Assembly (NCBI RefSeq): GCF_003144245.1
Contig: NW_020289994.1
Location: 248,001-312,000 of the forward strand
DNA: 64,000 nt
Origin: Jaminaea rosea
Taxonomy: Eukaryota; Basidiomycota; Exobasidiomycetes; Microstromatales
Direction: 5' to 3'
Position numbers and translations under genes: made by a program. Positions 1 to 64,000 of the stretch are shown piece after piece (position 1 is the first letter of the stretch; every line of letters begins with the position of its first letter). The notes beneath the pieces were generated by a model. That model worked only from the letters and a program-made list of their open reading frames with translations, was not told the DNA's origin and made no database searches.

Positions 1-3000
1 GCTGCTGCTGTGGGAGCCTCATGTGCGGGGGTACGCCGTACGCCGAACTCGACGTCGACGTCGACGACAAGCCGCGCCCTGCAAATCGAGAGCCCGTGGA
101 CTCGCCGTATCGCGCCTGCGACTGCGCCGTTGGCTGCGAAGATGTGGGGCTGTGCGCTGCGATATCGAGGTAAGGACTACTCGTGCTGGCCGCGTAGTGC
201 TGGTAGCCTCCATAGCGTTGTTGTGGCTGCTGCTGCTGATGCTGCTGACCGCTACCGTAATGGTGAGGCTGTGGCATGCTCGCGTATTGCTGCTGCTGCT
301 GGTAGTAGCCACCTGCTCCGGGCGCCTGCAGCAAGTACGGCGATTGTGCGACATTCCCCTGCTGGAAGTACGCCGACGGCTGACCATAGCCTTGCTGGTG
401 AGCATGTTGTTGCTGGAAATGCAAGTCTCCAGCACTCCTGCTGCCCAGCAAGCTCGTTGTCCTCGTTGCCCCAGGACCACCCATTCCCACTCCGAGTCCG
501 CCGTTGCGTCCGTGCATACCCCCAGGCGAAGGTGTGGCTGCGTCGTCATCTAGCAGACTGGAGGGGAGGAAGTTGTCCGTTCCCACATCGCCTAGCTCAG
601 CAGAGCCGTGTGACCCTGCTTGAGTCGACGAGGCGGCGCCGGTGCTTTGCTGGCTCGCTGAAGGCATCATCATGGAGGCCATGTGCGGTCGTGCCTGATA
701 GTAGCGGCTAGCTCCATGTTGCGCACCTCCACCGCTCGCATTACCGGCAGCATTGCTCTCGAGGAACGTCAAAGGTCCGTGACCCCATGTGGAGCTCGTC
801 CCAGAGTTGCCCGCCAAGCCGGCGGTAGGAAGGAGTGGAGTAGGCATGGTGCTATGCACCCTCGAGGCGGGCAGCGAAGTCGAAGAAGTCAAGGGGACCC
901 CTGCTGCTGCGTGGTGGTGGGGTACGGGCATCTCCACAGACGGGGAAGGGGAGACGGGAAGGCCAGACAGGGCCGATGAGCCTGCGAGGCTGCTGCTTTG
1001 CGCTACGCTTCCTCCTGAAGAGGGCGAAGGCCCGCCTAGCTCGGAATTGACCATGAAGCTCGGTGAGTGGGCGCCTGGGCGAGTAGTGCCGAATGAGGCT
1101 GGCTGGCCACCACGCCCGCTCCCGATCACAGCTCGATGCGAGAAGGCCAACCCGCCACCGCGTTGCGCATTGCTGCTGCTGGCGCTGAAGTCGAGCTCTG
1201 GCCGAGTGGTCGAGGAAAGGTCGACGGGGAAGGAGGACTGGTAGGCGAATGGGGAAGAGCTGGCCCCCGCAGCTGGCGCTGAGGCGTTTGCTGACGGGGA
1301 GGGCGTAGCCAAGCTGCTTCCGTTCGCATCGCGCTGGGCTTCCGCGCTGCTTAGGCTTGGCTTCAATGTCGTGGCGAACGGTCCCGCAGCAAATGTCGCC
1401 GATGGGCTGGTCGCCGCAGACGATGAGTGGCCACGCGCGCGCATGGACGCTGGCTCCGTAGGTGGGGCACGACCAGCTGGAGATGCGGCTGGTTGAGCTG
1501 CCGGTGCAGACGATCGCGGCGAATTCAGATTGCCCGTCTTCGAGGCGGATGCCTGCGAGGGGAGCTTGACGGCTACTGATCCGGGAGAAAGTGCTGCGGT
1601 TGCAGAGGGCTCTACCTCCTTTGCAGCAGGCACACCCTGCTGAACCGTGCCGGCCTTTTCCGCTCCTTTCCTCACTCCGAGCTCAGCAGGTGGTCCAGCC
1701 CCTCTTCTCATCTCCTTGTCCTTATTTGGCAACACGACCTCACTGATCACCTTGCCCCTTTGAAATCGCTTCCTGAAAAATTCATCGTCTCGATTCAGCG
1801 TACGCGCGCTCAGTGTCACGAGCGGTGGCTCCCACGTCAGGATGTAGGGCTGGCGAGGCTGAGCCTGCTGCTGAGAGGCGAGCGAGGATGCGGACGGGTG
1901 GACCGGAGCTTTCCCCTTGTTCTGGCCTAAGGTAGCAGGCTTAGAAGCCTTGCACGAGGAGGGATTGACCCGGACTTTGAACTTGTTCCATACCGGGGGC
2001 GGGTCGAGGGGCAAGGACTCCCGCGTGGCGAAGGATTCGGGACGAGGGGGAGCGACAGGCTTGGCTGACGGCGCAGCTGTTACTTGAGGAGTAGCTTGCT
2101 TGCCTCGAGGCGCGTCATTTCCTCCTGCGGCAGCGCGTGGCCCGGTGGGGATCGGACGTTGCCCTGGTGCTGTAGCTGAGGATGTGACCTCGGAGCCCTT
2201 CTGCTGCTGCTGCTGCTGCTGTTGTCCAGCTTGCGCCTGACCAGACACTCCCTTAATCGCAAGACCTTTCTGCGTCGAGCCCTGAGCTTGGGTCTGAGAT
2301 TGAGGCTGCGTAGCAGCACCCCCTTCCCTCGCCTTGGCGCTGGCATCATCATTTGCCCTGATCTGATCAATCACACTATCCAAGCTCGCCATACTCTCCA
2401 GCGAGGTAGAGGGCAGGCCAGGCGCAGGGCGACGGAGCAGTTGCGGCGACGGCGGACTGCCTTGCTTTGGCGATGTAGCACCCTTGGGCGAAGCCGCAAA
2501 CGGCTGAGCTGTTGGAGAGCGTCTAGCCGCCGGACCGGGAGGGGCAGCAATGGGCGCTTTACGACGCCATGAAGTGGCTTCGTCGCTTGGTGAGAGGACG
2601 GTGGGAGGGGAGGGGCGTCCGTTAGGCATCGGCATCGTGCCGTGCGGAGCCGCAGCCTTAGGATCCCACAAGCTCGGCCTCGCGTTCGTCGCTGTAGCAA
2701 CAGCAGCCGCAGCGGCTGCCGTCTCCTGCTTCTTGCGCGCCTCCTCAGCACTGGCTGCCTGTCTTCTCTGCTCCTCCAATCGCTTCTGCCTCTCTCCCTC
2801 GGCCTTCTTCCTTTGAGCCTCCTGCGCCTCCTTGGCTGCCCGTTCCTTCTCGGCTTTCGCCTCAGCCTCGGCCTTCATCTTCTCCTCGATAGCCGCGGCC
2901 TTCAGACGCGCCCGCTCTTTTTCGGCAGCTCGAAGCTGCTCCTCTTCTTCCCGACGTCGACGAGCACGTTCCACTGCTGAGTGCATCTCTTGCCGGTCGG

Positions 3001-3279
3001 ACGCGTCGGTCGAGGCGGCGGGAGGGGCAGCTGCGGCGGCCGGAGAGCGGACAGAAGAGGGCGGGCTGCGAGCTGCTTGTGCTGGAGCTGCAGGTTGCGC
3101 AGGTGGGCTGGTAGGGGCAGCCGGCTCTGCTCTTCTTCCCCAAGGCACGATGGGCTTAGAGGGCGCAACGATTGGGGCCGAGGGCGAGCTCGTAGCAGCT
3201 GCCGCTGTTGATGGAGTTGGTGCTGATGGGCGCTCGATTTCTCTTGCCTGAGGCGGCGGCGGTGGCGGCGTCGATTGTG

Positions 3280-3314
<35 letters not shown>

Positions 3315-5044
3315 TGCTGTTGGATGGCGAGATGCGGGGGCAGGGCTCTCCCAGTCGATGGAGCTGGCGCGGGGGCTACGGCCTGCTGCTGCTGCTGCTG
3401 CTGCGGCGGGGGTGGCGAGACTGCCGTTGTGGCTGCGGGCTTGCTAGTCGCTGCGTAAGGCGATGGGCGCTTTGCGATCGTTGGCGGAGACTTGATCTGC
3501 GGAGGAGCTTCAGGCGCTGGCGCAGCCATCGTCGGCGAAGTAGTCGCATTGCTGGCCGGCGGCGAGGTGGGCTTCGGAGCACCAGTACCGAGCGACTGGT
3601 GCGTCTGATTGCGCTGCGCCAGCGGTCCCCAAGCTCGGACCGCAGCCTGATTGACAGGCGGGGCCCCTCCTGCACCGCCTCCTGCTCCCCCTGACCCGTC
3701 ATCGTACCGCCGCCCTCCAAAGCGCGATCCTCCTCTTGCATCATACCCTCCGCCACGTCCTGCATACGAGTCGAGAGAGATGGACGCCTCGCCTGACATG
3801 ATGTCGAGTGTCTCTTTTACAACAGGGCGTCGAGCCGGCTGCTGCTGGACGGGCGCTGCTACTCGTGGGGCGGACTGTGCCGGATGCTGCGGCTGCGGCT
3901 GCGATGCTGGCGGCGCCTGCCCTGACGTTACTGCCGCCTGTTGAGCCTGAGCTTGCTTCTGTGGCCAGCTGCGATCGTGGTTGACATCTCTGAATCGCTC
4001 CTCCTTGCTCACCGGTACACCTCCCGGCCCTGTCGCGCCCTCTTTAGCATGATCCATCTCGCTCTCCTTCTGTGAAGGATGGGCCGGAATCTTGTACTGC
4101 GTGCCATCTGCAAACTCGACGACCTCGTCGAGGAACCCGCCGTCCTCATCATCGAGCTCGTCCCAGTGCTCACCACTCTGCGTGTTCGTAGTCCCACGAA
4201 AGCGGTCCAAGCTTTTCAGGTACTGCTCGTGCCGCGCTTGAGCTTCTGCCGCCTCTTGTCTCTCCTTTTCCTCTTGCGCCTTCTTGACTGCCGCGGCCTC
4301 TGCGGCAGTAGGGAAGTCCTTGTTGGCGATGCGCGAGGATGAAGATGTGGCGGGACCTTTGGAGACTTTGGCCCAGGGTGCTGCAGAAGGGCCCGTTGTG
4401 GCGGCAGTGGATGGACTGCCTGATGCTGGGCTGCCGCTGCGATTCATTGACCCCAGTGTCGCTGCCCGCAGCCCTGGACTGGCCTTGACGTCTCCACCGG
4501 GCGAGGCTGAGCGGGCGTTGGACATCGTCGTCGATAGGCGTGGAGAGGCAGTGGCGCCTGCAGCTGCTGCGGACCCTGATGAGGCTGGGAGTGGGGATGC
4601 CTTTGCTGCGCTTTGAGTTGGTGATGCCCATGATGGCTGCGCAGGCTTGGGCGTAGCTGCGAGCTTGGCCGACGTGAGGCGCGATGCCGCTGAAGCAGGC
4701 GTGACTGATAGTCGACTGGCTGTTGACACGGAAGGTGTAGCTGGTTTTGCTGCTAGCGAAGGCGATGAAGCGGATGCTGTCGGTGGTGGTGTTGGGCTGG
4801 CCTTCTCAAGAAACATCTTGTTGACATTGAAGGATGTGAACTTCTTTGGCGGTGCTGCACCTCCCAGACCAGCCGCCGTCGCTGCAGCTAATGTAGGCGA
4901 CGGAGTCGACGCCGGCGCGGGCGCGGACACGGCGGGCGCAGAGATGGCATCGTTGGATACGACGGGTGTCGTACTCACGGTATCTTGTGTTGGCTGACCA
5001 TTGGCATCGTTGCTGCTGGCATTGGTCTCGGTCGCTGCGCTCAT
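1..5044 (-). CDS. Giant Gln/Ser/Ala/Pro-rich protein, C-terminus beyond window
   Basis: An open frame runs from ATG at 5044-5042 to the left edge without a stop: at least 1,681 residues, no intron needed. I do not recognise the family. Most is low complexity: Ser/Ala/Pro-rich stretches, several glutamine runs (the longest 14 residues at 3281-3322), and one long charged coiled-coil-like segment rich in Glu/Lys/Ala (about 2720-3000) typical of an extended helix. Two islands look like conserved short motifs: KKFTSFNVNKMFLEK near residues 66-80, and a segment near residue 300 with WDELDDEDGG followed by FADGTQYKI. The last residues in the window contain GVPPHMRLPQQQ. No membrane segment or signal peptide is visible. 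A scaffold or RNA-granule/cytoskeleton role would fit such composition but is a guess. It is transcribed away from eIF3f, from which it is separated by 476 bp. Confidence 0.85.
3281..3322. repeat. CAG/CTG microsatellite coding for 14 glutamines
   Basis: Fourteen codons on the minus strand, nearly all CAG with scattered CAA, in the frame of the giant low-complexity protein. Likely length-polymorphic. Shorter glutamine runs occur near 2200-2222 and 3380-3402 in the same gene. Confidence 0.9.
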
Positions 5045-5520
5045 CCTCTCGACGGGGATGGCTGCGAGACTGCAATGGACGGGTATGAGGGCGACGAGGA
5101 GGCACCGAGGCGTGTGATGATGGTGTATACAAAGGCCATGCGACGTGCCCAGGTGCGTATATGCTGCCTCTTTTCCTTACTGGAGGGCGGCTGCCTCGTC
5201 GCGGTGGTGATGTCGGCGTCAAGGTCAAGTGGATACCGCTGCTGCTGCACTGACCTGGGCGGCTGACTGACCGTCTGTGCCTGCCTGCCCGCCTGCCTGC
5301 CTGCCTGCCCTGACCGCTCAGTCTCGGTCTCGCCCTTGCCGTCGTCGTTGATTGGGTGAGTCGGGCCGGAGCCGATGGCATGACCTCGAGAGCGGTGCAC
5401 GGGCCCAGTCAAGTCAAGTCGAGTTGGGTCAGAACGGACAGGCGAACGACACTCGAGGCCTGACTCTGTTACCACCTTACTTCACTACTATACCCTTCAA
5501 CGACAGCATCATCATTAGTC
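5045..5520. promoter_or_regulatory. Divergent intergenic region (giant protein / eIF3f)
   Basis: This 476-bp gap separates two divergent starts and must carry both promoters. It includes a CTGC/CCTG tetranucleotide run near 5281-5311 and pyrimidine-rich tracts near 5460-5510 just ahead of the eIF3f ATG. I see no coding potential of the kind found in the neighbours. Confidence 0.5.
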
Positions 5521-6826
5521 ATGGCGGACGCTGTAGCAGGGCCGTCTACATCCAAGGCGGCACCCTCATCCACCTCGGCTGCGCTCCTCAGCTTGCATCC
5601 GCTTCCTATTCTGTCCATTTCGGAGCATATCGTCCGCTCGTGTGCTCAGCAGCAGCAAGGAAAGGAGCCACTTCACGTCTACGGCGTACTGTTAGGCACA
5701 CAGAATGGCAGGCACTTGGAGGTACAGAATACATTCGAAGTCAAGGTAGACGTAGAGGGAAAGCTAGATGAAGCATTCTTTAAAAGCAGGCAAGCGCAGT
5801 GTGAGTGTGCGCCCAGCACAGGACATCAGATTTGTTGACGAAGCTGACCTCCCTCGTCCCCTCTCCTCAGACAAGCAAACGTTTCCCACACTCGACCTCC
5901 TAGGCTGGTACTCAAATGGCAATCGCCCCACTTCAGCAGACGTAGCCGTCCACAAGCAGGTGAGTGGCGCCACCACCCTCACCGTCCTCGCATCGCCTAC
6001 ACCCGACGCTGACCCCGTGCCCCCTCGTGTGCAGTTCCTCGAATACAACGAGTCCCCTCTCTTCCTTCAATTCAGCCCCAATGCAGACATCCTCGCGCGA
6101 AGAGACGGTCGCGGACAGCTGCCCATACAAGTCTACGAGTCGCAGATGGCTGTCACCTCGGCCGACCAGCCGATTGACAGCAGCAATGAGGGCGCGGCAC
6201 CTCCTACCGCCAGCAGCGACGAGCCATCTACGTCCCTGATCCTCGTGGAGTCCAATGGCTACAGGATCGAAACAGCTGAAGCAGAGCGCATCGCTGTCGA
6301 CTACGTGAGCAAGCCGGCCGGAGCGCAGGGGAGCGAAGGGGAGCATGGAGCAGTCATCTCTTCGTTGGAGAGCCAGCAATCTGCCATCAGGATGTTGCAT
6401 GCGCGCATCAAGATGGCGCACGGCTATGTGACCAGTCTGCTTGCGAAAGATGCGAAAGTTGGAGGACAACAAGGGGTGACCGCAGGGGCGAATGGCAGTG
6501 GCAGCGCAGTGGGGCAGCGCGACCACGAAGCTCTAAGGCAACTCAAGTCGATCCTCTCCTCCATGCCCCGCGCGCCACCAGCGAACGCCGCAATGCAAGC
6601 CGAGGAGGATGACGACGGATTCCGCACGCACTTCCTGCGCGAGTACAACGATGCTCTCCTCATCTCTTCGCTCAGCCGTATGACTGCGGGGATGCGAAGC
6701 TTGAATGAGTATGTGGACAAGTTTGATTTGATCCAGCAGGGGAGAGGAGGGGACAGGGAGAGAAGGGACGGGCTCGAGAGTGGAGGAAGGGGCACATTCG
6801 GGTATGGCGATGCTGGAGGGATGTGA
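5521..6826 (+). CDS. Translation initiation factor eIF3 subunit f (MPN domain)
   Basis: Three exons, 5521-5800, 5871-5959 and 6035-6826, give 386 residues; phases fit (280, 89, 792 nt). The protein is the f subunit of eIF3, which helps recruit mRNA and stabilise the 43S complex. The MPN domain begins near residue 25 (LHPLPILSISEHIVR), runs through HVYGVLLGT, the family block TFPTLDLLGWYSNG encoded across intron 1, then NESPLFLQF and LPIQVYES after intron 2, and EAERIAVDYV near residue 205. No JAMM zinc-binding HxHx7Sx2D set is seen, as expected for the non-catalytic MPN subunits. The C-terminal half carries the helical segment with LREYNDALLISSLSRMTAGMRSLNEYV. The last 30 residues are Gly/Arg-rich. 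Start chosen because it gives the family N-terminus and the upstream sequence is pyrimidine-rich leader. Confidence 0.95.
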
Positions 6827-7021
6827 GGGAATGAGGAGCTGAAGATGATGGCTGAGAGTGGGGGCCGGCGTGAGATCGGAAACTAGAGGGGGAGCTAGAG
6901 TCACAGCACAAGCACACCAACAACTTCCTGTCATCAAGGTAGCTACAAAGCTTGCATTCCACGCCACGCCGTCCGCTCCCTCAATTATCCCGCTGTCTTT
7001 TCTGCCCTCGCCTCTCCCGCC

Positions 7022-8046
7022 CTACTTCCAATCGTACTGCGGCTCGAAGCCCAACATCTTCCTTGCCTTCTCAATACAGAGCAGAGTCTCGTTCGCGTTC
7101 TTAGTCTTGGGCTCGTAAGGTACGCCAGGGTACACCTGCTTGGCCAAGTCGGCAGACGGGGTGCGCATGACAGTGTTGTTGTTGGCGACTAGGAAGGCTT
7201 CGTGGCCCTGTGAGCGAAGCCAAAGGAAGGGAGGGTTTCAGCGTACATGACGGTGGCGAAGCGCACTTTCTCACTTTCCCTTACCTTGAGGTCGCTCTTC
7301 AAAGCCAACTCGACAGCCTTAGCTCCATCCCTCGCATCGATGTACCCCCAGCAGTTCCATGATCTCGCCGATGGGTCTTTCTGCCACGCTTCGAAGTTGG
7401 CATACTCCTCCTGCAGCATCACATTCGAGAAGCGAAGCGACAAGTACTTGCTCTCTGGGCACCATCGACTATACTGATCCGCTAGATGCTCTCCCATGAG
7501 CTTGGAGAGGGAGTAGGCACTCTGTGGCTCCCTAGGCGTCTCTTCGGTGATGGGCAGTGAAGGGGGAGGAGTGCTCAGTGGGATCCCAATGAGTGTCTCG
7601 CTGCTCGCAAGCACGAGGTTGGTAATCTTGAGCTTGCGTGCCGCCTCGAGAATGTTATAAGTAGCCATGAAATTCGTCTGGAACTGGCGAGAGCTGCTAG
7701 TCTGCCCTGGGCTGGGGATGGCGGCCAAGTGGACAATGGCGTCGATTCCGCTGTAGGCCATATCGCACTCCATGAGCGCTTCGAGGACGCTTCCCATATC
7801 CGTGAGATCGACCTCCACTAGTCGGTAGGCACCCCCGATGCCCGTCTTGCCGTCTTCGGCCGCGCCAGGTGGGCGACGTGTGTCGAAATTGATGACCTCC
7901 CACCCATTGGACGCCAGGTGCGAGACGGTTGCACGGCCTAGCTTGCCTGAGCCGCCTGTCACCACTACGCGTCCGTTGGGGGTGGCCCCTTGAGGACGGG
8001 GAGTTTCGCCCAGCGCGAGGGAGCGGGAGGCTTGATTCGGTGCCAT
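7022..8046 (-). CDS. NAD-dependent epimerase/dehydratase (extended SDR)
   Basis: Two exons, 8046-7285 and 7207-7022, joined across a 77-nt intron in phase 0, give 315 residues. The Rossmann motif TGGSGKLG lies near residue 31, HLAAIP near 107, and the catalytic YxxxK as YSLSK near 177, so this is an extended short-chain dehydrogenase acting on a nucleotide-sugar-like or uronate-like substrate. The substrate cannot be told from the sequence. The second exon carries the C-terminus ending in a FEPQYDWK block, which is usual for the family and confirms the intron. No targeting signal is seen, so it is probably cytosolic. It converges on eIF3f with 195 bp between stops. Confidence 0.93.
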
Positions 8047-8613
8047 GGTGTAGTGTGTGTATGTGTGTGTGCGTCGCTGTGTGATGAGATGGAACGATGG
8101 TGAGGGGAAGAAGAAGAAGTGGATCGTTAGACTTCGAGGCCTTGCACCCCGGTCTCTTCTCAGCTAATCTCCACTTTCCCCCTTCGCCCAGATGTGGGGC
8201 CTCCAGCTCGAAGCTGCCGTTTCAGAAGCTCGGCCGCTGCTCGAGATGCAGGTCCCTTCACATCATCGCCGCCATATCCGAGTCAAGTGATCGATCGGCA
8301 TTCTCCACACGCCGCTAGATCGGGCGATGGACGTAAGTTGGTGGCATGTAGCACCGTAGCGTGTGGCGGAGCTGTTGCATCGAAATGATTTAGTCGGAAG
8401 AGCATGAGACTGAAGCTGGCAAGCCAACTTCGACTCATTTCTGAACGTCAGTTTGATGCCGAAAATCGGCACTTTCTCTTTTGCGCCCCGCCTCTCTGCG
8501 ACCACTCTCTCTGCATTCTCACGGCAGTGATGATGAGCAGCTCATCAGGGATGGGGGCGAAGCGAGTCTGATGATGTGGTATTTGATTTGTCTAAGCATC
8601 TCCCGGCGCTACT
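8047..8613. other. Intergenic, promoter of the epimerase gene
   Basis: These 567 bp lie between the PRP31 stop and the epimerase start, both on the minus strand. A GT-rich tract (8050-8085) lies directly upstream of the epimerase ATG. Open frames here are short and have no recognisable content. Confidence 0.5.
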
Positions 8614-10398
8614 CTACTTTTTCGGCGCTGGCGGGCCCATTGACCCCTTCCCAGTCGTTGATGCCACGCCAGGCGCGGTACTAAACGTCCCTGACGCGAA
8701 CCATCTCGCGTTGGCCTCGTCCGCCTTACGCTGTCTGGCCGAGGGATCAGCCAGCTCAATCCCCTGCACAGGCGTAAAGGCGATGCTAGTCTGTGTACCC
8801 CCGCCAGCCCCAGCACCACCATACGCCGAAGAGGAGGAAGCCAGCCCACTCGCCTGTCCACTGCCCCCAGACATGGCATCAAGACTCGCAGCACCACTTC
8901 TCCCCTGACCCCCACTCAGCGCCTGTAGCCTCAGCTGATTCTTGCGACTCATCTTGGCCTTAGTCTTAGCCTCCCCGGCCGTCGCCCTGATCTTGCCCGT
9001 ATTTCCCCCAGCCATACCAAGCCCAACGGTCTCATCAAACGCACCCGCCTCTTCCTCTGCCACGCCGAATTCGACGCGATTAGCAGCCTTGCGCAGCTCC
9101 GACGCGCCATACAGCTCCTTCATCTTGCGTGCGCGTCTGCCACCTCGACGTTTCTTGTCGCCTCCTTCCTTGGGGACGGGGAGAGCTTTGGTGAGCTTCG
9201 TCGGAGGGGGTTCGAGGAGTTTTTCTACTTTGGCTTCTAAATCGCGTTTCAGTTGGGAGCCATATGTACCCAGAGGGGATGAGTGATTGGCGTCCATCCT
9301 TGCTACGAGGGCGACCTTGGCTGATACGAGGCGGATGGCCTGCCTCGCTACGTCGGGTGGACATTGTGCCACCAGGTCGGCTTGCCCTACGAAACCTACG
9401 TGGCGCTCCGTAGCGGCGTGGACGCCTGACCCGCCCAGTTGGTTCTTTCGCGCTGCTCCAAGCACTTGAATGTTACAGGCAGGGATTTTGCTCAGCGCTG
9501 TCAACCCGCCAGCTACGGCGAGGAGCTTAGTTGCTACCCGCGAGCCGACGAGGGAAGAGAGGTTGGGCGCAATGAAGCTGATACGCGACTCGACGTAAGA
9601 GAGGATGTGGGTTCGGTGCTCGTCGAGTGACTTGACGACGCGGCAGCCTTCAATGACGCGCTGCCATTCTGCGTCGGGCAGCCTTTTGCCCGTCGTGTGC
9701 GATGCCGTCATTGAGATGACAACGACGGTGCCATGAGGTAGAAGTGACTCGAGATCGCTATGCTTGCCCGAAGTCAGAGTGTCCTCATTTCCCAGCGCTT
9801 CAACTGCCTGGACGTACTGCCATGCATTGGGAATCAAGTCTGCCAGCTCGGGAAAGCGTGGGCTGTAGTGATCGCGAATGAACTTGTGGACGAGGAGAAT
9901 CTCGTTGTCGACTTCGACTGCGAGGTTGTTGGCGCGGACGATGAGCTGATACTCTTCACTGTGCTCGAGGACTCCCTCTATTTGCATGCGCTGAGCCGTC
10001 TGCTCGTCACCGGATGAGGACGAAGACGCTGCTTTGCTTTCGAATTCGGTGATCTTGGCCATGGTGGTTTGAAGCTTGGAGGAGCTAAGGAGCGAGGAGA
10101 TGGCAGACACCGACGAGATGCTGGCGAGGTCCATCGATTGGACGTCGGCGCTGTCGAGCTCCTCGGCAGGTCGTACGCCATTGGAAGGCTGCTTGGCAGT
10201 GAGGGTGTCGACCTGCTGTTCTTGATTCTCTTCTCCGTCGTCACCGTCGCTCAAGTCGTCGAGATCATCGTGGTAGGAGCGCTTGGTTCCAGCGTTGACT
10301 GGAGGTGCTGAGCTTCCATTGACCTGCGACTGTGCCGGCTGCTGCTGCTCTTCATCTGATGCCAAGTCATCGAGGAGCTCATCTGCGTAGCCGGACAT
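8614..10398 (-). CDS. PRP31: U4/U6 snRNP splicing factor Prp31
   Basis: A single exon of 594 residues starting at ATG 10398 (MSGYADELLDDL); four further in-frame codons upstream begin with TTG and are not used. Prp31 binds the 15.5K/U4 snRNA complex and bridges U4/U6 with U5 in the tri-snRNP. Visible parts: acidic N-terminus; NOSIC segment with NNLAVEVDNEILLVHKFI near residue 157; Nop domain near 215-345 with SMTASHTTG, FIAPNLSSLVGS and CNIQVLGA; and the Prp31 C-terminal domain with KMKELYGASELRKAANRVEFG near 405-430. The Gly/Ser-rich tail ends in a Lys pair. It is divergent from the mitochondrial-protein gene, with 212 bp between start codons. Confidence 0.97.
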   Translation of the reverse strand: MSGYADELLDDLASDEEQQQPAQSQVNGSSAPPVNAGTKRSYHDDLDDLSDGDDGEENQEQQVDTLTAKQPSNGVRPAEELDSADVQSMDLASISSVSAISSLLSSSKLQTTMAKITEFESKAASSSSSGDEQTAQRMQIEGVLEHSEEYQLIVRANNLAVEVDNEILLVHKFIRDHYSPRFPELADLIPNAWQYVQAVEALGNEDTLTSGKHSDLESLLPHGTVVVISMTASHTTGKRLPDAEWQRVIEGCRVVKSLDEHRTHILSYVESRISFIAPNLSSLVGSRVATKLLAVAGGLTALSKIPACNIQVLGAARKNQLGGSGVHAATERHVGFVGQADLVAQCPPDVARQAIRLVSAKVALVARMDANHSSPLGTYGSQLKRDLEAKVEKLLEPPPTKLTKALPVPKEGGDKKRRGGRRARKMKELYGASELRKAANRVEFGVAEEEAGAFDETVGLGMAGGNTGKIRATAGEAKTKAKMSRKNQLRLQALSGGQGRSGAASLDAMSGGSGQASGLASSSSAYGGAGAGGGTQTSIAFTPVQGIELADPSARQRKADEANARWFASGTFSTAPGVASTTGKGSMGPPAPKK

Positions 10399-10610
10399 GA
10401 TGATGGTCAAGTGGTGGCAAGGATGGATGCAACCAGATGAATCAAATGCTGCTGCTGCCCTTGACTTTGATTCCTCTCCGCTCTCCGCTGCTAGACTCTC
10501 CGCCTCTTGTCTTGACCTTCGGATTGCGCTCAGTCCGCCTTTTGATCTTTGGCCGGTGTGCCTTTGGACTTTGCCTTTTTCCTTTGTTCCGCCTCATCAC
10601 CCCTCGCTCC

Positions 10611-13265
10611 ATGCTTCGAGGCGCAACGAGCCATGTCAGAGCCAATGTACTACCACAGGCTCAGGCTCGATGCGCGTCCTCTTCGTCTTTATCAACATCC
10701 TCCGCACCTACGCGCCGACTCACCGCACTGACCCAGCCGCAAAAGAATCTCTACAGAGCTCTTGAGCAGTTGACGGTGCCTCAACCTCGATCGGCCACAG
10801 AAGCTGCCAACCATCGACCACACGCGGCGGCTCGAAAGCCTGAGGAGCTCCTCTCCTATGCCAAGTGGTTCGTCGCGCAGTCGCAATGCGCTGCTGCCGG
10901 CCCAGCCGACGCAAAGGGCAAAGCAAAGGAGATGGCGCCCATTCCCAAGTCTTCTCTCTTTGACCATTCGCCTTCATCCTGGGCTCTTCTACTGCGGACT
11001 GCAGCCCACGTAGGTGACGGACGGGCATTTGTTGCCATTCTCGACGCATTCGCGCGGTGGAAGAATGAAATCGGCTTCGTGAGCGAGGAAGAACAAGACC
11101 TCAATCCTGCCCCACCTCGAGCCTCCCTCACCAACTCCTCCAACGACGACTACACCACGATTCCCCGCGTCGAACAGCTTGCCGCCTCCCTAGTCTACAC
11201 GCTTCGCCGTCGGCACCACATAGGCAAGGAAGCTGGCTCTCACCCCGTCTTGCAGCTCCCCTTCATCACAGAGGGTACGCAGCGACTGCACGCAGCGCGA
11301 TACAGAGATGAGCTGCGGCCAGAGGAGATCAAAACCATCTTCATGGAACCATTGCCTATACCCGAGAATTGGGCGGGCTTGGCTTCCCCTGGTGGTGAAG
11401 CACAGGTGCGAGAGCAGGGCACGGGCTTCTTCTCGTCTTCACGCCCAGCTACGAGCAATGATTCGCAGCAAGGCAGGCAGCGCAGGCGGCGACGTCCTCT
11501 CATTACCTGGCTTTCGACCCTCAATGCTAACCAAAAAGTCAAACGACAGATCTATGACCTTATGAACGTCTTTCGACAGGCGTATGAGGATCGATGCGTA
11601 GATGAGGAGGTGCTGAGGCGACGTATACGGATCCTCCAGGCTGGCAGGGGAGAAGACGCCCGCTACCCTGGGCCGAGTGCGTTGAATCTGCAAGCCCTCG
11701 GCGAGCTCGATGAGCAAGATTCACTCCTCTCCGTGCTGGTCAGGAGAGAGGTGCTCGCAAATGCCGTCGTACTCAATTGGTTGCGCGGGCAAAACAGCTC
11801 AAGTGAGACCGGACCGCCAGCCTGGTTGTTGCACCTTGCATTGAGAAGCTTCGCCCAACGCGGGGACACGCAGAGAATCAGAGAGGTCATCGCTGCTCTC
11901 CTGAAGGAGCAGCAGAGGCGTGGAACGGTGGTTAGCGGTCAGGAAAGCGGGCTATTGGCGGGCGAAGAAGACGACCAGGAGCCTCCTCAATCGCTCGCCG
12001 CAGATCTCTTCGAAGAGGACCAGCAGCAACGAGATCCATCGCTCGAATCGACATCAGGCGCTCACTCTGACAGTCCTTGCTCACCTTTCTCACACAAGAC
12101 CGACCCGAAGCCTCTGCCGCCGCTTCTCCTCAAACCGCGCACCCTCCTCAACCTGCTGCTTCGCTCTCACCAGCTACACGCCCTCGACGCAAGGAGTGGC
12201 CGTCGTGCCCTTGCGTCAGCGTGGCAGGATGTGCGCTCCCTATGCAGTCGGCCATCCACTGCTACTCCTCGGGGAAGTGCTAGCTGGTGGCATCCCAACG
12301 AGACTAGCGTGCTCCTGCTGTTGAGCCTGTTGAAGTACGATCGGCAAAGGGTAGCCAGGGGTCTGGGATTGGTCAAGAAGATGGACAGGGAATGGGGACG
12401 GGCTGGTGAGCGGATGGCAGAGATTGAGAGATACGCCAAAAGACTGCGGGAGCGTAGTACCCCGCAAGAGCAAGAGGTGGGCGCTGCTGAGGCAGCGGAG
12501 ATGCGGCTCAGGCACAGTGATATCGCACCCTCGCGCGAGACAAGACGACGACGTCGTAGAGCGCATCGTCGCTTGGTGAGGGAAAATGCTCAAACGCTCA
12601 AATTGACCGTCCGAACTGCGAGGAGGTTGTTGAGGTGGACATCCCAGATGGGAAAAGAAGCCGGGGCTGAGAAGGCGCCGCCGCCATCCGAAGAAGAGGC
12701 AGCTCATGGTGGATCAGTTGCCAGTATCGACGCTGAGCAGCTCTCGCCGCAGGCCGAAACAACACCGGTGGCTGGGGCGATACTGCCCGTGGAGCACGGC
12801 GAAGTCCACAAGTCGCAGGCAAAGGTCGAGCAGACCGCGGTGGACGGGAAGACTACCGCTGCTCGCACCTCCTCTTCCCGTCGTTCCTTCGCGTCGCGAG
12901 CCACCGAGATCCTACAGCTCGCCCGCTCCTGGCGCAACGCTGACCGACAGGAGCAGTTGCTACTGGCCTCGATGCGGCCGAAGCCCTCAAGCACAACATC
13001 TACATCGAAGTTGACGGCCCACACCACGCCAGCTATCAGCGAGATTTGCGAGCAGCAAGGACCGCCCCTTTCGCTCGGCCGTCATCGCCCTCGACCTCAT
13101 GAGAGCGTCATTGCCTACCCACTGAACCCAGGCCCGGCGCACACGGTTGGATTGCGGGGTCAGAGGAAGGAGCGGGCAAGATTTAGACGAGCGGTCGCGC
13201 TGCTGAGCAGGAGAAGGGAGGTGGGTGATGCGAAGCAGCATGGGATTGACAGAAGTGGAGGGTAG
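10611..13265 (+). CDS. Uncharacterised mitochondrial protein, 884 aa
   Basis: One uninterrupted exon. I chose ATG 10611 because it starts a clear mitochondrial presequence (MLRGATSHVRANVLPQAQAR then a Ser-rich stretch); the same frame is open further upstream but with unlikely composition. I do not recognise the family. It contains helical segments of the type found in pentatricopeptide-like (PPR) organelle RNA-binding proteins, for example WALLLRTAAHVGDGRAFVAI near residue 125 and LHLALRSFAQRGDTQRIREV near 410, but regular 35-residue repeats are not obvious. The C-terminal third is basic with runs of Arg, including RRRRRRAHRRLVRE near 645. A role in mitochondrial RNA or ribosome biology would fit but is only inferred. 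It converges on the RhoGAP gene, 299 bp apart. Confidence 0.8.
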   Translation: MLRGATSHVRANVLPQAQARCASSSSLSTSSAPTRRLTALTQPQKNLYRALEQLTVPQPRSATEAANHRPHAAARKPEELLSYAKWFVAQSQCAAAGPADAKGKAKEMAPIPKSSLFDHSPSSWALLLRTAAHVGDGRAFVAILDAFARWKNEIGFVSEEEQDLNPAPPRASLTNSSNDDYTTIPRVEQLAASLVYTLRRRHHIGKEAGSHPVLQLPFITEGTQRLHAARYRDELRPEEIKTIFMEPLPIPENWAGLASPGGEAQVREQGTGFFSSSRPATSNDSQQGRQRRRRRPLITWLSTLNANQKVKRQIYDLMNVFRQAYEDRCVDEEVLRRRIRILQAGRGEDARYPGPSALNLQALGELDEQDSLLSVLVRREVLANAVVLNWLRGQNSSSETGPPAWLLHLALRSFAQRGDTQRIREVIAALLKEQQRRGTVVSGQESGLLAGEEDDQEPPQSLAADLFEEDQQQRDPSLESTSGAHSDSPCSPFSHKTDPKPLPPLLLKPRTLLNLLLRSHQLHALDARSGRRALASAWQDVRSLCSRPSTATPRGSASWWHPNETSVLLLLSLLKYDRQRVARGLGLVKKMDREWGRAGERMAEIERYAKRLRERSTPQEQEVGAAEAAEMRLRHSDIAPSRETRRRRRRAHRRLVRENAQTLKLTVRTARRLLRWTSQMGKEAGAEKAPPPSEEEAAHGGSVASIDAEQLSPQAETTPVAGAILPVEHGEVHKSQAKVEQTAVDGKTTAARTSSSRRSFASRATEILQLARSWRNADRQEQLLLASMRPKPSSTTSTSKLTAHTTPAISEICEQQGPPLSLGRHRPRPHESVIAYPLNPGPAHTVGLRGQRKERARFRRAVALLSRRREVGDAKQHGIDRSGG

Positions 13266-13564
13266 ATGCGAGGGCTGGGGCAGGGTCAAAAGGAGTGGCT
13301 AATGTGCATGCGATCCCCTATCTCTTTTCGGCCATCTGCCTTTTCGGGCCAGCGAGACGAGGTGCACAGCGATTGCTAGGCAGAGGATCGATGCAGCCAT
13401 TACTGAAGCGAAAGCTATGTACAAAGAGCGTTGCCTCTCGCCCAATCACGTCGTGTCGTGTCGTATACGGATATCTGGTCGTGTACAGTCATGCTATGTT
13501 CATACCTCTTACTGCCCCTCCTCCCTTCTCCCTCCTGATCCCTCATCGCACTCTCACCTCACCG

Positions 13565-16547
13565 TCACCCGACCCTTCCCTGCCTCTCCACCTCCTCCCT
13601 CGGCATCGGCAAATCAAGCGGTTGGGGCGGTGGGAGGTACGACTCGCCGAGCTGCGGTGTCTGCTGTTGCTCAGGCTGCAAGCTCGAGAGAAGCGATGAA
13701 GAAGCTTGAGACTGGACCTTTTGGTGGCCCATCGCCGAAGACCAAGAAGTTGGCCTTGAAGTCGGCTTGCCATCCATGCCGGTGCCCATCCATCCAGCTT
13801 CGTCGGGCACGGCCGCTTGATGCTGCGGTGCGGAGGTCAGAGTAGCGGCATTACCATTCGCATTGCTGTCGAGAGTTCGGCTTCCCCTCCTTGGCAGCGA
13901 TGGCGGGAGAGGTGGTGAAGCTCCGGGCAAAGCCTGGCTGCTCGGAGGAGGGCTAGACGTTTGCCCAGCGAGAATCGCGTTGCTCCTGACCAGGCTGCCT
14001 TGCGGCACGAGCGGTCGATCCGAATCAGGCGTAGCGGCCCTATCCGCCTGGCCTTGCCCCGTTGAGGAGCCTCGCCTGCCCATCGACGTCGCCACGCTCC
14101 CCTGCCTGCTCACCCCACTGCCACTTCTCTGCAAAACGTCGACATGCAAGCTCGACCCAACTTCCTTCCCTGGCGGCTGCCAAGCCACTACTGGGGCACC
14201 GCTGCGCTCCAGATGGCCAAAGATGTCGGTGCAGTACTCGATGAGGACTTGACAGACATTGTCCTCCTCCATGGCGGCTGCGAGGCTCATACCCGCAGCT
14301 CCTCCCTGTCCTTGCTGGCCAGCTGATGAGGAGGCAGGCTGAGGAGACGACAAGCCGCCGGCATCACCGTTGGCAGGCGTAGGGCGATCCGCCTCGCTCA
14401 GTAGGACAGGACCGAAGATGACGCTCAGATTTCTTGCAGTCATCTTGTTCTCCTCCGCCTGTGCCGCTACCCGAGCTAGATGCTCGATGATCGTTCGCAA
14501 GGTCACTTGATGAATAGCGGGCAATCGCCTGATCCTGCCCTTCAAAGTAGCAAACCCATTCGCCAGCTGCTCCTCCAACGAGTGAGTGAGCTTGAGGCGT
14601 TCCTCCCAAGGCATTGCCATGACTGGTGTGGGCAGCTCGCGCAACCATTGCTTCAGTACGCCTGCCGCTGCAGCAGGCTCGTCCCTCTTCGGGTCAAACT
14701 CGAAGCGGGCTTCATCGCGCTCGAAGTCTGCCACCAGCTGCTGAACAGCGGTGTGCTTTGCAGAGGTACGGTAGATGCCTTGCTGATCCATGCCGTGCTC
14801 CTCAATGAAGGCCACGCACTTGGACACGATCAGAGGGGGCTCGGCGATAGTAGGGCCCGGCAGCTGAGGAGAGCGCCGTTGCGAGCGGGCGAAATCGTAG
14901 TCCACCAGGGAGATGCCGAAGAGGAGGGACTTGCATTCCCCGTGCCAGTAGTTGACGTAGGGGACCGGGCCGTCGGCGGAGTTGGGGGTGGCGTCGAGGT
15001 AAGGCAGGCGCGAGTCCACGATTGCTAGCTCCGAGTCCAGATTCTCGCGCTGCTGTAGAGACACGAGGACGCTCTCTGCGTGGCGAGCGAGACTCATCTC
15101 TGCGCTGCTCATCGTCTGGGCGTTGCGCACCAAGTTAAGCCAAGCTTCTCCGCACAAGGTGAAGAGCTCGCGTCTGCAGTCCAAGACTGATGTCCTGGCC
15201 GCGTGAAGCGTCTTCTCCCTGCGCAGCGCGAGCGTCTCAACATCGAAGATGACTCTTCGATAGGCCTTGTCCGCCTCGCTGGCTTCGCGCTTCGCCTTGG
15301 ATATCTTGATGGCCATGGACTGAGCGAATTGAGTGTGTTTGTGCGATTGCGAGAGGCTAGCTGAATGGGAGAGCGACGAGCCGGACGGGGCTATGTGACC
15401 GTCGATTGGGCCAGCGCTGTTAGGGTCGGAGACTACGCGCTCGTGCCCACCACCAAAACTCCCGCCGCTGCTGCCGCCGCCGCCGCCTCCGCCACCGAAC
15501 TCTCCCGTCTCCCTCATCTTGGTAATGAAGGCATTCGTCTTCTTTGCTGCCTCCTTGCGGGCATTTTCCCACCCCTCTTTGGTCTTGAGGGCGTCGAGGA
15601 GCGCACCCGCTGTGACTTTGCGAGGGTTGCCGTTGCTGTCGAGGGGCGGAGAGGTGGCAAAGCCATGCGATTCGTCTGGTGGAGATGAAGTAGCAGAGAT
15701 GTTGCGGCCATGCCGACCTGACTTGGAGTGGGAGCGACGCGGCGGTGCGGCTCCGTCTTCGTAAGATGAGGGCGGGGAGCGTTGAGAATGCGCCGATGTC
15801 GTCGCCGCAGCAGCAGAGTGCGATGGTGGACTGAGTAGCATACGCTGATCTTCTACTGCTTGCTGCTGCCCCTTGAGCGTGTCTACGGTTTCGCATGCCT
15901 TTTCGTATTGCTTGCGAATGCGCTTGAGGTGGTTATGTCGCATATCCTCGAAGTCAGCGAGAGAGCTCTTGAGGTCTTCTTTGACTCGGCGACGAATGCG
16001 GTCTTGGGCTTCAAAGAAGGAGCGTAGCGGAATCTGCGACAGCGAAGATAATAGAGGTAGACGGTGAGCCTCAGTCGATGTCGATTGTATGCTCATCTGT
16101 ACCCACGATTGTCGACTGCCGGAGCGTCTCGATGAATTTGAGTCGCACATCAATTTGTTGCCTAGTATCTGCCTGCAATTCTTTCCAAGCCTTTCTCATA
16201 CTGGGCAGGTTACTAGCTCCAGGTAGCGTCGATGCCACGCTACCGACGCGGGTATCGAGCTTGGCCTCCGTCTCTCTGCCCTTGTCCAGCGTTGTCCTCA
16301 AGGCCCGAACATAGTCTTCTTCACATTTCACGCGAGCCTCGAGGCCGACGAGGTACGACTCAACTTCGTCGAGGCTGACTTTGAAGGCTGTGAGGAGGGA
16401 AGAGGACACGATGTCTGCTGAAGCAGGTTGAGAGGCGTGATGGACGTACGCAGGCAGCACAGCCGGTGCTGCGCCCAGTGGTAGCGTCGATGTCGAGGCC
16501 AGCGCCGTGCGTGATGATGAAGGCAAGGGTCGGGAAGCATCCATCAT
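13565..16547 (-). CDS. F-BAR and RhoGAP domain protein (Rgd1-like)
   Basis: Two exons, 16547-16107 and 16033-13565, joined by a 73-nt intron with a GTGGGT donor in phase 0, give 969 residues. The N-terminal half is a F-BAR-like coiled coil, from VSLDEVESYLVGLEARVKCEEDYVRAL near residue 52 through IRRRVKEDLKSSLADFEDMRHNHLKRI after the intron, interrupted by a Ser/Gly-rich insert around 200-370. The RhoGAP domain spans roughly residues 540-715 with arginine finger in GIYRTS (Arg about 569), LKQWLRELPTP and ARNLSVIFGPVLL. The tail is disordered. Such proteins bind curved plasma membrane and switch off Rho-family GTPases during polar growth or wall stress. The start is the first ATG of the open exon; an extra 5' exon cannot be excluded. 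Confidence 0.92.
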
Positions 16548-16957
16548 CGCAGAGCTCAGTAAGAGTGGTCACTGGCTCACAGGCGATGGTATGGGAGCAA
16601 AGAAGCCCCTTTGGGACATCTGTCTGGCTGCCCTTGAATCCAGCCTACTCTGTGCCGTCCCTTGCTCCCGCCGACGTCGCCGTCCGCGCCTCAGCGTGCC
16701 CGTGCGACCTCAGACCAGACTCAATCTCTCGGCACCCAGACGCCGCTTTTCCGGCATCGCTGAACAGACAAGGGCGCCGCACGCACGCACAGCCTTGGCC
16801 TCGCCGAGCAGATGGAGCAGGGATATCTACTACTAACAATCGAATCTATTCTACGCATCACCAATCAAAGGAGATGATACAGTCGATCACGAGAAGATAC
16901 AAGCCAGATAGAAGAAGCAGGTGACAGGTAGATATTGTCCGAATGGCCACACGTCTG
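16548..16957. other. Intergenic between RhoGAP promoter and Myb 3' end
   Basis: These 410 bp hold the RhoGAP promoter and the 3' flank of the Myb gene. The part near 16830-16930 is AT-richer than the surroundings. I see no gene. Confidence 0.5.
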
Positions 16958-17153
16958 CTACAGCACGAAAGCCCCACCGAAAATATTCAAATGCTTGCCG
17001 GGCCCCGTACCGCCTTGCGCCTGAGCAGCCTCATCACCAGCTGCATTTCCGTACTCACTGGACTCCGTCGAAGAGGCAACAGATGACCGGCGAATCGCGT
17101 CGTATGGATCGTTCGTTGGCCCTCTTGAGACTAGGCCGGCAGGTCGATGATGA

Positions 17154-17186
<33 letters not shown>

Positions 17187-18950
17187 TGCGAGAAAGACGG
17201 GTTGGCGATCTCATGCGACCAGGGCGAGACGCTACCTCCGACGTTGTGACCGTGTGGTGGTGGCGGCGGCGGCGGTGGCTGCGGAGGAGCAACGCCGCCC
17301 AGCAGGGATTGATAGAAGTCCATCTCGCTTGAAACGCCGTCGCTGCTACCTGCCATCAGAGGCGCAGTCGTCGAAGCGAGAGTCGAGGTGGGCCAAGAGG
17401 AATGGACAGCGTCGAGGGAAGCAGGGGCAGAAGTAGAGTGATGTGAGCTCGTATGACCCATAGCACTAGGCCCGAAGAAGGAAGGAGGAAGTGTGAAGGC
17501 TCCAGCAGACTGGGCCAGCTGATCCGGATTGACGGACACGGGGGCTGCCATGCTTGCCGGTGACCAGGATGCGATCGTCGTAGAGGGGGGCATCGTAGCC
17601 CACTGTGCCGCCCGTGCCGGGCTATAGCTGCCCTCAGATCCACCGGCAGTCGGGATGGAGCTGGAGTTGCTGAAGAGCGAGGGTGATTGCTGCCATGAGG
17701 GTCGAGGACCAGACAGAGAGTCGTACGAGGCCGGAGCTGCCGAGCTGGAAGCTACGCTAGGGTCAATCCCACCCCGTGCGTCGTACGTCCGGCCTAGCTG
17801 ATGCTCGTAGTCCCATACGCTCCGGGTGGCAGAAGAGCTTGCCCTCGACCTGGAAGTTGCTGAGATAGACTTGCGGAGGTGGGGCGAGGTCTGACTGCCA
17901 TCATCACTTGCTCCGCTGCTAGTAGATGAGGACGTCGTAGAAGAAAACGACGCCAATTTGGCGCGATACATGTTTTGTCGTACTGGCCCGAGCCGTGAGA
18001 TGGAAGAGGGGATTCCCGCACCCGCACCACCGTTGCTGCCAGCGCCGTGCTTGAGCTGACTGATGAGCATGAAGCGATTCCGCACCTGCAGAGCGGTGCG
18101 AGTGCCATGTTGCTTAGCTATCTCGTTCCAGGAGCAGTCCAACCGGACGCCGCTGTTGGGATCGGGTGAGGAAGAGGAAGAGCTAGATGAAGTAGAGGGC
18201 GTTGAGAAAGTCCAGTCCTTGAGGCCATTGCCTGCGCCGCCGCTGCTACTGTGATCGGATCGATGCGTATCGATGAGATCCATCAGGCGTTGATCTTCCT
18301 CTTGCGACCACTCGGCGCGATTCAGGGCTGGATTGAGGACCTCACGCCATCGTTTGGATGCCTGGTCACCTGAGCGGGTCCCAATGGCTCGGGCAATTGC
18401 TGACCATTTGATTTTGGCCATGTCTCCATTACGAAGATTGGCGTAGGCCGACATGGCTTCAAGGAGTTGCTGATCCTACGGCGATGACACAGGGATGCGA
18501 GTGAGTGATCAGTGACCAGATCCAAAACATCAGCGTCTACCACTTTCTGTACGCACCTCCTCCTCAGTCCAGGCTCCCTTGCGCAAGTTGACGTCGAGCG
18601 AATACACTAGACGTTTACGGCAGTCCTTTGCTGTACGACCTGGCAGACGGCTGGCGACCATTGCCCAGCTGATGTGTGAGATCGTGTCCGGGTCTGCTGA
18701 GGCTGTATCGTCGCTGCGTACGCCAGCTGCCTCTTTGGCTGAGCGAGCGCACATGCGAGGAGGGTACCAGGTGAGCTTACGGCCGATCAGCCGGCCGTTC
18801 GGTTGACGTCAAGCCGCACTCACCTGCTCGAAGCGCTTCGATGAGGACTTGATCCTCTTGTTGCGACCATGCTTGGCGACGACGTCGACCTGTCTCCGAG
18901 TCGCGAGCTCGTACAGTGGAAGAAGACGAGGGAGCAGGGGCGGCTGCCAT
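16958..18950 (-). CDS. Three-repeat Myb/SANT DNA-binding protein
   Basis: Three exons, 18950-18824, 18738-18557 and 18475-16958 (phases 1 and 0), give 608 residues. Three Myb-like repeats are visible. Repeat 1 (about 26-92) starts QAWSQQEDQVLIEAL and ends GRTAKDCRKRL. Repeat 2 (about 97-155) reads GAWTEEEDQQLLEA, then KWSAIARAIGTRSGDQASKRW. Repeat 3 (about 158-245) starts AEWSQEEDQRLMDLI and ends WNEIAKQHGTRTALQVRNRF, with a Ser-rich insert of about 45 residues between its first and second helices. The rest is Ser-rich with a proline run and a glutamine/histidine run (17156-17188). It is probably a nuclear transcription regulator or a telomere/snRNA-promoter type Myb; the target is unknown. 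Introns 1 and 2 fall inside the Myb region and are supported by restoration of the repeat sequence. Confidence 0.9.
17156..17188. repeat. CAG/CTG microsatellite (polyglutamine) in the Myb gene
   Basis: About eleven minus-strand CAG/CAA codons, followed by CAT codons giving a QH tract near the C-terminus of the Myb protein. Confidence 0.85.
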
Positions 18951-21347
18951 GCTGAGTCGTGGGTGCGTGCAAGAGGGAATGAGGAGGAGTGACAGTGATG
19001 CTGAGCAATGTGTCTGGCCGTTCCTCGATACAGGTAGTGGACGGAAGTCAAGAGATGAAACAACGGCGATATGGTGGAGAAAGGTAGGTAGAGGGGAGTC
19101 AGGACATAAGCTCACTCGTCCCTTGGGTACCTTTTGAGCGGAAGGCCCTGGGGATTTGGACGTGGAACGCGATGAAAGATGCCGTCGTGACTGGCTCCGG
19201 AGATAGAGCGACGAGGAACCTTTGTCGCGCTCGCAAGGGGGGATGGACGGCTCGGCAAGCAAGGTAGCCGCCGACATCGAATGGGAGGGGGGCAACGAGG
19301 GAAGGGGGCCGTTCGTCTAATCTAGGCATGGCGGGGGCGTGTGTGTGTGATTCAGGACTCGTCTCATTCTCATCGACGTGTGTCAGTGCTGCAGCTCCTG
19401 CCGCTTCGTTGGGAATGCTCCGAATCTCAGCACCGCGTGAGGAGGCGGCGCGGGGACGGGAAGGCGACGTAGGACGGCGTGGACTAACTGTCGGTGGAGG
19501 AGAGTGGGGCACTCCGCCACTGGGAACTCCAATCTCCTCATCGGCGTTGACGGCGGTTTGGTATCGAGATGGCTGTGGCACATCCCTCATCGGGAAGCAA
19601 GCTCAGGAGCACTCTATCGCTCCCATTGCATTGCCCGTGACTCGAGAAACCAATTTCACTTTGGCTAGGCTCAAAAGTGCTTTCGTTCCTGCCTCATCGT
19701 CGTGGCGAGGACAAGCGAGGTGGCCGGCGTCAGCTCGCTGCCCGTCTGAGAATGCTCAGTGGGCTCAGTAACAAAAGGCTCAGCCAAGTGACTCGCGACG
19801 TGGACTCGCTTCGACGTCGAAGGACGACGCCGGCTTGGTTCCCATGCACGATGGCAGGACACAATGCGCAACGCATCGGAAGGGCAGCCAGCCAGTAGCA
19901 AGAAAAATTGGCCGGCGGCAGGGAAGCCCTGGTTTGGCTCAAGCCCCGCCTTGCATCGCAGCGGTGAAAAGGGAGGGAGCGCAGCGAGAGACTGCAACGG
20001 CGTGAAGCGATTCAAATCGGCTCTCCTCGCCCGACGGACACCACCAGGTCGACGTTGCCAACGAGACGATGGTTGTGACTTGGCGAGGCAAGAACGTTAG
20101 ACCGCTCCCGACTCGCAGTGTGGAATGAACATCTTGACTCGACGCCCCGCACAAAGACCATTTACCGCTGCAAAGACCATCGTCTGCAGCCCAGGGCAGC
20201 GACTTGGCATGGTAGCTTCGCAAATGGCGTCTGCATATCTTCGTGAGCATCGATCCACCTTCGCTGTTATTGCAAGTCGCGATGATCGTTTTCGATGGCA
20301 TTGCATCTGCGCATCCTTATCGAAAAGCTCAGTGTGGACCTCGTGCCGCTCTCATGGCAGCCCAAACTCAAGCATCGCCATCGCTTCGCATCCTCGCTCC
20401 CGCTCTCTGCTTCTCACGGCTGGGTGCTGAGCAGTCAACGGAGTTGCGACGCCTAAAGTGGGGGAGCAACGAGCGGCCGATGATTTGCCCTTTTGATCGC
20501 CCGACGATGCGGGAGTCACTGACTAGCGTCGTTGCGCCGACGCCACTTGGTACCTGACAGCTGCCACAAGGCGCAATCACTCATCGATGCGATGCGACCG
20601 TAGAGTACAGGCCACACGTTGACTCGAAGCGAAGACGACGAAGACGACGGACAGTGGTGCGAGTTGGTGACTTGCTGAGCTGAGCATCCGCTACTGCGCG
20701 ACCGCTTTCAAGTCGACCCATCGACGCAACGCCGAATTAGGATTGGTTCGCTTCTACGAGCTCAAAAGGCCACTTTGTGTATGCCTTGCAAGCGAGGGCC
20801 GATTGCCATCTAGATGTCAGAAGAGGCGAACACGGTATCGTAGGTAGCCGTGATCCCCATCGGCTTCTATCAGCACCGAACGTTGAGAGGGCGAAATGAG
20901 CAGACGCCCATGGGCCCGATAGCGACGACGTCCTGACGGTATCAGCGCGATGGTACGAGTCCAGTCACACTTACAAGTGGACACCTGCCGTCAGGAAGAG
21001 TCGCTTGTCGTGGTCGCTTCGAGGTGCGGGTTTGTACGGACGTCGAGCCTCAACAGAAAAGTGAATGCGGGCCATGCTCGTTCCATTTTGCCACGTGTCG
21101 TGACCGGTCGTTTAGTCCGCATCCGCAAAGTCGAGCGCTCCGGGCCAACACCAACTCGATGCTGGTCTTTACTACCCGCCGGCCGAAGCAAGCTTCAACG
21201 ATGCTGGCCAGCGCAACAGCCCGCGATGGGATCGCGTCCGCTGGAGATGGCCGTCAACATTCAAAAGGAGGCGTCGCAGCTCGCTCAAGATGATTTGGAA
21301 TCCATTAGCCAAGACCGTTTCTATCTTACCCGCTACCTATCATTATC
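18951..21347. other. 2.4-kb gene-free stretch (Myb and MFS promoters)
   Basis: This is the longest stretch without a gene I can support, lying between divergent Myb and MFS transporter starts. Open frames here (for example minus-strand 19099-19590) are Pro/Arg/Ser-rich and lack a recognisable domain, a clear intron partner or codon bias like the neighbours. There are several stretches of AT-balanced sequence (20580-20950). It may hold long regulatory regions or a non-coding transcript; the sequence alone does not show which. Confidence 0.4.
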
Positions 21348-23244
21348 ATGACCATGGCCACGCCCGCACGCGCACCCGCTCCTACCCTCTCCCGGGCCAC
21401 GACAGTGACATCACAGGACAAGCACGATGCTTCTCCTCCCTCCAAAGGCCACGACGAAGCCAAGGGAGAGCGCTCGTCGCCGTCGGCGTCGACTGCCATC
21501 TCCGGCTTCAAGCGCTATACGATCATCGCCTGCCTTGTTCTCGCCATGTTCCTCGTTTCCCTCGATCGCACCATCTTGGGAGTTGCCGTGCCCCGCATCA
21601 CCGACGAGTTTCACTCTCTCGATGATGTTGCTTGGTACTTTTCGGCGTACTCAATCGCCAACGCTGCCTTGCAGCTCGTGTGGGGACGCATCTACAAGTT
21701 CAATCCGGCAAAGACGTGCTTCATCATTTCGGTCCTCCTCTTCGAAGTCGGCTCGGCCGTCTGCGGTGCTGCGCCCAACTCCATTGCCCTGATCATTGGT
21801 AGGGCCATCGCGGGAGCAGGTGCTGCTGGAATCTTTTCAGGCTGCATACAGATCGTCATGGCGCTCGTCCCTCTCGAGAAGAGACCGGTATTCCAGGCCT
21901 CGTTTGGCGCTGTGTTCGGCGCCGCCAGCGCAATTGGCCCTCTCCTCGGCGGTGCATTCACGCAAAAGGTCTCCTGGCGATGGTGCTTGTGAGTGTGCGC
22001 ATCCTGGCTAGCGCTACTGGCAAAGCTGACTTCTCTTTGCTCCCTTGCTCAGCTATATCAACTTGCCCCTGGCCGCGTTGGCTCTCTTCGCCGTCGTCTT
22101 CTTCTTCGACGGCGACCTCACGGACAGGAACAAGCGGAAGATGACCGTCAGCGAGCAGATCAACCAGCTTGACCCCATCGGAACTCTCCTTATCATCCCC
22201 TGTGTCACCTGCCTGCTTATTGCCCTGCAGTGGGGAGGAGCCAGATATGCCTGGAGCAACGGCCGCGTCATTGCGCTACTCGTAGTATTCGCCGTTACGC
22301 TCGTGGCTTTCATCGCATCACAAATCTGGCTCGGCGATCGAGCGAGCTTGCCTCCCAAGATCTTCATGGAGCGAAGTGTGTTGGGCTCCTTCTGGTATCT
22401 CATTCTCCTGTCGGGCTCGATGTCCACCGTCTTCTACTATGGTGAGTGCAGCGAGGTTTCATCCCCGACTAGCTCGCTGTTCATTGCTAATCAGCCACTC
22501 GTCTCGCCCCTCCACGCAGTACCAATCTGGTTCCAAGTCGTCCAAGACAAATCGCCCCTGACAGCAAGCTACCATACACTTCCTTCCATCCTGGCAATCG
22601 TCGTCGCCTCGATCTTGAACGGCGCCTTCTCGCAAAAGACGGGCTACTACACACCAGGAATGCTTGCGACGCCAATCCTAGCGAGCGTCGGAGCTGGACT
22701 CATCTCGACATGGACGCCCTCCACGTCGACGGGGCAATGGATGGGCTATCAGATCTTGTTCGGCGCCGGGATCGGCCTGGGAATGCAGGGCGGCTCTCTC
22801 GCCGTTCAAGCTGTCCTTCCTGGACCAGACATCCCCATTGGCATTGCTGCGACCTTCTTTGCTCGTGAGATGGGAGGCGCCATCTTCGTTGCCGTGGCGC
22901 AAAATCTCCTTCAGTCCAAGCTGGCAGCACAGCTGTCCGCCATCCCTCAGCTTCACAATATTGCCTCGCATCTTGCACATGCAGGGGCCAGCGAGATCAG
23001 GCAAGGTGTCGACCCGGATCAGGTTGGTCTCATTGCCCAGGCGTACAATGCTTCGCTGCGCGATGCCTGGTACCTAGCTACGGCCTGTGCCGCCGCGATG
23101 ATCGTGCCTTTTGCTCTGATTAGATGGATCAACCTCAAGAAGCGTGGGAAGAAGATTGCGGAGGAGACGAGAGAGCAGGAGTCAATGCGGGAGAAGCAGG
23201 ACCAAGCGGCAGAATCTGGCGCCGTGAAGGCCGAACAGGCCTAG
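21348..23244 (+). CDS. MFS multidrug transporter, 14-helix DHA2 type
   Basis: Exons 21348-21988, 22053-22441 and 22520-23244 give 584 residues. A hydrophilic N-terminal arm of about 50 residues precedes the first helix (YTIIACLVLAMFLVSLD). The DHA2 signature is clear: LDRTILGVAVPRITDEFHSLDDVAWYF near residue 73, the degenerate motif A loop WGRIYKFNPAK, motif C as GAASAIGPLLGGAF near 195, then WRWCFYINLP across intron 1. The length and about 14 hydrophobic segments match fungal drug/toxin/siderophore exporters (proton antiport at the plasma membrane). Substrate unknown. Intron 2 (78 nt) is a multiple of three and has no stop, so its retention would insert 26 residues after VFYY; the spliced form matches the family. 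It sits next to the secreted-protein island. Confidence 0.96.
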
Positions 23245-23647
23245 ACTGCGCGATGCCTTGCCAGGCAGCTTTCTTTGCAGGATGTACCAATGAAGGCTGC
23301 GATGCCGGAGAATGTATCGAGTGCGAAATTGCGAAGTAGTGGCAGCGCGCGAAGTCGAGCTCAGCAGGGAGGTTGACGACACTATGAGGCAACAATAGGG
23401 GAGCGAGGCCATGGCCATTGCAGCGATCGTACGCCGCTGAGGCTCAGGGAATTGTCAAGGGGCGCCGGGGCTGTACATCTCTACGGCGAAGGAGGAGTTG
23501 GCCGCTGCGTTGAGTTGCAAGCGGCAGCAAATGGACCGCCGTGTCAGCAATCGAGGCGGTGCTCGTCGCGCAGGGGGATAGCGCTTTCCTCATCTTTCTC
23601 TTCTTAAATACCACAAAGTCGACAAAAGTGTACGAGTCACCAACACG
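23245..23647. other. Intergenic between MFS gene and secreted-protein island
   Basis: These 403 bp hold the 3' flank of the transporter and the promoter of the first small secreted gene. An AT-rich TTCTTAAATA-like element lies near 23600, about 45 bp before that ATG. No gene seen. Confidence 0.45.
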
Positions 23648-24315
23648 ATGCAACTTTCTCGCTGCGCATCTCTGGCCATTATAGTCATACTCAGCTACCT
23701 ATTCACGAGCATTTGCGCAGCCCCGGCCAACCTGGTGCGTCTTTCGTCTGAAGAGAAAGCTCAATAAGCTGCTCATTGGCCTCTTGTCTCTCACAGGCTG
23801 TTGTTGCTCACAGAAACAGCCTCGATGACTTCAAGGCTGCCCGCGACATGTCAAACAGTCCGGCAGACGTTTTGGGTATCCCACGTGCTGAGAGCTGGTA
23901 TCCCACGTGCTGAGAGCTGCGCTCCTAAGTGCTCAGGCAACCAATGCTGGTGCTGCGACAGTCAATGCGCTGTCAGTCTCAAGGTCGAAGGCTGGGCGAC
24001 CAAGGGCAACCAGGTCAGCAAGCCTGGAGTCAGTTTGCATAGCTTCAAAGCCTTAGGCTGCCACCTCAAGTGCGCCGGCTACTCGTGTTGGTGTTGCGAC
24101 GATCACTGCGCAACGAGGCTCAAGGCCTCCGGGTGGTCCTTCGAGCGCAGCAAGGCCACCAAGAAGGGTGCGGGCATGAATAACTTCGAGGCTGACCTTA
24201 CCAGAGGAGGGAACGTGGGTCATATGGTAACCATCGATGAGTGAGTGGCCGAGCGTGCCAGACACCAGTGCCGACGGCATGCTAATGCTCCATCTTGATC
24301 CGGCACAGGCTTTGA
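23648..24315 (+). pseudogene. Small secreted protein with two CWCC cysteine units; frame interrupted
   Basis: Exon 1 (23648-23734) encodes a signal peptide of about 24 residues (MQLSRCASLAIIVILSYLF onward). A 62-nt intron leads in phase 0 to exon 2 from 23797. Exon 2 encodes two units about 47 residues apart with identical spacing C-x3-C-x4-C-W-C-C-x3-C followed by LKxxGW; I know no family with this pattern. A 22-bp perfect tandem duplication (23874-23895, 23896-23917) between the leader and unit 1 throws the signal-peptide frame out of the frame of the units, so the gene looks broken here. A 61-nt intron (23875-23935) would keep frame but would remove the first two cysteines of unit 1. The 3' end is either TGA 24242-24244, or, if GTGAGT at 24241 and AG at 24308 are used (CTAAT branch-like site between), a C-terminus IDEL ending at 24315. 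Confidence 0.6.
23874..23917 (+). repeat. 22-bp perfect tandem duplication
   Basis: Two adjacent identical copies, starting GGTATCCCACGTG, lie inside exon 2 of the two-unit secreted protein. The unit is not a multiple of three. It looks recent because the copies are identical. Confidence 0.95.
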
Positions 24316-24617
24316 TGGGCACACAGCGTTGCCAATCAGCGGCTTGACCGTGATGAACCGGCCGCGTGCCGCCAATGTACACACTCATGGTGTCCCCATA
24401 TTGAGGGCCCTCTGATGTTCATTTGTTCCCACTACCTTGTCATGACTCAGAGATCATCGATGAAAGCTGTGCAGTACGGCCGCGAGGGAGCAATGCCCGG
24501 CCGCTTTCTCGCCGTGCCGTTTTGTCGACTTGCTGCCTCCAGACCTTTTGCGCCTAACCAACGTGCGCCAGAACCTCTTTCATCCTTGCCATCTCGACAC
24601 GACTTACATCGCCCACC
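24316..24617. other. Intergenic within the secreted-protein island
   Basis: About 300 bp with no recognisable gene; it carries the promoter of the next small secreted gene. Confidence 0.45.
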
Positions 24618-24898
24618 ATGAGAACCGCTGCATTCGTTTTCGCTCTTACTATCGTCAGCCTCGCTGGCCTTGCTCACGCCGCATGCTGCGCTATTCCTGG
24701 ACTCAGCTGGTGAGCAGGCACGCCTCAGGTCGTAGCCAAGCTGATACGCCTAAAGCTCTCCCTCATTCGTCTTCAACTGCCGGCAGCCGTGATATCCCCT
24801 AGAATGGCTGTCCCTCGGGTGCAGTCACTTGCCGAGCGTGCGAGTGCGAGCCTAATGGATGCAACGCCATCCCTGAGATTCTCCGTGACGCGGTGTGA
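24618..24898 (+). pseudogene. Eight-cysteine small secreted protein, copy 1, with in-frame stop
   Basis: Exon 1 (24618-24709, 92 nt) encodes a signal peptide (MRTAAFVFALTIVSLAGLAHA) and the start of the mature protein with ACC. A 77-nt intron in phase 2 leads to exon 2 (24787-24898). The cysteine spacing CC-x6-C-x7-C-x6-C-x2-C-x1-C-x4-C is exactly that of the gene at 25305-25589, with the same exon-1 length and the same intron phase, so the two are tandem paralogues. In this copy one position between the third and fourth cysteine elements is a TAG codon (24800-24802), while the sequence after it keeps the family pattern. It is therefore either a young pseudogene, a sequence error, or a read-through case. 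No known family recognised. Confidence 0.65.
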
Positions 24899-25304
24899 GA
24901 CGAGGACAACGCAACTGCAGGCTTGGGGTCCTCACTGGCTAGGCAATGAGAGGCTGCGGTATCAACTTTGCGCCGAATACGCCCACGCTCAAAGCCCGCT
25001 TAGCACGCGCAAGACAATGCGACAATAATGCCGTAACACAACTTCTGTGCTTGTCTCCCTCCGCAAGCGTCTGAGCTCCCCTCGCTTTGCGGCATGGAAG
25101 TGCTGCGCGAGAGGGCTTTTGCCCACGATCGAGGGCTTTTCCCTCGCGCAATGTTGCCCCAGAGCGGGTTCACATCATGATGGCGATGCCCGCTGCCCAA
25201 AAGCTGCCGTCATCAAGCATCGCCACCTCAGCTCCTTTCTCTTTCTCGCTCCCACTTACCGCACTAATACTACTGCCTCGCCACAGATAGCCTTCTTGTA
25301 CTTT
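24899..25304. other. Intergenic between the two eight-cysteine paralogues
   Basis: These 406 bp hold no gene I can support. A short imperfect direct repeat built on GAGGGCTTTT occurs at 25111 and 25131. It contains the promoter of the downstream paralogue. Confidence 0.45.
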
Positions 25305-25589
25305 ATGAAGCTAGTCAACTGTGCCCTCGCCGTTCTCCTACTCGTCATCGCTAGGAGGGCCAATGCTTCCTGCTGCGCTACAAGCTTTGGTGGCTGGTAC
25401 GTACGTCTTATCTCATGTACCTGCCAGCGCACCACTTGACGATATCGCACTGCGGCTCGAAACGTACGCAGCACGCCTTTACCGAGCTCCATCTGCCCAG
25501 GAGGTACCACAGCTTGTCGCGACTGCGCGTGCACGCCTCAAGGTTGCCCACGCCCCCACAATGCGACGAAAACCGGCCTAATGGGATGA
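25305..25589 (+). CDS. Eight-cysteine small secreted protein, copy 2 (intact)
   Basis: Exons 25305-25396 and 25472-25589 (phase 2 intron of 75 nt, GTACGT donor) give 69 residues. A signal peptide of about 21 residues (MKLVNCALAVLLLVIARRANA) is followed by a mature peptide of about 48 residues with eight cysteines in the order CC-x6-C-x7-C-x6-C-x2-C-x1-C-x4-C. Eight cysteines in so short a secreted chain imply four disulfides. The upstream gene at 24618-24898 has the same spacing, intron phase and exon-1 length. I recognise no named family. In plant- or insect-associated fungi such proteins are often effectors or surface peptides; that role is an inference here. Confidence 0.8.
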
Positions 25590-26318
25590 AAGCGCTGAGC
25601 AAAGTGCCCAAGGCGACAACAAGGTGAAAGCGAGGCGCGTTCTGAAGCATCATCGTGTGCGCTGTTCCGACGTAGGACGGCGAGCCCTCTCGTGCCACCA
25701 GAAAGGCTGGCGCCACCAGAAAGGCTGGATTTCAAAAAGAACAAACGCGCGTTCGATCTCTAAGGCTTCGTTGAGAAGACCGCGCAATCTCTATAGAAGG
25801 CGAATGTCCGTCACCATCTCTTGACTCGACACAGCTTCTCTACTCGACACTCCACACATCAAAACAAGCTCGAGCTCCCTTCTCGCTATCTTCATTCGCA
25901 CTGATTCATTTCCAAACGCTCGAGGCGCGATATATCGTGAAGGCGCAGTGGTGTGTCGGCACTGCTGAAGCGTATTCAAAGCGCACACCGTCGTCTGACC
26001 GTTTGAGCCGCACTGCCAGCCGCTGAGGCAGAAGTGATACCGCTGTCAAGCCAGTAGAGGTTGTCAAGGTGCCGAAGTCGCCTTGGTAGGTCCGCAGGCT
26101 TGACCTTAGCCATTCGCGCTTCGCCGGATTATCCGCTCGACCAATCACCCTGAACCCTACGCATGCTCATTGGCTCGCACCATCCGAACCCTTAGGCCTA
26201 GCGAGGCTTTGTGCGAAGAGTTGATACGATACTGATTCAGCAGCAGTGCAGCTTGCCTTTGCACTTTTCACCTGTCCCTGCCCGACCCAGGCTTGGTACT
26301 GCCTACAGCTACCGCACC
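25590..26318. other. Intergenic within the secreted-protein island
   Basis: 729 bp with no supported gene. It contains a near-perfect 18-bp-period tandem duplication at 25694-25728. The rest shows only short random open frames. Confidence 0.45.
25694..25728 (+). repeat. Short tandem duplication, 18-bp period
   Basis: Two 17-bp copies of GCCACCAGAAAGGCTGG separated by one base. A second case of local tandem duplication in the secreted-protein island. Confidence 0.9.
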
Positions 26319-26891
26319 ATGGCCGTCCTCTTCTCGCTCTGGCTACTCTTGCTCCTCAGTCACTTCCCTCGCCTCTCGTATGCCGACCACTACAACTGCA
26401 CATGGGACGATGCCGAAGGCGAATCGCCTCAGAACGCAGGGTATGTCCGCTTCTGCTGGGCTCCTGTCTACTGGCACGACTACTCTCATGCAGTGTACAA
26501 CTGCGATCATCCCGTCTACGGCCACTTCGTGAAAGTCGCAGACTGGGGCTACCTCCGAGAGAATACTTTAGAATTTTCCACACCCTGCGGTGGAAAGGGC
26601 TTCGCGCCCGATCACGACTGCAACAAGTATGAGGACTGGGCGCTGTGCAATGCTGCGGCGGACGCGACGATCAACCCTGATCGATTTACGTGTCGGATGA
26701 TGCATAAGAAGGATGATTGCCAGTGGTTTGAGAGCATTGGACCGGAGGAGGTTCCTCCAGCTGTGGACATTTGGATCAAGAAAGACTTGGGAGGGAAGAC
26801 CCGGAGGAGGGAAATCCAGCAGGTAGGGGCAAGCGGGCGGCGTGCGTCTCGCGTGGAAGTTGAAGCATGCTCACATGCGATGAAGTGCTGA
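26319..26891 (+). CDS. Secreted cysteine-containing protein, 190 aa
   Basis: A single exon. ATG 26319 is chosen because it starts a strong signal peptide (MAVLFSLWLLLLLSHF, cleavage expected after LSYA near residue 22); the same frame is open 36 codons upstream but without sense. The mature part is rich in Trp, Tyr, His and Asp and has about ten cysteines, including NCTWDD, RFCWAP, TPCGGKG, HDCNKY, ALCNAA and DDCQWF. I do not recognise the family. A basic segment (KTRRRE) near residue 165 could be a processing site. A donor-like CAGGTAGGG at 26820 could splice the last 20 residues away, but no convincing partner exon is seen. It lies at the right end of the secreted island and converges on HEM13. 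Confidence 0.75.
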   Translation: MAVLFSLWLLLLLSHFPRLSYADHYNCTWDDAEGESPQNAGYVRFCWAPVYWHDYSHAVYNCDHPVYGHFVKVADWGYLRENTLEFSTPCGGKGFAPDHDCNKYEDWALCNAAADATINPDRFTCRMMHKKDDCQWFESIGPEEVPPAVDIWIKKDLGGKTRRREIQQVGASGRRASRVEVEACSHAMKC

Positions 26892-27140
26892 CGCTGTCCG
26901 GACGACCTGCTACAGCACACTCATTTGCCAGCTTTCGCAAGCTTCGAATGCGAGAGGCGTAGACGATGCTGCGAGCTAGGCGGTCCAAAATCCTACTTGA
27001 AGGCCTGTTCGTGTCTATGCTCTGTAGAATCGCCCTATCATCCTCAATCACTGCTTGCGCGCTGCTGGTGCGATATGTTTGTGATTGGTGAATGTGCTCG
27101 CCATGCTCGTCGTGCATTCTCTCTTGCGGTCTTCACGTGC

Positions 27141-28765
27141 TCAGACCCATTCTCTTGGGCTCCTCAACACCTGCTGCATCTTCTCCTCCTCACTATCCGC
27201 CATATCCCCGCTGTGCTCTCCAGGCGCAGTGGCCCCACCTCTTCCAATCGCGCCCGACCCCGAGACCGGATGCATATACTCCCACCTAGCCTTGAGGGGC
27301 AGGCTCATCAGAATACTTTCAATCCTCGCCCCGGGTGTGGCCAAGCCAAATTTCGTTCCACGATCGTATGCAAGGTTGAACTCGACGTACCTGCCTCGAC
27401 GAATGCCTTGCCAGGCAATGTGACGGGCGTCGTAGGGCGTTTGTCGACGACGCTCCAGAATGGGCAGGTACGAGGGCAGGAAGGAGTCCCCCATGCTTCG
27501 GACGGTTCTAAAGAGGGATTCAACGTCGTGCTGGCGTGAGGAGGAAGCGATGGCAGGTGCGAGACCTGCGCCACCACTGGCTGCTGCTGCTGGGCCTGAC
27601 TGCTGCTTCGTCTCCAAGAGCGCCAAGAACTCCTTCTTTTCTCTCCTCTTCCCCTCGGCCTGACCCCACGTCCCTGGCACTGTCAAGTCATCAAAAAAGA
27701 CTCCTCCGACCCCTCGATTTTCGCTCCTGTGGGGCAACCAAAAGTACTCGTCGCACCACCTCTTCCAGGCAGGATAAAAGGCCGAGTCATGCTGCGCTGC
27801 TGCGTCCCTCAGCGTGGCGTGGAAATGTTTGGCGTCCTCCTCGAAGAGGTAGATGGGAGTCAAGTCCGTCCCGCCGCCGAACCACCAGGCTGCTGGCTGT
27901 GTTGGGTTTGCTGGATCATAGCGAGGATTGGGCGAGCCGTCCTTTAGTGTGGGTGGGTGGGAGATCTCAAAGTAGCGGTAATTGAAGTGGACTGTGGGTG
28001 CAAAAGGGTTGACTGGGTGTACTACGAGGCTGAGTCCCAAGGCCACAAAGGGCATCGAGTCGATCTCTGCGTCTGGTCCTTCAAAGCGATAGTCCAATCG
28101 GGCATTGATTCGGCCGGAGTTCATCTGTTTGATGGCGCCCAAGGGTAGTTTTCCGTGGACAACGCTGATGTTGCAGCCTGCTTTTTCAAATGTTTGTCCG
28201 TCTTGAACGATGCAGGAGATGCCTTCGCCTCCCTCTTTGCGCTGCCATTGGTCGACGATGAACTTGGTTCCTGGCTCCGTCTTCTGCAAGGCAGTCACGA
28301 TGCGGTGTTGGAGGAGCTTGATGTAGGTTTCCATGCGATAGCGCATGGGCGCGTTGACATCGTCGATGAGCGAGGGATTGAGGTGTGAGATGGAGGGGAG
28401 AGATGGCTGGGGATGAGGAGAGGCGGTGGTGAGTCAGGCGATGGCATGAGATGCAAGCATACATTCGCGATGCTCACCGAGTCTGACTGCGCTTGAGTCT
28501 TCGAGGGCGCTGGCTGTGCAAGGTCATCGCATGCAACCAAGGCTGATCGCGTGCACCAGGCGACAGCCAAGACAGCCGTTGCAGCGAGGGCAGAGGCAGC
28601 TGCCATGTCCCTCGTCCTCGATGAACCAGACGTCGATGAGGCGGATGAAGAGGCGAATGAAGAGGCGAATGACCGCGATGATCGTGACAGAGTCGACTTT
28701 GAGGAGGCGGCTCGCATTCCGCCCATCCTTCTCAAAGCATTGCTCGCAGCTCGATGAGCGGCCAT
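27141..28765 (-). CDS. HEM13: Coproporphyrinogen III oxidase
   Basis: Exons 28765-28478 and 28406-27141 (71-nt intron, phase 0) give 517 residues, well above the roughly 330 of yeast Hem13. The enzyme oxidatively decarboxylates coproporphyrinogen III to protoporphyrinogen IX with O2. Family blocks are present: GGEGISCIVQDGQTFEKAG, the HFNYRYFEI region, WWFGGGTDLTP, HRSENRGVGGVFFDD, and RRGRYVEFNLAYDRGTKFGL, with PLKARWEY near the end. The extra length is an Arg/Ser-rich leader followed by a hydrophobic segment (AAASALAATAVLAVAWC, about residues 54-70) that looks like a mitochondrial inner-membrane or intermembrane-space sorting signal, plus a Gly/Ala-rich insert before the HDVESLFRTV block. 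This suggests a mitochondrial rather than cytosolic enzyme. Confidence 0.97.
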
Positions 28766-29102
28766 GCTGTGATGGTGTTGAAGCTGCTGTGGGAAGACGA
28801 AGTGACGAAGAGAAACGCTAGAAAGTAGTCGAGTTCAAGGTTCGGGCCGAGAAGCAACGTCAGGTCCAATCCGCCTTCGCGACTTCTCCCTCGCGCACGG
28901 ACGTCCCGTCTTTCTTCCGGCCGACGCCGGCGAGAAGCAACGAAAGGGGGCAAAACCGCCTCCAAGGACGATTCGAAAGGATGAGGAGGGCAAAAGGGGA
29001 CGAAATATTGTTGAATCGATTCGTATCTGTACAAAGAGGTAAAGACTCGGAGGCTGCCTCTTCAATGCCACCTCGCTCGCGCGCATCCTTTCATCTGCTT
29101 CA
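28766..29102. other. Intergenic, HEM13 promoter
   Basis: These 337 bp lie between the HEM13 start and the 3' end of the U5-40K gene, both on the minus strand. No gene seen. Confidence 0.45.
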
Positions 29103-30417
29103 TCACGGCTCAATCTCTCCCAAGAGCAACGTCCCATCCGCCGAGCTTGACACAACTGCGCGGAGTGGCAGAAGTAGGTACAGGTCAGCATCCATTCTTC
29201 TTTCACTCGCTCCTTAAAGACCCTCCACTCACCAATGGGCTCTCTCGGGTGAAGCGCCGCAGCAGTACATGTCCCTCTGTGCCCTGGCAGCTTATACACG
29301 ACTCTCCCCTTCATGTCCTCCATATCCCATACCACGCAGGTTCGATCACAGCTGCCGCTGACGACACGTTTGCCATCTCGACTCCAATCCGCCCTCACAA
29401 GGAGCGAGTCGTTGCCTCCCACGGCGGCGCCTGTGAAGGTGCCTGTCAGCCGCTCGTCTTGTGACTCTTCGCCTCCTCTTGCCCCGTTGCCATTCGAGAT
29501 GGCAAATGGCCGTACATCCCAAACTTTGAGTGTCGAGTCGAAGGAAAGGGAGAGGAGATGTGAGCCGGTAGGGGAGAGGCGTAGGCTTGAGATGGTATCT
29601 GTGTGGGAGGAGAGGGTGTAGACGACCTGTTTGCGGTGCAGGTCGTAGAGCTGGGTTGGAAACGGGAGGTCAGAGGTGCTCGGAGTGAGCTTGTGGGGGC
29701 GTTGTGTGCTGCCTCTTGTGCGCGAACACTCACATGAATCTGATTGTCGATGCCTCCTACAAACAATGAGCTCCCATCCTGTGCCCATTCAACGGCTGTG
29801 ACAGGGTAGCCCACATTGAGGACATCCAATGGCTTGCGCTCATCGGTATTCCAGACGCAGATGGTACCATCATCACTTCCACTGGCAAAGATGGTAGCAT
29901 CCGTAGGGCAAGGGGCAATGCTGTTGACGACGGCACGATGTTGGCGGAACCTGCGTACCTTGTTCGTCGGCGGCGGGGCGAGTGGAGACCAGAGGATGAT
30001 GGTGCCATCGGCCGATGCGGAGAGGAGCAGTGGTGACGAAGATGGCGCTCGTAGGAAGGCGAGGCATGTTACCGCCTTTGAATGGGAAAGGAGGGAAGTG
30101 ATGTGGTCATTCGGCGCATAGGTATGCCATATTGACACTGTATGGTCTGCACCAGCGGCAGCTATGATCTGTCCATCTGGCGAGAAGCGCACATCGAGAA
30201 TCTCCCCGGCATGGCCACCACTGAGGCTGAGGATGGGATCGCTGAGGCCGCTGGTGCGTTTGACGGTGCGAACCAAGCCTTTGTCCTTGCCGGAAGACGA
30301 GACTGTGATGAGGGATCCTGACGAGGCGTCGTCTGCGTCTTCGACTCGAGAACGCTTGACGAGGGATGTGGATGCCGCTGCGGATGTGGATGCAGAGGCG
30401 CCTCGTTTTGTGGCCAT
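29103..30417 (-). CDS. U5 snRNP 40-kDa WD-repeat protein (SNRNP40/Cwf17 type)
   Basis: Exons 30417-29734, 29650-29233 and 29155-29103 give 384 residues; phases 0 and 1 fit. Seven WD40 blades are visible, beginning with ILSLSGGHAGEILDVRFSPDGQIIAA and ADHTVSIWHTY, then SADGTIILWSP, SGSDDGTICVWN, GGIDNQIHLYDL across intron 1, LSFDSTLKVWDVRPF and SGSCDRTCVVWD, and a last blade completed by the small exon 3 (VVSSSADGTLLLGEIEP). The RPF after the fifth blade and the overall order match the U5-40K/Spf38 group, a scaffold in the U5 snRNP and spliceosome. The start is MATKRGAS, giving a short charged N-terminus; the frame is open further upstream but that runs into the EFL1 promoter. Confidence 0.92.
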
Positions 30418-30606
30418 GCTGATTGGATGGTGTGGAGAGATGAGCAGAAGAAGAAGAAGTCGTCGACTTTGGACTCGACGGCGCGCCATCGACGGAACTG
30501 GACTGGCACTCGACGGAGAGACGGAGGAAGCAAAAGATTGTCTTGATGTGCTCAGCTCCACTCGATCCTTGACTACTTTTCGTACTATCGCCTCGCCCAC
30601 TCAGTC
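30418..30606. promoter_or_regulatory. Short divergent promoter (U5-40K / EFL1)
   Basis: Only 189 bp separate the two start codons, so the promoters of the spliceosome gene and the ribosome-maturation GTPase gene must overlap or be shared. Confidence 0.6.
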
Positions 30607-33600
30607 ATGTCGGGTCACAAGGGCCTCCTCGCCCTCACCTTGATGGGTCACGTCGATCACGGCAAATCATCGTACGCAGACTCACTCCTAGCATCCAATG
30701 GCCTCATCTCACAGCGGCAGGCGGGAAAGATTCGCTACCTCGATTCGAGAGAAGATGAGCAGCAGAGAGGAATCACAATTGAGTCCAGTGGCATCAGGTT
30801 GGGCTTCAAGATGAATTCTAGGGAAGGAGATCAAGTAGTCGCCAAAGATTGGACACTCAACCTCATCGATACACCAGGCCACATCGACTTCAGCTCAGAA
30901 GTCTCAACCAGCTCAAGGCTAGTCGACGGTTGCCTCATCCTCGTCGACGCACTCGAGGGTGTATGCACACAAACGATCAACGTATTGCGACAAGCATGGA
31001 ACGATCGACTCAAGCCCATCTTGGTACTCAACAAGCTCGATCGCCTAGCCGTAGAAGTCAGGATGTCACCTCAAGAGGCAGAGGCGCAACTGCAGCGAGT
31101 ACTAGAACAGGCAAATGCTGCACTCGCAGAGTTCTGGGCAGAGGAAAGGCTGCAAGATGAGGAGAGGCAGAGAGAAATTGTAGAGGCAAGAGGCGAAAAA
31201 TTCACGCCCCCATCACAAGAGGACCAACAAGCAGACGACGACCTCTACTTCGACCCACCAAGAGGGAACGTCATCTTCGCCTCGTCTCTCTATGGCTTTG
31301 CTTTCAGACTCCACTCCTTCTCCCACCTCTACTCCAAGAAGCTTTCACTCCCGGAAGAGAAGTTTCGTTCTTTCCTCTGGGGCGACTGGTTCTTTGACGC
31401 CAAAGGGCGGCGTATGCTCAACCGCAAGCAAGCGACAAAGATGTGGGGTGAAGGAAGGCTAGGCCCAACTGCTTGTCAGCAGTTCGTCCTCGACAATGTT
31501 TGGCGCGTCTTTGAGAAGACGGTCATTCAGCGCGATCAGGATTCAATTGAAAAGATCGCCTCGACCCTCTCCCTGCCGCTCACACCGCGCGAGCTCAAGA
31601 ACCCGGATTCTCACGCCCTCCTCACCGCTGTCCTCTCGGCTTGGCTACCACTTGCGCCGTGCACTTTCGCCGCCATCGTCGACCAAATTCCGCAGCCAGC
31701 CGCAGCTCAGGGGCGACGCATACCGCGCATTCTCGACCCAACAGGCGACGTCTGGCCAAGTGAGTCCACGCGCTTCTATGCAGATAAGGTCGGCATGCCA
31801 AGGCCAGAGGGACGTACGCCCGTTGAGAGGGATCTATTTGCGGCCAGAGGAGAGCGAGATGCGTGGCGCGTAGCAGTCATCTCCAAGATGTTCGCCGTGG
31901 CTCGCGAAGATCTCGCATCGAAGTCGAAGCAAGGCGAGGCAGCCGATAAGGCAGGCGCCGAGAGGGAAGATGTGCGCAACTTGTCCGTAGAAGAGAGGCG
32001 GAGACGAGCAAGGGAGGCTAGGGAGAAGCATGAGGCTGCAAAAGCGGCTGCGACTGGCGCTAGCGATGCGACGTCAATCTCTGGCGCGTTGGTCTCTGCG
32101 AATGGTAGCGCCGTCGACCGTGCCATTCCGGACATGGCCGCAGCAGAGCCCATTGATTCGGTAGCTCTTGATGCCAACTACTCCGTCTCACGGCCGCGAG
32201 CGGCACCTCAAAATGGCGACAGTGAGTCAAGATCAGACAGCAAGAAGTCCAGCAACGATGAAGGTGCAACAGAGGTGCTCCTCGCCTTCGTGCGCGTCCT
32301 GTGTGGCTCGCTTACCGTAGCGCCAGACACAGCCTCATCGCGTTTCTTCCTCGTACTGCCCAAGTATGATCCGACTCTACCGCCCACGCACGCCAGTAAT
32401 GTCAAGCACATCAAGCGCGTGCCCATTGAAGCGCTTTATGTCATCATGGGCAAGGAGCTCGTGGCCGTGGATCGCGTCGGCGCTGGAGAGGTGTGCGCCG
32501 TACAGGGACTGGAAGGCATCGTAGGCAGGATGGGAACGCTCGTTGCGATACCGGAAAGCGAGTCAAAATCAAACACCGAAGAGGGCGACTGTGCTTGGTT
32601 GAATGGCACCGCGCCGGGACTAGTCAACCTCACTTCGGGCGCCGGCCTCGCTCCTCCCATTGTACGTGTCGCGCTGGAGCCGGACAACCCCTCAGATCTT
32701 CCCAAGCTCGTGTCTGGTCTACGTCTCCTCAACCAGTCGGACCCGTGTGTTCAGACCCTCCAACAATCTACGGGAGAACATGTCATCGTCGCTGCAGGCG
32801 AGCTGCACTTGGAGCGCTGTCTCAAGGACCTGCGGGAACGATTTGCTCGATGCGCAATCAGTGCTTCCAAGCCATTGGTGCCGTACAGAGAAACGGCGCT
32901 CAGGATTGCCGGAGGCGAGATGAGGCCACCCGCGCTTGCTGCGGAGGGAGAGCCTCGGGGCACGGTCAAAGTGAGCGTGTGCAATGGAGCCGTGACTTGC
33001 AAAGTAAGGGCCAAGCCTTTGCCAGAGCAGATCACGATGTGGCTGGAGGCGAATGCCAAGTCGGTTCGTGCCTTGGGAGATGCCAAGGCGGCGGCGGCAG
33101 GAGGTGCTACGGAGGAGGACGCCACAACGGTAGCAGCAACGGCGGGCTCCTCAACAGGTGCAAGCTCTGCGGCGGCGAAGGCCCTCTCACCCGAGGCCTT
33201 CTTCTCGCAGCTCTCTGCGCTCTTCGTCAAAGCAGGCTCAACCGCCAAGTCGTGGGATCAAGAATGGAAGGAGCCTGACCTCGTCGAGCGTATCTGGGCA
33301 TTTGGACCCAGGCGCATTGGGCCGAATGTGCTCATTGGCTTGTCAGATGAGAGTGCAAGAAGGGGCTTGGTAGCGAGGGCGGCAAGAAGGCGAGACGCGA
33401 CATCAGTTGGCGCGAGTCGCATGGGGAGTGGCTTAGCTACGCCCAAGCTCCCTGACGATGAGGGCGCCGCTGTTGCCAAAAGTGGCGAAGAGGCAGAGGA
33501 CCTGGCTGCAGCTCTAGAGCGACAAGCCAATATCGGCGACGAAGGAGTAGATGGCGAGGCCCAATCATCCTCGGCCGCATCCGCCCCAACTTGGACTGCT

Positions 33601-34302
33601 CAGGACCTCTACGATTCTCTGGAGTTAGGATTCCAACTCGCCACTCTCACAGGCCCACTCTGTGGCGAGCCCGTACGTGGCCTAGCCTACTTCCTCTCGG
33701 ACCTTCAAGTGAATCAAGACCTCATCGCCTCGCAACGACTCCGCCTCGCGCAAGTCAGCTCCTCCCTCATTGCGGCCGTACGCTCTTCGTGCGGATCAGC
33801 TCTGCTAGACTGGAGCCCGCGCCTCATGCTCGCGACGTACGAGTGCGACGTGGTCACCCCCGCCGAGACGCTTGGCAAAGTGCATGGTGTACTGGCCAAG
33901 CGACGCGGCAAGGTTTTGAAGGAGGAAATGCGAGAGGCGGGCAGTGCATTTGGCAACGATGAAGCTGGCGGGCATTCATCTAGCGCAGGTGGGATGGGCA
34001 ACTTCGTGATCACGGCCTCACTTCCCGTCGTAGAGTCATTTGGATTTGCAGACGAGATCCGGACCCGTACCTCTGGGGCGGCCACCCCATTGTTGGTATT
34101 CAGGGGCTTTGAAGTGTACGATGAAGACCCGTTCTGGGTGCCAACTACCGAGGAGGAGTTGGAGGACTTGGGTGACAAGGGAGAGAGGGAGAATATTGCT
34201 AAGCGATACGTGGATGCGGTCAGGAGACGAAAGGGGATGAGGGTCATGGGAGATCGACTGGTGGAGGCGGCGGAGAAGCAGAGGACGCTCAAGAGCAATT
34301 GA
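30607..34302 (+). CDS. EFL1: Elongation factor-like GTPase 1 (Efl1/Ria1)
   Basis: A single exon of 1,231 residues. Efl1 is the cytosolic EF-2-like GTPase that, with Sdo1, releases Tif6 from pre-60S subunits. GTPase motifs: GHVDHGKS (14-21), RGIT (54-57), DTPGH (88-92), NKLD (142-145). Later EF-2-like blocks include VVAAGELHLERCLKDLRERFA-like sequence near residues 730-745 and the C-terminal TASLPVVESFGFADEIRTRTSGAA segment near 1140 followed by GFEVYDEDPFWVP. Long Ala/Glu/Lys-rich inserts near 440-560 and 820-870 separate the domains and explain a length above yeast Ria1. The C-terminal extension with the EF-2 diphthamide loop replaced is as expected for the family. It converges on RRP15 with 96 bp between stops, a ribosome-biogenesis neighbour. 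Confidence 0.97.
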   Translation: MSGHKGLLALTLMGHVDHGKSSYADSLLASNGLISQRQAGKIRYLDSREDEQQRGITIESSGIRLGFKMNSREGDQVVAKDWTLNLIDTPGHIDFSSEVSTSSRLVDGCLILVDALEGVCTQTINVLRQAWNDRLKPILVLNKLDRLAVEVRMSPQEAEAQLQRVLEQANAALAEFWAEERLQDEERQREIVEARGEKFTPPSQEDQQADDDLYFDPPRGNVIFASSLYGFAFRLHSFSHLYSKKLSLPEEKFRSFLWGDWFFDAKGRRMLNRKQATKMWGEGRLGPTACQQFVLDNVWRVFEKTVIQRDQDSIEKIASTLSLPLTPRELKNPDSHALLTAVLSAWLPLAPCTFAAIVDQIPQPAAAQGRRIPRILDPTGDVWPSESTRFYADKVGMPRPEGRTPVERDLFAARGERDAWRVAVISKMFAVAREDLASKSKQGEAADKAGAEREDVRNLSVEERRRRAREAREKHEAAKAAATGASDATSISGALVSANGSAVDRAIPDMAAAEPIDSVALDANYSVSRPRAAPQNGDSESRSDSKKSSNDEGATEVLLAFVRVLCGSLTVAPDTASSRFFLVLPKYDPTLPPTHASNVKHIKRVPIEALYVIMGKELVAVDRVGAGEVCAVQGLEGIVGRMGTLVAIPESESKSNTEEGDCAWLNGTAPGLVNLTSGAGLAPPIVRVALEPDNPSDLPKLVSGLRLLNQSDPCVQTLQQSTGEHVIVAAGELHLERCLKDLRERFARCAISASKPLVPYRETALRIAGGEMRPPALAAEGEPRGTVKVSVCNGAVTCKVRAKPLPEQITMWLEANAKSVRALGDAKAAAAGGATEEDATTVAATAGSSTGASSAAAKALSPEAFFSQLSALFVKAGSTAKSWDQEWKEPDLVERIWAFGPRRIGPNVLIGLSDESARRGLVARAARRRDATSVGASRMGSGLATPKLPDDEGAAVAKSGEEAEDLAAALERQANIGDEGVDGEAQSSSAASAPTWTAQDLYDSLELGFQLATLTGPLCGEPVRGLAYFLSDLQVNQDLIASQRLRLAQVSSSLIAAVRSSCGSALLDWSPRLMLATYECDVVTPAETLGKVHGVLAKRRGKVLKEEMREAGSAFGNDEAGGHSSSAGGMGNFVITASLPVVESFGFADEIRTRTSGAATPLLVFRGFEVYDEDPFWVPTTEEELEDLGDKGERENIAKRYVDAVRRRKGMRVMGDRLVEAAEKQRTLKSN

Positions 34303-34398
34303 GAGCAAATGATGAGTGCCCTCCGTTGCATCCTTGTCAATTCCAGACTGTAGACGGCGCAAATCAATTGTGATGCATTGCTCTCGTACTTGCATCTA

Positions 34399-35512
34399 CT
34401 ACGCCTTGACACGCGATGGATTTGCGGTCCCCTTGCCCGACTTGAGGAGGTCAAGGAAGTTTGCCTTGCTTAAATCGTTGAGCTGCCTTCCCTTGCCGCC
34501 CAAGGCGTTGTTACGGGACGTCACCTCGCCCTCCCTCTCCTTTCCCGCCGCAGTCGTCACAGCCAGATCCTTGTCTGCCCTCCTCTTGGCAGCGCCACCG
34601 TCGTCTTCTTCATCCGGCAGGGAAGTAGACTGCGCAGCTCGAATCGCATTGAAGAGCTTGACCACACCGCGTTGTGCGACCTTCCTCAATGCACGCTCGT
34701 GCAGTTTCGACGAGAAGTCATCGACTGCATCATCTTCGGCGTCACTGCCTTCGGCCGTCCTTGCCTTTGCCAGACTAGTACCATCAGGCAAGACGCCTGG
34801 CGGCCCCCACCCACCAATGACATCGCGCACTCGGAAACGATCCATGCGGGCACGACGTTCCTCTGTAGCTACGCGGCCTGCCTTTGCGGAAAGGGTCGAC
34901 GACGAGATGCGCGACCGTACTGAGGGGGCGAGGGAAAAGATGGGCGCTTGTCCACTAGCGCTGACACGGCTTTGCTGGTCGACTTTGCGGACGGGCTTGG
35001 TAGTCGACGATGAGGCAATCTTGGCTGCCGGTGCGCTCTCTTCATCCTCGTCTTGCGCTTGACCTGAAGTCTCGTCGTCTCCCAGGCCAAGGAAATCGTC
35101 GAGGGCCGAGCCAAAGGCGCTTGAGTCCAGTGCTCGTCGCTTGCGCTCTGCGAGTCAAGGGGGGAATGGCACGCTCAGCACACTGGGATCCTTGTGAGAT
35201 GGTCGAATCTTGCTCGCGACCCAACTCACTCGCAGTCTTGTCGCTCTTGCCAGCAGCGGCATTGGCAGCCCCGATTGCTTCCTCATCATCATCATCATCG
35301 TCATCCATACCGACGTCGCCATCATCTACATCGTCGTCAGCATCGCTCTCATCTGCTCCCTTGACATCAGAACCGAACCTCGCTCGCTTCTTTGCAGCTG
35401 AAGGACGAGGAGGCAGCATCTGCTTGGACGAAGAGGCTCCTCCTGATCGTACGCTGAATTTGCCTTTTGAAGAAGACGAAGAGGACGAGGGCATTCTTGC
35501 TACGCCTGACAT
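34399..35512 (-). CDS. RRP15: Ribosomal RNA-processing protein Rrp15
   Basis: Exons 35512-35230 and 35147-34399 (82-nt intron, phase 1) give 343 residues. Rrp15 acts in the nucleolus on pre-60S particles (27S pre-rRNA processing). Supporting sequence: a basic N-terminus, an acidic tract of Asp/Glu near residues 55-76, then after the intron RKRRALDSSAFGSALDDFLG, the ERRARMDRFRVRDVIGGWGPPG block, and LHERALRKVAQRGVVKLFNAIRAAQ near 255, the usual Rrp15 signature. The tail has RNNALGGKGRQLNDLSKANFLDLLK. ATG 35512 is preferred because it opens directly into the conserved basic start; the frame is open 20 codons upstream. Confidence 0.9.
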
Positions 35513-36350
35513 GCTCGTAATTTTACAGAGTAAGTGGTGGTGGGTGTTGATGGTGAGAGGAGCGGAAGGCAACTCTCGACGCCCTTTTGGCTATCCGCTT
35601 CCTCGACCAAAATTCCATCGATTCAACAAATGAGCCACGTGGTTCATCTCTCCTCGACGCACGAGCCAACGCTGCCACACGCCTCGCATCTCATTGGAAT
35701 CTCTTTTGATATTTTGAGTCGAGACGTCTTGATCGTAGCGGGATGAGGCATTCAAGATTGGAGAAGAGGGAAAGGGAGGAACAAAAGAAGTAAATGAGGT
35801 GGGCAAGAGGGGAACGTCCAGGAAACACGGGTAGTCACAGGACGTTAGAGAAGTGTGCAAGGGGGGGAAGCGGGGGGTATGGGAGAGAATGGTTGGAGGG
35901 GGAAGGGATTTTGTGTGCCTTGCTCGCTGATGTGTGCCTTTTAGCCCGCCTTGCTGTCTTCCTTCCGAAAGGTCATCGACCAGAATCCGCGGAGAAGATA
36001 TCCAGAAGGGCGAGGTAGAGAGGCCCGTTAGGGGTAATCTTGGAGCGAGCGAGCGAGCGAAGCCGGCTGCGTATAGCAGACGTGATTTCACTGCTACTCA
36101 AATGCTACTGCTCTTGCACCTCGCCTGCATCGCTTCTGCTGCGATCAAGAGCAAGGACGTCGAAGATACCGGCTGGCTGCAGCTGGCAGTGTCTCCTGTG
36201 CCATCCCGCCCTCGATGGCATGGCATCCTCTCATCGCTCTGTCTTGCTCGCCGCGTCGACAAGCGCCCTTCTAGATTACTGCTGCGCGGTCCCGCACCCG
36301 TGCCCATCTGCCTCGCCTCGCCTTGGCTCCTCGCATTCCGGCATGGATGC
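35513..36350. other. Intergenic, RRP15 promoter and Ras 3' flank
   Basis: 838 bp without a gene I can support. It contains Gly-rich purine tracts (35760-35910) on the plus strand and a GAGC repeat near 36043-36060. Short open frames in it overlap each other in all frames and have no family features. Confidence 0.45.
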
Positions 36351-37023
36351 TCAGAGGATTGTGCACTTGCTCTTCTTCTTCTGCCCTCCTCCTTGACTTT
36401 TCGCTCCCTTGCCCTTTGTCGTCTCTCCTCTCTGCTCTCTGATCTGGCGAACGACGGTGTAGTAGGCCTTCTCTACGTTTACGCACGTCTTTGCTGATGT
36501 TTCGACGAAGCCTACCCCTAGACGACGTGCCAGGGCTTGACCTTCAGTTGTACTGCGTTAGTGCGAGGGATCCATTGTTAGTGAGACGAAGCTAGCCGAT
36601 GCGCTGCTCCCTCGACTTTACTCACCCGACCTCCCTCTCATTGACCTTGTCCATCTTGTTGCCCACGAGCATGATCGGTACCGTGTGAGGTTCCTGATCC
36701 TTGACCCTCGAAATCTGCGATCGGAACCTCTCGACCCTCTCAAATGTGGCCCTCGATGCAATCGAGTAGACCAACAAGAATCCTTCGCCTTCCCTGATCC
36801 ATTGGTCTCGCAGCGCTGTGTACTCTTCCTGGCCCGCCGTATCCAGTACTTCGAGCATGCATGGTTGATCATCGATGACCGTCTGCTTGCGATACGAATC
36901 TTCGATTGTCGGATCGTATGTCTCTACAAAGTGGTTGAGACAGAGCTGGATTGTCAAGGCCGTCTTGCCGACACCGCCGTCGCCGAGGACGACGAGCTTA
37001 TAGATCATCATCTTGCCGCTCAT
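36351..37023 (-). CDS. Ras-family small GTPase, basidiomycete Ras2 type
   Basis: Exons 37023-36626 and 36552-36351 (73-nt intron, phase 2) give 199 residues. All G motifs are present: GDGGVGKT (14-21), effector loop [11 protein letters not shown] (36-46), DTAGQEEY (61-68), NKMD (122-125), ETSAK (150-154). A Lys-rich tail ends in the CAAX box CTIL, so it should be prenylated; Leu at the last position favours geranylgeranylation in the usual rule. The [16 protein letters not shown] and GDGG loop match the Ras2 class of basidiomycetes rather than the Ras1 class, which has GGGGVGKS. In smuts Ras2 acts upstream of a MAP kinase/morphogenesis pathway (established for relatives, inferred here). Confidence 0.97.
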
Positions 37024-38076
37024 CTTGGTGGTGCGTGTATATGCACGCTGCCTTTAGGACTGGCCTGTAACGAAGCCGTTTGAGGTGGATGCGGGATGCA
37101 AGACTGGCAGAGGAGGACCGAGGGCTACTCGCTGAGGCGATGGCGTTGTCGCGGACTGGTATCAAGGAGGCGACGATGCAGCGATGGTCCAAAGAAGGAG
37201 GGGAGCGGATGGTGCGAATGCAAAAGACCCAAATATGCGCAGGGTTGATGAGAAGTGGAGAGGCTTACGTGTGCCTGCGAGCTTATTGCTATGGATGGTG
37301 GATCCAGAGGGTATGATCGGGCTCCTGTGTAATGCTTTGTGAGCTTGATGGGGCTATCTGCTCGATGAGGGCCAAGATGCGATTGGCTCAATAGGCGCAG
37401 GCGTGCTTCGTCGTTATGAGCTACGCCGAATGCCGTCAAAGGGCTCGATGATGAAGTTGTCTGACTCTGACACTGGCTCTGGCTGGGCCGCTGCTGGTCG
37501 TCGTTGGAGGCTGGGGCTGGGTCTGCGGCTGCGACGTGATATCGATGATGATTGGGATGGGATGGGATGGGATGGTGAGATGCGCTCGCTGCCTTGTTGA
37601 AGCGGTGCACTCATTCACTCAACTCGGGCAGGCGAGTCCAGTCAGGCAAAGGCGAGGCCAAGGAAGGCAAAGCACCAGGCGCGCCAGCCTCGTCCGCCTC
37701 CGCCCCGCCTACGCCGGCAGCAATCAGGAGAGGCGCTAGTCTCAAAGTCGTCGACACTCCACCCGCCAACTCGCCCCGACCTCACAAGCGCGTGCGGGCA
37801 GCAAAGGAATTCCATCCGCCCCCCCCCCCTTTGAGAACGACGACGCACGGAGCCCCCCTCCGAACAAACGAACAGGACTCACACGACGACACGACGACAC
37901 GACGACACGACGACTAGAACGCTGAAGCGAGGAGGAGCAAGAGGAGGGGAAAAGCAACTCTACGCAACATCGCCGACAATGACGGCAAATGCACATCTGC
38001 GACCTCCATTCATTACTGCACACTAAGTCTGATTGTCTCAGGCGTCCCAAATTCGCTCCAATCAAATGCTGCCGCC
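37024..38076. other. 1-kb intergenic region, Ras promoter
   Basis: These 1,053 bp lie between the Ras start and the RIC1 stop, both minus-strand genes. Simple sequence is frequent: GGGAT repeats near 37553-37572, a run of Cs near 37821-37830, and an 8-bp ACACGACG tandem repeat at 37881-37913. No gene seen. Confidence 0.5.
37881..37913 (+). repeat. ACACGACG tandem repeat, four copies
   Basis: An 8-bp unit repeated about four times without mismatch in the Ras upstream region. Confidence 0.9.
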
Positions 38077-41000
38077 TCACTGACCGCTCGGCGCCGCATC
38101 CGCTGCCTCATGACCCTCAGACATCGAAGACGTCGACGTCATGCTCGCTCGTCTACCCGCGTCACCTGCTCCACCTGCTCCTGCTCCTGCTCTCCAAGGA
38201 TGACCCCTGATTCCCATGACATTTGCCGCTCCCCCTCCGAGACCAACACGATACATGCCGCCAGCGCCGCCGCCGCTGCCCGACGATGACCCAGAGATGG
38301 ACCGTCTCAACATCGGCGGAGACGTTGAAGGAGCTGCTCGGCCCCATGACGTTGAAGGCGAGACCGCCTGGCCATTCACGGAGAGGAAAGGAATCGATCG
38401 GTCGCCATTCGATCGTTGCGCGTCTCCGCCGTCGTCTTCGTCCTGCTCCTGCGGTACAGAGTCGAGAGTGGTCGAATGTGCCGTGCTCGATAGTATACGC
38501 TTCATGGTCTTGGGCCGCGGCGCCACCTTTTGTGTTTTATCGGTGACGTCGTGAGCTGCCTCGCTGCTCGAGACCTCGTCTTTGTCCCAGCCAGCAAGGC
38601 GCAACACCTTCCTTAAGCTGCGGCCGCTCTCGTCCATGCTCTTTGTGTACCTCAGCAAGTCGCGACAGAGAAGCCAGCCATCATTTCCACCGCTCGCTGA
38701 CCCTCTCGACCGCCTCGAAGACCTCGGATTTGCCGCTACTAGAGTGAGCAACCTAGCCGTCAGCTCTTCCTTGTCGCCTCCTACCTCGAAGGCTGCCACG
38801 CTGTTATCTACACCGCTCGCCTCGCTGCCGCTCAATGTATGCAGGACAATGAGCCAACCGCTCGCCGTCTCCCAGTCCCCCTCCTGCAAGCAACGCTCGA
38901 ACAGCACTCGCGGTGTAACGCCCTCGCCGAGATTGTTCGGGTGGAAGAGGTACGACCACCGACGCACCTCCGTCTTGCGAGCGCACGAAACAAGGATGGA
39001 GAGGGATGAGGGAAAGTGGTCCAGAAAGTCAATGACACGCGGGAGAAGAGGCAGAGGGTGGCCAGGAGGAGTGGATGAGCCTGCGACGTCGTGCCCAGCT
39101 TCGGAGTCGTCGATGTGGTCGACGATGGAGCCATTGCTCGCGCTCGTTGGTATACTGTTTCCGCTAGCACTAGGCGTCATCCCGCCGCCCTCGGACAGTG
39201 CGTCTGCCTCGTCCTCTAGAACCGCGTGCAAGAGGATCTCGAGGGCGTGAGGGAAGTAGACCAGGTCCTGCGAGGCGATACGGCGACGACGTCAGCGCTC
39301 CCTCCATTCTTTGCTCTAGTCTCGCTGCTCACCTTGTACGAATTTGCGCAGAGTACGGCGTCCTTCATCTTGTTCGCCTCGAGGTAGTGCCTAAGCAATC
39401 GGTCCAAGAAGAGATGCGTTGTCGTCGTGGAGCGGAATATGGCAAAGTCCAGAGACTTGCGCATCGAAACCTCAGGCTCGATACCTACGATGATACCCTT
39501 CTCGAGGACGACACACAGAGGATAGAAGTCGAGGGGCATGCTGAGGCTCTCCTCGATGGTCTTGTACTCGGGCATCTCTTCTTCCTCCTCGTCTTCATCG
39601 TTATCGCGCTCTTCCTCTCCGTTCCCCTCATCTCCCCCATCCGCCTTGGTCTGGCTTCTGGGCTCGGCCTGCTCGATGGTCAGCGCGTCGAGCCAGAGCT
39701 TGATGCCTGAGCCGTCGTAGCCCCACAAGGAATTCTCAAGAGTGCCGATGCCGGACAGGTGGGTCCAGTAGTACTCGATGTGATCGCCAAGGATCTGCAT
39801 GTCGTACGCGACCTCCTCTGCTTCATTCTCTGGCAATGATCCGCGTGACTGTGGGTCCTTGTTGCTGTTATTGCCGCCGCTCGCTTTACGTGGACGCAAC
39901 AGCACGAGCTTCCCGTCGACGAGGAAGATGATCGTAGCCACGGTGAGATCATCCATTGGATCTCCAAATCGCTGTTGACTCCTCGGGATCATCCAGCTGA
40001 GCCCCCTCACCCTCTCCGGCTCGCCGACGACGCCTTCGAAGGTGATGCTTCCGCAGAGCTGTAGCTCAATCCTGCTCTTGGACACGACCAGCAAGAAGTG
40101 GTAGAAGGTATTGTCGCTCGTGTAGACGAGGAGCGAGTCCTCAAACAGGCTCGTAAGTACCACGGGTGAAGGCAGATCCTCGACGTGCAGCAGGTTGGAG
40201 TTGAGTAGCTCGTCATCTCGCGAATAGAGACGAAGCTGCGATGACGTCTTGGCGGAATCTCCTGTGCCTGTTGTCGCTTGACAGGCTACGATGAGGACGT
40301 GCTCAAACCATTGCAGACCACCCCGGACTGTGAAGCTCGCCTCGTCCGTCTCCTTGTCGAAGGTCTTCCACCTGCCCGAGATGGAAGAGTAATGCGCCAG
40401 TCCCCTTCTTCCTGCCACGGCAATGAGCAGCCCGTCAGGACTGATAGCCGCATATCTGATTGGCCAGTGAGCTGCCACGTAAGGCTGAGGTATCTTGATG
40501 TGCTGCCAGACGTCCGAGTCTGGATTGATGATGCTTACATCGGGCTGATCTGACCCTCGATAGACGAGCAGCGCATCATCGAGCTGGATGAAGGCGAATC
40601 GAGTATTGTCGGGTGAGTGCTGCCCTGCCACGGCCGATTTGGCGTGTGGAACGACAAATAGTTGACGATGTTGCCGCTGATGGCGGATTTGCGCAGAAGG
40701 AGCCGTTGATCCTGCCTTCTGAGTCTTGGGCACGCTGGCAGAGGCGTCGGCAAGAAGGAAGAGGTCGGTACCACCAGGTCCCCAGAAGAGGTCCTTGACG
40801 CCGTCCATGAAAGCATCTCCAAATGCCTTGTTACGTTGCGAGGGGCTCTCGTCGACGAAAGAGTGGCCCATGAGCTTGCCCCATGTTGACCATACTGCCC
40901 AGCCATTGTCCCATCCAACGGCCAATGCGAGACCATCTGCCGTCCATTCCAGAGTCTGTACGGTGCCCGGCTTGAGGAAAGAAGCCGTCGACTGCAGCGA

Positions 41001-42210
41001 TTTTCGGAGCGAAAACGTATGCGAAATCACTGCCTTGGTCTGGGATCGCAGGATGTAGACGGCAACGATGCCATCTTCTCTACCGACCGCTATGAGCCCC
41101 ATCTTGGCGTTGATGGATGTGCAGCGGGCGGGCGACGTTGCGTGAAGAGGCGAGGATGAAGTCAATGTGGTCGTGCTGGCTTCTAAAGCGACAGTGGCTT
41201 TGGACGACGATGCAGAAGAGGAAGTCCGCCTATTACGGGCAGGTCTTGGGACGTGAAACCTTCGGCCTTTCCAATTAGATGCCTGGACAAGGTGAGAGAA
41301 GAGTGCGAGCAGGATCAGCATACAAGGAGCGCTGTCTGGCGGCCCGTCTATTTGGCTGCCAACGCACCTCGCCGTCGACCTTCAAGGAGGCTACATAGCC
41401 TTGCCCGTCGCTGGTGAGCCAGAAGTAGAGATCCATCCTGCGTGAATGAACAATGGTGGTGACATGGGGCAATGGCTGCTCTTTGGCCGCGTCGCCGCCA
41501 CGGAACCAAGTCAACGATGAGAGTAGAGTCGTTTTGGTCTCTGAGCCAGTGGACCCGTCTTTCTCGCCTGGCCATGGTATCGCTTGTATGGCAGGAGGGT
41601 TGACTGTTGAGACGAGGAGGTTTTCGGATGTAGCTAGACAGCAAGCCAGAGTAGCATCGACACGAAGAGCAAGTCGAAGGGAAATGTCGAGGGGAAAAGC
41701 GCCCGCTGGTCCTTCTCCTGAAGCGGCTGCAAAGGTGCTCTTGAGCGATTTGGACGAAGGAGCCCACGGCTTCTTGGATGCAGACGCTTGAGAAGATGAA
41801 GAGGTAGGGACGTAAAGGTAAGCCATCTCGTCTGCAGATGGCTTGACATGGTAGACGAGGACGTAAGAAGAAGATGTTTCTACGACGATGGTGATGCGGC
41901 CTCGGTCATTGGAAGAAGAGGTGGTGGTTGCCGGCTTCCATGAAGCTCTGACGTTGCGCCCATAGTCTTGAATACTCTTTCTCGTCCTTCTGAGGCTAGC
42001 AATGACTTGCGTGGGCCGCGTCGTGTAGATGTGTAGTGAACGAGGGGTGATGATGGAGAAGTGTTGGGAATGGTGCGAGGAAGGGGAGGGCGACAGCTGA
42101 ATGGCATCGTCGATGTCGTCATCGAGTGCGACGCCCTCTGGAGTCTCATCGTTGTCGGGTGGCAATAGCGGTGGTACGATGCGCCTTGCCACATTCAGAG
42201 GCCAATACAT
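38077..42210 (-). CDS. RIC1: RIC1, subunit of the Ypt6/Rab6 guanine-nucleotide exchange factor
   Basis: Exons 42210-41368, 41282-39333 and 39267-38077, both introns phase 0, give 1,327 residues. With Rgp1, Ric1 activates the Golgi GTPase Ypt6 for endosome-to-Golgi transport. The N-terminus MYWPLNVARRI is typical of the family, so I start there although ATG 42318 is in frame upstream. WD/beta-propeller sequence fills the first half (for example INAKMGLIAVGREDGIVAVY and TVQTLEWTADGLALAVGWDNGWAVWS). The RIC1 alpha-solenoid follows, with RKSLDFAIFRSTTTTHLFLDRLLRHYLEANKMKDAVLCANSYK-type sequence before intron 2, then FPHALEILLHAVLEDEAD and VIDFLDHFPSSLSILVSCARKTEVRRW after it. An acidic run interrupts the middle, and the C-terminus is a Ser/Gly-rich tail. 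It is divergent from VPS3 with 236 bp between starts. Confidence 0.92.
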
Positions 42211-42446
42211 GTCGAGAGGTTTGCTTGCCTCTGGATGGGATCGTGACACCAAAGGTCGAAAGGAAAGCCAAGTCGAAGAGGCCGCTATCGACTGCCCATC
42301 TGCCGACGCACGAGCCATCAAGTCGAGGGTCGAGTCGAGTCGATTGCTCCGGCTGCCGCGTCTGTCCGCCCTCCTTGCGAGATGCGGCGGTTGCCTCGAC
42401 CCTTCGTCTTGCTCTTCTCGCCTTTGTCTTGCCCACCTTGGCCGCT
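42211..42446. promoter_or_regulatory. Divergent promoter (RIC1 / VPS3)
   Basis: 236 bp between the start codons of two trafficking genes. If the upstream RIC1 ATG (42318) is used, the gap shrinks to 128 bp. Confidence 0.5.
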
Positions 42447-45400
42447 ATGGCCTCGCCTCGTCATCGAGACTACGCTTTGCAGCCTCTACTTCACCCTGCC
42501 ATTCCGCAACATCATCAGCAGCACAGTCAGCCCAACTCACCAGCAGCAATCGCTCTTTCCCTCCGTTGCGCAGAAGGACATGGTGAGCACGCGATGCAGC
42601 ACGCGATGCAGTACCCCCAGCTTCTACGATGACTGACGTCCCTGTATGCCATCGCAGCTCGTAATCTCTATGCCGGGACATCAGATGGAGTCATTCACCA
42701 CTATCGTCTCACCGACGAGGGGTCGTCAACAGAGGTGAGCAAAGCCTGAGGGTGCGCTAATCAGCTCAAGCCTGACATCTCATGCTTCCTTCACAGCCTG
42801 ATCAGTTTCAGCTGGTAGGCTCCAAGACCATCTCGTCGTCGGGTAAGCCAATTGAGAAAATTCTCATTCTCCATCGCATCGGACTGGCCGCTGTTCTCTG
42901 CGAATCGTAAGTGTCCCCGAGAGAAGACGGACCGGTCACGCTTGGCATTTCACAGGACGAACCGTTGATGACCTGTCCCTGCTCGCCTTTACAGAAGTCT
43001 CTCCTTCCTCCATCTTCCCAACCTCGACCCTTTGCCCCCTCGGCTACTTCCAATCACTCGTGGTGTCAGTACCGTAGTCCTCGATGACGCAGAAACTGAT
43101 GGCGTCGACGCCGAAGGATTCGTCAGCCTGTGCATCATCAAGCGCCGCCAAGCTGTCCTAGCCAAGGTGGGCATGGGCCGCTTCATCACAATCAAGGAGG
43201 TCCCTCTACCATCCGGAGTTGTCCTCGCTAGGCGCAATGGCGACGTCCTATGTACAGCTAGCACAAGCGAGTACAGCCTCGTGAATCTGACCTCGTCACA
43301 AGTCATGCCTCTCGGCCTCCCAATCAGCCACTCGACAGAATCTCCTTCAGCATCGACTCGACCCTCCATCCTCTCCCTTTCTGCCCCTTCACTCAACGCT
43401 CCAGCCGAATGCGAATTCCTCATCACCAGCCACTCGGAGGATCAATCCCTCGGCGTCTTTGTAAAGTCAGACGGCGAACCATCGCCAAAGCTCATCGAAT
43501 GGCAGAGCCACCCACGCGCCCTCTACATTGACGATGCCCAAGGTCAACTCATCTCACTGTTGCGCAACGATGCCATCGAGGTGCACGACCTAGAAAGCAT
43601 GCAGTGCGTGCAGACGATACAGCTGCCAGACGCTCTCGAGCCCAGACTGCTCTCCTCGGGTGCTTCGACTCTTGATATTGCTGAGCCTCACACAGAGGTG
43701 CAGGCCAAGCCAACCCTCATCGATGCTGCTGATACAGGATCGACTCCTGCAGACTTTCCTGCAGCTCTTCGTCATCCTTCATGGCGCTCAGCTATCCTCT
43801 CTTCCTCTCGGCGTACCGCCACCGTCATCATGTCGTGCAGAAATGCCGTACAATGCTTGACAGAACCTGTTGAGCTGGGCGAGGCTCTGCGCTTTCTGGC
43901 TCGAGGACAGTGGTCTGCTCTGCACCGCTTGGCCGACGAGGTGTGGGACAAGACGGGCAGCGTGGACAGCATGGTACTCAAAGCCCTCTACAGCCTCCTC
44001 ACAATGCGCTACATCTCCATGCTCGACTTCTATGCTGCTCAGCAGACCTTTCGTCGCTCTTCGCTGGACGTGCGCCTGCTGTTGCGCCTCTTCCCTGACC
44101 TCTGGGACGCTGGTCAGGCGAGCGAATCGATCCCCATCTTTCCAGCCCTCGCTCAATTGGCAACGGCACCGAGGCAGCCCATTGAGGAGGCAATCGACGC
44201 CAATATCGCCTGGTTGTACGGTCCGCACCTCGATGCTTACACAGACAAGCACCTGCGAACATTGCGACAACGGCTCCTCGCTCGAGCCTACGCGATGATC
44301 GAGAGCGCCCTCTCTTCCGTTGCGAACACGTCGGGCTCAGACTCAATGCGCTGCATGACAGACACGGCCCTTGCTAAGCTCTACATTCGACAGGGCGACG
44401 GACAACGACTCTGTGAAATCCTACTCAAGCCGGAAAGTGCCGCCGATGTTGACGCCATTCTCGCGAGTAATGAGAATGTCGAGCAGCTGGATGGGGTTGC
44501 TGCCGCCCTGGGGGAGCTCTACTTCAGCAGGCAACAGTGGGGCAAGGCAGTCGAGGTATGGGCAAAGCTTGTCGAGGAGCAGCCCCAGCAGCAAAGCAGT
44601 CTCCGCGGTATACCGGACATCGTCGATGCACTACAGCGCTGCGACGAGGCAACGCAGCACCATTACGCTCTTTGGCTGGTTAGATTCGATTCACAAGCTG
44701 CCGTCAAGCTCCTAGCGGGGCTTGGAGGGCGAAAGGTCGCTGCTCGAGGCCGAGGCCGAGCCGGCAGTGAGACTGACGATAGCGCCGTACCTGCTGGTCC
44801 GCGTAGCCGCCCTGAGGATGTGAGCAAGATCATCGCCGAGCTGCATGCTGCTGGAGCGCACGACGCTGCGGACCGCTTTGTGGAGCACATGGTGGTGCAC
44901 GCCGCGCCAAGTGGTGACGCGGAGGCAGAAAGGGACGTTGCGTCGCATCGCGCAGCCCTCGTTGACTCGTTGCTCAGCCGAATCCTCTCGGCATTGAAGG
45001 GGCATGGAGAAGCTAATCGCTTCTACGCCTCGGCCATGAGCGACTATCGGGAGGGAGGCTACGCTGAGTCTTTTGCCGCACACTTGGCTTTACGCAGACA
45101 AGAGGCGCCTCCTCAGGCTCTCTTGCTAGAGAGATTTAAACTCATGTTCCTCCTTCAGGCGGATATGGCTTCAGCGACGCCAGAAGCCTCTGAAAGGGCT
45201 AGCTTTCTCCTCGAGAGGATCTCAGCTGTCGAAGGCGACCTTCTGGCCTTTGAGCGTACAGTCGTCCTCGGTGGGCTTGGCAGGCATCGCGAGGCGCTAC
45301 GTACGCTAGCCATGGTGCTGCGTGATGCGAATTCTGCAGAGGCCTACTGCATCCAGGCAGGTACTTTGGTCATGGGGCCGTGGGCGGCCGATTGCGTCGC

Positions 45401-46124
45401 GGATGCATGGGACGGCGCTGCGGGGCAAACAGGGAGCCAAGCTGAAGAGGCGGTCCTCAAACCGTACGCTCAAATGCTGCATCGCGCCATCGAGACTGCA
45501 AATACGAGGAAAGCGAGGAAGGCCGGGCGCGCCTGGGGCGACGCGAGAGATGAGCTGCTGCGCACACTCCTTTCCCTCTACCTTGACGATGGCGACGACA
45601 ACGATGCGGACGAGGTTGGTAAAGCCGCGGTCGCAGCGCCCACCTACCGCCAGCATGCCGTATCGCATCTTTCTTCGTCCCACGCGACTGGCTCACTCGA
45701 CGCCTTGTCCGTCGTCTTACCACTGGTTCCTCCACATTGGCCTCTACGATGCCTGTCCACGTCTCTGATGCGGAGCCTGCGCCGACGAGGTACGGCGAGA
45801 TGTCGCGGTTCAGTAGAGCGCAGCTTGGCTTTGGCGGATAGTCTCGAAAAGAGTGAGCGGACGTGGGGGGTGCTGCGTAGTATGGGAGGCGTGATCCAAG
45901 AGGACGAGGGCGATGGGAATGGGATCGGGGGTGGGGATGGTCAGGATGGGGCAGCTCAACAAGTGTCAATCGACACGCATAGCGAGCACAAGGAGAAGAC
46001 TGTCCCGGCGAAAGAGGCAGCACGGATGCCACAAGGCCAGGTCGATGGCAGCGGGGGCACGCCAGAGAAGAGGCGTACAGCCTTCGACAGACTAGACGGG
46101 GATGCGGACTCGCTACGTTGGTGA
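42447..46124 (+). CDS. VPS3: CORVET tethering subunit Vps3 / TGFBRAP1-like (CNH domain)
   Basis: Exons 42447-42582, 42658-42734, 42797-42906 and 42995-46124 give 1,150 residues with consistent phases. A CNH (citron-homology) propeller opens the protein: NLYAGTSDGVIHHYRL, KPIEKILILHRIGLAAVLCE, SLSFLHLPNLDPL after intron 3, VDAEGFVSLCIIKRRQAVLAKV. An alpha-solenoid follows with ALAKLYIRQGDGQRLCEIL, LYFSRQQWGKAVEVWAKLVEE, RASFLLERISAVEGD, VLGGLGRHREALRTLAMVLRDANSAEAYC and VLPLVPPHWPLRCLSTSLMRSLRRR. The last blocks fit the TGFBRAP1/Vps3 group better than Vps39, because of the VWAKLV and late PLVPP-LMRSLR segments. Vps3 is the CORVET subunit that binds Rab5-type Vps21 on early endosomes. No terminal RING finger is seen, consistent with either. 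It converges on the Serinc gene with only 65 bp between stops. Confidence 0.85.
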
Positions 46125-46189
46125 GCATGCTGAGAAGGAGATGACCATTTACAATGAAATGCTATGATACCAGTGGTCAGTTGCATCCG

Positions 46190-47737
46190 CTAATCGAGAC
46201 CGAATCGATCCGGCATGACAACTGGCGCAACTAAGCTCCAAGCGTAGATGGCGACACAGAGCCAGCTGGAGACGATCCTCATCCACATTGCTGTAGCGCT
46301 CCTGCCGATGAAGACGACGGGCGCGCCTGCCCCGCCATCATCGTCTGGGATATGCGCGTCCTCAAGGCGGACGAAACGCCAGTCTGTGAGGAGCATGGCA
46401 GTATAGCATGCAGCGAGAAGGAATACGATGTGGAAGAGCGAGTAGTTGTAGGCGGTTCCGTTGCGCTCGTCATCTTGAGGTGCGGCTGCTGCTGCGTCAT
46501 CGTCGTCATCATCATCATCTTCGTCGTCGAGGGCAGATGCGGGGATTGCTCCGGCCTCTACGGCTGCCATTAGGGCTTGTATGCGCAGCGAGTCTTTGCG
46601 CGTAGGCTGCTGCGTTGTGATGCCTGACGTGGCTGATGTCTGAGCTTCGGCGTCTGCCCCTGAGCCAACATCGCCCAGAGCAATGGGACCCGTCTTCCTG
46701 CCGGCTCCCTTTCCAACGAGCTTTCCCGATTGCGTGGCTGCTCTGCTAGTGGAATAGGCAATGGCAAGGAAAGTAAAGAGGGCTCCGAGTACAACGGTCG
46801 TCGTCTTTGCTGGCCCTCCACCTCGTCCACGGGTGATGGGATTGCATTGCTCGTCGTCCCTGTTCATGAGGGCTGAGGCGACGAGGTAAGTGCAATAGGC
46901 GGCCACCATGCTAGCCTGAGCCAAGCCAGAACGAGGATTGGCTTCCTGTACCGCCGGTGAGATGCAAAGGGCGGTGAGGCCGATGACGAAGAACAAGTTG
47001 ACGGTGATGAGCGAGGCATTGAGGCCACAGCCGCTGCCGGTGAAGAAGATGTAGAGAAGCGTGGTAGCTACGACGACGGCGAGGTAACCAGCTGCGGTGC
47101 TGCCAATGAGGGTGAGCTTCCAAAAGTTGGAGTCGGTCTCCTCCCATCTATCGAGGCACGTCTCGCTCCAAGAGTGAGCAAAGTCGACGAGGAGGACGAG
47201 TCCGACGAGGATGAAGATGGATGCGAGGAGCAAGGCTGGATAGTTTGCCCAGAATGCAAAAAAGGCATTTGGGATAAAGAAGCAGAGGACGACGAGGAGC
47301 AGCCAGGCGAGGAGTTTAGGGCCCCACCAGCCATTTTGGATGCTAGCTCTTGGCGTTTTTGTGTCGCGTACACCAGCGAGCAAGGCTGCGAGGATGAGGT
47401 GAAAGAGGGCGAGTGCAAAAGTGATTCGATGAACGGCGAGTACACCATAGCATCTCTTCGAATCGGTCTCGCAGTCCATCTTGAGCCAACCCCAAGTGAG
47501 CGACTGTAGCTTGTCCATGATGTAGCGATTTAAGCTGAGCCATGCTAATGCTGCGTCGAGGCAGAAGATGAGGGCGAAACCTACGCGAGTGGCAATCGAC
47601 GATTGGCAGTTGCACGACTTGAAGAAGGCAGAGGCAGCCGTCGAGGTGCAAAAGAAGGCCAGCCCTCCCAAGCATGACGTCGCCAGGCCTGAGAGCAGTG
47701 AGCCCGATAGGAATGGGATGGAGAGGAGTGCTCCCAT
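46190..47737 (-). CDS. TMS1: Serinc/TMS1 family membrane protein
   Basis: A single exon of 515 residues. It has about eleven hydrophobic segments and the Serinc signatures: CNCQSSIATRVGFALIF near residue 43, RCYGVLAVHRITFALALFH near 95, QNGWWGPKLLAWLLLVVLCFFIPNAFF near 135, and LITVNLFFVIGLTALCISPAVQEANPRSGLAQASMVAAYCTYLVASAL near 240-285. The last cytosolic loop is acidic (a run of Asp near 400), followed by NYSLFHIVFLLAACYTAMLLTDW and a final helix. Family members are scramblase-like membrane proteins first linked to serine lipid synthesis. It is divergent from PEP7 (211 bp) and convergent with VPS3. Confidence 0.97.
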   Translation of the reverse strand: MGALLSIPFLSGSLLSGLATSCLGGLAFFCTSTAASAFFKSCNCQSSIATRVGFALIFCLDAALAWLSLNRYIMDKLQSLTWGWLKMDCETDSKRCYGVLAVHRITFALALFHLILAALLAGVRDTKTPRASIQNGWWGPKLLAWLLLVVLCFFIPNAFFAFWANYPALLLASIFILVGLVLLVDFAHSWSETCLDRWEETDSNFWKLTLIGSTAAGYLAVVVATTLLYIFFTGSGCGLNASLITVNLFFVIGLTALCISPAVQEANPRSGLAQASMVAAYCTYLVASALMNRDDEQCNPITRGRGGGPAKTTTVVLGALFTFLAIAYSTSRAATQSGKLVGKGAGRKTGPIALGDVGSGADAEAQTSATSGITTQQPTRKDSLRIQALMAAVEAGAIPASALDDEDDDDDDDDAAAAAPQDDERNGTAYNYSLFHIVFLLAACYTAMLLTDWRFVRLEDAHIPDDDGGAGAPVVFIGRSATAMWMRIVSSWLCVAIYAWSLVAPVVMPDRFGLD

Positions 47738-47948
47738 GGCTAGGCGTTGTGTTGGGTGAGGATGTAGTCAGGAGGCAAAGAGTTGCGAGACTGACGGCTC
47801 AGTCGGGGGGCCAGTCTCGTTGATCTCCACTCAAATCGACTCGACTGTGACCCTCTTCCGTCCGTCCGTCCGTGCATCACTCGTGTGCTGCGCTGCTGCT
47901 GCCTTTTGGCCTCGTTTCCATCGATCCCACGCAGCTCAGTGCGATAAC

Positions 47949-50382
47949 ATGGCATCGGGCCAAGACGACTATGCTGCATTGCCATCGCCAACATCACGAC
48001 GGCCCCTTTCTTACACTCCATACCAGTCTCACCGCCGCACCAATAGCCAGAGATCCACAGCATCGACGACTCCACCTCCGTCAGCACCACGTCCACCATC
48101 GCCCTCATCGTCATCCAGGCCTCTTGCCCGATCTACCATATCTACCAACGCATCACCATCGTCTTTTGCGCGCCCCAGCGCAGCCGTCATTGAACCTTCG
48201 CCTCTACGCAACGAGCTGCCGGAAGCGCCGCCACTTCGAAGACTGCATACAAAGACGGAGCAGCATCCTCAGCCGCGCCCGCCTGCGCCCATCCAGCATG
48301 CTCAGCCAATCGTCGAGGCTGCAACATCACGGCCACCATCACCAACCCCTCTCAAGGCCACAAGCGAAGGGCAGTCATCTGATCTACCTCGTCGAATAGC
48401 ATCGCCACCTCCGAATGGCACGTACTCGTCGCTTCGTCCCGCGACCAAGGCCATATCGACCTCACAAGCACTGAGAATGCGCGAACAACCACGTCGAGGT
48501 GGCAGCGACAACAACAGCGCAGTCGCCAGCAGCGCAGCCAGTACCAGCTCCAATGCTGCGTCACCTCGCACGCAATCACCAGCACCGCCCTCTCCAGCTC
48601 CAGCCTCATCATCTCAGCTACGCACGCCAGCATATACCCAATTTCAGCCACCTCGCCATACCTTTCAACCTCGAGGCGTATCCCGTAGTCAGCTCATGGA
48701 CTTTGTTGAAGCCAAGGCGAAAGCCAGAGATGCGCAGAGTAGGAAATCCAAGACGAAGAAGCAAGGTGTGGCAGAGCTGACATCGCAGGATGGTAGAGAT
48801 GACCAAGATGCCAATCGCACCGAGGAGAGAATACGAAGGCGTGTTGAAAAGGTGCGTGCCTCGCGCGAGGAAGAAGATTCATCATAATCGATTCTGTTCT
48901 GACTTTCTCTCCTCGATCGGTCGCTTTCAAGCTCCTCGCCATACACTACCCCGACTTTGCGAGAGGCGCGGCATCAGTACCAGCAGCACCATCAGAAGAA
49001 CCGCTCTCCCTCCCTTCTTCATCGAGCTCATCTTCCCTCTTCTCCAGTCCCTTCTTCACTACCTTGGCACCTCACTCGCGCTTTCTCTCCACTCTGCGGC
49101 AATCTTCGGCGCTTCGAGCGGCAGAGCAGGCTCTCGTGCCCTGGCAGCCAGACGAACAAGTGCACGCATGTCCCATCTGCTCGGGCAGCTTTGGAGGTAC
49201 AGGAGCGAGGGGAAGGGTCGTTGGAGTCGGCAGGAGGAAGCATCATTGCAGAGCTTGCGGCAGGGTTGTGTGCGCGAGTCCGGAGCTAGCTGGGGCGACG
49301 GCAGGTGGCCATGCTCCAGGAGATGAGAAAGATGAAGGAGATAGGCGGCACGCTACCGTCTTTGGAGGAAAGTGCTCTGGGATCGTTGTGCTAGACGAGG
49401 CAGCGGCAGCTTCGGCGGCCACAGTCTCAGCCGATGCAGGAGGAGCGAACCTCACAATCAAGGAGCTTGAGGCGCCCGGCAACGAGGAGAGCTTCGAAGC
49501 ATTCCTGCTCAAGCAACAGCAGCGTAGCAAGCAGCAAGGTGAGGGCGCAGCGACGACCGAAGGTTTTCGTCTCTGTCGAGACTGTCGGCAAGTTGTGCTG
49601 CGAGGACAGTACATGGATGAGGAGGTGAGCAAAATGAGGTGCTAGTCCCGCGTGACTGCTCGGCGCTGACACAAGGCTGCAGGCGGCTCCACCTCTCTAC
49701 GTCCGCCTCTATGACGAGCTGACTGTACTTCAACGTGAGATCGAGACGACACTGCCTGCCTTTCAAGAGCTGGTTATGGGCATGCAAAAGTCCAACGGCG
49801 ACGTCGCCTCAACCATTGTCGACGAGGCACCGTCTGCGGCGCAAGCTGGCAATCATGCAAAGGTCCAGCTGCAACTGCAACGTGACGCAGCGCGGGCAAG
49901 GAAGACGCTGCTGGCAAACTTTGCCAAGTACGATGCTCTGGCAAAAAAGATTCGCGACCTGCCCTACGGCAGCGATGTTGGACTCAAGAGATTGAAAGAA
50001 AATGTCTGGCTGAGGGCGGGGGCTTTTCTGCAAGCTAATGTGAGGCGACTGAAGCACAGCGCAGTAGGCACCATCCTGACCTTGCCGCGATCGCACGCAG
50101 ATGTTTCCACTCCAATCGCTCCCCAAGCTTGAGTCCTCCAAGCCCAACGGCTCTGCGCACAAGCGCGGTGCCTCGGCATCATTACCCTCGGCATCCCCTC
50201 ACCTCGCGGTCCTGCAAGAGCAGCGCTCTCAAATCGCCCACTTTCTCGAACGAGCGCAAAAGGAACGCAAGCTCAATGACGCAGCTGCACTGCGGCGCAA
50301 CCTCGAGGAGCTAGATGTCGAGATAGCCAAAATGAGCGTCAACGACGCCAGTCAGGGCGGCGGGCCAGTAGAGAGGTCGTGA
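47949..50382 (+). CDS. PEP7: FYVE-domain endosomal tether Pep7/Vac1 (rabenosyn-5-like)
   Basis: Exons 47949-48851, 48932-49624, 49683-50039 and 50101-50382, all phase 0, give 744 residues. The first 230 residues are Ser/Pro-rich. A helix with SQLMDFVEAKAKARD follows. The FYVE finger starts WQPDEQVHACPIC near residue 372, has the lipid-binding RRKHHCRACGRVVC near 401, and ends in CRDC near 516-519; about 65 residues are inserted between the GGKC and CRDC cysteines. Coiled coil follows (LYDELTVLQREIETTLPAFQEL), then after intron 3 the rabenosyn Rab-binding helical hairpin HLAVLQEQRSQIAHFLERA near 678. The protein binds PI3P and Vps21/Rab5 on endosomes and acts with Vps45 in fusion. It lies 4 kb from VPS3, which works in the same step. 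Confidence 0.9.
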
Positions 50383-50498
50383 TTGTCTATCGCATTCTCC
50401 TCGTGTCTTCTGTGAAACACGCGAGCTTCTACCACCCCTCGCTATTTACATGATAGCCGCTCGATGGCCGACTGCCACTCTTCTCGTTTCGGACGTGC

Positions 50499-51545
50499 TC
50501 ATGCCTTGTTCTCCTTCCACGTCGAAGGCTGGTGAGCTCTGTAGGAGGGTGGATACGAGTCAGCCGCTGCCGGCTGCTCCCCAACGGCGCTGCGAGGCGG
50601 CTCCTCGATGTCTCGTTTGCCTTCGCCTTGCTCCTTGTCGCTCGACGACATGTCGCGCGAGAGGATGAAGCCGAGTGCCATCAAGATGGCCGAAGCGATG
50701 CATTCTGTGATGTTGATGCACACGAGACGGGCGTACGGCTGTGGGGCGAGTGGGTTTGGCGAGTAAGTGTCCTGTCACAGAATCTGCTGTCGGTCGGTTC
50801 CAGGGCACTTACGTTGCCAGAGAAGGGATGGTCTGATACGACCAAGTACGTGGAGTAGACGATACGCACTAGCAGGAAAGGCTGGGCGGCCAAAAGAAGC
50901 TTGACGATCAAGCGCGCCTCGTGATCTCCGCCATTATTGAGCTCCGAGCTAGCATTGAGGAACGAGTATAGCAGTAGCGCTGCCTCTCCTACCGTCGTGA
51001 CGACGAAGAGGATGCTGCCAACCTTGGCGGTGGAGGGCAGTGGCTGGCTTGACCCGTCTGCGGACGGCGCAAAGCCGTCATAGCTGCTGTAGCCAACGAT
51101 GAGCAGGATGAGAGAGACAGTCGCGATGGTTCGGAGGAGGTTCACCGGTCGCCTTGCCCGGCCTTTCACTGATCCGCCACCGCTTTGGGAGGATGCACGT
51201 TGGAACTGCGAAAGCACGGCAGTCTGCGAGGGCGTGAGCGTGATGGGCGAGTTGTGAGAAGACGTGCGGCTTGATGATGTATTGGTGCGACGTACTGACA
51301 AGCAGGAATGAATAACCCAGACCAGTGAAGAGACCGCCTGCAATGTACACATTCTTGTCCGTCGTCTTGCTGTAGTAGGCATAGACGAGTAGGATGGTGC
51401 CGGCGAAGCGGAAAAGTGCAAATAGGAGTAGCTGAATGAAGCCGCCAGAGCGGCGATGCTTGCATGCATTGACGACGGACCCTATCGAGAGCAGCGCATA
51501 GACTGGGATGAAGACGATGTCGATGACGATGCTCGCGGGTGCCAT
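50499..51545 (-). CDS. Seven-helix fungal membrane protein (DUF7702-like)
   Basis: Exons 51545-51300, 51223-50813 and 50738-50499, phase 0, give 298 residues. About seven hydrophobic helices are visible, for example IVIDIVFIPVYALLSIGSVVN (5-25), FIQLLLFALFRFAGTILLVYAY, YIAGGLFTGLGYSFLL, LLRTIATVSLILLIVGY, KVGSILFVVTTVGEAALLLYSFL, LIVKLLLAAQPFLLVRIVYSTYLVVS and ECIASAILMALGFILS. A soluble, charged C-terminal tail follows. Layout resembles the fungal integral membrane family DUF7702, of unknown role. Intron 1 uses a weak GTCAGT donor; the stronger GTACGT four bases on would break the frame, so this join is less sure. Divergent from the Zn2Cys6 regulator gene. Confidence 0.78.
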
Positions 51546-51933
51546 TGCGTGTGACAGAGGTGTCTTGAGAGAGAGGTACGTGTGAATGAGGCGAGCAGGT
51601 TGAAAGTCTGGCGTGAGATTGAGGTGTGCTATTCTTCTGGAATCTCTCACTCTCCTCCTCGTTTTTATATGCCTTCGCACCCGCCTTGACGACGATCAGC
51701 GTCATCGTCGCACACGCACAGCCCTCGGTGACGATTCGGCGATGGCTCGCCCTGGCGTTGTTCAAGTCGCCGGCGATACGCGCCGCCTGCCCATGCCGCC
51801 GGCGTCGCAACTCTGGTTCACCTCCGAATCGGCGCCGAGATGCATGCATGCAGGGACAGCGTCGAAACGCAATTAGACTTGCCCTGTGCGGTGCGTCCCG
51901 ACGTCGTTGAATGTTGCTCATCTTGCGACGACA
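51546..51933. promoter_or_regulatory. Divergent intergenic region (membrane protein / Zn2Cys6 regulator)
   Basis: These 388 bp sit between two start codons and must carry both promoters. Open frames crossing it have no domain features. Confidence 0.5.
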
Positions 51934-54397
51934 ATGATGAACGCCTCATCTTCTTCGATTCAGTCCATGGACGCCCGGCTGGCTTCGCACCTTTCTCGGA
52001 GACCGGAGCGGCGCCGAGCAAGCTGCGACGCCTGCCATTATCGCAAGGTCAAGTGCGATCTGCGAGCAAAGTGAGCGTTTGCGCGCGTGGAGGCGAAGGC
52101 AGAGGAGCCATCGTACTGATCGCGCATTCACTCCTAGGACCGAAGCATTGGGTGACGTCGGCGAAGTATCCTGCACCAACTGTCTCGACCACAATCTGCC
52201 GTGCACCGTGACCACAAAGCCGGCGAAGGACGCGAAAGGGAAGAGGCTGCGGCAGCTTCAGGGAAACCCGCCGCCGCCGCCGCCGAGTGACATTGCCTCG
52301 ATCGCCGCGTACTCCAACTCATCAGCGTCCATCGAAGTCTTGTCACCACGGCGCGAGACCTCTATAATGGGCGCAACTCACTCCTCCCCAATGGCCTGGT
52401 CTGTGCCGGCCTCCTCTTCGATGCCACCTCCTCACGTTGGCTTCTGCAGCTCAGCAGGCCTATTCAGAATACCCGGCCTCGACCGACGCACGCTCGATAC
52501 ATGCTGCGCTGCTTACTTTCGGTGGTCACGCGCGCTCAATGGCTGGGTGCGAGGTGATCGCTACACGGCGCGCTATCGATCCTTCTTTGCGCAGTGGAAC
52601 GGCCTACAGTCGAGCGTGGAGCCTGTCAGCGAGTTGCTGATCCTGGCTGTAGCGGCTGCTGGCGCGGTGAGTGCGGTGCGAGACGGCGAGAATGAAAAGC
52701 ATGACTGACGCCGCGCGCTCGCAGGCCATGATGGAGGAAGAAGCAGCCGCTCTCGGCGTGGACAAGTTCGACTTGCAAGACCGCCTGCTGAAGCGCTTCC
52801 TCCAGCGCTTGAAGGAGCAGCCCTGGACTGAGCTCAGCGATAGCGAGTGTCTCGATCTCGTCAATAGCTGTTACATCCTGGTGAGTCTGAGACGAGCAGG
52901 GCTGTGAATTCGCCTACTCACGCCCTCATGCGCGCTCGCCGCTAGTCATGGCTGGCCATGGAGGACGGGGAGCCCGAAGACGACCATGAAGGTCTCTTTG
53001 AGCGGAAACCACTCACCGACGAGTTCTTGGCCTCGCTCGTCTTCAAGACCAAACTTAATCGAGCGCCCAAGTTGGAGCCTCGAGCGCCTCCAGACGGACC
53101 GCGCTGGCGCAGTGGACGCGGCGAGAAGCTGCTCACCGATGCTGAGGCTTTGCAACGAGCGAGGACCTTTGCGTGAGTGCGCGAGTAGGGTGCGGAGGAT
53201 TGGCAGCTGACTGACGGCTGTCCTTGCCTCGCCCTCGCAGCTCGCTGTACGCGTGGGATGGATGCCGCACGCTCGCGAAAGGTCGCGCACCTTTGTTTCA
53301 CGCAGACAATCACGACGTTTCCTTTGACCTGACAAGGCGGCCGACGTACGACGGCGGCTTCATCGAAGACGAAAGTGGGGGCCCTCCCTCGAGCATCTCA
53401 CCAGAAGGGGAGATCGAGCCCGTCTATGAAGCCCTGGCTGTGGCAGCCTTACGTCGAGTGTGTGACATTTCGCGCAGCATAGCGCCGACTTTTGTCTCGC
53501 TACCATCACAGAATCATGGCGTTCCCGCGCAGCCGGCTCTGAGGGCGTTGGAGGAATTGCAGCAGTGGTGGCGCGAGGTGAGCGGGCGTGACAGCACAGG
53601 TCACTGAGGGCGCTTGATCTGACTCTTCCTCCTCCGCGCAGCTGCCAGAGCCCGTTCGCTTTCGACAGCGTGAGTAGCGGAGGAGCGAAGTCGTCGACCT
53701 AGCACAGCGTTTCAAGCTGACATCAAGTTGCGCACGCGCACCCGCAGAGCTTCCGATCAACTGGCGCCTGGGTAGAGATGCTCGACCTTACGGGTATCAG
53801 CTCCAGAAGCTCCTCCGCAGCCTCAACGCCGAGATGGTCTACCACGGTCAGATACTCTCGTGCGTCAATTCGTGCTTCCAGGCCGGTCTGCGAGGCGAGG
53901 ACGAGGACACCACGCCTACGCTCGGTTTCTTCGCTGACGCAGCCTTCACAAGTTTGCTTCAAGTTGCTGACGTGTGTGAGCAGGCAGCGAGCATCGGCGT
54001 CCTTCGCTGCTCGCCCGTCATGTGTCGCAACCTGCCCAGCAGCTATGCTCTCTGGACGTGTGGTGCCGTCGGGCAGCATCTTCAGGGGGACGCACAATCG
54101 CCGCTGGCTGTAGCGGGGTCACCCCCAACACATCACGCACTGCTGACCGCATGTGAGCGGATATGCAAGGCAATTGCGACCGTAGACTCTGCGAAAGGGA
54201 CGTCAGCATTCGTTGAGGCGCTGCGTGGGGCGATTGAGAGAGTGAGGGTCGCGAAGGGCACGGAAGCAGCAGGCATTGAGGAGGCGTCGGTGACAACGCT
54301 GCCAGACGACCTTTTGTCGCTCTTTCTTCAGCAACAGGCGCAGAGCGAGGAGGCTGAAGCGGATGCGGCGACAATCTTGGACCGCTTTCTATCGTAG
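51934..54397 (+). CDS. Zn2Cys6 (Gal4-type) fungal transcription factor
   Basis: Seven exons: 51934-52070, 52138-52666, 52725-52880, 52946-53172, 53241-53577, 53642-53669 and 53748-54397. All phases fit and give 687 residues, including a 28-nt micro-exon. The zinc cluster has cysteines 31, 34, 41, 58, 61 and 68 (CDACHYRKVKC and CTNCLDHNLPC), split by intron 1, with a 16-residue gap between the third and fourth cysteine, longer than most. A Pro/Ser-rich linker follows. Then comes a region like the fungal transcription-factor middle homology domain: FRWSRALNGWVRGDRYTARYRSFF near residue 190, SELLILAVAAAGA, WTELSDSECLDLVNSCYIL, and INWRLGRDARPYGYQLQKLLRSLNAEMVYH. Target genes unknown. Likely a nuclear regulator of metabolism. 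Confidence 0.92.
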
Positions 54398-55516
54398 AGC
54401 TGGGCACGTGCGCCAATGCAATGGATCTTGCCGCCCCGGTCGCGCGCGCAGCGAACTCCACATCGGCTGACTCGTATCTTGTGACGTGAGAGGTGTTGAG
54501 AAGGTAGCCGCAGCAGTGAAGGAGTGAAAGATGATCTTGCGAAACGGTGGGAAAGTCATCTGCGAACGTCGCAATTGTTTGCAAGACACGAGCAAAAACA
54601 CCACATCTGTCGCGATGACCGAAAGTTGCTTTGTGAATGTTTCATCGACGAAACGTGCTGCGTAGGCCACCTTGTTGCTTTTTGCGGTACAATTTGAAGG
54701 CGAGCATGACCACATGCTTCACGAGATCTTGGAATCAAGATCGTGGTACACCTCACAACTTTCAAATCGCCTCAGATGAGGCGTAGAAGGCTCCGCGCGT
54801 TGTGCCGCGAATGCAAGATATGCGCAGCGATACCTTTCCGTTGCGTTGAGCAGCTTCGATGGGCACTTGCGCATTTCTGATGGCAAGGACAACAAATTGA
54901 GCATAATTTGGAACGACAAAAGCATGCTACATTTGCAAAGATCATGCTCAGAGGTATCCAACAGCATCAGGAGTAATACAAGGGATATCGCGATGAATTT
55001 GCTAGCTGTCCAAGGCAGTTTGATGAGATTGACGGGTCGTGAAAGTTGCACAGCGCGACGGAAGAAGTCCTAACTGCTAGTGGCGTTGTGCTGTGTGCCA
55101 GTCGACTGCTGTGTAGCCATACAGGCAAGCTTCGCAACTCACCTGCTGACTCTTGGTGTGCTGAGCAAGCTCGCAAACAATGGCAGGAGGTTCCACGACT
55201 CCGTTGTCGATACCATACGACATTGCTGAACTTTGCAGCTGCGAACCGGCGAGCACAGCGTATCTTTTGGAGTCTGCCTTGCTTCAAAGTCCAGGTTGTA
55301 TCAACTTCCCATCCTTGCTGTCGATAGACAACGATGGCAGGGTGTGCCTCACTCAGGCTGTGGACGCTGCGATTCTTGTCAACAGACAGTTGATCATACA
55401 GGCCGGAGCAGGGTCGTCTCGGAGCAATTTCGAATACTGTCGGGTTGTTCTGCCGCTTGTTGTTCATGACATGTATTGCACACAGTATGTAGTGATGATG
55501 ACCGCCACGCTGCCCT
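54398..55516. other. 1.1-kb convergent intergenic region
   Basis: Between the regulator stop and the STIMATE-family stop, both genes pointing in. The stretch 54480-55480 looks less GC-rich than its surroundings and has scattered stops in all frames. No domain, repeat family or RNA gene recognised; it could be the remains of a lost gene, but nothing shows that. Confidence 0.4.
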
Positions 55517-56747
55517 TCAACGCTTCGTCGCGTCCCTCTTGTCATCTTCCCTCGCTGCCGCTGCCTGCGGTGATCCCCGCCGACTGGATTCATTGCTTGA
55601 CGTAGGCGGCGGATAGCGGTACGGCGCCGCATCTTCGTTCACGGGTCCCTCCTCCTCGTCTTCACTCTCGTCGCCGATGAGATGCGTCGTCGTGTCCGCG
55701 GCTGGTGGTGGTAGCGGCGACGATGACTGTTGGTCGCGTGGTGTGCTATTGGCGTACCTGCTCTTATTTGGGTCGTGTCGTAGGAGTGAATCAACGAGCC
55801 AAAACTGCGGACGGCGATGGTCGAGTGTCAGCTTGCAAAATAGCAACGTCCGCGTCTCGCGCGGCTTGCGAAACAGCAATGTCCGCGTCTCTCGCAGCGC
55901 CCTCACCTGCATCGTGTTCATGAGGAGCGGAAAGATGCACATGACAAAGAGCACCTGCACGTTCTTTGCCTCGCCGAAGAGGCCGAGGAGCCAGCGTCCA
56001 AGTGCAAAGAGGAAGGGAAAGAGGACAAAGAGGAGGGTGACGATGACCTTCATGATACTGTGCGCAGGCAGATGGGGAAAAGCGTCAGCCAGCAAGACGT
56101 GTACACCTCTTGCGTGGACTGCCGCACTTACAACAGCGCAAAGAAGTACATGCCGAGCTGCTTTGACCAGTACGACAAGCGTGGCCGCGATGCCTTGCCT
56201 CGCCCCCGCTTCGTTCCATCCGTGTACTGCCCAGAGACACACCCCTTGAGGCCCATGACGGTCGTCAGGAAGTGCGTCGTCGCTCGCAGCGTGGCGTAGA
56301 TGATGGCTACGCCAGCGGTAGTGTCGACGAGAATGTTGAGGAAATACAGACTGCAGGGATTCTCGTCGCCGACATTGGCCACAAAGTTGGAGAGCAAGAC
56401 GTTGAGAGTGTGGACGAAGAGCTGGCCGAGCATCTGTTTTGTGATGTCAAGCAGCCAGATCTTCCACGGTCTGCGTGGTCGTTCACGTTGCCTCTTCCAG
56501 ACGAGAGTCCCCACGACGAGGATTCCCATAAGTGCCTGAACGACGAGGGCGACTGCGAGTGTGAGGGAGCGAGCGCGAGTGGGCGAGTGAGCGAGGTCAG
56601 TCGGCGGGCCCCGACCCTTTGCCACTCTGCACACTCACACGGGCCCAAGAGCCTGCAGTTGGCATCGTCTACATCTGGCGCTCCTATGATAGGAGGTGGC
56701 GTAGGCGAAGGAGCTATCGGTATCGTCGCAGTCGAAGTCGTTGCCAT
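55517..56747 (-). CDS. STIMATE/TMEM110-family vacuolar membrane protein
   Basis: Exons 56747-56639, 56552-56132, 56057-55907 and 55804-55517 give 322 residues with phases 1, 2 and 0. Family blocks: LLGPFALVVQALMGILVVGTLVWKR at the first helix (across intron 1), RPWKIWLLDITKQMLGQLFVHTLNVLLS near residue 70, NPCSLYFLNILVDTTAGVAIIY near 105, QLGMYFFALFIMKVIVTLLF across intron 2, and FWLVDSLLRHDP after intron 3. Four or five membrane helices are followed by an acidic/Ser-rich tail. Yeast and fission-yeast members are vacuolar membrane proteins; animal STIMATE works at ER-plasma membrane contacts. Intron 3 contains a near-perfect internal duplication. Tandem with the dehydrogenase gene upstream (173 bp). 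Confidence 0.9.
55831..55895. repeat. Imperfect direct repeat inside intron 3 of the STIMATE-family gene
   Basis: Two copies of about 30 bp starting GCTTGC, at 55831 and 55864, differ at a few positions and lie wholly within the 102-nt intron. Duplication of this segment probably lengthened the intron. Confidence 0.85.
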
Positions 56748-56920
56748 CGCTGGACGATGAGAGATGGTAAGGTGGAATGAATCGATGCCAAGCTGCGCGG
56801 CCTCACTTTCTGGTCCGTCCGCACTCGCTCTCCCCGCGCCCGCCCACACGGATTGACTCCAACACCTCCACACGTGCACGATCCTCGCCATGGCATTGAA
56901 TATCATTGAATCACACGCCG

Positions 56921-58058
56921 TCACGTCCGAAAGTACGACGACATCTTGGTCCACACCTTGTCTCTCACCGCAGGATCGCGCACATTGGAGCTCAGATCCC
57001 ATCGACGAAGGCCAGCGCCAAGCAGATTGGCCTCCCCACGACGCAAGTACGCAGCCCCGCCCTTGCCCGCCATGAGATAGAAGGGCACTTCTGCATATCC
57101 CCCAGGCATCGGCGAAGCAGCGATACCCAGCCAGCCAGCCACCTTGTAAGCCTGCACGAATGGCCATGCAAAGCCGCGATTGGCGGGAGCATTCGTCGCG
57201 ATGAGACCGGGAAACAAGTGAGCGACGACGAGGTCAGGGTTGCGCTCCGCCAACGTCTGGCACACCGAGTCCAGGACACTCGACTCGCGCTGACCTTGGC
57301 CAGGAATGCCGAGGTATCCAGTCCATGCCTTGCCCTTCTCCTTGGCCTTGAGGAAATCGAGATCGTCTGTGTCGAGCGGCTTTGATCCGCCGCTAGCAGG
57401 TGCGGCGACCATGCAGATACCTGGCGAAAAGCGAAGTGTGGCATTCGTAACTCAGCACGGCAGCCCGTCAGATCGCACCTCTACCTCTCCCACGCTCACG
57501 CACCTTTCTTGATCGTTTTGTCTGCCGTCAGCAGGTATGCCAGACCAAATCGCGATGCCACCTGGACTGCAAAGCTAGGCTCAGGGGATCGCGAGGACGC
57601 TGGTGGCTCGATGCTGCCATTCGGAGGTCCACCCTGCGTCTCAACAAGGTAGTCGATGCCGCGATTGCCTGCGCGACGCTTGATGTCGCTGGCTACTCGC
57701 TCGATGTCTTCGACGCGGCGAAGATCTGCCTGAAAGAATTGGTGATCGCTGCTGCCATTCTGAACGCCACGCCTGCGATGAGCTTCTGCTGATGCGAGAC
57801 GGAGCTGGTCGAGGACGCCGTGGGCCTTTTGCTCGCCTCGTCCGATGATCCACACGTCTGCTCCAGCGAGTGCAAAGCGGAGGGCGACGCTGGGACGAGG
57901 GGCGAGGGAGGATAGGCGAGTCAGAACAAGTTCAACGTCAGTCCAGACTGGCTCGCTCACCCTGCCCCAATTCCCTGCGTGCCTCCCGCAACGACGGCCC
58001 GCTGGTCAGTGCAGTCGACGTCTTGGTTCTCTTTTGTGAGTCCCTTGTGAGTGATCAT
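56921..58058 (-). CDS. Atypical short-chain dehydrogenase/reductase
   Basis: Exons 58058-57961, 57889-57504 and 57420-56921 (phases 2 and 1) give 327 residues. The NAD(P)-binding motif GGTQGIGAGVALRFA straddles intron 1, followed by ADVWIIGRGEQKA and FQADLRRVEDIERVASDI. Later blocks RFGLAYLLTADKTIKKGICMVAAP and CQTLAERNPDLVVAHLFPGLIATN match a fungal SDR-like group. The usual catalytic YxxxK is not visible at the expected place, as in that group, so the enzyme may have a different mechanism or none. No targeting signal. Substrate unknown. Divergent from the succinyl-CoA ligase gene. Confidence 0.86.
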
Positions 58059-58572
58059 GTTGTGAGCGGTACGAGGCGGCGCTGATGAGGAAGGGAAGCT
58101 CGAAAGTTGCAACTTCTTTCCGTGTGTACTTGCTTAGGCCAGGGTCTCTGCCTCCACAAGCATCGCAGAGGACATGGCGACGCGCTTCAATGGCGGGAGG
58201 TGCAGCAATGCAATTGAGCTGAGACCAGGTATTCAACCCGGTGAGCGGCGTTCCCCTCCCTCATCATCTTTCCCACTGCCATCATCATTGCCAACTGTCC
58301 TTGGCAAATTCCTCTGTTCTGTCACGGCCATCGCGGCCATCTTGACCGTCGTGAGGCGTCCGTGCGTCGTCGTCGTCGTCCGTCCGCCCGCCGACCTGCT
58401 CGCTCGCCCGCCCAACTCGACTTACCCGCCTCGGAGCCGTACGGGGCGGCCAGCCCACATTCGGACGGAGCGAAGCGGCCAAGACTGTGGACTGGAGAGC
58501 AACATTGAACACGAGGGGACAAAGAGTGATTATATCCTTCGCATTTCACAGCAGCTTCGTCCCCACACCACC
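58059..58572. promoter_or_regulatory. Divergent intergenic region (dehydrogenase / LSC1)
   Basis: 514 bp between start codons. It contains CGTCGTCGTCGTC and CCGCCC-rich tracts near 58360-58400. No gene supported. Confidence 0.5.
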
Positions 58573-59979
58573 ATGCTCTTCGCTCGCCAATCACTCAGGG
58601 CGCTCCCCAGGCTTACAGCCCAGGTGCAAGCCCCTGCTGCGCGCTCCTTTTCTGCCTCTGCCCTGCGATCTTCGTACGAGGACACGCTCAAGAACCTCCT
58701 CATCAAGGGCGACTCCAAGGTCATCTGCCAGTGCGTAGCGGTGCAGCGAGGTAAAGTTACTGCGTATATGCTAGCCAATTCTCACTTCTACTCCATCATA
58801 TCTCGCGCAGAGGATTCACCGGAGGCACAGCGACGTTCCATTGCGAGCAATCTCTCGCATACGGCACCAAGCTGGTAGGAGGAGTCTCGCCAAAGAAGGC
58901 TGGACAGACGCACCTTGGCCTTCCCGTCTTTGGCAGCGTCCGTGATGCCGTCAAGGAGACGCAGCCCCACGCTTCCGTCATCTATGTCCCTCCTCCTGCT
59001 GCTGCCGATGCCATCATTGAGGCCATCGAGGCAGAGGTTCCCCTCATCGTCGCCATCACCGAGGGAATCCCGCAATCAGACGAGATCAAGGTGCGCCCGC
59101 CCGGGCAAGCCCCAATCTCATCCTCAGCGAACTCACTCTGCCCCTACTCGCACCCATCCCGCACAGGTCGCCCACGCCCTCCGAGCTCAGAGCAAGTCGA
59201 GGTTGGTAGGACCCAACTGCCCTGGTGTCATCAACCCGCAAGGCTGCAAAATTGGTATCATGCCTGGCCACATTCACACTCCCGGCAAGATCGGTGGGTA
59301 GTCGTGCAGATAGTAGCTCATCGATATCGATTGCTTGTGTGCGTAGACTCATCTTCACTTGCCTTCACCCCCACGCTTGCAGGCATCGTCTCGCGATCAG
59401 GAACCCTCACCTACGAGGCAGTCGCACAGACGACCGACGTTGGCCTCGGTCAGTCCATCTGTGTGGGCATCGGTGGTGACCCGTACCCGGGATCCACGAC
59501 CCTCGACCTCGTCAAGCTCCTCCTCGAGGACGACGCCAGCGAGGGTATCGTGCTGATCGGAGAGATTGGTGGTGACATGGAGGAGCAGGGTGAGCGAGCC
59601 GCGTATCGTCCCGTTCTGCCCGGCAATCAGGCTGACCCCTTCCTTTTCCTCCTCTCGCGCGCAGCTGCCGAGTACCTCGAGAAGCACAACAAGACCCGCT
59701 CCAAGCCCAAGCCCGTCGTCTCCTTCATCGCTGGCCGCACTGCGCCGCCCGGCCGCCGCATGGGGGTGAGTATCAAACGGCACTGTGACGAATGCGCTCG
59801 AGCTAAACGACCGAATCTTGCCCCCACGACAGCACGCCGGAGCCATCATCTCAGGAGGAAAGGGAGGAAGCGAGGACAAGGTCAAGGCCTTGCAGCAGGC
59901 TGGTGCCATCGTCGCCGACTCTCCGGCCCAGATTGGCAACCTGATGCTCAAGGCAATGAAGGAGGCAGGTTTGGCGTAG
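58573..59979 (+). CDS. LSC1: Succinyl-CoA ligase (synthetase) alpha subunit, mitochondrial
   Basis: Six exons: 58573-58730, 58811-59090, 59167-59293, 59383-59589, 59665-59765 and 59833-59979 give 339 residues. The enzyme makes ATP or GTP from succinyl-CoA in the citric acid cycle. A mitochondrial presequence ([20 protein letters not shown]) is followed by the CoA-binding domain ([30 protein letters not shown]), then [35 protein letters not shown], and the active-site region [15 protein letters not shown] with the phosphorylated histidine. Length and order match the family throughout. The start is set by the presequence. Confidence 0.98.
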
Positions 59980-60271
59980 AGCAGCGTGTTCGTAGAGAGA
60001 CACTTGGGAATAGTAAGCGTGCGGTAGTATCAGCAGTCGGGTGTGCCGTGCAAGACCGTCATCGTGGCTCCGGGGCCGCGTTTTGTGACCCTGCCGCCTG
60101 CGTGCCTAGCCATGGGTTGAGATGTCTCACCTTCGTCGTCGTGTCAGAGAAGTGAGGCGCGGGGCCAGACTGTCTCGTCTTTCGTCTGGTCTCGCTGAGT
60201 GATCTCTTCTTTACCAACTCACCACACCTTGTCACCCACACCATCTCGTTGCTACTTTGCATTACGCCGCG

Positions 60272-60775
60272 ATGTCCGCTCCCATTGTCGCTGTACCACG
60301 CGCTCCTCCTGCTGTACCCGTCGCCGCGGCGTCTAATCTCTCAGCGTCCTCAATCACGACGACGACGACGACGCTACCCCTGCTAGCGCTCAAGTCGGCG
60401 CTTGTCCTGGTCCAACAGACTCGACTTGCACTCCTCTACACACTGCCAGTTCTCTGCTCCGTCATCGCGACGGCTCTCACCCTCTATGCTGTGACCGTCT
60501 TCTACTCATCGCAAAGCCAAGACGGGATGTCCGCCAACTCAGCCAAGAGCAAACAACACCGCCGCCGCCCATCACTCTCTCGCGCAATTGTGCATCTCGT
60601 TGGCCTTGGCGCACTGTCCGTCTACCTAGCCGGCTGGTACGCCCTGTACTGGGTCATGGTCACCGCAAAGGCTGGCGGTCTCTACGAGGTCACCTCGTTC
60701 CTCTGTGCCTACTTTACAGGAGGCGCCCATATGGTCCTTGGCGTCCAAGCCTTTGTCACCCTGACCTCACACTGA
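60272..60775 (+). CDS. Small membrane protein, three to four helices, unknown function
   Basis: A single exon of 167 residues starting at ATG 60272. After a Ala/Thr-rich N-terminus, hydrophobic segments lie near residues 38-75 (LALLYTLPVLCSVIATALTLYAV), 103-128 (AIVHLVGLGALSVYLAGWYAL) and 138-160 (FLCAYFTGGAHMVLGVQAFVTL), with a basic loop (KQHRRRP) between. No family recognised. No clear cleavable signal. Tandem with YME2 downstream, 236 bp away. It is supported by codon use, hydrophobic pattern and an uninterrupted frame; it could be a fragment of a longer spliced gene. Confidence 0.7.
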   Translation: MSAPIVAVPRAPPAVPVAAASNLSASSITTTTTTLPLLALKSALVLVQQTRLALLYTLPVLCSVIATALTLYAVTVFYSSQSQDGMSANSAKSKQHRRRPSLSRAIVHLVGLGALSVYLAGWYALYWVMVTAKAGGLYEVTSFLCAYFTGGAHMVLGVQAFVTLTSH

Positions 60776-61011
60776 GGGCAAGATTACCTCCTCGCTCATC
60801 ACCAAACATCGTCTTCCTTTGCTCCTGCTAGCCGCCACCTCTGCGCTGTCATCATCTTCGTTGCCTCAAATTAGATTGCCATCTCCTCTCTCTTCTCTCA
60901 TCGTCACATCGCGTGGCCCGTGCAGCTCGTCCTCCGCCCGCGGACAAAGAGTGACGTCGATGGATTTGGGCTTGACATTTGATCCACGACTGCGTCCTCC
61001 TCCTCCTCGCC

Positions 61012-63916
61012 ATGCTACGCCAGCGCCAGCTCTCGTTGCTGTCGTTGCAGCGGCGGCCACTGACAGCTCACCATCTACCTCGAGCTCCTGCCCTGCGCCC
61101 GCTGCCACGCCTCTCTACGACGTCGACATCGGCGACACTCTCACCTTCAGAGGCAGACCATCTCGAGCCTAATCAGGCGCATACATCCACCAATCCAGTC
61201 GGCTACCTCTACTTTGACTCCCTCTTCCCCATCAAGCTTGGCTTCTGGGACATCAGGCATCTCTTTGTCCGCACAAATCACACCGTACTGCTCGATCGAT
61301 TGCGAAACAGCCTGCCAGAATCGTCTCAAGTCCCTCACTCCTTTCAGATCATTGGCGCAGAAGAGAGGTGAGGCAGCAAGAGTGTGCCCTGATTGACCTC
61401 CGTCATTCGCTGACACTCCTCTGCGCTTCTTACTCTCGCCAGGCTGAAGGACGGCGGCGCATTCCTCTCCTTCACCTATTCTCCCGCGCATGCTCCTCCT
61501 CCTGCTGCGCCCGTCTACGAGACCCGAGACGAGGCGCTGCTACACATCGAGGAGAAGCTCAAGAGTGAACTCAAACGCAGCAACAACCTACTCGAGCGTG
61601 CATTGCTGAGCTGGGGCACTCGTCCAAGCGTACACGTCGTTCGCGGCAAGCCATGGCTCGAGGATCTCAATCGATTCCCTGCGATGCGCCTCAAGGTCAA
61701 TCTGTCTGGCGGAGATCTCTCAGAGGAAGCCTTGTGGGGGCTATTGCGACCATATGGTCGTATCGCGTCTATCGACAAGAAGGCTGGCGAGGCAATGGTC
61801 CTCTTCTCTCGCATGCGCTCAGCTACATCTGCGAGGAACTGCGCTCACGGGCTTGTCCTGCCTGATGGCACAAAGCTCACCATCAATTATGCGGGACAAG
61901 AGAGGGCGAAGCAGTTCTGGGACTGGCTCACCAATCATCCACGCATCGTGCTTCCTGTCCTTGCCTTCCTCTTGGGCGGCTTCACATACGCAATCTTCGA
62001 CCCAGTGCGAGCATTCTTCATTGAGACGAAGCTCAGCCACACTTTCGAGCTGTGAGTGCGTTCAGAGATGACGTGGAGACGCACAAAGCTGACCGATCCC
62101 TCCGCTGCTATGCGCGTACTTGCAGCGGCAACTACCGCTTCTACAACTGGCTGAGGCGCAATACGATTTGCCTCCTCATTGAGAGCGATGACTCCGATGA
62201 CCGAGGAGATGCCGTCGATTGGTTCGAGCGTAGGGCGGCGCGGGAATCGATCCAAGGCTGGCTCCGGGAGAAGCCAGAGACCTTCATTACCATTGCTGGC
62301 CCTCGTGGGAGCGGCAAGCACAAGCTCCTCGAGGCCGCCGTTCCAAAGGGAGCAAAGACGTGAGCGCGGTGTGGGTGTACAAGAGCTCTGTTGTACCCTC
62401 TGCTGACCTTTTGAGCCTCCTCGCCTTGCCTCGCTCGCCCAGGCTCACCATCGACTGCGCTTCAATTGCCAAGGCCGTCGGTGGATCGTCTTCGTCATCT
62501 TCATCCAAGCCTGGTACCAGCGGCGATGGAGGCGGCAAGCTGGAGACAGCCCTCGTCTCTGCCTTGGCTTCGGAGACGGGATACTGGCCCGTGTTTGGCT
62601 GGCTCAACTCGCTGAACTCCATGATTGATTTGGCCGCTGCTGGCCTCATTGGCAGCAAGGCTGGCTTCTCGCGTCCAGTGGAGGAGCAGCTTGGTCAGGT
62701 ACTCGAAGTCACTACTCGAGCCTTGGCCAGCGCAGGCAGCAAGGACGCTCGCAAGGCAGAGGCTGAGAGGAAGCGCAGAGAGAAGGTCGTGCAGAAGCAG
62801 AGCGCTGCCGTGCCGGCCACTCAGCCTGGCGGCGGCGCTATGGTGCAGTCAGATGCGCAGGTGCTTGCAGGAGGACAGGGCGAGAAGGATGCCATTGCCA
62901 ACGTCGCTTCACCTCCCGTCAATTCTCAGCGCGACGCCACGCACGCTCAAGCGCCCGTCGTAATCATCGACAACTTCCACCTCAAGTCGTTGCGCTCGCC
63001 CCTCCTCTACTCGGTCCTCGTCTCTTGGGCTTCCTCCCTTGTCTCCTCCGGCACCGCTCACGTCATCTTTGTCTCGGACAACCCCGTCGCCATGTCAAAG
63101 GAGATTGGTCGCGCTCTGCCAGACTCTTCACCTGCCAACAATGTCGTTCTCGCCGACGCAGAGCAGAGTCGTGCGAGAGACTTTGTGAGGAGTCGGCTCA
63201 ACCAGTCCAATGACCCTTCGATCGGGGAAAAGGCTCGCGAGGCCCTGCCAGAAGCAGACGCCGAGTGGGTAGACAAGCTGGGTGGACGCCTGACTGACCT
63301 CGAGAACGTGCTGCAAAAGGTTTCGCTCGGGCAAGACGTCCCGACGGCCGTCTCTGAGATCATCTCACGATCCATCGTGGAGCTGCGCAAGTCCTTCTTC
63401 GGCGACGATGCCACCGAGTCATCTACCCTGCCGTGGAGTCGCGGGACCGCATGGGCCGTCATCCGTATCCTCACGCAGAGTCAGGACGGCAGCGTTCCGT
63501 ACCACTGGATGTTGCACTCGGACGGCGGAGCGTTCAAGGGCGACGAGGGCAAATTGCGAGCCATGGAAGAGGCTGAGCTCATCTCGGTGCGCCATAAAGA
63601 TGGGAGGCCGAGCGTCATTCGAGCAGGCAGGCCTGTACTTCTCGAGGCGATGCGCGAGCTGGTGCGCGACGATGCTACCTTTAGGCTGACGCAGGACTAC
63701 CTCGATGCCAAGGCTGGCCTGGCGAAGAGCGAGGCCGGCGTGAGGGCGCTGGAAGGTGAGCTCAAGGAGTTGGTGGAGTTGACGAAGCTTGGTGGGAGGG
63801 GCGTGACGGCGAGGATGGACAGTTTGGCAAAGAAGCTTGAGGGGGAGCAGGGCAAGGTGCAGTCGTACGAAGACAAGCTGGGCAAGATTGAGGGCGAGCT
63901 GAGGGCGCTGGAGTGA
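61012..63916 (+). CDS. YME2: Mitochondrial escape protein 2 (Yme2/RNA12)
   Basis: Exons 61012-61367, 61443-62051, 62126-62359 and 62443-63916 (all phase 2 joins) give 890 residues. Yme2 is an inner-membrane protein affecting mitochondrial DNA escape and nucleoid structure. An Arg-rich presequence (MLRQRQLSLLSLQRRPL) is followed by the family block GYLYFDSLFPIKLGFWDIRHLF, an RRM at about 198-272 (MRLKVNLSGGDLSEEALWGLLRPYG), a membrane helix at about 287-308, then the RNA12/AAA-like domain with P-loop GPRGSGKH (380-387), FHLKSLRSPLLYSVLVSWASSL near 550, and HVIFVSDNPVAMSKEIGRALP. The C-terminus is a coiled coil. Ala/Lys-rich insert near 450-510. The final stop is at 63914. Confidence 0.96.
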
Positions 63917-64000
63917 AAGTACGTCTGCCGAGATGTACCACCACCACTCTGCGGATTCGCAATTGTATACCGATGCGTGCGCGTCGTGCCGCTCCGTGGG

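Follow-up and report, generated by a model that had tools for sequence, protein, structure and literature searches.

Effector genes of smut fungi are described, in the excerpts consulted of each paper cited here, as forming clusters of 3 to 26 genes in which related copies stand in tandem and expression is induced by infection (PMC8224859). The apple pathogen Venturia inaequalis has families of 2 to 75 effector candidates expressed at the infection stage; some of these families are predicted to be ToxA-like beta-sandwiches (PMC9632046). The ToxA-like family itself, including ToxA, Avr2 and AvrL567, has a beta-sandwich fold (PMC10942635, PMC10094246). A microbe-directed effector, a GH25 protein, has been described in the epiphytic yeast Moesziomyces (PMC9438471). 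Jaminaea rosea, an ustilaginomycete of the order Microstromatales, shares a subphylum with the smut fungi and is named among phylloplane fungi (PMC7766764); it resembles Moesziomyces as a leaf-surface ustilaginomycete yeast with secreted proteins (PMC9438471).

We analysed four consecutive genes of J. rosea, g1 to g4, the last of which belongs to a large family. This family resembles the clusters of Ustilago maydis, such as Pleiades, in comprising related secreted-type genes in tandem, in lying outside named gene families and in occurring in the same subphylum (PMC8224859). It differs from the smut clusters in its size, at least 88 loci on seven contigs, and in belonging to a phylloplane yeast; no sequence relationship was found between the smut cluster effectors and the g4 family. 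Like the families of V. inaequalis it consists of many small secreted-type proteins with an apparently kept fold and low identity (PMC9632046), but by sequence it is a separate family, carried by a genome of 16.6 Mb. The Moesziomyces effector is a glycoside hydrolase, whereas none of the 34 members of the g4 family scanned against Pfam matched an enzyme family. Clustered secreted families are already known; what is unusual here is the size of the family and its setting.

The window, the whole 64 kb stretch of DNA analysed, lies on a contig of 363,841 bases (C20). The initial annotation had described four plus-strand cysteine-rich genes with signal peptides at 23648-26891, two of them with interrupted frames, set among housekeeping genes beside an MFS transporter gene, and all of these features were found (Table 1). 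The N-termini of all four genes passed a crude signal-peptide rule; of 839 stretches from six housekeeping ORFs, 22 did. The frame of g1 is interrupted at a 22-bp tandem duplication, downstream of which a cysteine-rich reading resumes in another frame as far as the end of the gene, and that of g2 at an in-frame TAG; as sequenced, g1 and g2 encode no full-length products. The upstream neighbour matches MFS_1 in its first piece (E 2.3e-29) and TRI12 in its second (E 7.6e-7). Downstream are genes for coproporphyrinogen oxidase, a WD40 protein and EFL1; genes for Prp31, a RhoGAP and a Serinc protein lie further out.

Table 1. Features of the four-gene interval and its immediate flanks (window positions)
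Feature	Position	Strand	Description
MFS transporter	21348-23244	+	at least two introns; exon pieces 21348-21992 and about 22054-23244; upstream neighbour
g1	23648-24244	+	one intron (62 nt)
g1 exon 1	23648-23734	+	signal peptide, 29 aa; GT donor at 23735, CAG acceptor ending 23796; passes crude signal-peptide rule
g1 exon 2	23797-24244	+	frame interrupted at 22-bp tandem duplication
22-bp tandem duplication in g1	23875-23919	+	Tandem Repeats Finder; perfect, 100% matches, score 90
g1 tail piece	23918-24241	+	two C-x3-C-x4-CWCC-x3-C domains
g2	24618-24898	+	one intron
g2 exon 1	24618-24709	+	signal peptide and ACC motif, 92 nt
g2 exon 2	24787-24898	+	in-frame TAG at 24800-24802
g3	25305-25589	+	one intron, frame open
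g3 exon 1	25305-25396	+	signal peptide and SCC motif; passes crude signal-peptide rule
g3 intron	25397-25471	+	phase 2
g3 exon 2	25472-25589	+	open to stop
18-bp tandem duplication between g3 and g4	25694-25728	+	score 70
g4	26319-26891	+	intronless, single open exon, 190 aa; eight-cysteine family member
Coproporphyrinogen III oxidase	27141-28346	-	last exon at least; Coprogen_oxidas E 5.6e-118; housekeeping flank

A density scan for single-frame ORFs with a signal peptide and a cysteine-rich sequence, which misses g1 and g2 because they are not single-frame, returned three ORFs in the 3.35 kb of the interval: g3 exon 1 read into its intron, g4, and an antisense ORF at 25411-25653. In 200 dinucleotide shuffles of the 3.35 kb the mean was 0.21 ORFs, with two or more in three shuffles and three or more in none. 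The same scan of the whole 64 kb gave 9 ORFs, where 20 shuffles averaged 2.05. Short tandem duplications had also been said to recur here. Two are present, but their concentration is only mild, the interval holding 2 of the 11 distinct tandem arrays that reach a score of 50 across the 64 kb, and they were rejected as a special feature of it. The top-scoring tandem duplication of the window, of 33 bp with 87% matches, lies outside the interval at 55831-55895.

The two halves of the g1 tail align with each other with a score of 119, reached in none of 2000 shuffles. The first exons of g2 and g3 are equal in length and have matching intron phase, and their similarity was reached by 3 of 2000 shuffles. 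The piece of g2 past the TAG aligns with g3 exon 2 with a score of 72, as high as which none of 2000 shuffles rose, and the two have in common CPxGxxxCRxCxCxPxGC. The intron lies at an identical place and in identical phase in both genes. Judged by these likenesses, g2 and g3 are paralogues forming a tandem pair. The similarity of g4 to g1 and to g3 was not above chance, 475 and 414 of 500 shuffles respectively scoring as high. Searches of the J. rosea genome for relatives of g1 and of g2/g3 recovered only the queries themselves, and the g3 query did not recover even g2. The g1 tail yielded no candidate in a word-sampling search of the protein collection, and Pfam scans of the g1 tail and g3 exon 1 gave no match. 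The codon pattern for CWCC matched the genome 33 times, against 4 times for a control; two matches are in g1, and many of the other 31 are CTG-type repeats. When 310 kb of J. rosea DNA was scanned for motifs, the CWCC motif occurred in g1 only, whereas the motif of g2/g3 turned up in both of these genes and also in three stretches that are of low complexity or antisense. We would regard g1 to g3 as separate small secreted orphan genes sharing a neighbourhood with g4. There is an appreciable but lesser chance that these three are non-functional relics or chance ORFs without a present role, as the interruptions in g1 and g2 and the lack of relatives in these limited searches would allow; the likeness of g2 and g3 beyond chance in both exons, with their matching intron place and phase, the duplicate halves of g1 and the open frame of g3 argue against it.

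Searched against its own genome, g4 gave 55 matches at E 0.001 or better, the best paralogue at E 2.4e-32. Two further family queries gave 81 and 69 genome matches at E 0.01 or better, and added the arrays on C10 and the site on C1. An iterated profile was then run over the 310 kb of fetched DNA, window included, and its 140 segments in 91 rows were reduced by three merges to 88 loci (C10, 37; C20, 36; C4, 5; C14, 4; C2, 3; C1, 2; C7, 1), a lower bound because only stretches named by the genome searches were fetched. Thus g4 is one of at least 88 J. rosea loci with eight conserved cysteines and a signal-peptide-like start, most of them in tandem arrays, which are found on C20, C10, C4, C14 and C2. 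In the profile scan g4 was the only family member in the window; the family members nearest to it on the contig, at C20:242-245k, lie about 29 kb upstream, beyond the window. One array member, the annotated J. rosea protein BDZ90DRAFT_263289, reads the same as L014:9208-9702 on C20.

On C20, C4 and C7, 36 loci are complete in one exon. Another three on C20 and 46 on C10, C14, C2 and C1 are, all but one, in two or three intron-like pieces (putative gene models). The pieces break near alignment columns 38, 47, 77-80 and 105-108, and 36 members have no break; introns in the family have therefore probably been gained or lost repeatedly. Intron presence needs at least 7 state changes on the family tree. 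Three C20 loci (171758, 177592 and 211165) are remnants, among them decayed copies inside the largest array at L012:1758-2061 and L012:7583-8106. Two genes encoding F-box and YccV-like domains, L013:3351-6428 (C20:183351-186431) and L015:7426-10000 (C20:207426-210305), each adjoin a family array, which suggests that array and neighbour were duplicated together as blocks.

The eight kept columns are filled by cysteine in 85/85, 75/85, 78/82, 63/79, 81/85, 85/85, 82/83 and 76/77 rows, and H17, W22, P29, A64 and a DDC motif are near-invariant. A hydrophobic stretch is present at the start of all 34 members examined, of which 28 pass and 6 fail a strict, still crude, signal-peptide rule, and 29 of the 34 end 21 to 26 residues past the DDC motif. 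The hydrophobins, CFEM proteins, cerato-platanins and killer toxins are named Pfam families of small secreted proteins, and none of them was matched by the 34 members scanned; nothing else in Pfam was convincing (best E 0.003, IL6Ra-bind, in 2 members). A sequence search of the PDB gave no match for any of the 34. The full-length model of g4 had a pLDDT of 84.5. Its C-terminal extension (about residues 156-190, window 26784-26888) is basic, of low confidence and carries two extra cysteines, and this tail is absent from most paralogues. In the model of the mature domain (pLDDT 95.5, pTM 0.88) eight strands reach a length of at least three residues, and the mature part is predicted to be a compact, disulphide-rich beta-sandwich. 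It had no clear match among solved structures. In the fold list, ToxA-like effectors (Avr2, ToxA and AvrL567 were all present) stand level with FN3 and TRAF/MATH domains, all at low Z. In number, the eight strands agree with the seven or eight given for ToxA-like proteins in the excerpt of PMC10094246, a count that many unrelated sandwiches share. Because the fold searches gave no specific relative, a binding role was not derived from the structure.

Mapped onto an 85-row tree, the array labels require 26 changes; shuffled labels require 60.6, and none of 200 shuffles came down to 26. This clustering fits growth by local duplication. The tree is built on few columns, with 45 of 82 inner branches open and g4 in no starred clade; g4 is a long branch (0.72) and has at most 44% identity to any row. 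The arrays have expanded through local duplication, with decay under way in some copies. pN exceeded pS in none of the 561 paralogue pairs; of the 15 closest pairs, eight had a finite dS, with dN/dS values of 0.11 to 0.41. As dS is saturated in most pairs and finite in only 271 of the 561, the test is coarse, and episodic or site-wise positive selection may have acted in the family. Compared with C20:179204 and C20:180169, their metagenome near-orthologues have changes at 5/21 and 4/22 signal-peptide positions and at 3/124 and 3/122 mature positions. The few mature changes indicate constraint on the mature protein and argue against fast evolution at this time depth. The two near-orthologues, P0002 and P0003, share one 7,022-base contig, and a close relative with the same array therefore exists in public metagenomes.

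Among 32 candidates from the protein collection, g4 alone matched only itself. A search with the 34-row alignment (A1) found, among 3574 candidates, four proteins: g4, one annotated J. rosea protein and the two proteins of the metagenome contig. Absence elsewhere is weak evidence, because the search samples words and missed most of the J. rosea paralogues. No published description of the family was found in the literature searched. Within this scope, the claims of the initial annotation that the genes belong to no recognised family and are restricted to the lineage stood: J. rosea and the one metagenome contig alone matched the g4 family, and the limited searches for relatives of g1 to g3 yielded none. 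Its proposal of fast turnover is supported by signs of birth and death of genes, namely the interrupted g1 and g2 and the three C20 remnants, but fast diversification is not supported, given the pN and pS values and the few mature changes in the near-orthologues.

With modest confidence, we favour as a whole the explanation that g4 belongs to a multiplied secreted-type family of outward-acting extracellular binding proteins, and that g1 to g3 are separate orphans. The family proteins would act outside the cell as stable secreted binding domains, with surfaces that vary from one protein to another; tandem duplication would supply a varied set while purifying selection would keep the fold, and the yeast would use the proteins outward on the leaf surface. 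As to the target, neighbouring microbes may tentatively be put first, the plant comes close behind, and a role on the yeast's own cell surface is somewhat less likely again. Three considerations place microbes slightly above the plant: J. rosea is a phylloplane fungus, no arms-race signature was seen, and microbe-directed proteins are reported, in the excerpt consulted, from an epiphytic relative (PMC9438471).

The interval and the arrays could instead be smut-like effector clusters diversified by host selection, their products plant-directed effectors in an arms race. The proteins are small, secreted-type, cysteine-rich and, as far as searched, lineage-restricted; smut effector genes do form clusters, of 3 to 26 genes and with tandem relatives (PMC8224859), J. 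rosea combines membership of the smut subphylum with a phylloplane habit (PMC7766764), and ToxA-like effectors appear among the low-Z fold matches. This explanation nevertheless seems unlikely to us, since no pathogenic stage of J. rosea was met in the excerpts of the literature searched, pN exceeds pS in no pair and the mature near-orthologues are strongly conserved.

The family could also serve the yeast's own surface or life cycle, its products being wall-bound, adhesive, mating-type or dormancy proteins that are numerous through dosage or variable display. In yeasts, surface proteins commonly form large tandem families. The constraint on the mature domain would suit such proteins. We consider this more doubtful still, as reading through members by eye revealed neither a GPI-type tail nor a repeat region, as most members end shortly after the DDC motif, and no Pfam surface family was matched. 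A self-contained, isolated island of four genes, as first proposed, is rejected because the family has arrays elsewhere in the genome, the main ones outside the window.

It is improbable that a ToxA-like beta-sandwich family is present in a leaf-surface yeast without a known disease stage, with 88 loci, more than any single family named in the literature searched. Were this modelled likeness true, the fold of plant disease effectors would have a standing role in leaf life, and disease effectors could have been recruited from it. For a yeast not known here as a pathogen, devoting at least 88 loci of a 16.6 Mb genome to a single unnamed secreted family is a large investment. Should the proteins act on other microbes or on leaf tissue, J. 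rosea would offer a tractable, culturable system for the tandem growth of secreted cysteine-rich repertoires without a disease arms race, and would also allow one to ask whether, in the smut lineage, repertoires of an effector-like kind arise before pathogenicity does.
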